The notes beneath the pieces are model-generated. The model was not told where the DNA came from, searched no databases, and worked only from the letters and a program-made list of their open reading frames with translations. A DNA stretch of 53,011 nucleotides, from NCBI GenBank assembly GCA_015520265.1, contig WAQK01000043.1, positions 1-53,011 of the forward strand, written 5' to 3'. Below, in pieces: positions 1 to 53,011 of this stretch (positions are counted from its first letter, which is position 1; every line of letters begins with the position of its first letter). The translations under genes and the position numbers were made by a program. This stretch comes from Pyrodictiaceae archaeon (GTDB lineage Archaea; Thermoproteota; Thermoprotei_A; Sulfolobales; WAQK01).

Positions 1-378
1 AAGAAACCATAATTTAAAAACATAAATATCAATACTATTATTAGAACACCAGAAACCCGAAACAACAAATGTAAGCAACCCATGAAGTGGAGTAAAGGAC
101 CTTAAACCTGCCTACTCTACAACAATCCACGCAGAAGCTCCACGCCACCCATCCCAACGCGTGCGATGCCCGCAGCTGGACAAGCGGAGCTAAGTCTTCT
201 CTATGGACCATCCAACCTAGGGATAAGCAATGATCTAAACTCAAAAAATATTTGCCAGACTGGCTCAGGACCCTTTAAATGCCCATGTACGCTTTCAATC
301 ATCCTCTCGGAACTCACAAAGTGTCAAAAGAGGTGTTGAGATCATAGAATTCGGTTGAGGGGTCTACAGGTGACCCGG
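1..378. other. AT-richer stretch without a supported gene
   Basis: The first 60 bases are strongly AT-rich and the rest is less GC-rich than the genes to the right. A 67-codon minus-strand frame (41-244) starts with TTG, has no ribosome site, and is rich in Cys and Trp, so it does not look like a protein. I see no tRNA, guide RNA or repeat array. A short hairpin around 374-390 sits at the stop codon of the next gene but has no T-run. Confidence 0.5.
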
Positions 379-750
379 TTAAGAACCGTGGTGCCTCTCA
401 TCCTTCAGGGTTCGCCGAGCCAGTAGCCATAACATCCCGGTACTCCAGCCAGCGGAAGCGGCTAGAGTGGTATAAATCAATACCGCGAGGATCGAAGCAT
501 CGCTCCCCGTGTAAGGGTGGGCCAGGGCCGCGCCAACCGCCACCAGTAGCGCCGATGCCGGCAGGGCTAGGAGCCTCTCACGGAGAGTTGCGGCAAGCAG
601 AGCTGTAGCCATTCCGGGTATAGCCATAGCCGCTAGGGATGAAGCCCACACAACCTGGTCCGGAACCAGCTCTGACAACGAGGGGTATACCAGCATGGAG
701 GTTACTCCCAGGAGGGGGGCTACCAGTAGTGCGGCCAGTAGCCTAGGCAA
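379..750 (-). CDS. Small hypothetical integral membrane protein
   Basis: This 123-residue protein is almost entirely hydrophobic, with about four membrane-spanning segments (roughly residues 3-23, 34-54, 61-78 and 86-110) and a charged C-terminal tail (RRTLKDERHHGS). I do not recognise a family. The start is TTG at 750. An ATG four bases upstream is out of frame and stops at once. A possible TATA element (ATTTATT) lies about 38 nt upstream of the start, so the message may be nearly leaderless. It lies downstream of malG on the same strand, but a 258-bp gap separates them, so cotranscription is uncertain. Codon use looks like the rest of the window. Confidence 0.6.
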   Translation of the reverse strand: MPRLLAALLVAPLLGVTSMLVYPSLSELVPDQVVWASSLAAMAIPGMATALLAATLRERLLALPASALLVAVGAALAHPYTGSDASILAVLIYTTLAASAGWSTGMLWLLARRTLKDERHHGS

Positions 751-1008
751 GCATGTGTCCCAGAATTCCCAATACTTTCCGGCTTCGAATAAATCTTAGG
801 ATCCCATGGGGCAACCTTAAACAAAAGGGTGTTAGTCGGCGACGTGTGAGTGGTGATCTTCGGGCTAGCGGAGAATCACGTGGAGGTGTGTGAGACCATA
901 GTGTGGTTCAGGGTTGCGGCTTTGAAGCCCACGGCGGCTGTGTGGACGGGGGGTTCCGTTTGGTGGTCTACGCTCTTAGGGTTGTGGGGCCGGGCTGGAG
1001 AATCTGCT
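751..1008. other. Noncoding gap between malG and the small membrane protein gene
   Basis: The gap holds the probable promoter of the 379-750 gene (TATA-like ATTTATT near 788) and the 3' flank of malG. A plus-strand frame that begins at 850 runs into the antisense of malG and has no protein character. I see no RNA gene or repeat here. Confidence 0.4.
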
Positions 1009-1863
1009 CTACATTTTTCCGGCCCCGTATCTCATTGCTTCGCCTATGTATTTCTGGGAGAAGGCGTAGACTGCTATGAGGGGTATCGAGAAGATTATGG
1101 TTCTGGCTGCGAAGTCGCTCCAGTATATGGTTTGGCCTGTCGCTGTTTCGTAGATGTAGGCTGCCAGTGTTTCTACGCGGAGGAAGCTGGCCATTATGAA
1201 CTCGCCCCAGGCACCCATGAAGGCGAACATTGCTATTATGATGAGGGCTGGCTTCGAGGCCGGGAGTATGACTCGGAATATTATCTGTCTCCAGCTGGCC
1301 CCATCTATGAAGGCTGCCTCGTCTAGGCTGCGGGGGAGGGAGTCGAAGTAGTTCTTGATGAGCCATGTCTGGAACGGAACGGCGCCAGCCGTGTAGATGA
1401 AGGGGAGTATCAGGGGGTTCCCTATCACCGGGAGGCCGAGGACGTTGAGTTTGAGGAGGAAGACGTAGAGGGCCACCACTGCGGCGACGCCGAAGCCTCC
1501 CCCCACCTGGCTTAGAACCAGGTAGAGGACTAGGAGGGTGTCCTTGCCCCTGAAGCTGAACCTTGAGAACGCGTATGCTGCGGGAGTAATCACGAGGATG
1601 GAGACCAGTATATTGCCCAAAGCCACAACCACGCTGGTCAGTGCGGCGGACACGAACCTGGGGTCAGACACGGCGTCCACATAGTGCTCCAACGACAACC
1701 TATACTTGGCTAGGTCGCCGAGCCCCGTCACCAGCACCTGGCCCGCCACGAAGCTTGAGACAACGACGTAGAGGAGGGGGTAGAGCATGACGAACACTAT
1801 GAGGAGCCCCACAACGGTAAGCACGAGCCTCGCCAGCTGTCTTGAAAGCGAGAATCCCTTCAC
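1009..1863 (-). CDS. malG: Maltodextrin ABC transporter permease, MalG type
   Basis: This is an inner-membrane subunit of a carbohydrate (CUT1) ABC importer. The 284 residues contain six predicted membrane helices. The conserved EAA loop that docks on the ATPase is at about residues 180-201 (LDEAAFIDGASWRQIIFRVILP). A short N-terminal cytoplasmic part and the usual extracytoplasmic loop are present, and the length fits MalG/LacG proteins. The start is GTG at 1863, overlapping the TGA of malF in a GTGA tetranucleotide, so the two are translationally coupled. The substrate is inferred to be maltodextrins from the surrounding amylase, pullulanase, phosphorylase and alpha-glucosidase genes; the sequence alone says only 'sugar'. 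Confidence 0.9.
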   Translation of the reverse strand: MKGFSLSRQLARLVLTVVGLLIVFVMLYPLLYVVVSSFVAGQVLVTGLGDLAKYRLSLEHYVDAVSDPRFVSAALTSVVVALGNILVSILVITPAAYAFSRFSFRGKDTLLVLYLVLSQVGGGFGVAAVVALYVFLLKLNVLGLPVIGNPLILPFIYTAGAVPFQTWLIKNYFDSLPRSLDEAAFIDGASWRQIIFRVILPASKPALIIIAMFAFMGAWGEFIMASFLRVETLAAYIYETATGQTIYWSDFAARTIIFSIPLIAVYAFSQKYIGEAMRYGAGKM

Positions 1864-3338
1864 ACCCCTCCACCTCCCCCTCTCCTATAGAACAGGTAGT
1901 ACCAGGCCACCGCGTAGACCAGCAGGATCCCCACCACGACCAGGTACGCAGCGGCCGAAAGCCCGTAGTCCTGGTCTAGCCAAGCCCTGTTATAGCCGTA
2001 GAGCACCATCATCTCGTTAGCCCCGCCCAGCGCCGGAGGGAAGCCCGGCACCCTGACCGTCGTGGTGGGCCCGCCGTTGTTTATGAGGAGGGGCACCATG
2101 AAGGCCTGCAGCGAGGCCCCGCTGGTCAGGATCGCTGCGAAGAGTATGGGCCTAATGGTTAGGGGCAACATGATCCTCTTGAACCTCATCCAGACCCCGG
2201 CCCCGTCGATGTAGGAGGCCTCTATCAGCTCCTTGGGAACCCCGGCTATGGCCCCCATGGTCACCGTCATAACGAAGGGGTAGGCCAGCCACGCCTCCAC
2301 AATGTTGTATAGGGCGAAGGCGTCCCACTCGTGGGTGTAGATGTTGAACTCCCCGCCCACCAGGCGGCTGAAAAGCCCGGCCAAGGGACCCTCCCCGGGG
2401 ACGAACAACATCCGCCAAGTGGTGACCGAGAGGAGGACCGGCACTGCCCAGGGCACGAGGAGCATGGCCCTCATAGCCTTCCTGCCGAGGATCAGGGGGC
2501 TGGAGAAGAGGAAGGCCACAGCCACCCCCACCGCCATTTTCAACGGAACACTGGTAGCCACGAAGAGCAGGGTCTTGAGGAGAGAGTAGGGGAATCTGGA
2601 GTCTCCGAATAGGGTCTCAAAGTTCCCGGTTCCCACGAAGTGGAGGGAGAGCCTGTCAATCTCGTTGTCGATATCCCTCACGGCCAGCGCCACGAAGGAG
2701 GCGTAGTCTTCCTCCACACCCCTTAGTATGGAGGCGCATCTCCCCAGCTCCTCCACGGCTGACACTATCCGGGGCAGTGCGAGGCTCCTCACCCTCTCCA
2801 GGTCTTCCTGGGATGGGAACAGCTTGAAGCCTATGACGCTCTCGATCTCGCTCCACATGGTGTTTATACCTGTGTAGGCCCTGTCCAGAGACTCTCTGAG
2901 CTCGGTGTGGTAGTAGAGGTATGTTTCGTTGCTGTTCACCACGCTTAGCGCTTGGATCAGGTTGCCGGAAACCCTGTTCCTGTACTCGTTCACCCTAGCC
3001 TGGGAGAAGGTGGCTGGCGACGCTGACTCCAGGTATGCCCTGAACTCCTCCAGCGCCGCTACCGTGTCGTTGACCAGCCTCTCCACCTCACGGGCGCCAG
3101 CCAGCACGGTCTCCTTGTTGCTCCACAGGCTCTCCTCGATGCTCTCTCTCAAGGCCCTGAGCTCCGCCAGCTTCGGATCCGACGCTATGTTAACCGCGTT
3201 GGCGTCGGTGAAGGCTATGAACACCGAGTACCCTATGGGCCACACCGAGAAGAACAGGTAAAGCACTATGCTTACAACTGCTAGCATGGCGGCGATCTTG
3301 GCCGGGTACAGCATGGAGGATCCACGCCTGCCAGACAA
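1860..3338 (-). CDS. malF: Maltodextrin ABC transporter permease, MalF type, with a large external domain
   Basis: This is the second permease subunit, 492 residues. After a first helix (about residues 12-33) comes an external, mostly helical and charged domain of about 210 residues. Five further helices follow, with the EAA loop near residues 369-395 (ELIEASYIDGAGVWMRFKRIMLP). The insert is reminiscent of the periplasmic P2 domain of enteric MalF but is coiled-coil-like in composition. The annotated start is TTG at 3338; an ATG at 3314 (MLYPAK) is an alternative. The gene lies just downstream of a hairpin/T-run that ends the binding-protein gene and is coupled to malG through a GTGA overlap. 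It is expected to form the membrane channel with MalG. Confidence 0.88.
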   Translation of the reverse strand: MSGRRGSSMLYPAKIAAMLAVVSIVLYLFFSVWPIGYSVFIAFTDANAVNIASDPKLAELRALRESIEESLWSNKETVLAGAREVERLVNDTVAALEEFRAYLESASPATFSQARVNEYRNRVSGNLIQALSVVNSNETYLYYHTELRESLDRAYTGINTMWSEIESVIGFKLFPSQEDLERVRSLALPRIVSAVEELGRCASILRGVEEDYASFVALAVRDIDNEIDRLSLHFVGTGNFETLFGDSRFPYSLLKTLLFVATSVPLKMAVGVAVAFLFSSPLILGRKAMRAMLLVPWAVPVLLSVTTWRMLFVPGEGPLAGLFSRLVGGEFNIYTHEWDAFALYNIVEAWLAYPFVMTVTMGAIAGVPKELIEASYIDGAGVWMRFKRIMLPLTIRPILFAAILTSGASLQAFMVPLLINNGGPTTTVRVPGFPPALGGANEMMVLYGYNRAWLDQDYGLSAAAYLVVVGILLVYAVAWYYLFYRRGGGGGV

Positions 3339-3375
3339 CCCTTCTGGCCCTGCAGAAAACTAGTGGGGGCGTGGG

Positions 3376-3403
3376 AAAAAAGCCTAGCCCCTTTAGGGGC
3401 TAG
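3376..3403 (-). terminator. Hairpin plus T-run between the binding-protein gene and malF
   Basis: An 8-bp perfect inverted repeat (CTAGCCCC and GGGGCTAG, loop of four) overlaps the stop codon of the binding-protein gene. On the minus strand it is followed two bases later by six T residues (3376-3381). This is the form of an intrinsic terminator. It would let the binding protein be made in excess over the permeases that follow. Confidence 0.7.
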
Positions 3404-4953
3404 CCGCCCGCGAATTTCTGGAGTATAGTCTGCTGTGCAGAGTCCAGGGTCTCGTCGACTATGGCGAGCGCCGCCTCAGGGCCCTCCTCGGCATACTTGG
3501 TCATGATGGCGTTCAACGCGTCGGCCACGGGGCCCCAGACCTTGGCCATCTTCGGCGACTTCGGCATCGGCACACTGTTGGATATGGACTCGATGAACCC
3601 GGCCACTATGGGGTACTTGTCGATGTTCTCCTGTATGTACTGGATCAGGCTCAGCTTCACCGGGATGAAGCTGGCTTCGTCCACCAGGGTCTTCAATGTG
3701 TCGTCGTTGAGGGTGAACCACATGGCGAATAGTATCGACGCATAGAGCCTGTCCTTGTCCTGCTCAGCCAGCTTGGTTATCCAGAGGAGCTTTATGCCGG
3801 AGTAGGGCTTCGGCGTCTTACCGTCGATCTCGGGTATAGGCGACACCACTATGCTAGGTATACTCTGCTTTATGGCCGGGATGTCCCAGGGCCCTGTAAT
3901 CATGCAGGGAGCCCTGCCCTCGATGAAGACCTTTAACTGCATCTCGTGGCCCAGGTCGCCAGTGTACTCGTAGGGCAGAATGTTCTGTATCAGGAACTTT
4001 ATCCCCTCAACGGTACCAGTAGAGTTGACGCCCACGCTGTCGGTAGTCTCGTCGTAGTAGTAGCCGCCGAAGGCTCCGACGAAGGGGTGCACGAAGTAGG
4101 GGTCGATCTGGTAGGCTAGTCCATAGGTGTCGGCGTCGGGGTTATAGTACTGCTCCATAAGCGTCCTCCACTCCTCATACGTGGTAGGCGGAGACTGGAC
4201 CATCTCCGTGTTGCACACCAGTGCTATGGACTCGGCCGCCCACGGCAGCCCGTAGAGGTGGAGCTTGTAGACTCCCGCGGAGTAGGCGACCGAGAGGAAC
4301 TGGGCCTGCAGGTCCTGTAGCGTCTCCGGCGGCAGATACTGGTCCAGTGCCACGATGTAGCCTCCCTCGGCCAGCTCGCCGGTCCAGTCGTGGGCCCAGG
4401 TGAAAACATGGGCAGTGTTCTCAACGTCGCCCGCTATGACTCCGGCCTTCACTGCCTCCTTCATGTTCTGCACGGTGCCAGTATACTTCACAGTAATGCC
4501 GGGGAACTCCTCCATGAACCTGTCCACAACTGTCCTGACGACCTCCACCTCGAAGGGCATCATGGAGGTCCAGAAGTTGATGGTCACCTGCACCTCTCCA
4601 TTCTTAGCCTTCATGGCGAAATCGTAGAGCTCCGGAGGCACCCTTATTTCGCTGGACCCTATAGTCAGGGTTTTCAGCTGTGTTGCTGGCGTAGTGGTCG
4701 TGGTTTCTATTGGTGTCGTTGTGGTAGTTGTTGTCGTTGTTGTGGTTTCTGTGGGTGGTGTTGTGGTGGTTGTTGTCGTGGTGGTCGTGGTTGTTGTGGT
4801 AGTCGTGGTTGTCGTTGTCGTAGTGGTCGTGGTGGTTCCGGTGGGCGCAGGCTTGCCAGGCCTGGTAGCCAAATACGCGGCAGCCGCTATTACTACTATA
4901 GCTATAACAACTATAACTGCTAGGTTGCGGGAAAGCGACCTGTGCTTCCTCAA
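3400..4953 (-). CDS. malE: Extracellular sugar-binding protein on a Thr-rich stalk
   Basis: This is a family 1 solute-binding protein for the MalFG importer, 517 residues. A hydrophobic N-terminal segment (about residues 11-29) acts as signal and/or membrane anchor. It is followed by an almost pure threonine stalk (about residues 38-92) and then a mature domain with the Trp- and Tyr-rich composition typical of maltodextrin-binding proteins. Archaeal binding proteins often carry such linkers, probably O-glycosylated, to hold the receptor above the membrane under the S-layer. The start is TTG at 4953, six bases after a GGTGA ribosome site. Promoter elements lie in the 90-bp gap shared with the divergent amylase gene. 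Maltodextrin as ligand is inferred from context. Confidence 0.88.
   Translation of the reverse strand: MRKHRSLSRNLAVIVVIAIVVIAAAAYLATRPGKPAPTGTTTTTTTTTTTTTTTTTTTTTTTTTTPPTETTTTTTTTTTTPIETTTTTPATQLKTLTIGSSEIRVPPELYDFAMKAKNGEVQVTINFWTSMMPFEVEVVRTVVDRFMEEFPGITVKYTGTVQNMKEAVKAGVIAGDVENTAHVFTWAHDWTGELAEGGYIVALDQYLPPETLQDLQAQFLSVAYSAGVYKLHLYGLPWAAESIALVCNTEMVQSPPTTYEEWRTLMEQYYNPDADTYGLAYQIDPYFVHPFVGAFGGYYYDETTDSVGVNSTGTVEGIKFLIQNILPYEYTGDLGHEMQLKVFIEGRAPCMITGPWDIPAIKQSIPSIVVSPIPEIDGKTPKPYSGIKLLWITKLAEQDKDRLYASILFAMWFTLNDDTLKTLVDEASFIPVKLSLIQYIQENIDKYPIVAGFIESISNSVPMPKSPKMAKVWGPVADALNAIMTKYAEEGPEAALAIVDETLDSAQQTILQKFAGG
4691..4836. repeat. Simple-sequence tract encoding the poly-Thr stalk
   Basis: The minus strand is an imperfect (ACN)n run, visible on the plus strand as GTN triplets, interrupted by short Pro/Glu/Ile codons. 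The third bases vary, so selection acts on the Thr protein stalk rather than on a DNA microsatellite, although triplet slippage could change stalk length. Confidence 0.8.
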
Positions 4954-5043
4954 ACCTCCTCACCCGTAGACCGGTCGTGAATCTACTATAATTAACCATG
5001 TTATTTTAAGCTTTGTAGAACCACTATATGGCAGGCAGCCAAG
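4954..5043. promoter_or_regulatory. Divergent promoter region between malE and the GH13 gene
   Basis: The 90-bp gap has an AT-rich core (4983-5016, TATTTTAAG) that can serve as a TATA box on both strands. It lies about 40 bases before the plus-strand ATG and about 50 before the minus-strand TTG. The palindrome GACCGGTC (4969-4976) lies on the malE side downstream of that box and could be an operator. Shared control of importer and intracellular amylase is inferred. Confidence 0.5.
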
Positions 5044-7107
5044 ATGTACCGTGTACTGGGCAGGGAGCGTCTGGGGCGGAGGAGGCTGGGCCGCTACTGC
5101 GTCCACTTCTCTATCCCGTGGCCCCGGGGTGTGAGACGCTTATACCTGGTCTCGAGCTTCACCTCAATGTTCCCAGGTAGGGTGGAGCTTGAAAGGAGGG
5201 GTGACAGAGGCTTCGCCGAGGTGTTGCTCTGGGAGGGAGGTTACCCCTACATCTATGTGACAGAGCACTACGAGCCCGTGCCCGACTACGAGAACCCTGA
5301 GACATGTGGAACCAGAGTATTTGGCGAAGAGGCGTCGCTGGCAAGGGTCGGTGTAGAGGAGCTGGAAGAAGCCCTGGGCGGGGGCGGTCTCCACGAGGAG
5401 CACATAATACATGACGAGCGTAACCCTGGCTTCGCCCACAGGTACCTGGGCCTCACCGTGCTGAGGCTCTGGACCCTGAGGGGCGAGGTCGACGAGGTCC
5501 AAGTCGAGGCCCTAGTAGGGGGGAGGCTTAGAACCGTTGAGGCCAGGAGGGTTCATCGGGACAGGTACAGGGACTACTACGAGGCAAAGGTGACGGGCAG
5601 TGTGCATGCCTACAGGTTCCTGCTGAGAATTGACGGGAAAAGCATAAGCTACGGGCCCGACGGCGTAGGGGATGAAGGTTTTTTCACCCCTAAAATAGGG
5701 GGGCTCGACAGGGAGGAGTGGTGGCTAGGCGCCACCTACTACCTGGTGTTCCCCGACAGCTTCGACCGGCACCCCGAGGGATTCCCCGAAGACGCCTGGA
5801 GAAGGGTGAGGGAGAGGAGGCACCTGGGCGGCAACCTCGAGGGCATTAGGAGGAGGCTCAGCTACCTCGAGGAACTCGGCGTTGACGCTGTCTACCTGAC
5901 ACCCATCTACAAAGCACCCTCGTACCACCGGTACGACGTGGTTGACCATAGAAGCGTGGATCCCCTGCTCGGGAACTTGGAGGATTTCGACAGGCTGGTA
6001 TCCGGGGCCCACGCCCGGGGGATAAGGGTGGTGCTGGACCTGGTGGCCCACCACACCTCGCCCTGTGCCCCGATGTTCAGGGAGGCGATCAGCGCTGGAA
6101 AGCGGTCCATGTACTGGTCCATGTACAGGTTCCTAGTAGACGATCCAGGCCAGGTCCCCAAAAGCATCCTCGACGGCCTCCACAAGTTTATAGAGGAAGG
6201 ATGCACAATCCTGAGCAAAGAGCTGGCTGGCCAGAGGCCCTTCTACGAGTCCTTCGCAGCCGGATGGCACATGCCTAAGCTCAACCACCCGGACCCTGAA
6301 GCGTGGAGGTACCTGGAGGAGACCGTAAGGTTCTGGCTCTCCAGGGGAATAGATGGCTTCAGGGTGGACGTGGCCCACGCCTTACCCGAGGAGACCCTGG
6401 AGAAGCTGTACCATGAGGTAAAGTCCTTCGGCACCGGCAAGGTGCTGATTATGGAGATAAACTCCGGCATCGACACGTACCCGCTGGGCAGGGTGGCGGA
6501 CTCCGCCATGAACTACGATCTACGGGACTGGGTGATAGGCTTCTTCCTGGAAGGCTCCCTCACGGCCCAGGAGCTGGCCGAGAGGGTCATGACCCAATAC
6601 GTCAGACTGCCCACACATGTGGCCAACGCCCTCTACAATCTGCTGGGCAGCCACGACACACCGAGGATCAAGACCCTGGCCCAGGACTGTAAACCGTGCC
6701 TCCACTCGGCCTACGCCTTCCTCTTCACCATCCATGGGAGCCCCTCCATATATTACGGCGACGAGGTGGGCATGGAGGGAGGCAGCGACCCTGACTGCAG
6801 GCGGCCCATGATCTGGCGCAGGGAGCTATGGGACAAAGAACTCCTAGACCTCGTCAGGAGCCTGGCATGGCTGAGGAGGAGGCATAGGGTTTTGAGGCTG
6901 GGCTATAGTAGGGTCTACGCTCTGGGCCGTGACGCCCTGGCTGTTAGGAGGACCCTGGATGGAGAGGAGGTCCTAGCCCTCTTCAACAGGTCCCACCAAC
7001 GCGTGGATGTGATTGTTGGGCGAGGATACGTCGATGCCTTCACCGGCACTCCTGCAGAGCCCCGTGTGGAGCTCTGCAGGGGGTTCAGGATACTCTATAA
7101 GGCTTAG
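5044..7107 (+). CDS. GH13 cyclomaltodextrinase / neopullulanase-type alpha-glucanase
   Basis: This cytoplasmic enzyme should hydrolyse imported maltodextrins or cyclodextrins. Two beta-type N-terminal domains (to about residue 215) precede the (beta/alpha)8 barrel, and a C-terminal beta domain ends the 687-residue chain. GH13 motifs are clear: the nucleophile Asp442 in GFRVDVAH, the acid Glu471 in LIMEIN, and the transition-state Asp538 in SHDTPR, with VVLDLVAHH earlier. An N-terminal carbohydrate-binding module of CBM34 type and the HLGGNLEGI stretch are features of the cyclomaltodextrinase/maltogenic amylase subgroup. There is no signal peptide, which agrees with an intracellular role. The ATG at 5044 fits the divergent promoter. 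The stop overlaps that of malK by four bases, convergently. Confidence 0.88.
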   Translation: MYRVLGRERLGRRRLGRYCVHFSIPWPRGVRRLYLVSSFTSMFPGRVELERRGDRGFAEVLLWEGGYPYIYVTEHYEPVPDYENPETCGTRVFGEEASLARVGVEELEEALGGGGLHEEHIIHDERNPGFAHRYLGLTVLRLWTLRGEVDEVQVEALVGGRLRTVEARRVHRDRYRDYYEAKVTGSVHAYRFLLRIDGKSISYGPDGVGDEGFFTPKIGGLDREEWWLGATYYLVFPDSFDRHPEGFPEDAWRRVRERRHLGGNLEGIRRRLSYLEELGVDAVYLTPIYKAPSYHRYDVVDHRSVDPLLGNLEDFDRLVSGAHARGIRVVLDLVAHHTSPCAPMFREAISAGKRSMYWSMYRFLVDDPGQVPKSILDGLHKFIEEGCTILSKELAGQRPFYESFAAGWHMPKLNHPDPEAWRYLEETVRFWLSRGIDGFRVDVAHALPEETLEKLYHEVKSFGTGKVLIMEINSGIDTYPLGRVADSAMNYDLRDWVIGFFLEGSLTAQELAERVMTQYVRLPTHVANALYNLLGSHDTPRIKTLAQDCKPCLHSAYAFLFTIHGSPSIYYGDEVGMEGGSDPDCRRPMIWRRELWDKELLDLVRSLAWLRRRHRVLRLGYSRVYALGRDALAVRRTLDGEEVLALFNRSHQRVDVIVGRGYVDAFTGTPAEPRVELCRGFRILYKA

Positions 7108-8198
7108 ACCAGGGCCTTTCCAGTATTTTTATCGAACAAGAGTATCCTGGACCAGTCTATCTGGAGGTACACCTTCTCCCCTATTTCGGGCCTGAATTCC
7201 GGCGGCGCCCTTATACGCACCGTCACGCCGCCCAGGTCGACTGCCACTATATGCTCCACGCCGAGGGGCTCTGAGATCAGCGTGGTGGCCTCAACCCAGC
7301 CTGGGCCACGCTCCTTGCTGATCCTTATATGCTCGGGCCTCACGCCTAGGAGAACCTCGCTCCTACCCTCCAGCGCCTTGGCTATCTCCGGGTCCAGTGT
7401 GTGGGTGAAGCCTGGGCACCTGAGAAGCCTGGAGCCCGCCTCCTCGACGTACTCACACGGTATCAGGTTCATGGGCGGTGACCCTATGAAGGTTGCCACA
7501 AAGGTGTCGCTCGGCCTGTTGTAGAGGTCCTCAGGCCTCCCTATCTGGAGCACCTGGCCCTTGTTCATTATGGCTATCCTGTCGGCCATGCTCATGGCTT
7601 CGACCTGGTCGTGGGTCACGTAGATCGTCGTTATGCCCAGCTCCCTCTGCAGCCTCTTCAGCTCCGACCTCATGTAGAGCCTCAGCTTGGCGTCCAGGTT
7701 GCTGAGGGGCTCATCCAGGAGCCATACCTTGGGCTTCCGGACTAGGGTCCTGGCCAGAGCCACCCTCTGCTGCTGCCCCCCGCTCAGCTGCCTGGGATAC
7801 CGGTCGAGCAGCTCCTCGATCTTTAAAAGCTTGGCGACCTCGACAACCCTCCTTCTGATCTCCTCCTTGTCGAGGCCCAGCTCCTTCCTCCTGACTAGCA
7901 GGGGGAAGGCGATGTTCTCAAACACCGTCATGTGGGGGTAAAGGGCGTAGTTCTGGAAGACCATGCCTATATTCCTGTCCTTGGGGTGAACATAGTTGAC
8001 GAGCGTATCATCGATATAGACTTCCCCCTCGTCCGGCACCTCGAGGCCAGCTATTATCCTGAGCGTCGTGGTTTTTCCGCAGCCGCTGGGGCCCAGCAGG
8101 GTGAAGAACTCGCCATCCTCGACCTCGAAGCTAACCCTGTCCAGGGCGACAGTGTCCCCGAACCGCTTAGAAACCTCAATCAGCCTTACCCGGGCCAC
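7104..8198 (-). CDS. malK: Maltodextrin ABC transporter ATPase, MalK type
   Basis: This is the ATP-hydrolysing subunit that should energise the MalFG importer. The 364 residues show Walker A GPSGCGKTT (36-44), the signature LSGGQQQR (138-145), Walker B with catalytic Glu163 (WLLDEP), a switch His in YVTHD, and a C-terminal TOBE/regulatory domain of about 130 residues typical of sugar-importer (CUT1) ATPases. The start is GTG at 8198. It lies downstream of the GH57 gene on the same strand, separated by a hairpin/T-rich terminator, so it may have its own start or depend on read-through. It is split from malF/malG by the GH13 gene. Confidence 0.92.
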   Translation of the reverse strand: MARVRLIEVSKRFGDTVALDRVSFEVEDGEFFTLLGPSGCGKTTTLRIIAGLEVPDEGEVYIDDTLVNYVHPKDRNIGMVFQNYALYPHMTVFENIAFPLLVRRKELGLDKEEIRRRVVEVAKLLKIEELLDRYPRQLSGGQQQRVALARTLVRKPKVWLLDEPLSNLDAKLRLYMRSELKRLQRELGITTIYVTHDQVEAMSMADRIAIMNKGQVLQIGRPEDLYNRPSDTFVATFIGSPPMNLIPCEYVEEAGSRLLRCPGFTHTLDPEIAKALEGRSEVLLGVRPEHIRISKERGPGWVEATTLISEPLGVEHIVAVDLGGVTVRIRAPPEFRPEIGEKVYLQIDWSRILLFDKNTGKALV

Positions 8199-8230
8199 TA
8201 CCGGTACCCTACCAGTAAACTAGGCTGTCG

Positions 8231-8270
8231 AAATAATAAAAATAGTTGGAGGGCTAGGCCAGCCCCCTCC
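8231..8270 (-). terminator. Terminator after the GH57 pullulanase gene
   Basis: On the minus strand a GC-rich stem (GGAGGG pairing with CCCTCC, with an inner GCT/AGC) spans the stop codon of the GH57 gene. It is followed by a T-rich run (TATTTTTATTATTT). Confidence 0.55.
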
Positions 8271-11200
8271 TGCCGGCGAGATACATGATGGCCAACCCTG
8301 CCAGCAGGCCTGCCAGCAGGGCGCCTCCCAGGGCCGTGGGCGAAGCCTTCTCCATCGTCTCGGTGGCCGTTTCCAGCCTGGTCGTGGTCTCTGTGAGGGT
8401 GCTGGTTGTGGTCACAGTTTTCTCTATGGTCTCCGTGGCCGTCGTGGTCTCGGAGCGCACCAGCGTCTCGGTCACGGTCTCTGTGACGGTCTCGGTCACC
8501 GTGGTCTCGGTCGGCGTGGGCGCCACAGTCTTCCCGACACCCGAGATCACGGCTGGCGTCGCTGTGCCAGCAGCCCTATCCACGGTGTAGCTGGACAGCA
8601 TCTCGTACTGGGCCTCGGCGGTGGGCGCCAGGAGGTCCATGATCCTGGGCACAACATTGAAGACTATCGCTTGTGCGTGCTCGAGCCCCGCGCCCACAAC
8701 CCATTCATCGGGGTCCACGCCGAAGGGCCTTATCCTGTCAGGTCCGTAGCCGTCATAACTGGTTAGGGCCACCACGTAGACCCATTCGTCCACGTTGTCC
8801 GCGCCGGGCAGAAGGTCCTTAGAGACCTCAGCCACTATCGCGTTTCTGGAGGGATCCGCGTACACCTTGAAGCCACCATCCTGGGCCACCACACTGCCGT
8901 TGGCGTAGTACAGCGCGGCCCTCTCACCCTCCGGCACAGGATCGCTGCCCCAGCCGGGGGCCAGTAGGAGGGCGAAGTGCCAGGCGTGCTCCTTGGTGAT
9001 GTTCACGTTAAGCCCCAGCGTGTCGGTCCTGCCGGGCTCGTCGAGGGCGTGTACGTATATGTGGGTGTACTGGAGGCAGAAGCCGTTGGGCCCTCCCCAC
9101 GGGTTTCCTCCCAGGCTGGCCACGTAGACCTCGAAGACCAGCTTGTCGCCGGCGTCGACCACTCTGAACCTTGTGAGGTCGAAGACGCCTGGCTGGAACA
9201 CGTCGTTGAGCGGGTACTGGTACGTCCCGGCGCCCTTATCGTCGCCTACAGGGTCCTCCATATCGAACACCGTCTCGCCCGCCGCGCCTGCCATTGGCGT
9301 AGGGACCTGGAGGAAGTAGGTTAGGCCGAGCCTGGTGGCGTACTCCGCCAGGCTGCCTCCAACGTATACGGCTGCCGTGATGTAGGCAACGTCGCCGGTT
9401 CTGAGGCCCAGCATGTTCCACGGCACCGCTATCTCCACGGCTTCGCCCCAGGCAGCCGTTGGCACCCTGAAGAGCTCCACCCAGCCCCCGCTCCCGTCGG
9501 CGGCGCTGACAACAACCTCGCGGCTGGCCGGCCTCACCAGGATCTCGTAGAACAGGCCCATCCCAAGGTCCCCGCCAGTCCTGGGATACACGTTGTAGCC
9601 GGGGTGGTAGGGGCTGACGCTTCTCCACGGGTTGGTAAGGTACACTGCGACATCAACGTCTCCCCTGGAGAGCACCATGGGGTCAACAGGCACCAGGGCT
9701 AGGTACAGGTTGGACGCGTCGACCGACACGAGCACGGAGCTATAGTAGTCGAGGCCGAGACTCATGTTTAGCGCGTCGCTCCACTCGTCAATGGCGCCGT
9801 CGAGCTTGGGAGGCTCTTCCCGGGGCATGGGAGGCTCCGTGTTGATGGTTCCGATGGGCGTCGCCTCGGGGTTAAACATGGCCTCCAGATATGCTGGCGG
9901 CTCGGCTCCAAGGGCCTCGTACACCCTCCTCAGATACGTCTTGAACAAGGGGTTGGAGGGGAAGCTGCCTCCACCGTCGCCGCCGTACCACCAGAACCAG
10001 TCGCTGGCCTCGGCCCTCAGCAGGTACTCCACCGCCTCTGGGTTAGCCCTATACGCGTCCCTCATGGACTGGACGCCCAGGATCTCTAGCAGGTCGTCCC
10101 TAGTCTTGGCCAGCAGCATCCAGGCAGCGTTCTCCTGCCTCTGCCCTATCCATATAGCCAGCTCGCCGCCAGCCCACGAGCCCTCCGCGATCTGACCTGC
10201 CACGGTCTTTCTGGGCAGGTCACCATAGCCGTCCTGGAGGTAGCTAACAGGCATGTCCGCAATGTCGCGGCCCTCCAGGTCCAGCACCTCCCTTGGACCC
10301 GCTGGCAGCTGCTCCGCCTTCTCACTGTGGAGTTCCAGGTACTCCCTAGGCGTTATGGTTTTCAGCACACCCTGCTCCTGGTACCGCTCCAGGGCCGAGT
10401 AGAGCCCGTCGATGAAGGTGTCGCCGAACTCCTCGTAATGTTCCCAGGGGTTCTCGCCGTCTAGGGCGACAACCACGACGCTGCCTGGGTGCTGCTCGGC
10501 CATGCTGACCAGCCTGGAGACCAGGTCGTTGACCGCCTGCTGGGGGCTCCAGCCGCTGTAGGTGAAGCTGATTAGGTTGCTGAGCTCGGTGTTCCTGAAG
10601 AACACGTAGATCTCCCTGTCGCCGTACCTGGCCAGCCAGGGCTTCATTATGCTGCCCAGATCGCTGGTGTCGACGCCGCTCTTACCCAGCACGTCCTGGT
10701 CAGTGACGGTCCACTGGAACCCTACCGACGCGAAGACTTCGAGCACCTTGTCATTGACCGCCTGCTCGGCTGGCCAGACCCCTACCGGCGTGTAGTTGAA
10801 CACCTCCCTGAACAGCTGGAGGCTCTTCTCGGCATGGATCTCCAGGTCCTCTGCCCAGCCGAAGTCGGCTACTATGGGTGCCAGGGGGTGGCTGTAGGGC
10901 ACCGGTATGAGCTCGGCCTGCCCGCTGGCCGCTAGGTCCCGGTAGATCTCAATGATCTTGCCCATCACGTCAACGTGGGCCCTTAGCACCGCCGCCAGCT
11001 CGTCCCGAGTGAAGTGGATGTTGGGGTCGCTGAGGGCCCTCTCCCTGAGGGCGTAGAGGTCCGGGTACTGCTCCTTAAGGACTAGCGGGTCCATCCAGAA
11101 AAGATTGAAGAGCACCGCTAGGTCCAGGAAGTCCTGGTCGCTGAACTCGCCCACAACCCTCTCCATGTAGAGGTTCTCAGGTAGTCCCCTGTACTCGGAG

Positions 11201-11673
11201 AGGGCCCTCTGGGCCCTGTCCCTGAGTTCCGAGAACCGGGGAACCACGTCAACTATCCTGGCCCAGTTTATGTCGAAGAAGCCTCCAGGTATCCTTAGCA
11301 TCGAGAATTTCTCCTCGACGCTGAGGTCCGTGCCGTTGGCCAGCTTCCACGACACTATCTGCCTCTCATCCATCTTGCCGTTAAGGTAGTCCAGGAGCTG
11401 GGTTAGCAGAGAGCCTGTGAAGGTGAAGGTTGCCTTAACCCCGGGGTGCTTCGACAGTATGTAGGCCATTTTATAGTAGTTGCCCACGCTGTGCATCCTG
11501 ACCCACGGCAGGATGAAGTGAGACTCGTCGGCACTGTAGTACCATGGCTGGTGGTAGTGCCATATGAACACCACGTACAGGGGCTCGCTGGGCTGCGCCT
11601 GGATAGATAGTATGGGCAGCGAGGCCGACAAGACTAGTGCCAGGGAGAGCAGGGCTAAGATTCCCCTATTCAT
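8254..11673 (-). CDS. Secreted, membrane-anchored GH57 amylopullulanase
   Basis: This is a surface enzyme for starch, pullulan or glycogen breakdown, 1139 residues. A signal peptide (to about residue 26) leads into the GH57 catalytic domain with HYHQPW near residue 40. The nucleophile is Glu303 (WPAEQAV) and the acid/base Asp405 (LDGENPWE), a spacing of 102 that matches archaeal amylopullulanases. A beta-rich middle region (about 620-830) and a glucodextranase-C-like domain (about 850-1060) follow. Then come a Thr/Glu/Val stalk and a C-terminal membrane helix ending in a basic tail (AGRRGLA). The ATG at 11673 has GAGG eight bases upstream. The glucodextranase-C-like domain is duplicated as a separate gene next door (11784-12899). 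Confidence 0.9.
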   Translation of the reverse strand: MNRGILALLSLALVLSASLPILSIQAQPSEPLYVVFIWHYHQPWYYSADESHFILPWVRMHSVGNYYKMAYILSKHPGVKATFTFTGSLLTQLLDYLNGKMDERQIVSWKLANGTDLSVEEKFSMLRIPGGFFDINWARIVDVVPRFSELRDRAQRALSEYRGLPENLYMERVVGEFSDQDFLDLAVLFNLFWMDPLVLKEQYPDLYALRERALSDPNIHFTRDELAAVLRAHVDVMGKIIEIYRDLAASGQAELIPVPYSHPLAPIVADFGWAEDLEIHAEKSLQLFREVFNYTPVGVWPAEQAVNDKVLEVFASVGFQWTVTDQDVLGKSGVDTSDLGSIMKPWLARYGDREIYVFFRNTELSNLISFTYSGWSPQQAVNDLVSRLVSMAEQHPGSVVVVALDGENPWEHYEEFGDTFIDGLYSALERYQEQGVLKTITPREYLELHSEKAEQLPAGPREVLDLEGRDIADMPVSYLQDGYGDLPRKTVAGQIAEGSWAGGELAIWIGQRQENAAWMLLAKTRDDLLEILGVQSMRDAYRANPEAVEYLLRAEASDWFWWYGGDGGGSFPSNPLFKTYLRRVYEALGAEPPAYLEAMFNPEATPIGTINTEPPMPREEPPKLDGAIDEWSDALNMSLGLDYYSSVLVSVDASNLYLALVPVDPMVLSRGDVDVAVYLTNPWRSVSPYHPGYNVYPRTGGDLGMGLFYEILVRPASREVVVSAADGSGGWVELFRVPTAAWGEAVEIAVPWNMLGLRTGDVAYITAAVYVGGSLAEYATRLGLTYFLQVPTPMAGAAGETVFDMEDPVGDDKGAGTYQYPLNDVFQPGVFDLTRFRVVDAGDKLVFEVYVASLGGNPWGGPNGFCLQYTHIYVHALDEPGRTDTLGLNVNITKEHAWHFALLLAPGWGSDPVPEGERAALYYANGSVVAQDGGFKVYADPSRNAIVAEVSKDLLPGADNVDEWVYVVALTSYDGYGPDRIRPFGVDPDEWVVGAGLEHAQAIVFNVVPRIMDLLAPTAEAQYEMLSSYTVDRAAGTATPAVISGVGKTVAPTPTETTVTETVTETVTETLVRSETTTATETIEKTVTTTSTLTETTTRLETATETMEKASPTALGGALLAGLLAGLAIMYLAGRRGLA

Positions 11674-11783
11674 GATTTACAACCTCTAAACATTACAGAT
11701 TCATGGCACTCAAATTTCTTACTTAGAAGCTGGGTTGAATGAGAAAAAGGAGTGTGTATTATAGCTGCTGCCGCCAGAAGCCG

Positions 11784-12899
11784 CTACCTCTTCATAGCGA
11801 AACCTATGGCCAGTCCTATGATGAGGCCCAGCACAGCCAAGCCTCCGGCGGCGGCCCAGTTGGTCGCCTTAACCGTCGTCGTCTCGGTTGTGGTCTCGGT
11901 CCTCACCTGGGTCGTCGTGTGGGTGACGGTCTCCGTCGTTGTCTGAGTGGTTGTCTGGGTGGTGGTCTGCGTCACCGTCTGCGTGGTGGTATGGGTGACC
12001 GTCTGGGTCTCCACCACGGTCTCCGTCACGGTTACGGGCGGGAAGCCCGGCACTATGGCGAGGGCGCCGAGGTCGGGCGAGTAGCTGTCGAGCCAAGCAT
12101 ACTGGTCCTCAGCGGTGATGCCGTCAGGGTACTGGTCGGAGTATATCGCTATGTCCAGCACCCTGGGCTCTATGCCTGCAGCTATGGCTTTAGCCACCTT
12201 CTGGAGCTGCTCGGGCGTGGCGTACTGGGTCCCGTTGAGCACCCACTCGCCGCCGGTGGGCCCGACGGGCCTCACCCTCATGGGCCCGAAGCCGTCGTAG
12301 CTTGCAACGGCTACCACTATCCTCCAGGATGCCAGGTTGTCCACGTCGGGCAGCAGGCTGCGGGCCACCTCTGCCACGATGGCGTTGTTGTCGGGGTCAG
12401 CGTAGACGGTGAAGTTGCCGTCCTGGACAACTACCGTGCCGTCGGCGAAGTATAGCGCGGCCCTCTGACCCACGGGGGTGGGGCTCTCCTCCCAGCCGGG
12501 GGCCAGTAGGAGGGCGAAGTGCCAGGCATAGTCGCTCCTCAACGCGAAGTTCAGACCCATAGTATCCATCCTGGCCGTGCCGCCCATAGTGGTGTGCACG
12601 TAGATGTGGACGTACTGGAGGCAGAAGCCGTTAGGACCGCTCCACGGGTTCCCTCCCAGGTTGCTGAAGTATACCTTGAACACCACCTTGTCGCCCGTGT
12701 CCTGGACCTCGAAGCCCGTCATGTCGAAGACGCCTGGCTGGAACACCTCGTTGGTCGGGTATCCGTAGTATCCGGGTCCCCGGTCATCGCCTGTAGGGTC
12801 GCTCGCTGTGATGGAGGTCTGCGCGTGGACGCTGGTCATCCAGGAGGCGGCGGCTATTATTATGAAAGCCGAGACTAGTAGGACGAGTGTCTTTCTCAT
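11784..12899 (-). CDS. Membrane-anchored glucodextranase-C-like (glucan-binding type) surface protein
   Basis: This 371-residue protein has a signal peptide (to about residue 26), one domain of about 230 residues, a Thr-rich stalk (about 290-345) and a C-terminal membrane helix with a basic end (GFAMKR). The domain is clearly homologous to the C-terminal domain of the adjacent GH57 enzyme, sharing segments such as NEVFQPGVFD, NPWSGPNGFCLQY and AWHFALLLAPGW. It has no catalytic domain. In amylolytic enzymes this fold is an accessory, probably carbohydrate-binding, module. I infer a surface protein that holds starch chains near the pullulanase; a structural or S-layer role is possible. The start is ATG at 12899, after an AT-rich promoter at 12931-12960. 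Confidence 0.78.
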   Translation of the reverse strand: MRKTLVLLVSAFIIIAAASWMTSVHAQTSITASDPTGDDRGPGYYGYPTNEVFQPGVFDMTGFEVQDTGDKVVFKVYFSNLGGNPWSGPNGFCLQYVHIYVHTTMGGTARMDTMGLNFALRSDYAWHFALLLAPGWEESPTPVGQRAALYFADGTVVVQDGNFTVYADPDNNAIVAEVARSLLPDVDNLASWRIVVAVASYDGFGPMRVRPVGPTGGEWVLNGTQYATPEQLQKVAKAIAAGIEPRVLDIAIYSDQYPDGITAEDQYAWLDSYSPDLGALAIVPGFPPVTVTETVVETQTVTHTTTQTVTQTTTQTTTQTTTETVTHTTTQVRTETTTETTTVKATNWAAAGGLAVLGLIIGLAIGFAMKR

Positions 12900-12930
12900 A
12901 GGAAACCCCCTACACGTACTGATGTTCGTA

Positions 12931-12960
12931 GATTAAATTATGGTTTACAATTATAAAATA
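12931..12960 (-). promoter_or_regulatory. Promoter of the glucodextranase-C-like gene
   Basis: The minus strand reads TTTTATAATTG and then CATAATTTAATC, two overlapping TATA-like elements 37-56 bases before the ATG. The second is the better placed. Confidence 0.45.
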
Positions 12961-12976
12961 TTGTCTGACGGAAAGC

Positions 12977-14500
12977 CTAGCCGCCGTAGAGCTGGCCCAA
13001 CACTCTGTTGATGTCGGCGAAGCTGATGGAGGTTTTCAGCGCGTTGAGCGCCACCTCCTTATACCGGCCGGTCCCGTACGTCTCGATGACCCATGACAGT
13101 TTTCCGGCAAACTCTTTGTACTCTTCCCTATCTATCTCCCCGGCCCTGGGGTCGCTGTAGATGTCGATGAACTCCCTGATGTCCGAGCCGAAAAGCCAGC
13201 CGTTCACCCCGTCCTGCAGGAGTTCCAGGACGCCTCCATCCCTGGAGGCCAGCGTCGGCACACCGTTGAGCGCTGCCTTCATGTAGCTGGTGCCGCAGGC
13301 CTCCCAGCCGGAGAACGGCGTGAACAGTAGGAGGTCGCCGCCCGAGAGCAGGAGCTTCGCCTTATGGGCGTCGTAGTCGGGGATGTAGACAACATTTCCA
13401 CGCTCCCTGTGGAGGGCCGCGAACATGGAGGCGTACCTGAGCCCGTCCTCGTCGCGGGGATGGGGCTTGCCTGCCAGCACGAAGACTGCCTCTAGGTCGT
13501 TGTGTTCCTCGATGAACCTGGACACGAAGTAGGGCCTCTTATACCTGGTGAGCCTTCTGGCCCATACCACTATGGGTGCGTTGTCCGGCACCCTCATGCC
13601 GGGTTTATATCTCCTCAGCAGCTCCTCTAGTTGCCTCCTGGCCTCCAGGTGGGCCTCCCAGAGAGCCTCCTTGTCCAGGCCCTCCAGCCCCTTCTCTGCC
13701 ACGAGTCTCTTCACGGCTGGGTGCATCCACCTCTCCACGTCGACGCCGTTGGTTGCGTGGGTAAGCTTGTCCCTGTACTCTGGGAACATTCTCCTGGTGA
13801 TCTCCAGGTGTTTGGCGGAAACGGTGAAGCACGCCTTGGCCTTGCCGAGGCCCAGCCTGGTGAGTATTACGTTGTCTCCGGGCAGGTCGGCGTCGAACTC
13901 CTGGGAGAGCAGCTTGGAGGGGAAAACTGGGTGTCCCCAGGGCCCGGGTGTGTGGGTGGTGAACCTGAACCTGTCGAAGCCTGGGAGGGCCAGCACGAGT
14001 AGCGCGGTGTATGCTTCCTGGAGGTCTATCCACTCGACTTTATCGAGGCCGATCCTCTCCTCCAGGTACCCCGCCGAAGCCTTGGCCAGCAGGATGTACT
14101 TGTAGGGGGTTTCATCCTCGTCCTCTATGTAGACCCTCTCCGTGAGCCTGCGTGCCCATGTGGGGCAGGTGGCCTCGAAGAACACTACGCGCCCGTTCCC
14201 CCTCTCGTAGAGCCAGGGCCTGACGTGGACCTCCTCGCCCCTAAGGGTGACGGTGAACTCCTCCTCCGGCCTCAGGGCCTCGTGGATCGGCACGGGATGC
14301 GTCTGGGGGCGGGGTGTGGGCCTAGTGTTCCGGAACTCGTAGTCTACGTAGCCTCCACGGTAGAGGAGCGTCAGCACGAGGTAGTCCAGCCCCCTCCTCG
14401 ACGCAGCGTAGAACTTGTCGGCCTCCAGGATCCCTAGGCCGCCGGCATAGGTGTATAGCTCCTCCAGGCCTATCTCAGGGGTCACCGAGACGTAGACCAA
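12977..14500 (-). CDS. glgP: Short archaeal-type alpha-glucan (maltodextrin) phosphorylase, GT35
   Basis: This PLP enzyme cleaves maltodextrins with phosphate to glucose 1-phosphate. The N-terminal motif LYTYAGGLGILEADKF, the ARRLTRYKRP stretch and the segment GTSYMKAALNG are phosphorylase hallmarks. Lys408 in the last is the expected PLP Schiff-base lysine. At 507 residues it is far shorter than bacterial and eukaryotic phosphorylases (about 800) but fits the compact archaeal class. No signal peptide is present, so it acts in the cytoplasm. The start is TTG at 14500, just after GTGATCC, which pairs with the 3' end of 16S rRNA. It is divergent from the GH31 gene. A glycogen synthase was considered, but the lysine motif argues for phosphorylase. 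Confidence 0.85.
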   Translation of the reverse strand: MVYVSVTPEIGLEELYTYAGGLGILEADKFYAASRRGLDYLVLTLLYRGGYVDYEFRNTRPTPRPQTHPVPIHEALRPEEEFTVTLRGEEVHVRPWLYERGNGRVVFFEATCPTWARRLTERVYIEDEDETPYKYILLAKASAGYLEERIGLDKVEWIDLQEAYTALLVLALPGFDRFRFTTHTPGPWGHPVFPSKLLSQEFDADLPGDNVILTRLGLGKAKACFTVSAKHLEITRRMFPEYRDKLTHATNGVDVERWMHPAVKRLVAEKGLEGLDKEALWEAHLEARRQLEELLRRYKPGMRVPDNAPIVVWARRLTRYKRPYFVSRFIEEHNDLEAVFVLAGKPHPRDEDGLRYASMFAALHRERGNVVYIPDYDAHKAKLLLSGGDLLLFTPFSGWEACGTSYMKAALNGVPTLASRDGGVLELLQDGVNGWLFGSDIREFIDIYSDPRAGEIDREEYKEFAGKLSWVIETYGTGRYKEVALNALKTSISFADINRVLGQLYGG

Positions 14501-14598
14501 CCCGGATCACGCGGCAACACTATCGCAACCCGCAGTTATAAGGTGAACCCGGGGGGCGTGCCAAGCCCTTAATACTGGTTCCCGGGATCCTCTACCAG
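14501..14598. promoter_or_regulatory. Divergent promoter region between glgP and the GH31 gene
   Basis: TTATAAGG at 14536-14543 and CTTAATAC at 14569-14576 are TATA-like elements for the plus strand, and the ribosome site GTGATCC of glgP lies at 14504-14510 on the minus strand. No clear operator palindrome was seen. Confidence 0.4.
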
Positions 14599-16932
14599 GT
14601 GCCCTGCTTGGCCAGCGCCCCCATGGTCTTCAAGCCTCTTAGCCGGAGAGTGTTGAAACTGGTTGTGGGAGAGCCGCCCAAAGGGCTCAGAAGCCCGGTC
14701 CTGATGGCCGAGCCCCGGGGCTATCCGGACACCTGGAGGGTTGAGGCCGGGTCCGAGGGCTACACGGTCGGATGGGGTGGGAAGAGGCTGACCACGCTGC
14801 TGCATCCATCCGTCGAGGAGAACTATATTGTTATACGCCACACGCTGGAAGGCAACGACAGGGTCTACGGGTTCGGCGAGAAGTACCTCCTGAGCCTGGA
14901 CCGCCGCTACAAGAGGTTCCACCTGTGGAACGCGCCCCAGTCTTGCCACCTACCCTCAGGCGACCCCATGTACATCTCCGTGCCCTTCTACATGGTGGCC
15001 CGGCCCGGCAAGTTCTACGGGGTCTTCGTGGACCATGCTGGCTACATAGGCGTGGATACGGGCGTGGAGAGTCTGGACGCTGTGACGCTGAGGATCAGGG
15101 GCGGGGGTGCAGTCGTCTACATAATCGCCGGAGATACGCCCTCCGAGATCCTCGACACATACACCGAGATGACGGGGAGGCCCTACATGCCGCCCAAGTG
15201 GGCCCTGGGCTACCACCAGTGCAGATACAGCTACATGTCGCAGGCCGAGGTCCTGGAGGTGGCTGAAAAGTTCAGAGAGCTAGGGATCCCCTGCGACGCC
15301 ATATATCTCGACATCGACTACATGGACGGCTACAGGATCTTCACATGGAGCAGGGAGAGGTTCCCCGACCCCGAGGAGCTTGCCCGGAGGCTCCACGCCC
15401 TAGGGATGAGAATGGTGACCATCATAGATGTAGGGGTTAAGGCGGAGAAAGGGTACAGGGTATATGATGAGGGCATGAGGATAGACGCCTTCCTCAGGAG
15501 TAGCAGTGGGGAGCTCTTCAGGGGAGGTGTGTGGCCGGGCACATGCGTTTTTCCCGACTTCCTGCGGAGCAGCGTGAGGGGGTTCTGGGCCAACCTGGTG
15601 GCAGAGCACCTGTCCCGTGGCGTGGACGGCGTGTGGCTGGACATGAATGAACCCGAGATATTCTACATGGAGGACAGGCTGGAGGAGGCTGTCCGGAACC
15701 TCTACGAGCACCTGTCCCGCGGCGAGGTTGACGAGGCGGGGATGAAGTTCTACTTCGACACCATGCCCAGGGTCTGGACCGGTGGCTTCAAGCATCGCGG
15801 CTACACGGAGATAGACGCGTACCACGTGGACGATGAGGGTAGGAGGGTGAGCCACATGGATCTCCACAACGCCTATCCCCTCCTGGAGTGCGAGGCTACC
15901 CTGGAGGGCTTCCTTAGAAGGGATCCGGGTAAGAGGTGGTTCATCCTCACCCGGGCAGGGTTCGCCGGCATCCAGAGATGCGCTGCCACGTGGACCGGGG
16001 ACAACGACTCCGACTGGGGCCACATGGCTGCCAGCATACCAATGCTGCTCAACCTGGGCCTCTCAGGCATACCCTTCGCCGGCGCCGATGTGGGGGGCTT
16101 CAAGGACGATGTAGACCCGGAGATGCTGGTCCGCTGGATCCAGCTGGGAGCCTTCTACCCCTTCTTCAGGAACCACAGTGCAAAGGGGACTAGGAGACAG
16201 GAGCCCTGGGTTTTCGGCGAGCCTTACACCTCGATTATAGCCGAGGCGATAAGGCTCAGGTACAGGTTCCTCCCCTACATCTACACACTGTTCGCCGAGA
16301 GCCACCGCAACGGGAAACCTATGATGAGACCCCTCTTCCTAGAGTTCCCGGAGGACGAGGAGAGCTACGATGTCTCGGACCAGTTCCTAATAGGAGACTC
16401 CCTGCTAGTTGCACCCATCATAACGCCTGGAGCCCGGGCGAGGGCCGTATATCTTCCCCGGGTGAGGTGGACGGACTACTGGTCTCACAGAGTCCTGGGA
16501 CCAGGCTGGTCCTGGATCGAAGCTCCCCTCGACAGGATCCCGCTACTCTTAAGGGAGGACGGGGCCGTGCTGACCACGGATCCCGTGGAGAGCACCGCCG
16601 TTAAGCCCAGCCTGCTGAGGATTGAGGCCTTCCTGGCCAGAAGGACCAGGCTGTACTTCTACGACGATGACGGCGAAACCCTAGGCTACAGGGAGGGCAA
16701 GTACTTTGAGGCGGAGGTAGTGCTTGAGAGGAGGGATAACAGGGTCTTCCTGGAATTCAACGTTACCAGCATGGGATACTTGCCCTCCTACAAGGAGCTT
16801 GAGGTAAGGATACTCAACGGGGAGGGCCTGGAGTTCCTCGAGTTCCAGGGTGGGGAGGCCGAGTTCTCGGTCCGGGAGGGAGTGGCTGTCGCGAGGCTGA
16901 GGTTCGATGAGTTGGCGAGTCCCGGCTCTTAA
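14599..16932 (+). CDS. malA: GH31 alpha-glucosidase (MalA-like)
   Basis: This intracellular exo-acting enzyme releases glucose from maltose and maltodextrins. The 777 residues contain an N-terminal beta domain, the barrel with nucleophile Asp348 in GVWLDMNEP and acid/base Asp468 in TWTGDN, and C-terminal beta domains. The barrel motif HQCRYSYMSQAEV and the stretch GIPFAGADVGGF are typical of GH31. The two catalytic Asp residues are about 120 apart, some 20 more than in the Sulfolobus enzyme, so there is a modest insertion. The start is taken as GTG 14599; ATG 14623 (MVFKPL) is an alternative. It completes the starch pathway of this locus. Confidence 0.92.
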   Translation: MPCLASAPMVFKPLSRRVLKLVVGEPPKGLRSPVLMAEPRGYPDTWRVEAGSEGYTVGWGGKRLTTLLHPSVEENYIVIRHTLEGNDRVYGFGEKYLLSLDRRYKRFHLWNAPQSCHLPSGDPMYISVPFYMVARPGKFYGVFVDHAGYIGVDTGVESLDAVTLRIRGGGAVVYIIAGDTPSEILDTYTEMTGRPYMPPKWALGYHQCRYSYMSQAEVLEVAEKFRELGIPCDAIYLDIDYMDGYRIFTWSRERFPDPEELARRLHALGMRMVTIIDVGVKAEKGYRVYDEGMRIDAFLRSSSGELFRGGVWPGTCVFPDFLRSSVRGFWANLVAEHLSRGVDGVWLDMNEPEIFYMEDRLEEAVRNLYEHLSRGEVDEAGMKFYFDTMPRVWTGGFKHRGYTEIDAYHVDDEGRRVSHMDLHNAYPLLECEATLEGFLRRDPGKRWFILTRAGFAGIQRCAATWTGDNDSDWGHMAASIPMLLNLGLSGIPFAGADVGGFKDDVDPEMLVRWIQLGAFYPFFRNHSAKGTRRQEPWVFGEPYTSIIAEAIRLRYRFLPYIYTLFAESHRNGKPMMRPLFLEFPEDEESYDVSDQFLIGDSLLVAPIITPGARARAVYLPRVRWTDYWSHRVLGPGWSWIEAPLDRIPLLLREDGAVLTTDPVESTAVKPSLLRIEAFLARRTRLYFYDDDGETLGYREGKYFEAEVVLERRDNRVFLEFNVTSMGYLPSYKELEVRILNGEGLEFLEFQGGEAEFSVREGVAVARLRFDELASPGS

Positions 16933-16978
16933 CCGTTTTATCCCCCAACTGGAATAGAGGGTTTAGGGTGGTCCAGGG

Positions 16979-17851
16979 GTGACTTTCTCCATAGTCGCTG
17001 TAGATCCCGAGAAGGGCGATATCGGAGTAGCGGTGGCCTCCAAGTTCATAGCAGCTGGCTCAGTAGTCCCATGGGTTAAGGTTAGGGTCGGCGGGGTTGC
17101 CACCCAGGCGTGGGCCAACGTGAGGTTCGGCCCCCTGGTGCTCCGGCTCCTGGAGGCCAACTACTCGCCCAGGAAAGCTGTGGAGACCCTGCTATCCACC
17201 GACCCCAGAAGAGAGCATCGGCAGCTGGGTGTGGTTAATGTGAAGGGGGAAGCTTACGCCTACACGGGCAAGGAGTGCCTGGAGTACGCGGGCCACATAG
17301 TGGGTGAGGGCTTCGCGGTTCAGGGCAACATATTGGCTGGCCCGGAGGTCCTCGAGGCCATGGTCAAAGCCTACGAGACCACTGGCGGGGAGCTTGTGGA
17401 TAAACTGCTGGCGGCGCTCAAGGCTGGCGATAGTGCTGGAGGTGATAGGAGGGGGAAGCAGAGCGCGGCAATCATAGTGGTTAGGCCGTGCGGAGGCTAT
17501 GGAGGCTGCGAGGAGGGCGCTGACAAGTACGTGGACCTCAGAGTTGATGACCATCCTGAGCCTGTAGTGGAGCTAGAGCGTCTCTTCAAGATATGGGAGA
17601 TAACCATACTGGAGAGGGAGGATCCAAGCGATGTCGTCGATATAGCGGAGGTGGCGGCCGAGATCCAGGAGGCCCTCAGGAGGCTCGGCTACTATAGCGG
17701 TGAGATCACTGGGAAGCCTGACAAGGAGACCATGGAGGCGCTAGAACGCTGGATGGCTATCAACAACTTTGAGAACAAGATGAGACGGGACGGGAAGCTA
17801 TGGGGCACGGTCTACAGGTTCCTCTTAGAGGAGGCTAGGCGCAGGACCTAG
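16979..17851 (+). CDS. DUF1028 protein with a C-terminal peptidoglycan-binding-like domain
   Basis: The first 210 residues match the DUF1028 family, predicted Ntn-hydrolase-like proteins. The N-terminus MTFSIVAVDP places Thr2 as the possible catalytic residue once Met is removed. Conserved stretches VGGVATQAWAN and FAVQGNILAG are present. The last 70 residues (EIQEALRRLGYYSGEITG and after) resemble the three-helix PG-binding fold, a known partner of DUF1028 in proteins of organisms without peptidoglycan. The start is GTG at 16979, in the GH31 orientation and 46 bases after it. The stop shares CTAG with the convergent gene. The substrate is unknown; an amidase or hydrolase role is inference from fold. 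Confidence 0.8.
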   Translation: MTFSIVAVDPEKGDIGVAVASKFIAAGSVVPWVKVRVGGVATQAWANVRFGPLVLRLLEANYSPRKAVETLLSTDPRREHRQLGVVNVKGEAYAYTGKECLEYAGHIVGEGFAVQGNILAGPEVLEAMVKAYETTGGELVDKLLAALKAGDSAGGDRRGKQSAAIIVVRPCGGYGGCEEGADKYVDLRVDDHPEPVVELERLFKIWEITILEREDPSDVVDIAEVAAEIQEALRRLGYYSGEITGKPDKETMEALERWMAINNFENKMRRDGKLWGTVYRFLLEEARRRT

Positions 17852-18645
17852 GCTTGTGAAAAAATCCTGGCAGCCGCTGAGCGGTCTACCAGGAACACGG
17901 TGACGCGGGCCTCTACGCCTATGGCCTCCCTAGCCTTGGCTAGGGCCTCCCTTCCTGTAGAGGATCCCTCGGTGCCCTCATATACAGCGGCCAGCACCTC
18001 CCCCCTCCAAGCCAGGATTCTTAGAGCGGTCTCGTCGCTTAGAGCCACGATGTATAGTATATCATCACTATTGGCTGAAAGTTTTCTAGCCCGTTCTTCG
18101 ACCTCCACCAGCGTTGTTGTGAAGGATTCTAAGTACCTAGATCCCATCACCAGCTCGCTGAGCATAAGCGGGTCAGCCAGCCTCATGCTTAGGTCCTCTA
18201 TACCTGGAAAGCCCTCCTTGAGGGGTGCGGGTGCCACAGCAGCAGTCCCTGAGAGCTTTGTACCCAGCCCCTTGAGAGCCCTAGAGATCAGGGAGGCCAC
18301 AATGGGTTCCACTAGTGTATGAGCTGACACCTCGACGGAAAACTTCGCCTCCGCACCCCCTGCCGCGGGCCTCAGGTTTACTACGAAGTGGATCCTGGCG
18401 TCGCCTTCCCCGGTATAGGAGACCCTGTAAGGAGGTTCGCGGCGTACCGCGAAGTCTACTCTAAGCATCCTGGTGGAACCATGAACCGTGACGGGGAGGA
18501 CAGCTGATACGATGTTTCCATTTTTCTTCTTAATCTTCCTGAAGACCTCGAGGAGCCCGAGAAAAGTTGAGGGTTCGCCTATAATGGCGTATGCCTCCTC
18601 GAGCCCTGTCTCCAGCCTGACCTTTAATCCAAATCTCCTCATCAT
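17848..18645 (-). CDS. Uncharacterised protein with a START/SRPBCC-like N-terminal half
   Basis: This 265-residue protein has no signal peptide or membrane helix. Residues 1-145 have the pattern of a helix-grip lipid/ligand-binding domain (LETGLEEAYAIIGEP, then alternating strands with PYRVSYTGEGDARIHFVV), of the CoxG/SRPBCC kind. The C-terminal part (about 165-265) is a separate alpha/beta domain (DDILYIVALSDETALRILAWRGEVLAAVYEG) that I do not recognise but that resembles small roadblock/profilin-like folds. The start is one of two consecutive ATGs (18645 or 18642). It is convergent with the DUF1028 gene, sharing a CTAG double stop. No function is assigned. Confidence 0.6.
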   Translation of the reverse strand: MMRRFGLKVRLETGLEEAYAIIGEPSTFLGLLEVFRKIKKKNGNIVSAVLPVTVHGSTRMLRVDFAVRREPPYRVSYTGEGDARIHFVVNLRPAAGGAEAKFSVEVSAHTLVEPIVASLISRALKGLGTKLSGTAAVAPAPLKEGFPGIEDLSMRLADPLMLSELVMGSRYLESFTTTLVEVEERARKLSANSDDILYIVALSDETALRILAWRGEVLAAVYEGTEGSSTGREALAKAREAIGVEARVTVFLVDRSAAARIFSQA

Positions 18646-18728
18646 TCAACCCTACGAGCCAGCCTAAATCAATATAGTATAGAGTGTACGGGATAAGTGT
18701 TTCCCATTCTAAACAGCAAAAAACTCGA

Positions 18729-19484
18729 TTACAAGGTGTCCGATGTAAAGCCCGCCAGGGTCTGACCAGCATCTATCACGAAGACCTGCCCCGTTATGCT
18801 GCCAGCCTCTTCGCTGGCCAGGAAGGCAACCAGCTCGGCCACCTCGCCCGGTTTGACCAGTTTCCCTGTCAACGTATTTCTCCTGGCCCAATCCTCCGGC
18901 TCCACGCCCAGGACCTTGAACATGCTCAGCCCCATGTCTGTCTCGACAAGACCAGGTGCAACAGCGTTGACCGTGACGCCCGTCCCTTTGAGTTCCTGGG
19001 CTAGGGCCTTAGTCAGCCCTATGATTCCAGCTTTGGCCGCACTGTAAGGGGCCAGCAGAGCCAAGCCATGTATCCCGGCTATGCTTGACATATTGATTAT
19101 CCTTCCCCACCCCTCCTCCACCATGGCTGGGAGGGCCCTCCTGGTGCAGAGATAGACAGATTTGAGATTAACAGCGATAGTCCTATCCCAAAGAGCCTCA
19201 TCCACCTGGACCAGCGGTGATGCGAGGCCCCATCCCGCGTTATTCACTAGGACCAATGGTTTCCCAAGCACCCCCTCCACCTCTCTGAATAGACGTTCAA
19301 CCTCCTCGGCACGAGAAACGTCAGCCTGAAACACAGCTCCATCTCCGCCCGCCTCCCGCACCATGCGCAGGGTCTCCTCAGCCGCCTCCCTCCTTTTTCT
19401 GTAATTTATAGCTACGATGTACCCTTCTCTGGCCAGCCGCACGGCTATAGATCTTCCTATGCCTCTGCTAGAACCGGTGACCAA
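18729..19484 (-). CDS. Short-chain dehydrogenase/reductase, FabG-like
   Basis: This is an NAD(P)-dependent oxidoreductase of the classical SDR family. The Rossmann motif TGSSRGIG is at residues 3-10, NNAG at 81-84, the catalytic Ser in NMSS (133-134) and YxxxK at Tyr147/Lys151, with the C-terminal GQVFVIDAG. No substrate can be named, and acetoacetyl-type or sugar-alcohol substrates are equally possible. The frame given starts at TTG 19484, which would cut the first beta strand. In frame upstream the peptide would read LAEKVALVTG, and a CTG at 19502 sits six bases after a GGTGA ribosome site, so the true start may be that CTG. The gene overlaps the 3' end of the flavoprotein gene and is likely cotranscribed. 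Confidence 0.82.
   Translation of the reverse strand: MVTGSSRGIGRSIAVRLAREGYIVAINYRKRREAAEETLRMVREAGGDGAVFQADVSRAEEVERLFREVEGVLGKPLVLVNNAGWGLASPLVQVDEALWDRTIAVNLKSVYLCTRRALPAMVEEGWGRIINMSSIAGIHGLALLAPYSAAKAGIIGLTKALAQELKGTGVTVNAVAPGLVETDMGLSMFKVLGVEPEDWARRNTLTGKLVKPGEVAELVAFLASEEAGSITGQVFVIDAGQTLAGFTSDTL
19351..19387 (-). repeat. 37-nt tract identical to one in the second SDR gene
   Basis: Read on the minus strand, these 37 bases are identical to plus-strand 20961-20997 and encode AAEETLRMVREAG. Identity includes every third codon position and the rare Arg codons CGC and CGG, while the flanks have diverged. Confidence 0.85.
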
Positions 19485-20662
19485 CGCGACTTTTTCCGCC
19501 AGGGCTTTTCACCATGTTCTTGGTTCATAGGTCTTCTGTAATATGGGGCACGCTGCATCCCCAGGAGCTTCGAATACTTTTCGCGGAGCTTCTCGTGAAC
19601 CCAGTTTATGAGCCCTGTTCTCAAGGCGAGCCTCTTGCCCAGGATCACTACACCTTCTCCAGGACCCAAGCACACACCGGCCAAGGGGCGGCGGCTGGTT
19701 ATGAGGGGCTTGTAGGGTTTTTCTTCTTTGCCGGTGATTTTTGCGGCTATGTTTTCCACGGCCCTAGACGCGCTTCTAATGGCTTCACGAGCCATTTTGA
19801 GGCTTATATTGCCACCATGTTCGAAGTGCATGGTGTCCCCGGCTGCGTAGACCTTGCCGTCCATTCCGCGGACTCTAAGGTATCTGTCTACCCGGAAGAA
19901 CCCCTGCCTGGTTAGCGATTCTCCGGGAGCATCTATTCCTGGACCCCTGAAGCCTGCTGCCCATACTACGGCGTCGGCCGGTATCTTAGAACCGTCACGA
20001 AGTACTACTCCTTCTGCTGAAACCCTCACAACAGGTTGGCCCATAACTAACCTGGCGCCGAGTCCCTCCAGAACCCTGCGAACTATTCTCGATGCTCTAC
20101 GGTTCCCCAGAACTTCTAACGGTTCCGAATTCACATCTACCAGCGTAATATCGAGCTCCAGCCCCAAGCTCTTGGAGAGGCTCAGTAGTTCTGCCGCCAT
20201 TTCGACGCCCACGAATCCTGCGCCTACTATGACTATACTGGAGATCCTCCCTTCCCTGATGCGTCTACCTAGCCACCAAGTCTCGCTCACACTACACGCC
20301 GTTATGCTATGCTCCTCCGCTCCCGGCACACCATAGAACGCTGGCCTGGCCCCGGCCGCTAGGACCAGGTAGTCGTACCCGAGGACTTCGCCACCCTCCA
20401 GGCGTATGCGGTTATTCTCGACGGCTACCACACGGGCGTCTACCAGCTCTATGCCAGCCCTCTTGGCGAGGCTCTCGACGCTCCACTCAACGTCTACCGG
20501 CTCATAACGTTGCCCAGCTAGGGCGGGTGTTAGGGGTAGAAAAACCATCTTCGGGGCAAGGGTTACCCATAGGCACTCGGCACGCTCGCATAGGCCTAGC
20601 TTCTCCAGCTTCCTCACAGCCTCGACTCCGGCGAACCCGCTTCCCACGACTATTATCCTCAC
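19457..20662 (-). CDS. Type II NADH dehydrogenase-like flavoprotein
   Basis: This 401-residue FAD enzyme belongs to the NDH-2/sulfide:quinone oxidoreductase group. The FAD site GSGFAG is at residues 7-12, the second dinucleotide motif GAGFVG near 146-151, and the FAD-closing VYAAGDTMHF near 268. The C-terminal part (HEKLREKYSKLLGM) is basic and amphipathic, as in proteins that sit on the membrane surface to reduce quinone. I see no conserved cysteine pair required for sulfide oxidation, so NADH dehydrogenase or a related quinone reductase is preferred. The start is GTG at 20662. A strong TATA box and an inverted repeat lie upstream. The 3' end overlaps the SDR gene. Confidence 0.8.
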   Translation of the reverse strand: MRIIVVGSGFAGVEAVRKLEKLGLCERAECLWVTLAPKMVFLPLTPALAGQRYEPVDVEWSVESLAKRAGIELVDARVVAVENNRIRLEGGEVLGYDYLVLAAGARPAFYGVPGAEEHSITACSVSETWWLGRRIREGRISSIVIVGAGFVGVEMAAELLSLSKSLGLELDITLVDVNSEPLEVLGNRRASRIVRRVLEGLGARLVMGQPVVRVSAEGVVLRDGSKIPADAVVWAAGFRGPGIDAPGESLTRQGFFRVDRYLRVRGMDGKVYAAGDTMHFEHGGNISLKMAREAIRSASRAVENIAAKITGKEEKPYKPLITSRRPLAGVCLGPGEGVVILGKRLALRTGLINWVHEKLREKYSKLLGMQRAPYYRRPMNQEHGEKPWRKKSRWSPVLAEA

Positions 20663-20685
20663 GGCTCTGCACCCGCGGGCCGCGT

Positions 20686-20706
20686 CTCCGACTTTGGAGG
20701 TCGGAG
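20686..20706. promoter_or_regulatory. Inverted repeat at the start region of the flavoprotein gene
   Basis: Two perfect 7-bp arms (CTCCGAC and GTCGGAG) flank a 7-base spacer. The TATA box (TATATAAAAATA on the minus strand, about 20708-20722) would place the transcript start inside or beside the repeat, a typical spot for an archaeal repressor operator. It could also form a hairpin in the leader. Confidence 0.5.
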
Positions 20707-20848
20707 GATATTTTTATATATTATGGTATTTTTCGTAAAAAATTAGTATAATTAAAATATATGGATCGTTATCTATAGCGACAAACCGATGCAAGCCAGA
20801 TATATCCTGTCAGCCCCAAGGTTACGTGGATTCAGAGGGGTGGGCAAC
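20707..20848. promoter_or_regulatory. AT-rich divergent promoter region
   Basis: About 60 bases (20707-20765) are nearly pure A/T and hold TATA elements for both the minus-strand flavoprotein gene and the plus-strand SDR gene (GTATAATTAAAATATA). A GGGGTG ribosome site precedes GTG 20849. Confidence 0.55.
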
Positions 20849-21592
20849 GTGGAGGGATACGTGTTGGTCACCGGTGGTAGCAGGGGGATCGGCCGGGCCA
20901 TAGTCCTTAGGTTCGCAGAGGCTGGCTTCAGAGTGCTCTATACCTACAATACAGGGAGGAAGGCGGCTGAGGAGACCCTGCGCATGGTGCGGGAGGCTGG
21001 AGGCAAGGCAGCCTTCACCAGGATGGATGTTTCGGACCCCTCTAGCGTCGAAGAGGCTAGAAGGTGGGTCGAGGAGCAGGCCCCCTACCTCAACGTATTG
21101 GTAAACAATGCTGGCATACTCCACGTTGGGGGCATCGAGGACACTAGCCTCGACGAGTGGGAGAGGGTGTTTAGGGTCAACGTCACTGGGGTTTTCCTGG
21201 TCACCAAGGCCTTCCTACCCATGCTGCGTCGAGCCCCCTGGGCCAGCATAGTGAACATAGCTAGCATAGCGGGTCAGACAGGACATATTGTAGCCTCGGC
21301 CGCCTACGCGGCGTCCAAGGCCGCCGTCATAGGGCTCACCCGTAGGCTAGCGGTGGAGCTTGCCCCGAAGATACGGGTGAACGCCGTGGCGCCGAGCTTC
21401 GTCGAGACAGACATGGTACGCCAGTTCATCGATACGCCTGAGAAGAGGAGAAGGGCATCAGAGCTACACCCCTTAAAGGACATCGCCAAGCCGGAGGACG
21501 TGGCCGAGGCCGTTTACTTCCTGGCAACACCCGCCTCCAGGTTCATAACGGGCCAGGTTTTGGGAGTGAACGGCGGGAGGCTAACCTCCTGA
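20849..21592 (+). CDS. Short-chain dehydrogenase/reductase, FabG-like paralogue
   Basis: This is a second classical SDR with TGGSRGIG (8-15), NNAG (86-89), the active Ser in NIAS (139), Tyr153 and Lys157 in YAASK, and a C-terminal GQVLGVNGG. I chose GTG 20849 because AGGGGTG stands just upstream and the protein then begins MEGYVLVTGG, the normal SDR N-terminus. An in-frame ATG at 20789 would add 20 residues not expected in the family. It is divergent from the flavoprotein/SDR pair and shares with the first SDR an identical 37-nt block (20961-20997). The substrate is unknown. Confidence 0.85.
   Translation: MEGYVLVTGGSRGIGRAIVLRFAEAGFRVLYTYNTGRKAAEETLRMVREAGGKAAFTRMDVSDPSSVEEARRWVEEQAPYLNVLVNNAGILHVGGIEDTSLDEWERVFRVNVTGVFLVTKAFLPMLRRAPWASIVNIASIAGQTGHIVASAAYAASKAAVIGLTRRLAVELAPKIRVNAVAPSFVETDMVRQFIDTPEKRRRASELHPLKDIAKPEDVAEAVYFLATPASRFITGQVLGVNGGRLTS
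20961..20997 (+). repeat. 37-nt tract identical to one in the first SDR gene (inverted)
   Basis: This is the partner of 19351-19387. The two copies are in opposite orientation about 1.6 kb apart, each within the coding sequence of an SDR paralogue. Confidence 0.85.
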
Positions 21593-21612
21593 GCCTGGGG
21601 TTCCGTGTGGTG

Positions 21613-22092
21613 TCAAGATCCGTATTGCCGGTACGGCAGAGGCAGGCGCCCAGCATAGTCTACAAGTACGGGTAAAATCAGCACCACTACCAGGCCTGCC
21701 AGACATAGGGTGAAGGCCCTCCCTAAACCCGCTCGGTAAAGCTTCGAGGCTGCGAGGGATCCCAGAAGTAGACCGCCCGCCACGCCGAGGAGAGGAGCTG
21801 CTGCACCAGGGATCAAGATTGCCATGATTATTGCTGAGAGGTCCACTGTCAAGGCTGCCAAGACGGATCTCCAGAACTCCTCACCCCTTACCCCGAGATA
21901 TTCGGACAACATCCACATTGTGAACGCCTGAATGAACACCAAGATGCCGTACGTCACGGCGAGATTAACTGCCAGGAGTACAGCTGAACCGCCAAGCCCT
22001 TTCTCCACCAGCATGTCGAGGGAGTGGCGGAGCACCTTACCATAATATTCGAGCATCGAGAGCGGGGATGGGGAAAGTTCTGCGGGCTCCAT
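21613..22092 (-). CDS. Hypothetical integral membrane protein
   Basis: This 159-residue protein has a short polar N-terminus (MEPAELSPSPLSMLEYYGKV) and four membrane helices (about 36-62, 78-93, 95-112 and 125-145). The third and fourth are rich in Gly, Ala and Leu. No family is recognised. It lies downstream of the radical SAM/HhH gene on the same strand with a 33-base gap, which may mean cotranscription, but nothing links the functions. The ATG at 22092 is the only good start. Confidence 0.6.
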   Translation of the reverse strand: MEPAELSPSPLSMLEYYGKVLRHSLDMLVEKGLGGSAVLLAVNLAVTYGILVFIQAFTMWMLSEYLGVRGEEFWRSVLAALTVDLSAIIMAILIPGAAAPLLGVAGGLLLGSLAASKLYRAGLGRAFTLCLAGLVVVLILPVLVDYAGRLPLPYRQYGS

Positions 22093-22125
22093 GTATAAGC
22101 CCGTTGTATCATTGTACTCTTCTTT

Positions 22126-23199
22126 TTAAAAGAGCTTCGCCTCGCCAGTATCGACGTACCTGAGGATCCTTCTGGCCCTGCGGGGCCCCAAGATCCTCAT
22201 CAACGTCGCCGCGGTGATCCTCCTCTGACGCCTTATCCTCAGGATCAGCTCGGCCGTTGAGGGGCCTATTCCGGGGACCCTTAGGAGGTCCTCTAGGGGA
22301 GCGTCGTTTATGTCGACCGGGTACATGTCGGGGTTGGCCTGCGCGTAGACCTCCTTGGGATCCATGTCCGGCAGCATCCCCCTGTCGTCCAGTATTGTCC
22401 TCAGCTCCTTGAGGCTGAAGCCGTAGCTTCTCACCAGCTCCGACGCCTGGTAGAGCCTCATCTCCCTCCACGTCGGCACAGGCTCCCTATCCTCCAGGGG
22501 CGTTCCCTTCATGGGTGTGAAGGCGCTGAAATGTATCCTGCCTATGCCGAGGGCCCTGTAGAGCCTCCAGACGAGCTTCAATATGTCGAGGTCGCTCTCC
22601 TCGGCGAGCCCCACCACCAGCTGGGTATCCACGCTGGCCCTACTCCACCTCGCCTCCCTCACCAGGTATTCGAGCCTGTATAGTATGTCCCGCCTCCAGT
22701 CCCCCTTGCTGGGCGCGTACTCCTGGAAAGCCGAGGCGTCCACCGCCTCCACATTGATGCCAACCCTATTGGCGACTCTGGCGGCCTGCTTTAAATACCA
22801 CCAGCTCGTGCCCGGCATCAGCCGGAGATGTATGTAGCCAGTGTATCCCCGCTCCCTGAGCTTCTCAGCTACCTCGAGCTCCTCCTCAACTATGGCGTCA
22901 GGGTCCCCGTAGAAGCCGCTAGACAGGAAGAGGCCCCTGACCACCCCCTTCCTGTAGAGCTCCAGGAACACGTCAACAAGCTTTTCGGGCCTCCACTTCC
23001 TCCTCTCAACCCCCCTACGCCCCCTCCTGAAGGGGCAGTATAGGCAGTCCATCTTGCAGCTGGAAGCTAGGAGCGTCTTGAAGAGGGCTACCCTCCTACC
23101 CCTAAAGCTGGACTCGTATATGGGTGCCTCGGCCCTATCATACTCCGCCCCCATCACCAGTACGCGCCACTTGTCACTCCTCGGAGCCAAACCAGACAC
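22126..23199 (-). CDS. Radical SAM protein with C-terminal helix-hairpin-helix, putative DNA modification/repair
   Basis: The 357 residues match the family of putative DNA modification/repair radical SAM proteins, often found near uracil-DNA glycosylases in bacteria. The [4Fe-4S] cysteines are C48, C52 and C55 (CKMDCLYC). The barrel continues through GLFLSSGFYGDPD, IHLRLMPG and DTQLVVGLAEE. Residues 290-345 hold a helix-hairpin-helix pair (DLLRVPGIGPSTAELILRIRRQRRI) that should bind DNA. The start is GTG at 23199; ATG at 23154 (MGAEYD) is possible. There is no glycosylase in the window. The reaction is not known, and the DNA role is inferred from the HhH domain and the family name. Confidence 0.85.
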   Translation of the reverse strand: MSGLAPRSDKWRVLVMGAEYDRAEAPIYESSFRGRRVALFKTLLASSCKMDCLYCPFRRGRRGVERRKWRPEKLVDVFLELYRKGVVRGLFLSSGFYGDPDAIVEEELEVAEKLRERGYTGYIHLRLMPGTSWWYLKQAARVANRVGINVEAVDASAFQEYAPSKGDWRRDILYRLEYLVREARWSRASVDTQLVVGLAEESDLDILKLVWRLYRALGIGRIHFSAFTPMKGTPLEDREPVPTWREMRLYQASELVRSYGFSLKELRTILDDRGMLPDMDPKEVYAQANPDMYPVDINDAPLEDLLRVPGIGPSTAELILRIRRQRRITAATLMRILGPRRARRILRYVDTGEAKLF

Positions 23200-23311
23200 T
23201 CACATAAAATAGGGCGGCACCCCCTCGAAAACTTTTCCCAGAGCCCTGGGCGAGGTGTGGTTTAATACAGAGTCCAACGTCACCTAGGGAGGAGGCAGGG
23301 GGCGCAGGGCC

Positions 23312-24790
23312 GTGGAGCTGAGTCTCAGCGAGAATGAATATAGGGTGCTTAAGGCCCTGAGGGCTGGCGAGAAGCTGAGCCTCGGCGAGCTGGAGGAGCG
23401 GACTGGGCTGGACAGGCAGACCCTCATGGCCATAGCCGAGCTTCTCAAAGACAAGGGGATCATCAGGGTTAAGCGGAGAGTAGTGTATAGGTGCAGACCC
23501 ACCGAAGAGGGTAGAAAGGCACTGGGAGAGGGGCTCCCCGAAGAGAAGCTGTTCAGGCTCCTCAGGGAGCTAGGCGGGTCCGCCGAAATACGGAGACTCG
23601 TAGAGGAGCTTGGCCGTAACACGTTCTCCATCGGCGTGGGCTGGCTCAAGAAGCTCGGGGCGGCGAAGGTTGGAGGCGGCCGCGTCGCCTTGACTGTGAA
23701 GGAGTGGAGGGCGCCGCACAGGAGCCTTCTCGAAGAGTGTGTCCGCGGCGCGTCGGTGGAGGAGGGCTCGTCCGGCGAGAAGGCCTTCAGGGAGCTGGCG
23801 TCTAGGAATCTGGCGGAGCTCGTAGAGGAGAAGGAGTTCTGGATCGAGGTTATCGCAGACCCTGGCGAGGTGCTGGCCAAGGCCCGGGTCGAGGCGTCCA
23901 GGCTTACGCCGGAAATGCTGGCCGACGGGACTTGGCGGAGCTACGTGTTTAAACGCTACAATGTTACTGCCGAGCCCCCAAGGGTCTATCCGGGGAAGAA
24001 GCACTTCTACGTCGAGTTCATCAACATGGTTCGCAGGGTCCTCTACGAGATGGGCTTCACGGAGGCGGAGGGCCCCTACGTTGAAATGGAGTTCTGGAAC
24101 TTCGACGTCCTGTTCCAGGCACAGGACCATCCGGCCAGGGAGATCCACGACACCTTCTGGCTACGTCAGCCCAGGAAAGGCAGGCTTGACGAGCACTCCG
24201 ATATTGTTGAGAGGGTGAGGAGGATACACGAGACTGGCGGCGAAACCGGGAGCAGGGGATGGGGCTACAGGTGGAACCCCGACATAGCTAGGAGGCTCAT
24301 ACTGAGGACTCAGACCACGGCGGTGTCCGCCAGGGTTCTTGCCGGGAGCAGGGAGGTGCCCCTCAGGGTGTTCACCATAGGGAAGGTGTTCAGGCCCGAC
24401 GTGATAGATGCGAAACACCTGCCCGAGTTCTACCAGTTCGACGGCATAGTGATGGAGGAGGACATGAGCTTCGCCAGGCTACTAGGCATAATAAGGGAGT
24501 TCTTCGAAAGGCTAGGCATACCCGAGGTCAGGTTCAAGCCCGGCTACTTCCCCTTCACCGAGCCCAGCGTGGAGGGATACATATACATTGAGGGGAGAGG
24601 CTGGGTCGAGGTGTTCGGGGCAGGAATGTTCAGGCCTGAGGTCCTCGCCTCGCTCGGCGTGGAGCACCCCGTCGGGGCATGGGGCATGGGCCTTGACAGG
24701 ATAGCCATGGACATCATGGGCCTCGATGACATCAGGAAGCTGTACACGCGCCGGGTGGACTACCTAAGGGAGACCCCCGTGAGGTGGTAG
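23312..24790 (+). CDS. pheS: Phenylalanyl-tRNA synthetase alpha subunit
   Basis: This is the catalytic subunit of the (alpha-beta)2 PheRS that charges tRNA-Phe. The archaeal form (492 residues) begins with winged-helix domains (about 1-200). The class II core follows with motif 2 around FRPDVIDAKHLPEFYQFDG and motif 3 in GMGLDRIAM near the end. The start is GTG at 23312, preceded by GGAGGCAGGGGG. The stop is three bases before the pheT start, so the two are one operon. Confidence 0.97.
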   Translation: MELSLSENEYRVLKALRAGEKLSLGELEERTGLDRQTLMAIAELLKDKGIIRVKRRVVYRCRPTEEGRKALGEGLPEEKLFRLLRELGGSAEIRRLVEELGRNTFSIGVGWLKKLGAAKVGGGRVALTVKEWRAPHRSLLEECVRGASVEEGSSGEKAFRELASRNLAELVEEKEFWIEVIADPGEVLAKARVEASRLTPEMLADGTWRSYVFKRYNVTAEPPRVYPGKKHFYVEFINMVRRVLYEMGFTEAEGPYVEMEFWNFDVLFQAQDHPAREIHDTFWLRQPRKGRLDEHSDIVERVRRIHETGGETGSRGWGYRWNPDIARRLILRTQTTAVSARVLAGSREVPLRVFTIGKVFRPDVIDAKHLPEFYQFDGIVMEEDMSFARLLGIIREFFERLGIPEVRFKPGYFPFTEPSVEGYIYIEGRGWVEVFGAGMFRPEVLASLGVEHPVGAWGMGLDRIAMDIMGLDDIRKLYTRRVDYLRETPVRW

Positions 24791-24793
24791 GCT

Positions 24794-26455
24794 GTGCCCG
24801 TGATAAGGCTCAACCCCCAGAGGCTGCTCCAACTAGTAGACCCCTCCATGACACTAGAGGAGCTGGGAGACCTCCTCTTCAGGCTAAAGTGCGAGGTCGA
24901 GCCCCTCGAGACGGGCGAGATAGAGGTGGAGGTCAACGCCGATAGGCCCGACATGCTGGTTTCCGAGGGCATAGCCAGGGCCGCCAAGGGCCTGCTGGGC
25001 AAGGAGAAGGGTATACCGAGCTACAGGGTGGTGGACACGGACTACGTCCTCGTTGTGGAGAAGGCTCCGACCAGGCCTTACATAGCCCTGGCCGTAGCAT
25101 ATGGGGTGAACGTGGACGAGGAGTACCTCACTGAGCTGGTTCAGTTCCAGGAGAAGCTGCACACTACTGTTGGGAGGAAGAGGAGGAAGATAGCCATAGG
25201 GCTCCACGACCTGGATAAGACCCCGGGCAAAACCATAGTTTACCGGGAGGCTCCACTGGACACGATGTTCACCCCTCTCCACGTTGGTAGGAGGATGTCG
25301 ATCAGAGAAGCCCTCAAGGAGACTCCGCAGGGCAGGGAGTACGGCTCCATCTCCCTGTCGCCCTCCGGGCACCCGGCAATCTTCGCTGGCAGCGAGCTGA
25401 TAAGCCTGCCACCCGTGATAAACTCTGACATTACCAGGCTGGAACCCGGCACCAAGAACCTGCTGATAGACGTAACCGGCACTGATCTGGAGACCGTGCT
25501 GGCAACCATGGACATCATAGCATCCAACCTGGCCGAGAGGGGTGCAACCATTGGGAGGGTCAGGGTCGAGGGGCTGGAGGAGGCCAGCTACACGCCGGTC
25601 CTGAGGACCGAGAAGATGGTGCTGGACACAGACTTCGCCTCCAGGTGGCTTGGCTTCAGGGTCACCCCGAGCGAGGCTGCCGAGCACCTGGAGAGGATGA
25701 GGCTGGGGGCCCGCGTACTGGATGAGGCCCGCGTAGAGGCGGTGATCCCGCCCTACAGGATCGACGTACTCCACCCCGTGGACCTGGTGGAGGATATAGC
25801 GATAAGCATCGGCTACGACAGGATAGAGCCTAAACCCCTGGAGCTGAGGACGCGGAGCAAGCCTCTGCCGCGGTGGAGGCTGGCGGACGCGGCCAGGGAC
25901 CTTATGGTCGGCATGGGCTTCCAAGAGGTCCTCACCTTCATGCTGGCCAACCCCAGTGACCTGGAACGCATGAGGCTGGCGGAGGACCAGATCCTGCTCG
26001 AGAACCCTATAACTGCCGAGCTGGGAGGGTTGAGGAGGCTGCTCCTCCAGCAGCTCCTAAGGCTGGCGGCGGAGAACCAGCACGTCGACATGCCTCTCAA
26101 GGTGTTCGAGGTAGGAGACGTTGTGGCGCCGGATCCCGGCGAGGAGACGGGCGCCCGGACGGAGTTCCATGTGGCGGCACTGGTGATGTCCCCCAGGACA
26201 GGCTACGAGGAGGTGCAGGCCTACCTCTACGCGTTGCTCCGCAACCTGGGCGTAGGGTTCAGGATCATGGAGGCGGAGCACCCCACCTTCATGGAGGGCA
26301 GGGTTGCCAGGGTAGTGTTCGAGGGCGGCGAGGGCTTCGTGGGCGAGATCCACCCCGAGGTCCTGGAGAACTTCGGGATAAAGTACCCAGCGGCCGGCTT
26401 CGAAGTAGACATAACCGGGCTGGCATCGGGGGCGGCCCCTGTAGCCCGCCGCTAA
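24794..26455 (+). CDS. pheT: Phenylalanyl-tRNA synthetase beta subunit
   Basis: This is the partner subunit of PheRS, 553 residues, the archaeal length. It holds the B3/B4 editing-type domain in the first half (YREAPLDTMFTPLHVGRRMS), the B5 domain (FASRWLGFRVTPSEAAEHLERM, about residues 275-345) and a catalytic-like class II fold in the last third (GFQEVLTFMLANP, FEVGDVV). The start is GTG at 24794. It follows pheS by three bases. Downstream, 26456-26612 holds GC-rich hairpins and then the tyrS promoter. Confidence 0.97.
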   Translation: MPVIRLNPQRLLQLVDPSMTLEELGDLLFRLKCEVEPLETGEIEVEVNADRPDMLVSEGIARAAKGLLGKEKGIPSYRVVDTDYVLVVEKAPTRPYIALAVAYGVNVDEEYLTELVQFQEKLHTTVGRKRRKIAIGLHDLDKTPGKTIVYREAPLDTMFTPLHVGRRMSIREALKETPQGREYGSISLSPSGHPAIFAGSELISLPPVINSDITRLEPGTKNLLIDVTGTDLETVLATMDIIASNLAERGATIGRVRVEGLEEASYTPVLRTEKMVLDTDFASRWLGFRVTPSEAAEHLERMRLGARVLDEARVEAVIPPYRIDVLHPVDLVEDIAISIGYDRIEPKPLELRTRSKPLPRWRLADAARDLMVGMGFQEVLTFMLANPSDLERMRLAEDQILLENPITAELGGLRRLLLQQLLRLAAENQHVDMPLKVFEVGDVVAPDPGEETGARTEFHVAALVMSPRTGYEEVQAYLYALLRNLGVGFRIMEAEHPTFMEGRVARVVFEGGEGFVGEIHPEVLENFGIKYPAAGFEVDITGLASGAAPVARR

Positions 26456-26571
26456 CACTCGGGCTCACAGCGGGCTCCCGGCCCTCTTGCCCGGGCTCTC
26501 TCACGACGGGCATGGGAGGGGCCGCCCAGTGACATGTATGCGTCTGCGCCCGTAATTATGGTTGCCCATCC

Positions 26572-26580
26572 TTTTTATAC
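26572..26580 (+). promoter_or_regulatory. TATA box of tyrS
   Basis: CTTTTTATA lies about 35-40 bases before GTG 26613. A start of transcription about 25 bases downstream would fall at about 26600, after the longer upstream ATG. This supports the GTG as the real start. Confidence 0.55.
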
Positions 26581-26612
26581 TCCCCCGGCTCAGACATGTT
26601 CGGTGGCTATTC

Positions 26613-27701
26613 GTGGACGTTGAGGAGAAGGTGCGGCTGGCCGTCAGGAACGCTGCTGAGATAGTCACGGTGGAGGAGCTGAGGAGGCTGTTCGAGACCA
26701 CTGAGAGGCCTACGGGGTACCTTGGCTTCGAGCCCAGCGGCCTCTTCCACATAGGCTGGATCATCTGGGCCAGGAAGGTCCAGGACCTGCTGGACGCCGG
26801 CGTGGAGTTCACTCTCCTCGAGGCCACCTGGCACGCCTGGATCAACGACAAGCTGGGCGGAGACCTGGAACTCATCCGTAAGGCGGCCCGGTACGTCAGG
26901 TTATCGCTCAAGGCCCTCGGGGTCGAGGCCGACAAGATCCACTGGGTCGACGCGGAGAAGCTGGTGTCCGACAAGGACTACTGGGCCTACCTGATAAGGA
27001 TAGCCAAGAACGCGAGCCTGGCCAGGATAAAGAGGGCCCTCACCATAATGGGTAGGAAGGCCGATGAGGCGGAAACCGACTTCTCCAAGCTTATCTACCC
27101 CTGCATGCAAGTGGCCGACATATACTACCTCGACGTCGACATAGCTCTTGGAGGAACCGACCAGAGGAAAGCCCATATGCTGGCAAGGGATGTGGCCGAG
27201 AAGCTAGGGAGGAAGAAGCCAGTAGCAATACACACGCCCCTCCTCACAGGGCTCCAGGGCACCGGGAGGATGGACTCAGCCGCCGTGGATGAGGAGACCC
27301 ACGCTGTGGAATACAAGATGAGTAAGTCGAGGCCCGAGACCACGATATTCATCCACGACTCCCCTGAGGAGATAAAATCTAAGCTCAGGAAGGCCTACTG
27401 CCCCCCGAGGGATACCCGGTACAACCCTGTCATGGAGATAAACAAGTACATACTCTTCACCCTACCCGGCTTCGTGCTCCACATAGACAGGCCCTCCAAG
27501 TATGGCGGCCCCATAGACGTGGAGAGCTACGAGGAGCTGGAGAGGCTCTACAAGGCTGGCGAGCTGCACCCCTTGGACCTGAAGAACGCCACCGCTGAGG
27601 CCCTTGCCGAGTACCTGGAGCCGGTGAGGAGGATGTTCAGGGAGGACCCTGAGGCCCGCGGGATACTCGAGGAGCTGAGCAGAGCCACTATAACCAGGTA
27701 G
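26613..27701 (+). CDS. tyrS: Tyrosyl-tRNA synthetase
   Basis: This class I synthetase charges tRNA-Tyr. From GTG 26613 the protein has 362 residues, the usual size for the archaeal/eukaryotic type. The ATP-binding HIGH-like motif is PSGLFHIGW (residues about 43-51), the KMSKS loop is YKMSKSRPE, and the tyrosine pocket stretch YPCMQVADIYYLDVDIALGGTDQRK is intact. I prefer GTG 26613 to an ATG 51 bases upstream because GGTGG stands six bases before it and the TATA box at 26572 would start the message between the two. It lies 157 bases after pheT with its own promoter. Confidence 0.95.
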   Translation: MDVEEKVRLAVRNAAEIVTVEELRRLFETTERPTGYLGFEPSGLFHIGWIIWARKVQDLLDAGVEFTLLEATWHAWINDKLGGDLELIRKAARYVRLSLKALGVEADKIHWVDAEKLVSDKDYWAYLIRIAKNASLARIKRALTIMGRKADEAETDFSKLIYPCMQVADIYYLDVDIALGGTDQRKAHMLARDVAEKLGRKKPVAIHTPLLTGLQGTGRMDSAAVDEETHAVEYKMSKSRPETTIFIHDSPEEIKSKLRKAYCPPRDTRYNPVMEINKYILFTLPGFVLHIDRPSKYGGPIDVESYEELERLYKAGELHPLDLKNATAEALAEYLEPVRRMFREDPEARGILEELSRATITR

Positions 27702-27758
27702 CCCCCGAGGCTGGCGATAGAAATAAAAATTAATCCTCTACATGCCCTTGATTATACA

Positions 27759-27800
27759 GCGTGAAAAACAGGTTCACGCTTAACCTTCGAAAGAGAAGGT
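27759..27800 (+). promoter_or_regulatory. Two tandem hairpins in the dnaG leader
   Basis: The first has 7-bp arms GCGTGAA/TTCACGC (27759-27765 and 27773-27779). The second has 6-bp arms ACCTTC/GAAGGT around GAAAGA (27783-27800). The 3' arm of the second overlaps the start of the GGTGGTG ribosome site of dnaG, so folding could mask translation. A TATA-like element (AATAAAAATTAA) is at 27722-27733. Confidence 0.5.
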
Positions 27801-27813
27801 GGTGTAAAGCGGG

Positions 27814-28983
27814 ATGAAGTACCTGATCAAGGTGAAGATAGAAGTAGATGGTATAGTTGACAAGCCTGACGTCATAGGCGCGATTTTCGGCCAGACGGAG
27901 GGCCTCCTAGGACCCGACTTCGACCTCAGGGACCTTCAGGACAAGGGGAGGATAGGGAGGATCCAGGTCGACCTTAAGACCAGGAACTCCAAGACCATCG
28001 GCGAGGTCGTGATCCCCTCAAACCTGGATAGGATTGAGACGGCCCTCATAGCAGCCATGATTGAGACCATAGACAAGGTGGGCCCTTACGGCGTCAGGAT
28101 CAAGGTCTCCGAGATAGTGGACCTGAGGGAGGAGAGGGTGAAGAGGATAATCGAGAGGGCCAAGGAGATACTGAAGAGCTGGGGCAAGGAGAGAGGCATA
28201 GACTACAAGGCTATAGTGCAGGAGGTCAGCAAGGCCCTGAAACCCCCGGAGATAACCAAGTACGGCCCCGAAGGCCTCCCGGCAGGCCCCGACGTGGACA
28301 AATCGGATACGCTGATAATCGTCGAGGGCAGGGCCGACGTCCTCAACCTGCTTAGGTACGGGTACACCAATGTCATAGCCCTCGAGGGCGCCACCGGCAA
28401 GATACCTAACACCATAATTAAGCTGGCCGAGAGTAAGAAGACCATAGCCTTTGTGGACGGTGACCACGGGGGAGACCTTATCCTCAAGGAGCTCCTCAAG
28501 TTCGCCAAGATAGACTACGTTGCGAGGGCCCCGCCGGGGAGGGAGGTCGAGGACCTCACTGGCAAGGAGATAGAGGAGGCACTGGCCAACAAGGTGCCAG
28601 CGGCGGACTATCTGGTCAAAATGATGGCCAAGAAGAAGCCGAAGCCGGCGGAGCAGGTGGAGGTCAAGGCCACTGAGAGGCTGGTGGCGCTCCCCGACGA
28701 TGTGCTGAACGCCATCAAGGGGCTCAAGGGAACCCTTGAAAGCATACTCTATAACGAGAAGTGGGAGGCCGTCAAGAGGGTTCCCGTCAGGGACCTGGTG
28801 GACACGCTGAGTCAGGCCGGGGAGAAGGAGGTCTATGCCGTGGTGCTGGACGGCATAATCACGCCGAGGCTTGTCGACACCGCGTCGGCCAAGGGTGTCC
28901 AGGTGATCATCGGAACAAAGATGGGCGCGGTGACCAAGAGGCCCTTCAACCTGCAGCTCCTAACCTTCGACGACATCCTCTAA
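27814..28983 (+). CDS. dnaG: Archaeal DnaG primase-like protein (exosome-associated, TOPRIM)
   Basis: This 389-residue protein has a central TOPRIM domain (DTLIIVEGRADVLNLLRYG with the catalytic Glu, and FVDGDHGGDLILKELL with the DxD-like acids). The N-terminal (1-160) and C-terminal parts are those of archaeal DnaG. In Sulfolobus the homologue is a stable subunit of the RNA exosome that favours poly(A)-rich RNA and also has primase activity. The start is ATG 27814 after GGTGGTG. It is convergent with polB, 20 bases apart, over a short GC palindrome (GACCCGGGTC, 28985-28994) and a T-rich stretch that may terminate it. Confidence 0.95.
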   Translation: MKYLIKVKIEVDGIVDKPDVIGAIFGQTEGLLGPDFDLRDLQDKGRIGRIQVDLKTRNSKTIGEVVIPSNLDRIETALIAAMIETIDKVGPYGVRIKVSEIVDLREERVKRIIERAKEILKSWGKERGIDYKAIVQEVSKALKPPEITKYGPEGLPAGPDVDKSDTLIIVEGRADVLNLLRYGYTNVIALEGATGKIPNTIIKLAESKKTIAFVDGDHGGDLILKELLKFAKIDYVARAPPGREVEDLTGKEIEEALANKVPAADYLVKMMAKKKPKPAEQVEVKATERLVALPDDVLNAIKGLKGTLESILYNEKWEAVKRVPVRDLVDTLSQAGEKEVYAVVLDGIITPRLVDTASAKGVQVIIGTKMGAVTKRPFNLQLLTFDDIL

Positions 28984-29003
28984 AGACCCGGGTCCGCGTG
29001 TTT

Positions 29004-32000
29004 TTAGAAAAAGTCAAACAGGCTTTTTTGACCCCTCGACAACGCCTTTAGCCTGGCCTCGGTCACGCCGTAGTAGCCGAGGATCCTCAGCGCTGCCGGT
29101 ATGACCTGGTGGTCCACATAGTAGTTGGAGTCGATGTCGCTTGGCTTCGCGAGGAAGTAGGGGTAAGCCCTGCTCGACAGGGTTCCCCCGCCCTTAACTA
29201 TGACGTAGCCCACCTTGTCGCCCACCTCGACGGTGTAGCCCTTCTCCTTCATCCTCTTGGCTGCGGCCACGTGGGGCGCCTCGACGCTGTACTCTTTTAT
29301 GGACTTGGTGAGGGTCTTCCATATGACCAGCTTCTCTAGGGGCACCTTGCCCGCCTTCAACTCCTCTATCAGGCTCTTCACGTACTCTATAGCCTTCTCT
29401 ACGTCCCCCTCCCTCAGAACGATCTCCGCCACCTTCTCCTGCACCTCCTTTGCTATCTCCGCCCAGTCGCCCCTCACGGCCTCGAAGCCCACTATGTCTA
29501 TCCTGCCGTCCTTCAGGAGGCCTATGTACCTCTTCTTGGCCTCCGTGAAGAAGACTCTTCGGTAAACCTTGTCTATCTTAATGTCGAAGCCCAGCCTCTC
29601 CTCCACCAGTTTGATGAACTTCTCCACCGTGCCCGGCTCGTGCCTGACGAAGAGGGAGTCGGTGTTGTGTACCAGTACCCAGTTGGCAAAGAATCTGTGT
29701 GTATCTTCGACTTCGAGATCGTAAACGTAGCCATTATATGCGATTCTTTCTATTCTTTGCACTCTTTGTAGGTCGAAACCCATTGTTTTGACGTTAGTCT
29801 TTTCTAAACCGTACCTGGCTCCCTTCAATCTTTCGTTCTTCCTATCACTCAGAAATCCTATCTCCCTCGCAAATTTGACAACGTCCTTTACAACTATGTG
29901 TTTACTATACGTCGTGGAAACCTTGCCTAGATACCTGTTTGGACTCTTCTCCTCAAACACGCTATTAGATATGCCCACGGCGAAAAGCAAGGCTCTTACA
30001 GCCTCGGCCAGCTCTTCGTTGGTTGTAGTAAGCCTTACTATGGGTCTTCCATTTCTAAGGATCACTGTGCCGTCGGCCGTGAAGTAGCCTCTTAGGAACG
30101 CCTTTATTAGCGGTCCCGGTAGGTTTAGAACAAAATCTGGTATTACCTTGCCTTTCCCGTTCTTGAAATTCCTAAGGATTCCTGCAAGCTTCTTGGATAA
30201 GACTGTTACATCGCCTTTTCCATTCTTTTCGTACCAGTTTGTTATTATTCCGGCTTTTCTCAGTGGCTCGAGTAGCTTTTTCTCTATTTCATCCTTATCC
30301 TTCCCTAACGATAATTGTATGTAGTATTTGCCTGAAGACCCTCTCCATCCGTAGCTTCCATCGCCGATGGCTAGACCTATGAATTCCCACATTTTTACCT
30401 CTGTTTCGCTTGCTTCGAGGTTTTCCACTACTGGCGCGTTTGGAACGACCAGGCTTTTCACGTGCTTTTTGAGATCTATTGGTTTTACTAAGGTTAGACC
30501 TGTTTTCTCGGTAGATATTCTCCGCCTGTTAAGTACATTCACGTAGCCTATGAGACTATGGTCCTCGGTTACATCGACATACCATTTATTTGTGAGCCAG
30601 ACCCTGTACATGGTTTTACCACATTTGTGTCTCATGACGTACTTTACGGGTTTCCATGTAAGATTACCATCCTCATCAAGTGTGAGGGTTTCAATGTTTC
30701 TAAGGAATTTGTATTCCTTCCCATCAGGTGTTACAAGGTCGGGCTTACCCTCGAAGAGTTCGGATATTCTTACTACCCTTATCTTACCGTCCTTCCTTAC
30801 TAGGACCTTTGTGTCGCCCGACACGCTATCGCCGTAGATCACCTCGAGGCCCAGTTCTCCGGCTATCTTGAGGGCCCCCATTATGGTCTGCCTGCCCCAT
30901 GCTGTGACGGCCTCGGCGCATTCCCTGCAGTACCATCTGGCCACGGTCCAGCCCTGGTACCCGTAGGCGGCGTTTGCCAGCACCTTGACGGCCTTCTGCC
31001 TGTTGTCGAGGAGCCGGTACTCTGGCGTACCGGGCTCGTATTTCTTCATCTGCTCCCTCAGCCTCTTCCTCAGCTCTAGGAGGGTTTCCAGCACGGTTTT
31101 GAAGAAGCCGGGCGGCGCCTTCCTGAACCTGTGGCCCACCTCCGGTGCAATCCACACGCCCTCAGGGGGCTCCTCCTCGCCCCTCCTAAGCAGCGTGTCG
31201 GGGCCAACGTTGTATCTTATCATTATGTTGGGGTACATGGAGCTGAAGTCCAATACAGCTATGTCCTCGTGCACGCCTTTGCGGGGCTCGAGGACTATGG
31301 CTCCCTTATAAGTCAAGGGGGGCCGCTCAACTCTGTTGGGCACGAGTTCGCCCAGCCTGTAGGCCTCTCTCATGAGGTACCATTCCAGCCTGAACCCGAC
31401 GCTGGCGGCTCCGACCTGGTCTAGGGGTAGGCCTGTTATGTAGGCAAGCTGTATGGCGAAGGGCAGGATCTTCTCGGCTATCCCGTAGGTGGCCACCACG
31501 TCGTCCTGGGCGTACTGGAGGAGCTTGTCCCTGAACTCGGGGTTTTCCCAGTACTTGGGGATTTCGTACCAGGGTATTTCAACCCTCTCCTCCTTCTTCA
31601 TTACGCCCAGGTATTCGGCCACGTTCTCGAGGGTCTTTACCTTTATCTCGGGTATCTCCTCTGCGTAGTCGTACAGGTCTACGTTGAGCCTGCCAGCAAC
31701 GGATATGTGGCCGTATACGCTGGTGGTTGGCTCTACTCCCACCCTCCTGGATAGGTCGAGCTTTATGCCGAGGACCTTGGCGCGGTCCTTGAGGTAGGGC
31801 CAGTCGAACTTGTTGGAGTTATAGCCCACGATTATGTCGGGGTCGTAGCTCTTCACGTACTCTACGAACCCCTTGATCACCTCTCCGTCGTCCATGTCCT
31901 CGGCCACGAACTGCCTGACCTCGCCCTCGCTGTTCATGGTGGATATTATTATGACGGGGTCGCGTCCGTGTTTGGGGCTTCCGGTAGGCGCGTACACCTC

Positions 32001-32540
32001 TATGTCGAAGGCGAGGACCCTGAGCTGGGGGATACCCTCCCGGTCGACGAGCCGGGGCCTCTCCAAAGCCCTGTAGACGGCGCCGACCCTGTACCCTTTC
32101 TCCTCGGCTTCCTCCACCTCGACCTCATGCCACGCGAAGGGCCTGATGTTGTTGTCGATCATGTACCTCATCACGAACCTTATGTCGGCCTCCAATACCT
32201 CTCTGACGCCGGGTATCTTTGCCGCCTCCTCCCTGTAGGTCCTCACGTACTCCGGTATGACCGTGGTTACCCTGATCACCTTAACCCTGCGGCCGAAGTA
32301 CTTGTGCTCCACAGCGTCGAGCCCAACGATGGGCGATTTGGGCTTGGACAGCATTCTCAGCCTCTGCGATATGGCCGGTATCAGGTCCTCGGACTCGGGG
32401 AGCACGTAGAAGTAGGGGCGGAACCCCTCATCTATTACCACGACCCTCCTCCCGTCCTCCGCGACGCCCCAGAGGATCACCTGCGGCTTGCCGCCGCGCA
32501 CCTCGTAGCTGGCGTCGAGGAGGTTGAAGACCAGCTTCAA
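29004..32540 (-). CDS. polB: Family B DNA polymerase interrupted by an intein
   Basis: This is a replicative-type DNA polymerase. The 1178-residue precursor contains a 388-residue intein (572-959), leaving a mature enzyme of 790. The 3'-5' exonuclease site has Asp179/Glu181 (AFDIEVYAP), GYNSNKFDWP and YAQDDV. The polymerase has motif A DFSSMYPNI with Asp431, motif B KVLANAAYGY, and motif C YGD/TDS, split by the intein between Asp571 and Thr960. The C-terminus ends QKSLFDFF, a PCNA-interacting peptide. The ATG at 32540 follows the RimI-like gene by six bases, so the two share a transcript. Precursor splicing is needed for activity because the intein breaks the catalytic motif. Confidence 0.96.
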   Translation of the reverse strand: MKLVFNLLDASYEVRGGKPQVILWGVAEDGRRVVVIDEGFRPYFYVLPESEDLIPAISQRLRMLSKPKSPIVGLDAVEHKYFGRRVKVIRVTTVIPEYVRTYREEAAKIPGVREVLEADIRFVMRYMIDNNIRPFAWHEVEVEEAEEKGYRVGAVYRALERPRLVDREGIPQLRVLAFDIEVYAPTGSPKHGRDPVIIISTMNSEGEVRQFVAEDMDDGEVIKGFVEYVKSYDPDIIVGYNSNKFDWPYLKDRAKVLGIKLDLSRRVGVEPTTSVYGHISVAGRLNVDLYDYAEEIPEIKVKTLENVAEYLGVMKKEERVEIPWYEIPKYWENPEFRDKLLQYAQDDVVATYGIAEKILPFAIQLAYITGLPLDQVGAASVGFRLEWYLMREAYRLGELVPNRVERPPLTYKGAIVLEPRKGVHEDIAVLDFSSMYPNIMIRYNVGPDTLLRRGEEEPPEGVWIAPEVGHRFRKAPPGFFKTVLETLLELRKRLREQMKKYEPGTPEYRLLDNRQKAVKVLANAAYGYQGWTVARWYCRECAEAVTAWGRQTIMGALKIAGELGLEVIYGDSVSGDTKVLVRKDGKIRVVRISELFEGKPDLVTPDGKEYKFLRNIETLTLDEDGNLTWKPVKYVMRHKCGKTMYRVWLTNKWYVDVTEDHSLIGYVNVLNRRRISTEKTGLTLVKPIDLKKHVKSLVVPNAPVVENLEASETEVKMWEFIGLAIGDGSYGWRGSSGKYYIQLSLGKDKDEIEKKLLEPLRKAGIITNWYEKNGKGDVTVLSKKLAGILRNFKNGKGKVIPDFVLNLPGPLIKAFLRGYFTADGTVILRNGRPIVRLTTTNEELAEAVRALLFAVGISNSVFEEKSPNRYLGKVSTTYSKHIVVKDVVKFAREIGFLSDRKNERLKGARYGLEKTNVKTMGFDLQRVQRIERIAYNGYVYDLEVEDTHRFFANWVLVHNTDSLFVRHEPGTVEKFIKLVEERLGFDIKIDKVYRRVFFTEAKKRYIGLLKDGRIDIVGFEAVRGDWAEIAKEVQEKVAEIVLREGDVEKAIEYVKSLIEELKAGKVPLEKLVIWKTLTKSIKEYSVEAPHVAAAKRMKEKGYTVEVGDKVGYVIVKGGGTLSSRAYPYFLAKPSDIDSNYYVDHQVIPAALRILGYYGVTEARLKALSRGQKSLFDFF
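29664..30827 (-). mobile_element. Intein with LAGLIDADG homing endonuclease in polB motif C (pol-c site)
   Basis: The intein begins at Ser572 (SVSGDTKVLV) and ends VLVHN959, followed by extein Thr960. Block B (TEDHSLI), penultimate His and terminal Asn are present, so self-splicing looks intact. Two dodecapeptide motifs (GLAIGDGSY and GYFTADGTV, each with the metal-binding Asp) mark a complete homing endonuclease. Between about 29690 and 30820 the DNA is clearly more AT-rich, with AAA, AGA and ATT codons rare in the flanking extein. This suggests acquisition from elsewhere. The same polymerase site is used by inteins in Thermococcales polymerases. Confidence 0.93.
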
Positions 32541-32546
32541 GGCTCC

Positions 32547-33038
32547 CTACTCTACGTTACTATTCCGCCCCTCCGCCCTATTAGCGTTACCCGGATGCTT
32601 GGCCATGAGGAGACCTGGCTCCCCGCCAGGATAGTACCTGGGGAGGAAGAGGAGGGGGCGGTAGCCCAGGGATGCGTAGAGCCTTATGGCCGGGGCGTTG
32701 GAGGCCCTCACCTCAAGCCTGAACACGGCGGCGCCCATGGATACGAGCCTGTCCTCGGCCAGCTCCATGAGCCTCCTGGCCAGCCCCCTTCCCCTATGCT
32801 CGGAGTCCACACATATAGAGACTATGTGTCCCACCCTACGCCTCCTCAGTAGGGCCGAAACGTAGCCCACTACGCGGCCCCCCAGCACGGCCACCAGGAA
32901 GACCCCTGGGAGCCTCATAAGTAGGGCCAGGTAGGATGGGGGATACGCCTCCTGGCCGAAGCACAGCTGCTCGAGCCTATAGATGCCTGGCAGGTCGGCT
33001 TCCGAGGCTACTCTGAACACGTAGCTCCCAGGATTCAC
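32547..33038 (-). CDS. rimI: RimI/Ard1-like N-alpha-acetyltransferase
   Basis: This is a GNAT enzyme of 163 residues. The acetyl-CoA loop motif (Q/R)xxGxG/A is seen as HRGRGLARRLM, with the strand VGHIVSICVDSEHRG before it and EVRASNAPAIRLYASLGYRP after it, as in RimI and archaeal Ard1. The archaeal enzymes acetylate protein N-termini of broad specificity. The last 20 residues (KHPGNANRAEGRNSNVE) are a polar extension. The start is GTG 33038. It ends six bases before polB on the same strand. Confidence 0.88.
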   Translation of the reverse strand: MNPGSYVFRVASEADLPGIYRLEQLCFGQEAYPPSYLALLMRLPGVFLVAVLGGRVVGYVSALLRRRRVGHIVSICVDSEHRGRGLARRLMELAEDRLVSMGAAVFRLEVRASNAPAIRLYASLGYRPLLFLPRYYPGGEPGLLMAKHPGNANRAEGRNSNVE

Positions 33039-33121
33039 GGGCCCAGGCCTGGACTAGTGTTACATGGTTATCTAGGTTAAGTATAATTGCCCAGCAGGCC
33101 GATACTCTGCAGGGACGAGGC
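33039..33121. promoter_or_regulatory. Divergent promoter region between rimI-polB and pelota
   Basis: The 83-bp gap holds the AT-rich element GTTAAGTATAATTG (33076-33089), which could act as TATA box for the pelota gene about 35 bases downstream. The opposite-strand promoter is less clear. Confidence 0.4.
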
Positions 33122-34183
33122 GTGAAGATACTGGAGTACAATGAGAAGACCGGCATGCTGAAGCTCCAGGTGGAGACCGAGGACGACCTGTGGTACCTGT
33201 ACTTGGCGCTGAAGCCCGGCGACATAGTGGTAGCCAAGACCACGAGGGAGATCAAGGCCCCGGAGGGCGGGGGTGGTAGTAGGAGGATACCCATGGTCCT
33301 GGCCGTGAGGCTCAAGGCTGCCGAGTTCCAGCCCTTCACCACCAGGCTGAGGCTGAGGGGGATAGTTGTGGAGGGCCCCGAGAGGTTCGGCGTTAAGGGG
33401 TCGCACCACACGCTGAACATAGGCACAGGTGATGTGCTCACTGTGGTTAAGGAGGAGGGCTGGCCTCAGCCGCTCCTCAAGAAGCTGAGGGAAAGGAGCG
33501 CGAAGGGCGTGAGGGTCCTGCTGGTGGCCCTGGATTACGACGAGTACGCTGCCGCCCTGGCGTCGCCCCAGGGCCTCAAGCACGTGGCCAGGGGGAACCT
33601 CAACCTGCCGGGCAAGGATGATCCTGGGAGGGAACAGGTGCTCCGCACCAGGCTTGCGGAGGTCGCCAGGGTCGTCGAGTCCGAGGCTAGGAGGTCGGGT
33701 GTCGGCACGGTGATCGTGGCTGGCCCCGGCAAGCTGAAGGACAGGCTAGCCGAGATCCTGAGGGACAGGGGCCTCAAGGTCTACGTGGAGAACGCCTCCA
33801 TGGGCGGCGAGGCCGGGATTAGGGAGGCCGTGAGGAGAGGCAGGATCGGCGAGATCCTGAGAGGCCAGGCTATCGTAGAGGCTGAAAGGGTAATCGAGGA
33901 ATTCATGCGTAGGCTGGCCAAGGATCCGGGGATGATCGCGTATGGTGTGGACCAGGTGAGGCAGGCGGCGGAGCTCGGTGCAGTCGAGGAGCTCCTGGTC
34001 CTGGACGACCTGGTGAAGACCTACGACGAGGATCTGAGGAGGACAGTGGAGGAGATAATGGTAAAAGTGGATCGGGCCAGGGGAGGGGTTCACTTGGTGC
34101 CCTCCTCGACGCCTGCTGGCCAGAGGCTTAAGCACCTGGGCGGGATCCTGGCCCTCCTCAGATACAGGGTGGCTGAACACTAG
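33122..34183 (+). CDS. pelA: Pelota (Dom34) ribosome-rescue factor
   Basis: This release-factor-like protein works with aEF1-alpha and ABCE1 to dissociate stalled archaeal ribosomes. The 353 residues show an N-terminal Sm-like domain (to about 130, with GSHHTLNIGTGD at its end), a central eRF1-like domain (VLLVALDYDEYAAALA) and a C-terminal L7Ae-like domain (AYGVDQVRQAAELGAVEELLVLDD). The central domain has no GGQ motif, as expected for pelota and unlike aRF1. The start is GTG 33122. Its stop shares CTAG with the convergent radical SAM gene. Confidence 0.95.
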   Translation: MKILEYNEKTGMLKLQVETEDDLWYLYLALKPGDIVVAKTTREIKAPEGGGGSRRIPMVLAVRLKAAEFQPFTTRLRLRGIVVEGPERFGVKGSHHTLNIGTGDVLTVVKEEGWPQPLLKKLRERSAKGVRVLLVALDYDEYAAALASPQGLKHVARGNLNLPGKDDPGREQVLRTRLAEVARVVESEARRSGVGTVIVAGPGKLKDRLAEILRDRGLKVYVENASMGGEAGIREAVRRGRIGEILRGQAIVEAERVIEEFMRRLAKDPGMIAYGVDQVRQAAELGAVEELLVLDDLVKTYDEDLRRTVEEIMVKVDRARGGVHLVPSSTPAGQRLKHLGGILALLRYRVAEH

Positions 34184-35241
34184 GCTACTCTTCTCCTGGA
34201 GACAAGTATTCTTCCCAGTGTGGGGTGGTACTCGGCCACCCATGCCTCCTCCACTTCTCCTGTGTGAAGAGTCTCCAACACCTTGTCCAGGAGGGCTGGG
34301 TGGGTTGCATACATCGAGCCGCCTAGAGGCACCAGTAGGCCCTCATCCACCAGCTTGGCAGCGCGCCCTGATATCCGGCTTAGCAGGACCTCGCCTCTAA
34401 GCAGAGTGCCTTCCCGCGTGGGCTCCTCGTAAAGGTGGGCCACTCTACGTGCCTTCCTTAGGAGCCTGTTCTTGGTCTGAACGTAGTCCTTGAAGCCGGC
34501 TGGGCAGAAGTGGACTTTAAGTCTCTTGAGATTCCCAGCAGCCCATCTAACCACCTTGAGTGCGGTCTCCCTGCTACCCTCGACCGCGACGCCGCTGCTG
34601 GCCACCCTGAAACCCCTCCTGGTCACCGCCTCTATGTTGGACTCGCTGACCTCCATCTCGTTGAGGTTGAGGAACTCGGCGCCCATCTCCTCGAGCCTCC
34701 CCGCCAGCCGGATAAGCTCCTGCTCCCTCCCCGGAATGGCGGGTACCTCCACACCCACGTCCATCCCGGTGTGCTCCACCGCGATCTTGATCTTCTCCAG
34801 CATTGACGGGTGTGTTGGGTGGAACCGTATCTCGTCGAGGCCCGCGGCCTCGAGTTCCCCTAGTAGGCTCCTCGAGGCCAGCCTGCCCGACGTGTAGAGG
34901 TGTATGTGGAACCTGTCGCCGAACTCGGATTTCAGGGTCCTGAGAATCGTGAGGACGCGGGCCGGCCGGGCCAACGGGTCGCCACCCGTTATGCTGGCCC
35001 CTGAGGCACCGATCCTATATGCCTCCAGCAGTACTTGGGAGGGGTCGTTAACGGGTTCCTCGTTGACGTATATCCGGTCCTGCCCCATCCTGGACCTGCT
35101 GACGGGACAGTAGTAGCACCCGTCCCTGCATAGCCCGGTGACGAATACTACTATCTTGGCGCCAGCGTAGCAGAGGCTGCACCCCCTGGGAAGGCCTCCC
35201 GTGAAGACCCCTATCCTGGCGTCGCCGTGCACACTCCTCAA
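34180..35241 (-). CDS. Radical SAM protein related to pyruvate formate-lyase activases
   Basis: This is an archaeal radical SAM enzyme of unknown reaction, 353 residues. The cluster cysteines are C38, C42 and C45 (CRDGCYYC), preceded by a further CSLC pair at C21/C24 that could bind another metal centre. The barrel continues with ASITGGDPLARPARV, which holds the SAM-binding GGDP, and IRFHPTHPSML. C-terminal residues 250-353 form a mixed helical domain. The TTG start at 35241 has GGGAGG nine bases upstream and overlaps the previous stop in TTGA, so it is translationally coupled to the nucleotidyltransferase. Confidence 0.82.
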   Translation of the reverse strand: MRSVHGDARIGVFTGGLPRGCSLCYAGAKIVVFVTGLCRDGCYYCPVSRSRMGQDRIYVNEEPVNDPSQVLLEAYRIGASGASITGGDPLARPARVLTILRTLKSEFGDRFHIHLYTSGRLASRSLLGELEAAGLDEIRFHPTHPSMLEKIKIAVEHTGMDVGVEVPAIPGREQELIRLAGRLEEMGAEFLNLNEMEVSESNIEAVTRRGFRVASSGVAVEGSRETALKVVRWAAGNLKRLKVHFCPAGFKDYVQTKNRLLRKARRVAHLYEEPTREGTLLRGEVLLSRISGRAAKLVDEGLLVPLGGSMYATHPALLDKVLETLHTGEVEEAWVAEYHPTLGRILVSRRRVA

Positions 35242-35963
35242 AGCAGGCCTCCCTCCCAGACGATCCTTCTGAAATGCTTGTTCTCCGCCGCCAACCTCCT
35301 AACAGCCTCTCCCACACTCTCGCCCGGGGCTAGCTCGTACTTGACGAAGACCCCGGTCCTGCCCAGCCGGTCCCTCCTGGTGAGGACCCTGACCCTCTCC
35401 ATAACGGTCTCCACGCTCACGCCCACTATCCTGGCCACCTCGCTCTCCCTCCCTATGACCGGTGCCTCTCTGTGCCCTTTCTCGGTGGGCTCTATGAGGA
35501 CGAGCCTCTTGTCGACCCCGGGCACCCGTAGCCCCTGGCCCAGCTGCTCGAGGTCGAGCATCCCGCCGAACCTGTAGAACTCGTACTCCCTCTGCTTGAG
35601 TTTAACCAGGGGGAAGGACACCATGCGTAGCTCCTCCTCGTCCAGCATGTAGTAGACCTTGGGGGTATGGTTGGGCGTCGCCTGGACTATGAGTCTCTTC
35701 ACGGGCCTGTAGCCAGCCGTCTCCAGCGCGATCTCGATCAGGTAGGGGGGCGAGGGGTAAGGCACTACAACGTCGACGTCGCTGGCCTCCTTGACGTCGC
35801 CCCTGGCGACGCTTCCATGCACTATGGGGCTCAGCCCTCTGGAGGCCAGGGCCTCCATGATCCTCCTGGCCTCGGCCCGCTTCTCCTCCAGGATCCTCCA
35901 GTGCTCCTCCGTGTATACTACCTCCACGTACTCGTGGACCCTCGAAACCTTGTCGCGGGGCAT
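35238..35963 (-). CDS. Archaeal nucleotidyltransferase-domain protein
   Basis: From ATG 35963 this is a 242-residue protein of the pol-beta nucleotidyltransferase superfamily. The motif HGSVARGDVKEASDVDVVV carries the G-S and the D-x-D metal ligands. The following part (VYYMLDEEELRMVSFPLVKLKQREYEFYRFGG) and a C-terminal helical region that resembles a winged helix (ESEVARIVGVSVETVMERVRVL) may bind nucleic acid. I prefer ATG 35963, with AGGAG and a TATA box (TTTATTAA, about 35993-36003) just upstream, to a longer frame from 36053 that would precede the promoter and overlap the protease gene. The acceptor substrate is unknown. It is coupled to the next radical SAM gene. Confidence 0.8.
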   Translation of the reverse strand: MPRDKVSRVHEYVEVVYTEEHWRILEEKRAEARRIMEALASRGLSPIVHGSVARGDVKEASDVDVVVPYPSPPYLIEIALETAGYRPVKRLIVQATPNHTPKVYYMLDEEELRMVSFPLVKLKQREYEFYRFGGMLDLEQLGQGLRVPGVDKRLVLIEPTEKGHREAPVIGRESEVARIVGVSVETVMERVRVLTRRDRLGRTGVFVKYELAPGESVGEAVRRLAAENKHFRRIVWEGGLL

Positions 35964-36009
35964 CACTCCTCTCCGGATACCTGGTAGAGATGCATTAATA
36001 AACCATAGA

Positions 36010-36029
36010 CACGGTGTGAAAACACCGTG
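36010..36029. promoter_or_regulatory. Perfect 8-bp inverted repeat in the divergent promoter
   Basis: Arms CACGGTGT and ACACCGTG flank a GAAA tetraloop. It lies eight bases before the protease start codon and next to the TATA elements (about 35992-36004) of two divergent genes. It may be an operator or a GNRA-capped leader hairpin. Confidence 0.55.
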
Positions 36030-36037
36030 GTGCCGGT

Positions 36038-37135
36038 TTGAACTGGGCGTCATTCATACTGGCGATCATAGCGTTCTGGGGTGTGCTGGAAGCCCTTTAC
36101 AGGTGGAGGCGCGAGGCCTTCGAGTCGCGGGGTATAGAGGTGCAGGCCCCGGTCCTCATATGGAGGCTGGCCAAGTCCTTCGGCAGAATAGAGTCCGCCG
36201 CTGGCTCCAGGGCTGTGAGGATACTGTCCCTTCTGGGCGTGACTCTAACCCTCCTGGCCATGTTTCTCTACTATTTCCAGATAGGCGGCACTGCGCTGGG
36301 CAAGCTTATGGGCACGCTGCCCAGGGAAGCCCGCACGGTCCAGCTTGTGATACCGGGCATAACGATCACCGGTGAGAGCCTCGTTTACTTCATAGCTGCC
36401 GCCTCGGTAGCCATAGTGCTCCATGAACTGGCCCACGCGGTGGTCGCCGTCAATGAGGGGTTAAAGCTGAAATCAGCGGGGCTCGCCCTCTTCGCCGTTT
36501 TCCCGGCAGCCTTCGTGGAGCCTGACGAGGAGGAGTTCAACCGTGCGCCTAGATCCACTAGGATAAAGGTGTTGTCAGCTGGCTCAGCCGTCAATCTGGT
36601 GCTGGCCTTCATAGGTCTCTTCCTCGTATCCTACATGGTCTCAGCCCCCGGTGGCTTCATGGTGACCCAGGTGGAGCCGGGCTCGCCCGCGAGGCAAGCG
36701 GGCTTCGTGCCGGGGATGGTTATCGTGGAGGTCAACGGGACCAGAATAGATAGTCTGGGAACCCTGAAGAGCCTCATCCCTCCGTACGAGGAAGCGGTGC
36801 TCAACGTCACGGTCGAGTACGAGGGCTCGAGGAGAAGCCTCCTCGTGTACAAGCCGGCTAACCGTACAACCATTGGTGTCTATCTGAAGCCTATGGGCAC
36901 CGTGCTCAGCGGTTTGCCCCAGGAGTGGTACGACAACCTGCTCCAGCTGGTCCTCTGGTTCCATGGCATAAACTTCGGCATAGCCATAGTGAACGCGGCG
37001 CCCCTATTCATAACGGACGGCGCAAAGATACTGGAAGCCGCGTCAGAGGCCCTGCCCCTGGGCCGTGCCAGGAAGCCCCTCCTCTACGCTGTCCAGGTGG
37101 TCACGTTGCTTATCCTGATCTTCGTCCTGGTTTAG
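36038..37135 (+). CDS. Site-2-protease-like M50 intramembrane metalloprotease with PDZ domain
   Basis: This membrane protease has 365 residues. The zinc motif HELAH is at residues 129-133 within a hydrophobic helix, and the third ligand Asp327 lies in NAAPLFITDGAK (the NxxPxxxxDG motif). Between them is one PDZ domain (about 205-285, FMVTQVEPGSPARQAGFVPGMVIVEVNG) facing the outside. At least six membrane helices are predicted, including the first 20 residues. S2P proteins cut membrane-bound regulators or signal-peptide remnants; the target here is unknown. The start is TTG 36038, five bases after GGTG. Confidence 0.9.
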   Translation: MNWASFILAIIAFWGVLEALYRWRREAFESRGIEVQAPVLIWRLAKSFGRIESAAGSRAVRILSLLGVTLTLLAMFLYYFQIGGTALGKLMGTLPREARTVQLVIPGITITGESLVYFIAAASVAIVLHELAHAVVAVNEGLKLKSAGLALFAVFPAAFVEPDEEEFNRAPRSTRIKVLSAGSAVNLVLAFIGLFLVSYMVSAPGGFMVTQVEPGSPARQAGFVPGMVIVEVNGTRIDSLGTLKSLIPPYEEAVLNVTVEYEGSRRSLLVYKPANRTTIGVYLKPMGTVLSGLPQEWYDNLLQLVLWFHGINFGIAIVNAAPLFITDGAKILEAASEALPLGRARKPLLYAVQVVTLLILIFVLV

Positions 37136-37154
37136 CTAGACTATAGAAGGGGGG

Positions 37155-37252
37155 TGGTAGCCGGGCGGGGATTCGAACCCCGGTCACGGGGGTTCTCCCC
37201 TCGACCACGGAGGGCCAGAGCCCCGCATCCTGGGCCGCTAGACGACCCGGCT
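37155..37252 (-). tRNA. tRNA-Gln (CUG) with a 22-nt intron and encoded CCA
   Basis: The minus strand folds into a full cloverleaf. The acceptor arms AGCCGGG/CCCGGCT match perfectly, discriminator A is followed by encoded CCA, the D arm is GTCT..GGAT, the anticodon stem is CGGGG/CCCCG and the T arm CGGGG-TTCGAAT-CCCCG. The A1-U72 pair is the archaeal identity mark of tRNA-Gln, read by the GatDE amidotransferase. The loop between the anticodon stem strands is 29 nt, so a 22-nt intron is inferred after position 37 and the anticodon is CTG (37216-37218). A TATA-like CTAAAAAC lies about 33 bases upstream. Confidence 0.9.
37193..37214 (-). other. Intron of tRNA-Gln (CUG), canonical position 37/38
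   Basis: These 22 bases interrupt the anticodon loop. They form a 5-bp stem (CCCTC with GAGGG). A strict bulge-helix-bulge could not be drawn with confidence, so the junction may be off by one base or the motif relaxed, as crenarchaeal splicing endonucleases allow. An endA gene is at 43128-43679. Confidence 0.7.
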
Positions 37253-37329
37253 TCCCAGATCAGGGTATCAGGTGCGGGGTTTTTAGGATTTCTGTGTATC
37301 AGGTTGGGCGCCGCATCCCTAGCTTCGCG

Positions 37330-37397
37330 AAAAATTTATAAATACTGGTTAGAGTAAGGTTTATGTACAACCTGCGAAGGTGGTATATAAATATATT
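37330..37397 (+). promoter_or_regulatory. Two tandem TATA boxes upstream of tfb
   Basis: AATTTATAAATAC (near 37333-37345) and GGTATATAAATATA (37381-37394) are both strong TATA elements. The second would start the message about 16 bases before ATG 37424; the first about 60 bases before. Confidence 0.6.
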
Positions 37398-37423
37398 GGC
37401 TTCTCTGATGGAGGGTGAACGTT

Positions 37424-38359
37424 ATGTTGAGTAATACCAACGACGAACACTTGGAGCCAGCCTCGGAGGAGTGCCCCCCAGAAAAGGTCGTGTTCGATGA
37501 GGAGCGCGGCGAATTCATATGCCTCGAGACCGGCGAGGTTCTCGAGCACCACGTGGTAGATCAGGGCCCCGAGTGGAGGGCCTTTACACCCGAGGAAAAA
37601 GAGAGAAGGAGCAGGGTCGGAGGCCCCCTCACCCCCATGGTCCACGATAAGGGCCTTGCCACGGTGATCGACTGGAGGGACCGCGACGCCTCGGGCAAGA
37701 AGCTGGAGCCCAAGATGAGGCTCGAGGTGCTCCGCTGGAGGAAGTGGCAGATCAGGGCCAGGATCCAGAGTAGCGTTGACCGCAACCTGGCCCAGGCCAT
37801 GAACGAGCTGGAGAGAATAGCTGATCTCTTGAGCCTCCCCAAGTCTGCGAGGGAGGAGGCTGCCGTGATCTACCGTAAGGCCGTGGAGAAGGGTCTGGTT
37901 AGGGGTAGGAGCATCGAGAGCGTGGTGGCTGCCGCCATCTACGCTGCATGCAGAATCCTAAAAATCCCCCGCACGCTGGACGAGGTGGCCGAGTATACCA
38001 AGGCAGGACGTAAGGAGATTGCCAGGTGCTACAGGCTCCTCCTCAAAGAGCTGGGCGTGGGTGTGCCTATAGCGGACCCTATAGACTACATATCCAAGAT
38101 TGGGTCCCAGCTGGGCCTTCCGGGCAAGGTTATGAAGAGGGCTGCCGAGATACTCCAGGAAGCCAAGAAGAAGGGGATCACCGCTGGAAAGGATCCCTCG
38201 GGCCTAGCGGCGGCAGCGATCTACATCGCCGCACTAATAGAGGATGAGCGGAGGACGCAGAAGGAGATAGCCCAGGTGGCCGGTGTAACAGAGGTAACCG
38301 TGAGGAACAGGTATAAGGAGCTTGCCCGCGAGCTCGGAATAGCCCTACCACTTCAGTAA
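37424..38359 (+). CDS. tfb: Transcription initiation factor TFB
   Basis: This is the archaeal TFIIB homologue that bridges TBP/TATA and RNA polymerase, 311 residues from ATG 37424. That start has GGAGGGTGA upstream; GTG 37415 is an alternative. The N-terminal ribbon reads [21 protein letters not shown] and keeps only two of the four zinc cysteines, as in Sulfolobus TFB1. The B-reader/linker [20 protein letters not shown] is intact, followed by two cyclin folds (about 120-205 and 215-305). The C-terminal helix-turn-helix [20 protein letters not shown] should bind the BRE. A hairpin/T-run terminator follows. Confidence 0.95.
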
Positions 38360-38371
38360 GTAAAGAATGTG

Positions 38372-38405
38372 GAGGGAGGCTGGCTCCCTCTCCCACTCTT
38401 CTTTT
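38372..38405 (+). terminator. Intrinsic-type terminator after tfb
   Basis: Perfect 7-bp arms GAGGGAG and CTCCCTC around a 5-base loop (38372-38390) are followed by a T-rich tract (CTCTTCTTTTAT). Confidence 0.6.
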
Positions 38406-38450
38406 ATCCGGTCAGAGCAATCAGGGCTACGCCGGGCCCCCGGGAGCTGG

Positions 38451-38768
38451 CTACTCTATCACCATTATGTTCTCAGGTGGAAACCCCATTTCGGCCAGTA
38501 TCTCCTTGACCCGGTACCTATGGTCTCCCTGAAGCTCTATCCTACCATTCTTAGCGGTGCCGCCAGTCGCCAGTCTTGACTTAAGCTGCGATGCCAGCCT
38601 CTTCAAGTCAACCTCGTGCTCGTCTATGCCCTCGATTATGGTAACCTCCCGGCCCCACTTGCGCTTCTCTAGCCTGATTTTTATCATCTGCTGTTCCTTG
38701 GTTAGCATCTCACAAAGCTCTGGCGGGAGCCCGCCACATATAGATGAGGTGAACCCCTCTTCCATCAT
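38451..38768 (-). CDS. Translation initiation factor aIF1 (SUI1)
   Basis: This small factor (105 residues) binds the 30S subunit and controls start-codon selection. The SUI1 fold is clear in the pattern [21 protein letters not shown] followed by [34 protein letters not shown], with GGTxKNGxIELQG diagnostic. The N-terminal tail with Cys11 and Cys19 is a common archaeal extension. The start is one of two consecutive ATGs (38768 or 38765). It is divergent from rpo12 over a shared palindromic TATA box. Confidence 0.93.
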
Positions 38769-38819
38769 ATCTAGGCAACCCTTCCTGAGGCTTGTCGGGA
38801 GGATTCAATGGAAATAATA

Positions 38820-38827
38820 CTTATAAG
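38820..38827. promoter_or_regulatory. Palindromic TATA box shared by aIF1 and rpo12
   Basis: CTTATAAG is perfectly palindromic and lies in the middle of the 94-bp divergent gap. Transcript starts about 25 bases to each side would fall before both start codons. One TBP/TFB site may thus serve two essential genes. Confidence 0.5.
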
Positions 38828-38862
38828 TCTTACCTAGACACTCAGGTATCCGGCTGACAGCC

Positions 38863-39009
38863 TTGGCTCACTACAAGTGCGGCAAGTGCGGCAAGGAGTT
38901 CACAGATGAAGACATAAAGCTCCTTCCCGGCATAAGGTGCCCCTACTGTGGCTACAGGGTCATCTACAAGATAAGGCCCAGCAGCATAAGGCGTGTTAAA
39001 GCTATTTAG
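38863..39009 (+). CDS. rpoP: DNA-directed RNA polymerase subunit P (Rpo12)
   Basis: This 48-residue zinc-ribbon protein is an RNA polymerase assembly subunit. The sequence begins [13 protein letters not shown] and ends [14 protein letters not shown]. Its four cysteines form CxxC (C6, C9) and CxxC (C26, C29), the second in [12 protein letters not shown], the Rpb12 signature. It is too short for most gene finders. The start is TTG 38863. It faces aIF1 across a 94-bp gap. Confidence 0.95.
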
Positions 39010-39042
39010 TACAGTTTTACCCTACAGGATCCCCCTAATACA

Positions 39043-39064
39043 TAACTGTGATCCGGAACAGTTA
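39043..39064. promoter_or_regulatory. 7-bp inverted repeat between rpo12 and the next gene
   Basis: Arms TAACTGT and ACAGTTA enclose the 8-base spacer GATCCGGA. It lies about 60 bases before the TATA-like TTAAAAAG (39123-39130) of the gene at 39150, and 34 bases after the rpo12 stop. It could be an upstream regulator site; there is no T-run to suggest a terminator. Confidence 0.4.
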
Positions 39065-39149
39065 ATACAGTGATGGGCCATTTAACTAGTTCCATCGCGG
39101 TGCCCGGAGGTCTAGGTCTCCCTTAAAAAGCCTCTCGGGCCCTCTGGAT

Positions 39150-40667
39150 GTGCTATGCATGACTGGTTCACGGCATCAGGCTCCAAAAGCGGAGGTTCTC
39201 GCACTACTCCTGGCCGTATTGGCAACCATGCTTCTCCCCTTAACCGTAAATGTTGATGCGCATCTTGACCCACCCGACGACCCGGCGCTGGCCGTCAATG
39301 TGTACCTAAGAAGCCTGGAGCTCCTTCAGGACGAGGACGACGGGGTCGACGGAAACGCGGAGCTCATAATAACCTGGCTGGTCTCGCACGAAGCCCACGG
39401 CTCTGCAGCGGGCGTCATCACTATCGATGACTTTGACTGGGACGTGGAGCAGTCCAGGACTTTGGACGCATATCTTTACGGACATGTTGAGTGCAGCCCT
39501 CTTAACAGGGTGATGCTTGACGTACAGGTTGCGGAAGACGACACAGACCTTGCCACGACGATCGTGGCTGGCGTGGCAGGCGCGGTAGGGGGAGTTGTGG
39601 CAGGATTCCTGACCACCGGGGCCGCCATAGCTGTGGGCGCAGCTGGAGGGGGTTCCGGTCTCGTATCCATGTTTGCCGGTCTCAACGGTGTAGACGATCT
39701 AGGGAGAGCTGCACTCACGGTAACCAGCCCAGGCACCTACAGGCTCAGAGGCCAGGGCTTCGTTGCTGTCCTCGAGGTGACTGTTGCAACAATGAGCGGC
39801 TCGGCCTGTGCCCAGCCGGAACCTGTGCCTGCTGAGCTTCCCGAGGGTGTTGATAGGAGCCTGGATGAAAGGCTGGAGACAGGTCAGAGGAGCTTCGCTG
39901 CACTTAGGGAGGCTGTGCAGCAATCGTCTACAATAGGCTTTGAGGAAGGGAACCCGGCCAGCCTCTCAAATATGGATGTTGCAACCCTGAGGTCGGAGTT
40001 GCCACGTAGAATACTTCTAGGCGAGGTTGACCCGAGGGTCACCATTGCTGTCAAGATGGCCGCCGATCTGTCCGGGGGTTCTAGGCTCTCCCGCGAAGCG
40101 CTGGGAGACCTCTATGCTGCGAGATCCTTGGCGTCCGCTGGGGAGCATGCCTTGTCTCTGGACAGCTACGAGGCCGCATGGATCCTCTCCCTGAAGACGA
40201 TCTTCAGGGTGGAGGCTGCCCCGGCATCGGGGATCACCGTATCTGTGGTCGACGAGGATGGCAGGCCTGTTGACAACGTTGCGGTGGACGTGTATCGTGG
40301 GGACCAGCTGGTTCTTTCCGTGAAGCCGGAGGATGGTAAGGTGGAGAACGTGACCCTGGAGCCTGGCGAGTATATGGTCAGTGTTAAGACGAGGTTCCTG
40401 AGCACTGATGTGGGCCTAGCATCGGCCACGTTTAACGTGGAGGAAGACGCAAACTTAACGGTGGTTGTCTCCTCCATCATTGTACCCGTGAAATGGATTC
40501 CGGCATTAGGGAATCTCATGATATCCCTGTTTTTTGGCCTGTTTTCGGGCCAGCTGGCTGGCAGGGCCGTGGCTGGTAAGAAGGCCGGGACTAGAAGGGC
40601 CGTTGGCCTGGCTGCAGGCCTAGCTGCGCTAGTGTTGTCTTTCGTCATTCTCCAAGGGCTACTATAA
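39150..40667 (+). CDS. Unrecognised secreted/membrane protein with Gly-rich hydrophobic hairpin and Ig-like domain
   Basis: I do not recognise this 505-residue protein. It has an N-terminal signal (about residues 15-37), then an acidic external domain. A long Gly/Ala/Val segment follows (about 130-178, including VAGVAGAVGGVVAG), which looks like a glycine-zipper membrane hairpin. After a helical region comes a carboxypeptidase-regulatory-like beta domain (about 365-440, GITVSVVDEDGRPVDNVAVDVYRGDQ). Two C-terminal membrane helices are joined by a basic loop (AGKKAGTRR). One Cys pair (C108, C230) could form a disulfide. The start is GTG 39150 or ATG 39159, just after the TATA element, so it is probably leaderless. 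It stands alone between rpo12 and uppP. Confidence 0.65.
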   Translation: MLCMTGSRHQAPKAEVLALLLAVLATMLLPLTVNVDAHLDPPDDPALAVNVYLRSLELLQDEDDGVDGNAELIITWLVSHEAHGSAAGVITIDDFDWDVEQSRTLDAYLYGHVECSPLNRVMLDVQVAEDDTDLATTIVAGVAGAVGGVVAGFLTTGAAIAVGAAGGGSGLVSMFAGLNGVDDLGRAALTVTSPGTYRLRGQGFVAVLEVTVATMSGSACAQPEPVPAELPEGVDRSLDERLETGQRSFAALREAVQQSSTIGFEEGNPASLSNMDVATLRSELPRRILLGEVDPRVTIAVKMAADLSGGSRLSREALGDLYAARSLASAGEHALSLDSYEAAWILSLKTIFRVEAAPASGITVSVVDEDGRPVDNVAVDVYRGDQLVLSVKPEDGKVENVTLEPGEYMVSVKTRFLSTDVGLASATFNVEEDANLTVVVSSIIVPVKWIPALGNLMISLFFGLFSGQLAGRAVAGKKAGTRRAVGLAAGLAALVLSFVILQGLL

Positions 40668-40736
40668 GGGTGAACGTTGCCGGACACTGCTGTGCGGGGA
40701 AGATCACGGACACCGGTCTCTAGGCCTGGCATGTGT

Positions 40737-40803
40737 ATCGTCAGCCCTGCGCGGGCACATCATCGCGCATGTGCTCTGCCCTTTCGAGCCACATCATCCG
40801 TTG
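40737..40803 (-). ncRNA. Candidate C/D box guide sRNA
   Basis: On the minus strand the order is C box ATGATGT (40791-40797), 12-nt guide, D' box CAGA (40775-40778), 11-nt spacer, C' box ATGATGT (40757-40763), 12-nt guide and D box CTGA (40741-40744). Both guides are exactly 12 nt, the classical archaeal spacing. The only departure from the C consensus is the last base, the least critical for the kink-turn, and it is the same in both boxes. A TATA-like GGTAAAAATC (about 40824-40833) is placed to start the RNA at about 40803. Predicted methylation targets would pair with the fifth guide base before D (a G) and before D' (a U). Confidence 0.55.
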
Positions 40804-40841
40804 GTTTATTTATTGCGGCGAGATTTTTACCTTAGTGGTAA

Positions 40842-41597
40842 GTGTTGCTGGAAGCCCTGGCATCTGGCCTGCTGCAGGGCTTGCTGGAGTGGCTGCCGGT
40901 CAGTAGCAGTGGGCAGGTCTCCCTGATACTGATGGGTCTGCTGGGCGTCACGCCCGACTATGCATATAGGTTCTCCCTCTTCCTCCATCTGGGAACAGCG
41001 TTCTCGGCGCTTGTCTGGTTTAGGGATAGGTTGCTGGAGGCCCTGCGTGGCGGCGAGGTTCTGGGCTTCCTAGTCTACAGCTATGTGGCCTCAATGGTGG
41101 TGGGGGGTCCAGTATACCTGGTGGCCTCCGGGCTGGCCGTCGACAGGTTGACCCTAATTATAGGAGTCTTGCTGGTGGTGACGGGTCTGTTGCTGGAGAC
41201 TTCCAGGAAGGGTGGCGGGGCTGGAGGCGTGCCTCGGCCCCTAGACGCCGTCCTAGTAGGTGTTGCTCAGGGGTTCGCGGTGCTGCCAGGTCTTTCTAGA
41301 AGTGCCGTCACCATAGCTGTCCTGGCGCTGAGGGGTTATAGGCCGGAGGTGGCTGTTGAGTACTCCTTCATAGCCTCGATACCGGTTACCCTGACCGCAG
41401 GCCTATATGAGGCGCTTGGCGGCGTGGGGGGCGGGTTAGAGGGCGTGGTGGCGTCGGCAGCGGCTTTCGCTGCTGGTCTTGTATCCATCGGCTTCATGGT
41501 GGGTCTTGCTAGGAGGGTTAGGCTTGGCCCCTTCCTAGTTGCCCTTGGTTTGATCATTCTTGCCCTCTACCTCCCAGTGCTGTCGGGCATAGTTTAA
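40842..41597 (+). CDS. uppP: UppP/BacA-like polyprenyl diphosphate phosphatase
   Basis: This integral membrane enzyme should recycle the isoprenoid lipid carrier used for protein glycosylation and glycan export. The 251 residues have about eight helices. The two signature motifs are present: LLQGLLEWLPVSSSGQ (residues 10-25) and PGLSRSAVT (near 148-156). In bacterial UppP the first motif ends in a catalytic His, which is Gln25 here. The change may be an archaeal variant or may alter activity. The start is GTG 40842, with TTG 40845 as an alternative. The TATA box (GGTTTATTTA, 40803-40812) abuts the predicted start of the divergent sRNA. Confidence 0.85.
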   Translation: MLLEALASGLLQGLLEWLPVSSSGQVSLILMGLLGVTPDYAYRFSLFLHLGTAFSALVWFRDRLLEALRGGEVLGFLVYSYVASMVVGGPVYLVASGLAVDRLTLIIGVLLVVTGLLLETSRKGGGAGGVPRPLDAVLVGVAQGFAVLPGLSRSAVTIAVLALRGYRPEVAVEYSFIASIPVTLTAGLYEALGGVGGGLEGVVASAAAFAAGLVSIGFMVGLARRVRLGPFLVALGLIILALYLPVLSGIV

Positions 41598-41635
41598 TTC
41601 CTCTATTACTACCTAGTTACACGCGTGGTGATGTT

Positions 41636-42067
41636 TTGAGAAAAGCCGTGGTAGGTGTCGACGGCTCCAGGTATAGTATGGCTGCCTTCGAGTATGCTTC
41701 CACGCTCCTCCACCCTGAGGAGTGGGAGCTGGTGTTGGTCCACATCCTGGACGAGGTCCTTATAGAGACCGCTGCGAAGGCTGGCATATCCCTCGACGAG
41801 TTCCTCAGGAGCAATGCCGAGAAAGCCCTCGGCCCGGTGGAGGAGAAGGCTAGGAGGCTCGGCTACAGGGTTAAGAGGGTTGTCAGGCCTGGAAAACCTC
41901 ACGACGAGATCATAAACGTAGCGGTGGAGGAGGGTGCCGACCTAATAATAGTGGGTTCGCGGGGCATGAGGGGGCTTAAGAGGCTGATCCTGGGAAGCGT
42001 GTCGAGCTACATAGCGTCGCACTCCCCCATACCTGTGCTCATAGTACATACGCGGGGAAGACCATGA
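41636..42067 (+). CDS. Universal stress protein (UspA family)
   Basis: This 143-residue protein has the UspA alpha/beta fold with the ATP-binding motif GSRGMRGLKRLILGSVSSYIASHSPIPVLIV (Gx2Gx9G(S/T)) and the N-terminal VVGVDGS. The presence of the motif suggests an ATP-binding type. The start is TTG 41636, five bases after GGTGAT. The stop overlaps the UbiX start in ATGA, so they are translationally coupled. The function in archaea is poorly defined; stress or signalling is generic family knowledge. Confidence 0.9.
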   Translation: MRKAVVGVDGSRYSMAAFEYASTLLHPEEWELVLVHILDEVLIETAAKAGISLDEFLRSNAEKALGPVEEKARRLGYRVKRVVRPGKPHDEIINVAVEEGADLIIVGSRGMRGLKRLILGSVSSYIASHSPIPVLIVHTRGRP

Positions 42068-42627
42068 GGGTGGTTCTCGGCGTATCCGGGGCCAGTGGCT
42101 CGATCTACGCGTATAGGCTTGTTGAGGAGCTGTCGCGTCACGCCTCCGTGGAGACCATATACACGAGGGCCGCCCTCAAGGTTGCGGACACGGAGCTGGA
42201 GGGCGGCGCCAAGGCCCTGTTGAGCCAGCTCGAAAGGTTCTCGGATGCCGTCTACAGTGAGGACGACTTCGACTCCCCGTTGGCCAGCTCCAGCAACTTA
42301 AGGGACGCGATGGTGATTGCTCCATGCAGCGTGAAGACGCTCTCAGCAATAGTGCACGGCTATGCCTCCAACTTGCTTGTAAGGGCGGCCCTTACCATGC
42401 TGAGGTTCAGGAGGCCCCTTGTCCTAGTGGTCCGTGAAACGCCACTCGGGGTTGTCGAGCTGGGCAACATGCTTAGGGCGGCGGAGATGGGTGCCGTAGT
42501 CATGCCCGCCGCTCCCGGGTTCTACCATAAGCCGAGAAGCCTGGATGATCTGGTGAACTTCGTGGTGGGAAAAGTGCTTGACGTCCTCGGCCTACCACAC
42601 AGCCTTTACCAGCGCTGGGCATCCTAG
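42064..42627 (+). CDS. ubiX: UbiX-like flavin prenyltransferase
   Basis: This enzyme joins a dimethylallyl unit to FMN to make the prenyl-FMN cofactor of UbiD decarboxylases. The 187 residues hold the flavin-binding start VVLGVSGASGSIYAYRL, the SSSNLRDAMVIAPCSVKTLSAI stretch and the closing PAAPGFYHKP, all typical of UbiX. The ATG overlaps the UspA stop by four bases. The stop shares CTAG with the convergent Cys-rich gene. No UbiD homologue lies in this window, so its client enzyme must be elsewhere. Confidence 0.92.
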   Translation: MRVVLGVSGASGSIYAYRLVEELSRHASVETIYTRAALKVADTELEGGAKALLSQLERFSDAVYSEDDFDSPLASSSNLRDAMVIAPCSVKTLSAIVHGYASNLLVRAALTMLRFRRPLVLVVRETPLGVVELGNMLRAAEMGAVVMPAAPGFYHKPRSLDDLVNFVVGKVLDVLGLPHSLYQRWAS

Positions 42628-43061
42628 ATGACGTCGTCATACTTGCCGAAACGTCTGGTTATCAGGCTCTTGGTCTTGTAGTCTATGTCAGACTCCTTGA
42701 GCTCCTCGAACATGTCCCTCATAGCCCGTCTCTCCTGCTCCTTCTTCACCGCATACATGCATTTCCCGTCAGGTAGCAGGGCCTTGAGGGCACAGTAGGC
42801 GTATTGGCAGCCGGCGCCTATGCAGTTGTCGCCGATCCAGCGGCAGTAGGTGACCTTGATTTGCTTGCCCCTCGAGAACTCGTTGCGTATCACTAGGGCC
42901 CTCTGGTTGCACCTGAAGTAGGGGCAGAGCTGGTTACACTTATTGCCTATAGGCCTGGGCTGCGGGCCTCCCGCCTCGGGTCTGCCTGGTCCACCCGGCC
43001 TCCTGTGGGGCCGTCGTTGGTCTCCTGGCCTAAAATCCCTTCTAGGGAAACCCAACTCCAC
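42624..43061 (-). CDS. Uncharacterised Cys-rich protein with basic N-terminus
   Basis: This 145-residue protein begins with a Pro/Arg/Gly-rich, disordered stretch (about 1-38, RRPHRRPGGPGRPEAGG). A compact Cys-rich domain follows: KCNQLCPYFRCNQ, YCRWIGDNCIGAGCQYAYCALK and GKCMY, nine cysteines in all. The spacing suggests a zinc or Fe-S site. The C-terminal third is helical and charged. The basic tail and metal site suggest nucleic-acid binding, but no family is recognised. The start is GTG 43061. It is upstream of nothing on its strand within 400 bases and convergent with ubiX; endA lies 66 bases upstream, same orientation. Confidence 0.7.
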   Translation of the reverse strand: MELGFPRRDFRPGDQRRPHRRPGGPGRPEAGGPQPRPIGNKCNQLCPYFRCNQRALVIRNEFSRGKQIKVTYCRWIGDNCIGAGCQYAYCALKALLPDGKCMYAVKKEQERRAMRDMFEELKESDIDYKTKSLITRRFGKYDDVI

Positions 43062-43127
43062 TCCCCATCGCTACTTCTCACGCATCATATAACCCGCACC
43101 GTGTAAGACGGGTCTGCTAGAGTTGTT

Positions 43128-43679
43128 CTAAGGCTTGTACCATTTAAACGTTATGTAGCGGGCCTGACCCCTGCCCTTGTCAACAGCCGCTATGATGAAG
43201 GTCTTCCGTACGGCGTGGCTGAGCCTCCCTGCCCTCACTATTTCTATGGGGTCGAGATCGGCATGCATATCCATGACGTGGACGAGGAAGGGTGCATGGT
43301 CTATGCCCGGCCCGTACTCGTAGACGGCGAAGTCGGAGCCGAACTTTAAGCCCGACCTGACGACGTAGCCTCCCTCTCGCAGCTCCTTGTATACGAGGTA
43401 CTGCTGGTCGAACTCGGTTATGGCTCTTCTAGCCCTCTCTCGCAGCTCATCGATGCTTAAGGGTTTGCCGCGGCCAGGAGTCCAGACCTCCAACACACCC
43501 TTCTCCGCCAGGTACATGGCTTCTAGCAGGGAGAGTTCCAGGGGTGCGTCGAACTCGGGCTCCTTCGGCTTCCTTATGCCGAAGGGCTTGCCGTAGAAAC
43601 CGTCTTTGAAAAGGGAGACTGCGTCCTCACGGTCGAAGACTACTACTCGTATCCCCAGCAGCTCGCCGCGCGCAGGCAT
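43128..43679 (-). CDS. endA: tRNA-splicing endonuclease
   Basis: This enzyme cuts introns from pre-tRNA at bulge-helix-bulge sites. The 183 residues contain the catalytic domain with the triad Tyr120 (DFAVY), His128 (IDHAPFLVHV) and Lys159 (AVRKTFIIA), His-to-Lys spacing 31 as in the Methanocaldococcus enzyme. In Crenarchaeota the active form is usually a heterotetramer with a second, shorter structural subunit, which is not in this window. The tRNA-Gln at 37155 with a 22-nt intron is a likely substrate. The start is ATG 43679, 14 bases after the DUF47 stop, so the two are probably one operon. Confidence 0.93.
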   Translation of the reverse strand: MPARGELLGIRVVVFDREDAVSLFKDGFYGKPFGIRKPKEPEFDAPLELSLLEAMYLAEKGVLEVWTPGRGKPLSIDELRERARRAITEFDQQYLVYKELREGGYVVRSGLKFGSDFAVYEYGPGIDHAPFLVHVMDMHADLDPIEIVRAGRLSHAVRKTFIIAAVDKGRGQARYITFKWYKP

Positions 43680-43693
43680 GGATGTTCATCCGC

Positions 43694-44380
43694 TCAGTAC
43701 TTGTGCAACGCCAAGTAGCGTAGGTTGTCAGCAGCCTCCTTAATGATGTCACAAGTATCCTCCAAGGTGTCCACGATCTCCTTGAGCAGCATCAGCATTG
43801 TTATGTCGCCCGAATAGCTGCTGTAGAGGTGGGGCGTTATGTTCCGATAGAGGCTGTCGGCAGAGTCCTCCAGCTTGCTAACCTCCTTGGCGGCCTCCAC
43901 GCTCCTCCTGGCAGAGTTCATGGACAGCATCCGTATGGCGTCGTGGAGCTTGTCGTATGCTTTGAATACTGTGGAGGCGAATTCTGTAACCATCCGGCCT
44001 GTCTCCTGGCTCACTGATGCGTTCTGCTTGCTGGTCACAAGGACCCTGTAGGCGAGGGCATCCATGTTCTGGGCCACCCTCTCCAGCATGTTGACAACTG
44101 TGGCGTAGAGGTCCTTATAGATCAGCGTGGGGGCTATTCTTACAATATACTCCAGCGTCTTGTCCTTAACCTCCTCAGCCGAGTTCTTGAGGCTCCTGAT
44201 CCTCTCGTACCTGGCCCTTATGGCCTCCTTCTTACCCTCCACAAGGTCCTCCACTATCTTGACAGACTCGCCCATCGAGTCCCTTACATGGCTGCTGAGG
44301 CTCATTAGCTGCTCAATCACGCTCATCTCTGCGAGCGATATGCGCCTGGGGTCCACCGGGTTTATGTACTCCTCTGTCAC
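43694..44380 (-). CDS. DUF47 (PhoU-like) protein
   Basis: This all-helical protein (228 residues) belongs to DUF47, distant relatives of PhoU often linked with phosphate uptake. It shows the heptad-like helices of a six-helix bundle and a conserved ending (LLKEIVDTLEDTCDIIKEAADNLRYLAL), which in the family carries the acidic metal-binding signature. No Pit-type phosphate transporter lies next to it here, so the usual context is missing. The start is GTG 44380 with GGTGATC just upstream, a very good ribosome site. It is followed after 14 bases by endA. Confidence 0.87.
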   Translation of the reverse strand: MTEEYINPVDPRRISLAEMSVIEQLMSLSSHVRDSMGESVKIVEDLVEGKKEAIRARYERIRSLKNSAEEVKDKTLEYIVRIAPTLIYKDLYATVVNMLERVAQNMDALAYRVLVTSKQNASVSQETGRMVTEFASTVFKAYDKLHDAIRMLSMNSARRSVEAAKEVSKLEDSADSLYRNITPHLYSSYSGDITMLMLLKEIVDTLEDTCDIIKEAADNLRYLALHKY

Positions 44381-44485
44381 CCGTGATCACCGTCGCTCCT
44401 GACAGGCTTGACTAGTAGAACCCATGATAAAAACCTAACGCATTATAGGGTTCAACGCCCGTGTATGTGGCTAGAGGGTGCCGGC

Positions 44486-46120
44486 TTGCCGAGGATACTG
44501 CTAGTGGACGCACTGGCCCGGGGCTCGGGAGCCAGGAGAGCGACGCTGGACGTAGTGGGTGCCGGGCCCCGCCTAGTGGCTGGCATACTCGAGTCCCGGG
44601 GGGTCAGGGTGGACCTACTGCCGCTGGAGGAGGTGCTCTCCGACCCCTGGATCCTGGGCGGCTACGACGTACTCCTTGCTAGCGGGATGTCTAGTGACAA
44701 GCCCGGAATGTCGAAGCTCGCCAGGCTATGGGCCAAGGTGGGTGGAGGACCCCTAGTGGCGGGAGGCCCCGTATCCACGGAATACGGGAAGCTCCTCGAC
44801 TACGGGTACAGCCTGATCGTCTACGGCGAGGGTGAGCGGCAGCTGGAGGCCCTCGCACCCCACATCTCTAGGGCCAGGCTTCCCGGGCCGGAGGAGTTGA
44901 TGGGGATCAAGGGGGTTGCCTTCAGGTCTGGAAAGATGCCCGTCTTCACCGGGCATCCAGGTTTCCTGGGACGCAGTGAACTCAACAGGTATAAGTCTTC
45001 TGTGAGGGTTGTCAAAGGATATCCTAACTACTGGGCATCCAGGGTCTACGTGGAGGTTGTCAGGGGGTGCAGCAACTTCTACAGGCCCACCATCCGTCTC
45101 GCTGACGGGAGAAAATGCATAGAGTGCGGCCTCTGCAGGGAGGGCCCCCTAGAGGCTAGGCTCGGATGCCCAGTTAACATACCGGCCGGGTGCGGGTACT
45201 GCAGTGTCCCGGCCCTATATGGCCCAGCTAGGAGCAGGGACCGGGACCTCATAGTTGAGGAGGTCAAAGAACTCGTCCGGCTGGGCGTATCCAGGATAGT
45301 GCTTAGTGCTCCCGACATCCTCGACTATGGGCGGGACCTACTTGTGGAACCCAAACCCCTAACGGATCCCAGAACCCCTCCAGCCAACCTGGATGCGCTG
45401 GAAGACCTATTCGAAGCTCTTCGCAACCGTGTCCCCGAGATAGAGAGCGGGGAGGTGGTACTGGGCCTGGAGAACATAAAGGCCAACCTGGTTACCGAGG
45501 AGGTGGCCAAGCTTCTGGGCCGCTACTTTGCTGGCACACCGGTACATATAGGTGTGGAGACAGGGGACCCCATGCTCGTGGACGCGTTGGGCCGGCCTGT
45601 GAGGCTGGATGAGGCAGAAAGAGCTGTCCAGCTCCTCAAGAAACACGGCCTACGCCCCTATGTCTACTTTATCCATGGCCTCCCAGGGCAAACCCTTGAG
45701 TCTGCGAGGAAGACGGCCAGCTACATCGGGAGACTGGGAAGACTTGGTGTGGAGAAGGTGACAACATATAGGTTCAGGCCGCTCCCAGGTTCCGCCTTCG
45801 AGGGGATGCCGCCTGGCAGGCCAGCCGCCCTGGACGAGGCTAGTAGGATGATTGTTGAGGCGGCTAGGAAGGTTAACGTGGAGGCCAAGAAACGTATGGT
45901 GGGCCTCAGGATCAGGGCAGTGGTAGCTGGAAAGTACAAGGGGAGAGCGCTGGCATACCCCCTCCTCCACGGGCCCGTAGTGCTCCTCGATAAACCGTCA
46001 GAAGACCTGAGGGGAATGGTTGTTGAGGCGGAGATCACAGGCGTCGTAGACGACAGAATGGTGAGGGGGAAGATTGTCCGGGTTCTCGGCCATGCTAGGG
46101 GCGGACCAACCGCTTCATGA
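44486..46120 (+). CDS. Radical SAM protein with B12-like N-terminus, Cys-rich insert and TRAM domain
   Basis: From TTG 44486 this is a 544-residue archaeal Fe-S oxidoreductase of unknown reaction. The first 150 residues are an alpha/beta domain like a cobalamin-binding fold (PRILLVDALA, LLASGMSSDKPG, VAGGPVS). The cluster region is unusual: C195 (RGC) is followed by CIECGLC (C211, C214, C217), C228 and then CGYC (C236, C239). A TIM barrel follows (HIGVETGDPML, YFIHGLPGQT), then a C-terminal TRAM-like beta domain (GMVVEAEITGVVDDRMVRGKIVRVL) that suggests RNA binding. GAGGGTG stands just before TTG 44486; ATG 44465 is the alternative. The 3' end overlaps the convergent gene by 26 bases. Confidence 0.8.
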   Translation: MPRILLVDALARGSGARRATLDVVGAGPRLVAGILESRGVRVDLLPLEEVLSDPWILGGYDVLLASGMSSDKPGMSKLARLWAKVGGGPLVAGGPVSTEYGKLLDYGYSLIVYGEGERQLEALAPHISRARLPGPEELMGIKGVAFRSGKMPVFTGHPGFLGRSELNRYKSSVRVVKGYPNYWASRVYVEVVRGCSNFYRPTIRLADGRKCIECGLCREGPLEARLGCPVNIPAGCGYCSVPALYGPARSRDRDLIVEEVKELVRLGVSRIVLSAPDILDYGRDLLVEPKPLTDPRTPPANLDALEDLFEALRNRVPEIESGEVVLGLENIKANLVTEEVAKLLGRYFAGTPVHIGVETGDPMLVDALGRPVRLDEAERAVQLLKKHGLRPYVYFIHGLPGQTLESARKTASYIGRLGRLGVEKVTTYRFRPLPGSAFEGMPPGRPAALDEASRMIVEAARKVNVEAKKRMVGLRIRAVVAGKYKGRALAYPLLHGPVVLLDKPSEDLRGMVVEAEITGVVDDRMVRGKIVRVLGHARGGPTAS

Positions 46121-46502
46121 CCCGGACTAGCTCCTCCCTGTCACGGAGAAGGGCCTGCCTCTCCTCTTCCAGGAGCCGTGCACCGTTGGAGCCTAGCTGG
46201 ATTGCCCTCGAGAGAACCTCCATCTCGTCCTGTAGGCCCACGAGGATCATGTACTCTATGAGGGTTTCCACATCCTCTTGTAGGACCCCCTGGAGGCCTG
46301 AGAGCTCGGGGGCATGGCTGTTAATCCTCGCCCTAACTGCTCTGAGGCGGCTCAGCGTCTTCACCAGCATCTCCTGTGCCTCGTCGTCGCCGGGGTTGCG
46401 GCTAACCTTGTCTAGGAGGCGCATAGCCTTTCTCACGAGAACAGCGTGTTTCTTCACGTTCTCCTCAAAAACCCTATAGGAGTCGAGGGGATCCCGGCTC
46501 AT
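46095..46502 (-). CDS. Uncharacterised all-helical protein
   Basis: This 135-residue protein is wholly alpha-helical by pattern, with heptads in VFEENVKKHAVLVRKAMRLLDKV and a strongly charged C-terminal helix (ARLLEEERQALLRDREELVRVMKRLVRP) that may form a coiled coil. No family is recognised. It is coupled to the preceding gene by an ATGA overlap (46499-46502), so the two products probably interact or act together. Its last 26 bases overlap the convergent radical SAM gene. Confidence 0.65.
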   Translation of the reverse strand: MSRDPLDSYRVFEENVKKHAVLVRKAMRLLDKVSRNPGDDEAQEMLVKTLSRLRAVRARINSHAPELSGLQGVLQEDVETLIEYMILVGLQDEMEVLSRAIQLGSNGARLLEEERQALLRDREELVRVMKRLVRP

Positions 46503-46891
46503 ACCATATCACTCTTGCTCCTGGCTTTCCTCACAGTGGCTATGCTATTGTCGGCCACACCTTTTTCCCTGAGTAGCTCGCCGTTGCAGTAGACCTCGTT
46601 GGGCGGAACCTCCTCGTCGAGCACTGCCTCGAAAACGAACTTGTGCCTCCCGGCAACGACCACCTCTAGGGCGTCCGTGATCCCCAGGGCCTTGGCCGTG
46701 GACGGGTTTATCCTGGCCTTGGCTGGGTCTATGTCCTCGTCGTACCTTACCCTCATCCTACGCTCAACCAGCTTGACCTCCTTCTTGCGCAGAGCATCCG
46801 CTGGGGGTATTAGGGCCACGAGGGCCTTAATGTCCCGCTTACCCTCCGGCTTATCCTCGCCGGGCGTCTGCGTGTGCTCGGGGGCCTCCAT
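46499..46891 (-). CDS. Uncharacterised protein with a Cdc48-N-like double-psi barrel segment
   Basis: This 130-residue protein has a polar N-terminal tail (about 1-20). A beta-rich domain then includes ARINPSTAKALGITDALEVVVAGRHKFVFEAV and DNSIATVRKARSKS. The first stretch has the arrangement seen in double-psi beta-barrels such as the N-domain of Cdc48/VAT (R-x-x-P, then helix, then G-I-x-x-x-D-x-V-x-V). The link is by pattern only. The start is ATG 46891, under a TATA box flanked by two 11-bp repeats. The stop overlaps the next start in ATGA. No ATPase lies nearby. Confidence 0.65.
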   Translation of the reverse strand: MEAPEHTQTPGEDKPEGKRDIKALVALIPPADALRKKEVKLVERRMRVRYDEDIDPAKARINPSTAKALGITDALEVVVAGRHKFVFEAVLDEEVPPNEVYCNGELLREKGVADNSIATVRKARSKSDMV

Positions 46892-46918
46892 TCAGGATCC
46901 CTCACAGTATCTTAGGCT

Positions 46919-46956
46919 TAGGAGGAGCTAATAAATAAATGCCAGTAGGAGGAGCT
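46919..46956. repeat. 11-bp direct repeat flanking a TATA box
   Basis: TAGGAGGAGCT occurs at 46919-46929 and again at 46946-46956. Between them the minus strand holds ATTTATTTATTAG, the probable TATA box of the 46499-46891 gene. The second copy touches the glyS stop codon. It may be a paired operator or chance. Confidence 0.45.
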
Positions 46957-48698
46957 TAGCCCTCTACAGGTTCGCCCAGCTCTTCCAGCTCAGCGCCGCC
47001 CCATACGAATCTCTCGACAGCCTCCACAACCCTGGTTGCCGGGAGCCTTACCTGCCTCCACGTATCCCGATCCCTCAGGGTCACTGTGCCGTCCTCCAGG
47101 GTCTGATGGTCCACGGTTACGGAGACAGGGATGCCAACCTCGTCTGCCCTTGCGTATCTTCTGCCTATCGCACCTGACTCGTCGTAGAAGACGTAGAACC
47201 CGGCGTCGACGAGTAGATCTCTCAGTCTCCTAGCCTCCCTAACTATGCCCTCAACGTTGGAGACTAGGGGGAAGACTGCCACCTGGAACGGCGCTATGTC
47301 CCGCGGCAGCGAGAGCACTGTTCTACCCTCCCTCTTCCTGTACGCATATTCCAGCGCCACGTAAACCAGCCTCTCGGCGCCGAAGGAGGGCTCCACCACA
47401 TGGGGTATGAACCTCTTCCCCGCAACCTTCTCCTCCACAACCTCTACGTGGACGTGTTCCCGGGTCAGTCTCTCCCCGGCTACCTCTATGTAGCCGTTCT
47501 CGCCAAGGGCCTCCTCCACCCTGCCCGGCTCCATCCTGGAGAGTTCCTCGAGTATTCTGGGGGCCTTAGACTTGAAGGTCCTGCCTATGGCCTGCTTGTT
47601 GGCAACGATCCTCTTCCTTCGAACCGTCCTGGGCTCAGGGTATGGCTTGAACACGGTGAGGTCCTGCCCGCTGAACTTCATGTGCCTGGAGAGGTCATAG
47701 TCGCCCCTATAGGCGTGTCCCGAGACCTCTACCCATCCCCATCTCTCCACCTTGACGAGCTGGTCGAAGGTCTGGCTGGCATAATGGGCCCTCTCCTCCG
47801 GAAGCTTCTCCTCGAAGAACTGGTTCTCGTAGGGGACGCCCAGTTCCTCCACGAACTTCCTGGCAATCACCATCCAGTAGCCCAGGAGAGGGTGAATAAT
47901 TACCCCCTGCTCTAATGCCTCCCTCAACGTGTACTCGCGGGGCTCCTCCCTTCCCTCCATCCTGTCCTTGGCGCTGAGTATCCTGAGCCTCTCACCCTCC
48001 ATGCCCTGGATCATGTGGTTATAGTCTTCCTCAGGATCGAAGAAGAACTCAACCTCCATTATCGTGAACTCCCTAAGCCTGATCATACCCTGCCTGGGGG
48101 AGATCTCGTTCCTGGCCACCCTGCCGATCTGGCCTATGCCTAGGGGGAGCCTGCCCCTCATCGACTCGTAGACTCTCTTGAAGGCAACGAACATGCCCTG
48201 AGCCGCCTCGGGCCTCAGGTAGCCCACGTTGCCCTTGTAAGGGCCTATCTGGGTCTGGAAGAGGAGGTTGAAGACCCTGACCTCCCCCAGCTCGCCGCCG
48301 CAGGCGGGGCACCGGATGTTCTTCTCCCTGATTATCCTGGTGAGCTGCTCCGGCGTGAGGCCCTCGGTCTTAATGCCTACCGCGTCCTCAACCACGTGGT
48401 CCGCCCTAAACATTCTGTGGCAGTTGGTGCACTCCACTATGGGGTCTGTGAAGCTCTCCACGTGGCCGCTGGCCTCCAGCACCTTGGAGGGCATTATTAC
48501 GGGCGTCTCGATCTCCACAACCATGTGCTGGTGTTTCTGGATGAACCATTTCCTCCACTTCTCCATTATCCTCTGCTTCAAAAGGGCCCCCAGCGGGCCG
48601 AGGTCGTAGAGCCCGCCGACGCCGCCGTATATCTCGTAGGATGGCCAGAAGAACCCTCTACGCTTAGCGAGCTCCACTATCTCCTTGTACAGGCTCAT
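46956..48698 (-). CDS. glyS: Glycyl-tRNA synthetase (class II, archaeal/eukaryotic type)
   Basis: This enzyme charges tRNA-Gly as a homodimer. From ATG 48698 it has 580 residues, beginning MSLYKEIVELAKRRGFFWPSYEIYGG, the usual archaeal N-terminus. Motif 1 and the dimer interface follow, then an insertion with two zinc-type pairs (CTNCHRMF and CPACGG), motif 2 around RNEISPRQGMIRLREFTIMEVEFF, and the anticodon-binding domain at the end (PFQVAVFPLVSNVEG). An upstream in-frame ATG (48734) would lie at or before the expected transcript start below the TATA box CATTTTAAAG (48735-48744), while GGAAGGAGG precedes ATG 48698. The shorter start is preferred. Confidence 0.95.
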   Translation of the reverse strand: MSLYKEIVELAKRRGFFWPSYEIYGGVGGLYDLGPLGALLKQRIMEKWRKWFIQKHQHMVVEIETPVIMPSKVLEASGHVESFTDPIVECTNCHRMFRADHVVEDAVGIKTEGLTPEQLTRIIREKNIRCPACGGELGEVRVFNLLFQTQIGPYKGNVGYLRPEAAQGMFVAFKRVYESMRGRLPLGIGQIGRVARNEISPRQGMIRLREFTIMEVEFFFDPEEDYNHMIQGMEGERLRILSAKDRMEGREEPREYTLREALEQGVIIHPLLGYWMVIARKFVEELGVPYENQFFEEKLPEERAHYASQTFDQLVKVERWGWVEVSGHAYRGDYDLSRHMKFSGQDLTVFKPYPEPRTVRRKRIVANKQAIGRTFKSKAPRILEELSRMEPGRVEEALGENGYIEVAGERLTREHVHVEVVEEKVAGKRFIPHVVEPSFGAERLVYVALEYAYRKREGRTVLSLPRDIAPFQVAVFPLVSNVEGIVREARRLRDLLVDAGFYVFYDESGAIGRRYARADEVGIPVSVTVDHQTLEDGTVTLRDRDTWRQVRLPATRVVEAVERFVWGGAELEELGEPVEG

Positions 48699-48734
48699 CT
48701 GCCTCCTTCCTCCCCCTGAAACTCGTGTACCCAT

Positions 48735-48775
48735 CTTTAAAATGCTATCCTACGTCACATTAAAGGGACCCGTTA
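48735..48775. promoter_or_regulatory. Divergent promoter between glyS and speB
   Basis: CATTTTAAAG on the minus strand (48735-48744) is the glyS TATA box. The ATG of the agmatinase gene follows CATTAAAGG at once, so its own TATA element must lie further left, within the glyS 5' region; TTTAAAATG at 48736-48744 is the best candidate and would make the message leaderless. Confidence 0.4.
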
Positions 48776-49678
48776 ATGGAGGAGCTCTACCTTAACAGGA
48801 CGCCGATGGTTTTCGGCGGCGAGCCGGGCGGCGGGGAAGACCTGGGTTTCAGGGTTATCGGTGTACCCTTCGATTCTACGGCGAGCTACGTGCCGGGCGC
48901 CAGATTCGGCCCCTCCGCCGTGAGAGAGGCGTCTGCAAGCCTGGAATTCTACTCCTTCAGGAGCGACGTGGACCTGGACCGTTACCGCATACCTGACCTG
49001 GGCGACGTGGCCGTGGTCCACGGCGACGCCGAGGAGACAGTGAAGAGGGTTAGAGCTGTGGTGGAGGGGTTGGCCTCGAAGGGCCTTAAACCCGCTGTTC
49101 TGGGCGGCGAGCACACGGTCAGCATAGGATCCATCCAAGCCCTGGGCCAGACCCACCACGACCTGGCCGTCTTGGTGCTCGACGCTCATCTAGATCTCAG
49201 GGAGAACTATTTGGGGTACCGGTATAGCCATGCATCGGCCATGAGGAGGGTGGGTGAGAGGCTGGGCTTTTCACGCCTATACTATCTGGGCGTGAGGGCC
49301 GCGTCGGGCGAGGAGGTTTCCTTCGCTAGGCAGAGGGGGATACCCTTCATAACGCCTGCCCAGCTGAGGCGGCTGGGGTTAAGGGAGGTGTTGCGCAGGC
49401 TTCAAAGGTTCGTTGAGGGGAGGCCCTTCTACATATCCATCGATATGGATGTCTTCGATCCTGCCTACGCGCCCGGCGTGGGGACGCCCGAGCCCGACGG
49501 TTTGGAGCCCTGGCTGGTCCTAGATCTCATATCAACATTGACGCGTTCTGAGGGCTTCGTGGGCATGGATGTGGTGGAGACCAACCCGCTAGTGGATCCG
49601 GGAAGGGCCACGGCCGCACTGGCAGCCAGACTCGTCCTAGAGGCCCTGGCAGGCTACGCCAAGCATGCATTGAGGTGA
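48776..49678 (+). CDS. speB: Agmatinase (ureohydrolase family)
   Basis: This is a manganese hydrolase that converts agmatine to putrescine and urea. The 300 residues carry all metal ligands: His113 (GGEHTVSIG), Asp136, His138 and Asp140 (DAHLDLR), and Asp223/Asp225 (SIDMDVFDP). The N-terminal GVPFDSTASYVPGARFGPSAVREAS and the late GVGTPEPDGL are typical of agmatinases rather than arginases. Arginase or another guanidino-hydrolase cannot be excluded by sequence alone. Archaea use it in polyamine synthesis. The start is ATG 48776. The next gene starts seven bases after its stop. Confidence 0.92.
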   Translation: MEELYLNRTPMVFGGEPGGGEDLGFRVIGVPFDSTASYVPGARFGPSAVREASASLEFYSFRSDVDLDRYRIPDLGDVAVVHGDAEETVKRVRAVVEGLASKGLKPAVLGGEHTVSIGSIQALGQTHHDLAVLVLDAHLDLRENYLGYRYSHASAMRRVGERLGFSRLYYLGVRAASGEEVSFARQRGIPFITPAQLRRLGLREVLRRLQRFVEGRPFYISIDMDVFDPAYAPGVGTPEPDGLEPWLVLDLISTLTRSEGFVGMDVVETNPLVDPGRATAALAARLVLEALAGYAKHALR

Positions 49679-49684
49679 GCCTCC

Positions 49685-50206
49685 GTGGGCAGGCGCCGTC
49701 TTGTACTACTCCTAGCATTGCTGGTGGCGATCAGCATAGCCGGGTATACATACTACGTGTACAGCGAGTACAGGAAGGTTGGCATCGGAAGCATAGCGAT
49801 AACGGGTATGGAGTTCAGGAGGCCCGCCGCCGGAACCGGCGGTCTGGGCGCTCTACGAGTTAAGTTCTCGATAGAAGTGGTTAATCCCGGCAGGATCGAC
49901 GTGGAGATTGATAGGATTGATTACGATGTTAGCGTCGAGGGTTTGAACATAGGCTCGGGGACGCTGGAAGACGTCTCAGTGCCTGCCGGCAGCAACGCTA
50001 CGCTTGGCGTCTCCATCGATGTGCCCCTCGACAAGGCGCTGGTACTTATACCGAGAATAATGGTTGAGCCCGGCAAGCCCCTGAACGTCGTTGTGAGGGG
50101 CACAGCCCACGCAAAGCCCAGGATCCTCGGCGTACCCCTCCCCGAGATCTCCGTGTCGTTTGAGAAGCACATAGAGTACAGCTTGGCCAACTGGGTCTCA
50201 GGGTAG
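49685..50206 (+). CDS. LEA14-like (WHy domain) membrane-anchored protein
   Basis: This 173-residue protein starts with a basic stretch and one hydrophobic helix (about 6-27, LVLLLALLVAISIAGYTYYVY), giving an N-terminal anchor. The rest is a beta-sandwich of the LEA type 2/WHy family (FSIEVVNPGRIDVEIDRIDYDVSVEGLNIGSG and then VPLDKALVLIPRI). Such proteins in archaea face outside and have an unknown role, perhaps in stabilising the envelope. The start is GTG 49685. It is in a tight run with speB (6-base gap) and the maltokinase-like gene (5-base gap). Confidence 0.8.
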   Translation: MGRRRLVLLLALLVAISIAGYTYYVYSEYRKVGIGSIAITGMEFRRPAAGTGGLGALRVKFSIEVVNPGRIDVEIDRIDYDVSVEGLNIGSGTLEDVSVPAGSNATLGVSIDVPLDKALVLIPRIMVEPGKPLNVVVRGTAHAKPRILGVPLPEISVSFEKHIEYSLANWVSG

Positions 50207-50211
50207 CAGCG

Positions 50212-51597
50212 ATGGAGTTGCACCCCGGCGATCCCGGCTTCCTGAAGCACTTGTGGAGCTGGGTTTCCACGAGACCCTGGTTTCCATGCCGCGGCTCAGG
50301 TTTCCGTATAATTGAGTCGTGGAGCCGTGGCCGGATAATGCATCTTGTCGTCAATGCCTGCGGCTACACGTTGTACCTCCCCCTAATGCTGTCTCAGAAC
50401 GAACCTGGACTTCCACCCAAATATTATGCCAGGATCGGCGGCGCCTACATATACGAGGCCGGGTACAGCCCGGAATACTATGAGTCCATTGCCCTAGACG
50501 AGCTGTTCACAGTGGAGGGCAGCGTTCCTGACGTGTTCGAGGTACACCCTGTGGAGGGTGTGTACACTAACCTGGTAGCCCTGCTCAGGTCCAGGCAGGG
50601 GCTCATGGTGGCGAAAACCTACAGGATCGTGGAGCCGCCTAACCCGGAGCCCCTGCTCCTAGACGTGCTCTGGAAGGCCGGATATGGGGCTGTTCCGCGG
50701 CTGGTCGCGGTTGTACGTGCCAGGCCGCTTGATGACGTAGCGATCCTCATTGAGGAACACGTTGATGGTGTGGAAGGGGCGCACGTATTCGCTGACCTGC
50801 TGGAATCCTACATTGATGGGGAGGACACCCTTGAAGAGTCTCGTTGGCTGGCTGAGAGACTTGGCAGAAGCGTGGGCGAGCTCCACAAGGCCCTGGCCAG
50901 TTGCGGCCATCCCGAGGTGGGGCCATATACTGTTGACTGGGGTGACGTGGAGGCGTGGCGTAGGAGGCTGGAGTCGAGGATCACCTTGCTGGGAAGGCTA
51001 GGTTCGGGCGAACCCTGGCTTGACCTCCTACCCCTAGTTGGTGAGGCTGCCCGTAGGGCTGCAGGGATGTTCAAAATATTCGTTGGGCGCCGCAAGATGC
51101 TTTTACACCAGGACCTCCACCTGTACCAGACCCTATACTCGGAGGACCGGGGCTTTGTGTTCATAGATTTCGAGGGCGAGCCTGGAAGGGGTGCGCCTAG
51201 GCTGAGCAGAGAGCCTCCGGCCAGGGACCTGGCCTGCATGATTAGGAGCTTCAACTACCTGGCGGTAGAGCATCTCGCCTCCAGGCTGGGCGGCTACAGG
51301 CGCCTCGTCTCCCTGCTTCGCCGTAGGCACGCAGAACAGGTGCTCATGGACCGTCTAGCTGAATGGGAGGAGGCCGTGGTCGACGCATTCCTTAAGGGAT
51401 ACGTGGTGGTTGTTGCGGGGCTTTCAGAGGAGATACACGGTGTCCCCGGCCACGAGCTGGCAGGTTGGCTCCGGGAAGCCGTTAAACCGTGGCTCGTGGA
51501 GAGGGGGCTCTACGAGGCTCTCTACGAGTACACGTATAGACCCGAGGCCGTGGCGGTCCCCCTGCTGGGTGTCTCAACGGGTCTTCGGGGGTTTTAG
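50212..51597 (+). CDS. Maltokinase-like (aminoglycoside phosphotransferase fold) sugar kinase
   Basis: This 461-residue protein has the aminoglycoside-phosphotransferase-like kinase fold. The catalytic loop is LHQDLHLYQTL with Asp301, and the metal-binding motif is IDFEGEPGRG with Asp319, followed by PARDLACMIRSFNYLA. These two motifs match maltokinases (maltose 1-phosphate formation). The N-terminal 100 residues (STRPWFPCRGSGFRI, then YTLYLPLML) fit the maltokinase N-cap domain. No trehalose synthase or GlgE lies in the window, so the pathway is open. A glucosamine or other sugar kinase of the same fold is possible. The start is ATG 50212, five bases after the LEA14-like stop. Confidence 0.78.
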   Translation: MELHPGDPGFLKHLWSWVSTRPWFPCRGSGFRIIESWSRGRIMHLVVNACGYTLYLPLMLSQNEPGLPPKYYARIGGAYIYEAGYSPEYYESIALDELFTVEGSVPDVFEVHPVEGVYTNLVALLRSRQGLMVAKTYRIVEPPNPEPLLLDVLWKAGYGAVPRLVAVVRARPLDDVAILIEEHVDGVEGAHVFADLLESYIDGEDTLEESRWLAERLGRSVGELHKALASCGHPEVGPYTVDWGDVEAWRRRLESRITLLGRLGSGEPWLDLLPLVGEAARRAAGMFKIFVGRRKMLLHQDLHLYQTLYSEDRGFVFIDFEGEPGRGAPRLSREPPARDLACMIRSFNYLAVEHLASRLGGYRRLVSLLRRRHAEQVLMDRLAEWEEAVVDAFLKGYVVVVAGLSEEIHGVPGHELAGWLREAVKPWLVERGLYEALYEYTYRPEAVAVPLLGVSTGLRGF

Positions 51598-51634
51598 TTT
51601 TAAACCTGCAGCCACACACTATGGCTGAGGCCGC

Positions 51635-52486
51635 ATGCGGGAAGCGCTGGCTGCGTATATGAGAATGCTTAGGCCGATCAACTGTGCCATGACGGGGTTT
51701 GCAGTACTTGTGGGCGCCGCTATTGCCGGGCGGAGCCTCTCTGCACTGGGGCCCTGGGATGCGCTGGCAGGATTTGCTGCAGGTTTCTTCGTGGCTGGCG
51801 CCGCCATGGTCTTCAACGACTATGCTGATAGGGAGATCGACGCGATCAATGCACCCGAGAGGCCTATCCCCAGCGGTGTGGTGAGCCCGGAGGCGGCCCT
51901 GGCCTACGGCGCTCTCCTGGTTCTCGCCGGGCTGGCGGCGGCAGCCTACACCGGGTCTGGCACGTTGGCGGCAGCCTCCCTGGCAGCAGCGTCTGCGCTC
52001 CTCTACGATTTCTGGGGCAAAAAGACGGGTCTGCCGGGTAACCTCATGGTTAGCTTCAACGTCGCGCTTCCCATCCTCTACGGCGCGCTGCTGGTCGGCA
52101 GGTTCGACCTGACGATTACCGTCTACTGGGCCATGATATTCCTGGCCAACACCTCCAGGGAGATAGTGAAGGGCATAGCGGACATAGAGGGCGACCGGGC
52201 CAAGGGGGTTAGAACGCTAGCCGTGGTGCTGGGCGAGAGGCGGGCAGCCCTCATAGCCGTGGCCCTCCTGCTCTCCGCCATAGCCCTTAGCCCGCTCCCA
52301 CCGGTTCTAGGCGACGCGTCGCTTCCTTACCTACCAATAGTGGCCGTGGTGGACGCTGGTTTCCTCTACTCGTCGGCCCGCCTACTGGCGAGGCCCGACA
52401 GGAATACGGCGCTGAGGGTTAAGCGGGAGATGCTTATCTGGATGCTTCTGGGCCTTATAGCTTTTCTTGCAGGCTCTTTATGGTAA
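51635..52486 (+). CDS. UbiA-family prenyltransferase, probable digeranylgeranylglyceryl phosphate synthase
   Basis: This integral membrane enzyme should add the second geranylgeranyl chain to geranylgeranylglyceryl phosphate in archaeal ether-lipid synthesis. The 283 residues have eight or nine helices. The two Asp-rich motifs are NDYADREID (61-69) and DIEGDRAKG (183-191), and the stretch DAINAPERPIPSG is characteristic of this archaeal subgroup. Other UbiA enzymes (heme or quinone synthesis) are less likely because of that stretch. The start is ATG 51635. A TATA-like TTTTAAAC (51598-51605) lies about 30 bases upstream. Confidence 0.88.
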   Translation: MREALAAYMRMLRPINCAMTGFAVLVGAAIAGRSLSALGPWDALAGFAAGFFVAGAAMVFNDYADREIDAINAPERPIPSGVVSPEAALAYGALLVLAGLAAAAYTGSGTLAAASLAAASALLYDFWGKKTGLPGNLMVSFNVALPILYGALLVGRFDLTITVYWAMIFLANTSREIVKGIADIEGDRAKGVRTLAVVLGERRAALIAVALLLSAIALSPLPPVLGDASLPYLPIVAVVDAGFLYSSARLLARPDRNTALRVKREMLIWMLLGLIAFLAGSLW

Positions 52487-52535
52487 ACAAAACATTTAAT
52501 ACTTAACAATAGTTTCAAACCACGGTGCTCAGGAG

Positions 52536-53011
52536 TTGAAGTTTGCACGTTGCAAGCCAGGCCAAGTTGTGGAGAAGAAGGGTAAGAGAGTCGCCATAAT
52601 AGGGGCTGGCCCGGCAGGTCTCGGTGCTGCGGGAGAACTGGTATGCATGGGCTACGACGTCGAGGTCTACGACCAAATGCCCGAGCCTGGAGGACTCCTG
52701 ATCTTCGGCATACCCGAGTTCAGGGTGCCCAAGGACAGGGTTAGGGCCGGAGTGAAGGAGCTTGAGGAACTGGGAGTAGTCTTCCACACCAACACTAGGG
52801 TGGACTGCGCGAAGCTGGGAGAGATAGTTGATAGCCACGACGCGACCCTAATAGCTACAGGCACCTGGAAGCCCAGGAGGCTCAACATACCCGGCAGCGA
52901 CCTGCCCCAGGTCATAGACGCCCTCGGCTACATCATCGACTACCACCTGGCCAAGTTCGGCTACAAGAGCTGGGACGAGGTACCCAAGCTCAGCGGCAGG
53001 GTCGCAGTCAT
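52536..53011 (+). CDS. Glutamate-synthase-small-subunit-like FAD/NAD(P) oxidoreductase (partial)
   Basis: The gene runs off the right edge; 158 codons are visible without a stop. It starts at TTG 52536 with GGTG eight bases upstream and a TATA element (ATTTAATAC, 52493-52501). The FAD motif IIGAGPAGLGAAGEL is at residues 21-35, followed by the family stretch EVYDQMPEPGGLLIFGIPEFRVPKD. The sequence ATLIATGTWKPRRLNIPG closes the FAD domain. This is the GltD-like group, which includes NADPH oxidoreductase subunits of NfnB type. The short N-terminus has no room for the usual two-cluster ferredoxin domain, so it is a stand-alone flavin subunit or works with a separate Fe-S protein. Confidence 0.88.
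   Translation, partial: MKFARCKPGQVVEKKGKRVAIIGAGPAGLGAAGELVCMGYDVEVYDQMPEPGGLLIFGIPEFRVPKDRVRAGVKELEELGVVFHTNTRVDCAKLGEIVDSHDATLIATGTWKPRRLNIPGSDLPQVIDALGYIIDYHLAKFGYKSWDEVPKLSGRVAV

What the first reader, a model, noticed from the sequence alone, without database searches (positions are those of the whole stretch)
40737..40803. A compact C/D box guide RNA hidden antisense between two membrane-protein genes
The minus strand has C box, 12-nt guide, D' CAGA, 11-nt spacer, C', 12-nt guide and D CTGA in exact archaeal order. The C and C' boxes are identical (ATGATGT), deviating from consensus only in the last base. A TATA element is correctly placed for a start at about 40803, directly abutting the uppP TATA box on the other strand. 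One caution: the D guide itself contains GCCC/GGGC, which could fold.
Basis: partly seen in the sequence, partly recalled or inferred. Interest (0 to 1): 0.62.

Follow-up and report, generated by a model that had tools for sequence, protein, structure and literature searches.

The report
Conserved archaeal tRNA-methylation guide RNA gene
The stretch is a real small-RNA gene, present in nearly every archaeon of its class that was searched, that most likely directs methyl groups onto two kinds of transfer RNA (the glutamate tRNA's decoding base and the leucine tRNAs), not onto ribosomal RNA.

Summary
The minus strand at 40797-40741 reads C, 12-nt guide, D', 11-nt spacer, C', 12-nt guide, D. It is the only such arrangement in the window (0 strict, 0.04 loose expected).

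It is a C/D box guide RNA gene. A model of the family finds it in 199 of 229 genomes of the class, and in 118 of 122 good ones. Boxes and guides are conserved; spacer, flanks and neighbouring genes are not.

The guides have no convincing rRNA site in relatives; own rRNA genes were not found. Both match tRNAs. The D' guide pairs 11/11 with spliced tRNA-Glu(UUC), and the N+5 rule falls on wobble U34. The D guide pairs 11/11 (9 Watson-Crick, 2 G-U) with tRNA-Leu(UAA, CAG, GAG) at the variable-arm/T-stem junction, N+5 on G47. Guide variants in relatives keep the Leu pairing; G-to-A changes improve it while excluding tRNA-Ser. Fibrillarin is encoded.

In a few lineages the D' or D guide has changed and lost its fit. 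Expression and methylation are not shown. No Rfam family matches above threshold. I rate it a new member of a known kind: a class-wide sRNA with both guides aimed at tRNAs.

The parts
40741..40797 (-). C/D box guide sRNA gene, C box to D box (mature RNA probably about 40737-40802)
   Evidence: (model R1 match 40739-40800, 58.4 bits)
40791..40797 (-). C box ATGATGT (consensus RUGAUGA, last base deviates)
   Evidence: aligned box in A1
40779..40790 (-). D' guide GGCTCGAAAGGG; nt 2-12 upstream of D' pair with CCUUUCGAGCC of tRNA-Glu(UUC), N+5 = U34
40775..40778 (-). D' box CAGA (consensus CUGA)
40764..40774 (-). internal spacer, 11 nt; 3-27 nt in relatives, some with a hairpin
40757..40763 (-). 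C' box ATGATGT
40745..40756 (-). D guide GCCCGCGCAGGG; nt 2-12 upstream of D pair with CCUGCGUGGGU of tRNA-Leu, N+5 = G two bases before the T stem (G47)
40741..40744 (-). D box CTGA
40822..40829 (-). TATA-like stretch TAAAAATC, candidate promoter element (inferred)
   Evidence: AT enrichment at a similar distance in 63 homologues

Best explanation
The site is the gene of a conserved archaeal C/D box guide sRNA. The transcript would fold into two kink-turns (C/D and C'/D') bound by L7Ae, Nop5 and fibrillarin. The D' guide would pair with the anticodon arm of tRNA-Glu(UUC), spliced or unspliced, and direct 2'-O-methylation of the wobble base U34. The D guide would pair with the variable-arm/T-stem junction of most tRNA-Leu isoacceptors and direct 2'-O-methylation of G47. 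Shown here: the box anatomy, the conservation, the complementarity and register in this genome, and a fibrillarin gene. Inferred: transcription, RNP assembly, and methylation at the two bases.
For: Exact architecture, one site in the window against 0-0.04 expected. BLAST homologues in many genomes of the order cover just query positions 44-103 of 143, that is, the sRNA without its flanks. Model R1 finds it in 199/229 genomes of the class, in 118/122 good ones, and in four families outside the order. A pattern scan of about 85,000 species gave 45 Thermoproteota records; the 25 other hits were bacterial or haloarchaeal, and none fits the box grammar. The gene is unlinked to uppP in relatives: in G007, G005 and G017 the two lie on different contigs. 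For the D' guide every rRNA site in relatives has at least two mismatches. D' guide: 11/11 with spliced own tRNA-Glu(UUC), 10 + 1 G-U unspliced, 0 of 400 shuffled guides as good; G010 pairs 12/12. D guide: its best tRNA site (nt 2-12) in five genomes is tRNA-Leu. G-to-A changes in relatives (G003, G002) turn a G-U into A-U with Leu and would mismatch Ser. Both sites obey N+5. Fibrillarin is in the genome.
Against: No RNA or methylation data. The D guide pairing alone is only moderately improbable (20 of 400 shuffled guides score as well) and includes two G-U pairs. tRNA-Leu(CAA) of this genome lacks the site, and tRNA-Leu(UAG) was not recovered. In G008 and G048 the D' guide no longer fits tRNA-Glu; in family f8 the D guide is altered and fits tRNA-Leu poorly. 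The terminal stem of this copy is only about one base pair. The closest relative, G001, lacks a match, but it is 87% complete and also lacks uppP.
Confidence: 0.85

Rival explanations
1. A C/D box sRNA that guides rRNA methylation, as most archaeal ones do.
For: Most archaeal C/D guides with a predicted target act on rRNA (PMC7994747). The D guide has a one-mismatch 23S site in G008.
Against: That G008 site is not found in G010 23S; the D' guide has no site with fewer than two mismatches in sense 16S or 23S of relatives. A first perfect 12-nt hit was to the antisense strand of 23S, an orientation error. Both guides match tRNAs in register.
Confidence: 0.05
2. A C/D box sRNA whose D guide acts on tRNA-Ser (T-stem start GCGCGGGU) rather than, or as well as, tRNA-Leu.
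For: tRNA-Ser(GCU, UGA) pair 9 Watson-Crick + 1 G-U with one mismatch at guide nt 4.
Against: The mismatch sits next to the catalytic position. Guides with A at nt 8 (G002, G003, G039, G064) pair well with Leu and lose Ser.
Confidence: 0.08
3. A C/D-like RNA or relic that is no longer active, or acts by plain antisense pairing without methylation.
For: Weak terminal stem in this copy; D' box deviates (CAGA); guides have changed in some lineages (G008, G048, f8).
Against: The family is detected in 118 of 122 good genomes of the class, with boxes, spacing and guides kept in those read.
Confidence: 0.04
4. Chance arrangement of box-like words.
For: None found beyond the shortness of the boxes.
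Against: Expected 0-0.04 sites per window, and class-wide homologues.
Confidence: 0.005

Closest known systems
Archaeal C/D box sRNAs (sR families; Rfam snoPyro_CD RF00095, sR23 RF01138)
   Same: Box order, spacing, size, N+5 guide register; four of the five weak Rfam matches to the region are archaeal C/D families.
   Different: All below Rfam's gathering score (best 20.3 bits against 45); no Rfam family claims the gene or its homologues.
S. acidocaldarius C/D guidance of tRNA-Gln(UUG) U34 and G18 (cited in PMC7668247)
   Same: C/D guidance of a wobble U34 plus another tRNA position, in a member of the same order.
   Different: Targets here are two different tRNA families, Glu(UUC) and Leu.
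Predicted Pyrococcus furiosus C/D guide for tRNA-Leu(UAA) G47 (snoRNAdb, cited in PMC7668247)
   Same: Same tRNA family and, by my numbering, same position as the D guide here.
   Different: One isoacceptor only; methylation was not detected in the P. furiosus tRNAs analysed; sequence kinship with that sRNA was not tested.
tRNA-targeting sRNAs of Pyrobaculum (Lui et al. 2018, as reviewed in PMC7994747)
   Same: C/D sRNAs that target tRNAs, including position 34.
   Different: There one guide targets a tRNA and the other has no target; here both guides have tRNA targets.
tRNA-Trp intron / sR50 (PMC7994747)
   Same: C/D guidance of a wobble-base methylation (Cm34).
   Different: That guide is a tRNA intron; this one is an independent gene.

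Membership tests
Archaeal C/D box guide sRNA | C, D', C', D boxes in order with 10-12 nt guides directly upstream of D' and D | tested here: met
Archaeal C/D box guide sRNA | Boxes and guides conserved over flanks in related genomes | tested here: met
Archaeal C/D box guide sRNA | Guide complementary to a stable RNA, with the fifth base upstream of D/D' on a defined target base | tested here: met
   tRNA-Glu(UUC) U34 and tRNA-Leu G47
Archaeal C/D box guide sRNA | Host encodes the C/D RNP methyltransferase fibrillarin | tested here: met
   (two overlapping pieces on two contigs; Nop5 and L7Ae not searched)
Archaeal C/D box guide sRNA | Own promoter or transcription | tested here: inconclusive
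   TATA-like stretch at suitable distance, mild AT peak in homologues; no RNA data
Archaeal C/D box guide sRNA | Binding of L7Ae/Nop5/fibrillarin and 2'-O-methylation of the target | not testable with these tools
   needs biochemistry
rRNA-targeting (double-guide) C/D sRNA | Guides complementary to 16S/23S sites | tested here: not met
   in relatives' rRNA; own rRNA genes were not found by the searches
Any Rfam RNA family | Covariance-model score at or above gathering cut-off | tested here: not met

The most novel reading that the evidence does not exclude
A class-wide, nearly universal archaeal sRNA uses both of its guides on tRNAs. It couples wobble-base methylation of tRNA-Glu(UUC) with G47 methylation of the tRNA-Leu set, and individual lineages have retargeted or lost one of the two guides.
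Probability: 0.6. Interest if true: 0.58.

Novelty: new member of a known kind. Interest (0 to 1): 0.5.

Why it matters
Several ribose methylations in Sulfolobus tRNAs have no assigned guide or enzyme (PMC7668247, PMC7994747). This gene gives two exact, testable predictions in nearly every member of the class. It is also an unusual predicted case of one C/D RNA with its two guides on different tRNA families. Its conserved guides and known targets make it a good system for following how a guide keeps or loses its target.

Tried and rejected
(1) rRNA target: a perfect 12/12 hit in 23S proved to be on the antisense strand, because loci from the genome search keep contig orientation; rescanning in sense orientation found none. 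(2) tRNA-Ser as D target: disfavoured by G-to-A guide variants. (3) Retargeting of D' in G008 to tRNA-Ser(UGA) and in G048 to tRNA-Thr(UGU): neither holds up against the tRNAs recovered from those genomes, so their D' target is unknown. (4) Compensatory change of tRNA-Glu for the G003 D' variant: not found; one mismatch remains after splicing. (5) Rfam identification: nothing above threshold. (7) Lui et al. 2018 is not held, so a prior listing of this family there or in snoRNAdb cannot be excluded. (8) Caution on circularity: the 45 GTDB loci were found by their guides, so guide conservation was judged mainly on the BLAST and model searches; the model itself was trained partly on those loci.

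Full report
OBSERVATION. The minus strand at 40797-40741 reads ATGATGT - GGCTCGAAAGGG - CAGA - GCACATGCGCG - ATGATGT - GCCCGCGCAGGG - CTGA. That is C, guide, D', spacer, C', guide, D. A grammar search of both strands finds only this site, against 0.0 (strict) or 0.04 (loose) expected per window in 100 first-order Markov simulations. It lies in the gap between an ORF ending at 40667, which has no Pfam match, and uppP starting at 40842 (BacA, E 1.2e-38). There is no tRNA or Rfam gene at the site. The best weak Rfam matches to it are archaeal C/D families (snoPyro_CD, 20.3 bits against a cut-off of 45).

CONSERVATION. BLAST of the 143-bp region against the order gives matches that mostly cover query positions 44-103, that is, the sRNA alone. 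Homologues from several families keep the four boxes and two guides, while the spacer varies from 3 to 27 nt and the flanks differ. In G007, G005 and G017 the gene is on a different contig from uppP. A pattern scan of about 85,000 species gave 70 records. Of these 45 are Thermoproteota; none of the 25 bacterial or haloarchaeal ones fits the box grammar. A sequence-only model built from 39 homologues (R1) finds a match in 199 of 229 genomes of the class and in 118 of 122 good ones, including four families outside the order. It finds one place in this genome and one in the window, so it is not merely catching any C/D RNA. Forty model-found members were read: 36 of 40 D' guides pair at 10 or 11 of 11 positions with tRNA-Glu(UUC). 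The model was partly trained on guide-selected loci, so it leans toward these guides; the BLAST set is the freer evidence.

TARGETS. Neither guide has a convincing site in sense 16S or 23S rRNA of relatives; the searches found no rRNA genes in the window's own assembly. Both guides have tRNA sites.

D' GUIDE. The own tRNA-Glu(UUC) (G000:C41:9812-9906, 17-nt intron at 37/38) gives CCUUUCGAGCC after splicing, 11/11 Watson-Crick with guide nt 2-12, and 10 + 1 G-U before splicing. The fifth base upstream of D' pairs with U34. None of 400 shuffled guides scores as well on this tRNA set. tRNA-Glu(CUC) has C34 opposite the guide A. In G010 the pairing is 12/12.

D GUIDE. tRNA-Leu(UAA, CAG, GAG) carry CCUGCGUGGGU, 9 Watson-Crick + 2 G-U, no mismatch. 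The fifth base upstream of D pairs with the G before C48 at the junction of variable arm and T stem, here taken as G47. By itself this is moderate evidence (20 of 400 shuffles as good). It is strengthened because tRNA-Leu is the best site for guide nt 2-12 in five genomes, and because changes within the guide core of 40 model-found members keep Leu pairing (exceptions are at the two ends of the guide). G-to-A changes at nt 8 turn a G-U into A-U: G003 pairs 11 + 2 G-U over 13 bases, and G002 has the same change. These changes would mismatch tRNA-Ser, the only other near match.

LIMITS AND EXCEPTIONS. tRNA-Leu(CAA) of this genome has GCCGUCGCGGG and is not a target; tRNA-Leu(UAG) was not recovered. 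In G008 (tRNA-Glu with A37) the D' guide has changed beyond recognition, and in G048 it has an insertion, with no clear new target. In family f8 the D guide has changed to GCCGCGCAGC and fits tRNA-Leu poorly. G001, of the same genus, has no match, but also no uppP, at 87% completeness. The terminal stem in this copy is about one pair. The promoter is plausible only.

MECHANISM. Shown: gene anatomy, conservation, guide-target complementarity with the N+5 register, and a fibrillarin gene (in two overlapping pieces on two contigs). Inferred: a box C/D RNP that methylates the 2'-OH of U34 in tRNA-Glu(UUC) and of G47 in tRNA-Leu. From general knowledge, ribose methylation at 34 stiffens the wobble base for decoding, and one near the T stem would stabilise the elbow of the long-armed tRNA at high temperature.

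COMPARISON. C/D guidance of tRNAs is known: tRNA-Trp C34/U39, tRNA-Gln U34 and G18 in S. acidocaldarius, and a predicted tRNA-Leu(UAA) G47 guide in P. furiosus whose product was not detected. In Pyrobaculum, tRNA-targeting sRNAs are reported to use one guide only. The present RNA is therefore a member of a known kind, with an unusual pair of tRNA targets and unusually wide conservation. A prior listing in sources not held (Lui et al. 2018; snoRNAdb) cannot be excluded.

Noticed in passing
window 37158-37252 (-): tRNA-Gln(CUG) with an intron; ARAGORN reports it as tRNA-??? with a four-base anticodon.
   Followed up: partly
L106 (G000:C91:6100-6400) and L107 (G000:C112:1-400): A 3' half of tRNA-Leu(GAG) with nearly the same downstream sequence as the intact gene on another contig; looks like an integration-site duplication or an assembly edge.
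   Followed up: no
L105 (G000:C41:9812-9906), also G001 and G003 tRNA-Glu: The tRNA-Glu(UUC) intron begins AGC, the same bases as the exon that follows it, so the guide can pair with much the same strength with both precursor and spliced tRNA.
   Followed up: partly
G000 tRNA-Leu(CAA), L224; also G008, G010, G038: The Leu(CAA) isoacceptor departs from the shared CCUGCGUGGG junction in several genomes, so it would escape the guide.
   Followed up: partly
L030, L031, L033, L318, L319: Some members have a long D'-C' spacer that can form a G+C-rich hairpin, an extended form of this sRNA.
   Followed up: no
G000:C15:18583-19014 and G000:C93:9097-9492: Fibrillarin appears as two overlapping pieces on two contigs, a probable assembly break.
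   Followed up: no
window 38451-38768 (-): SUI1/aIF1 translation initiation factor gene near the sRNA.
   Followed up: no
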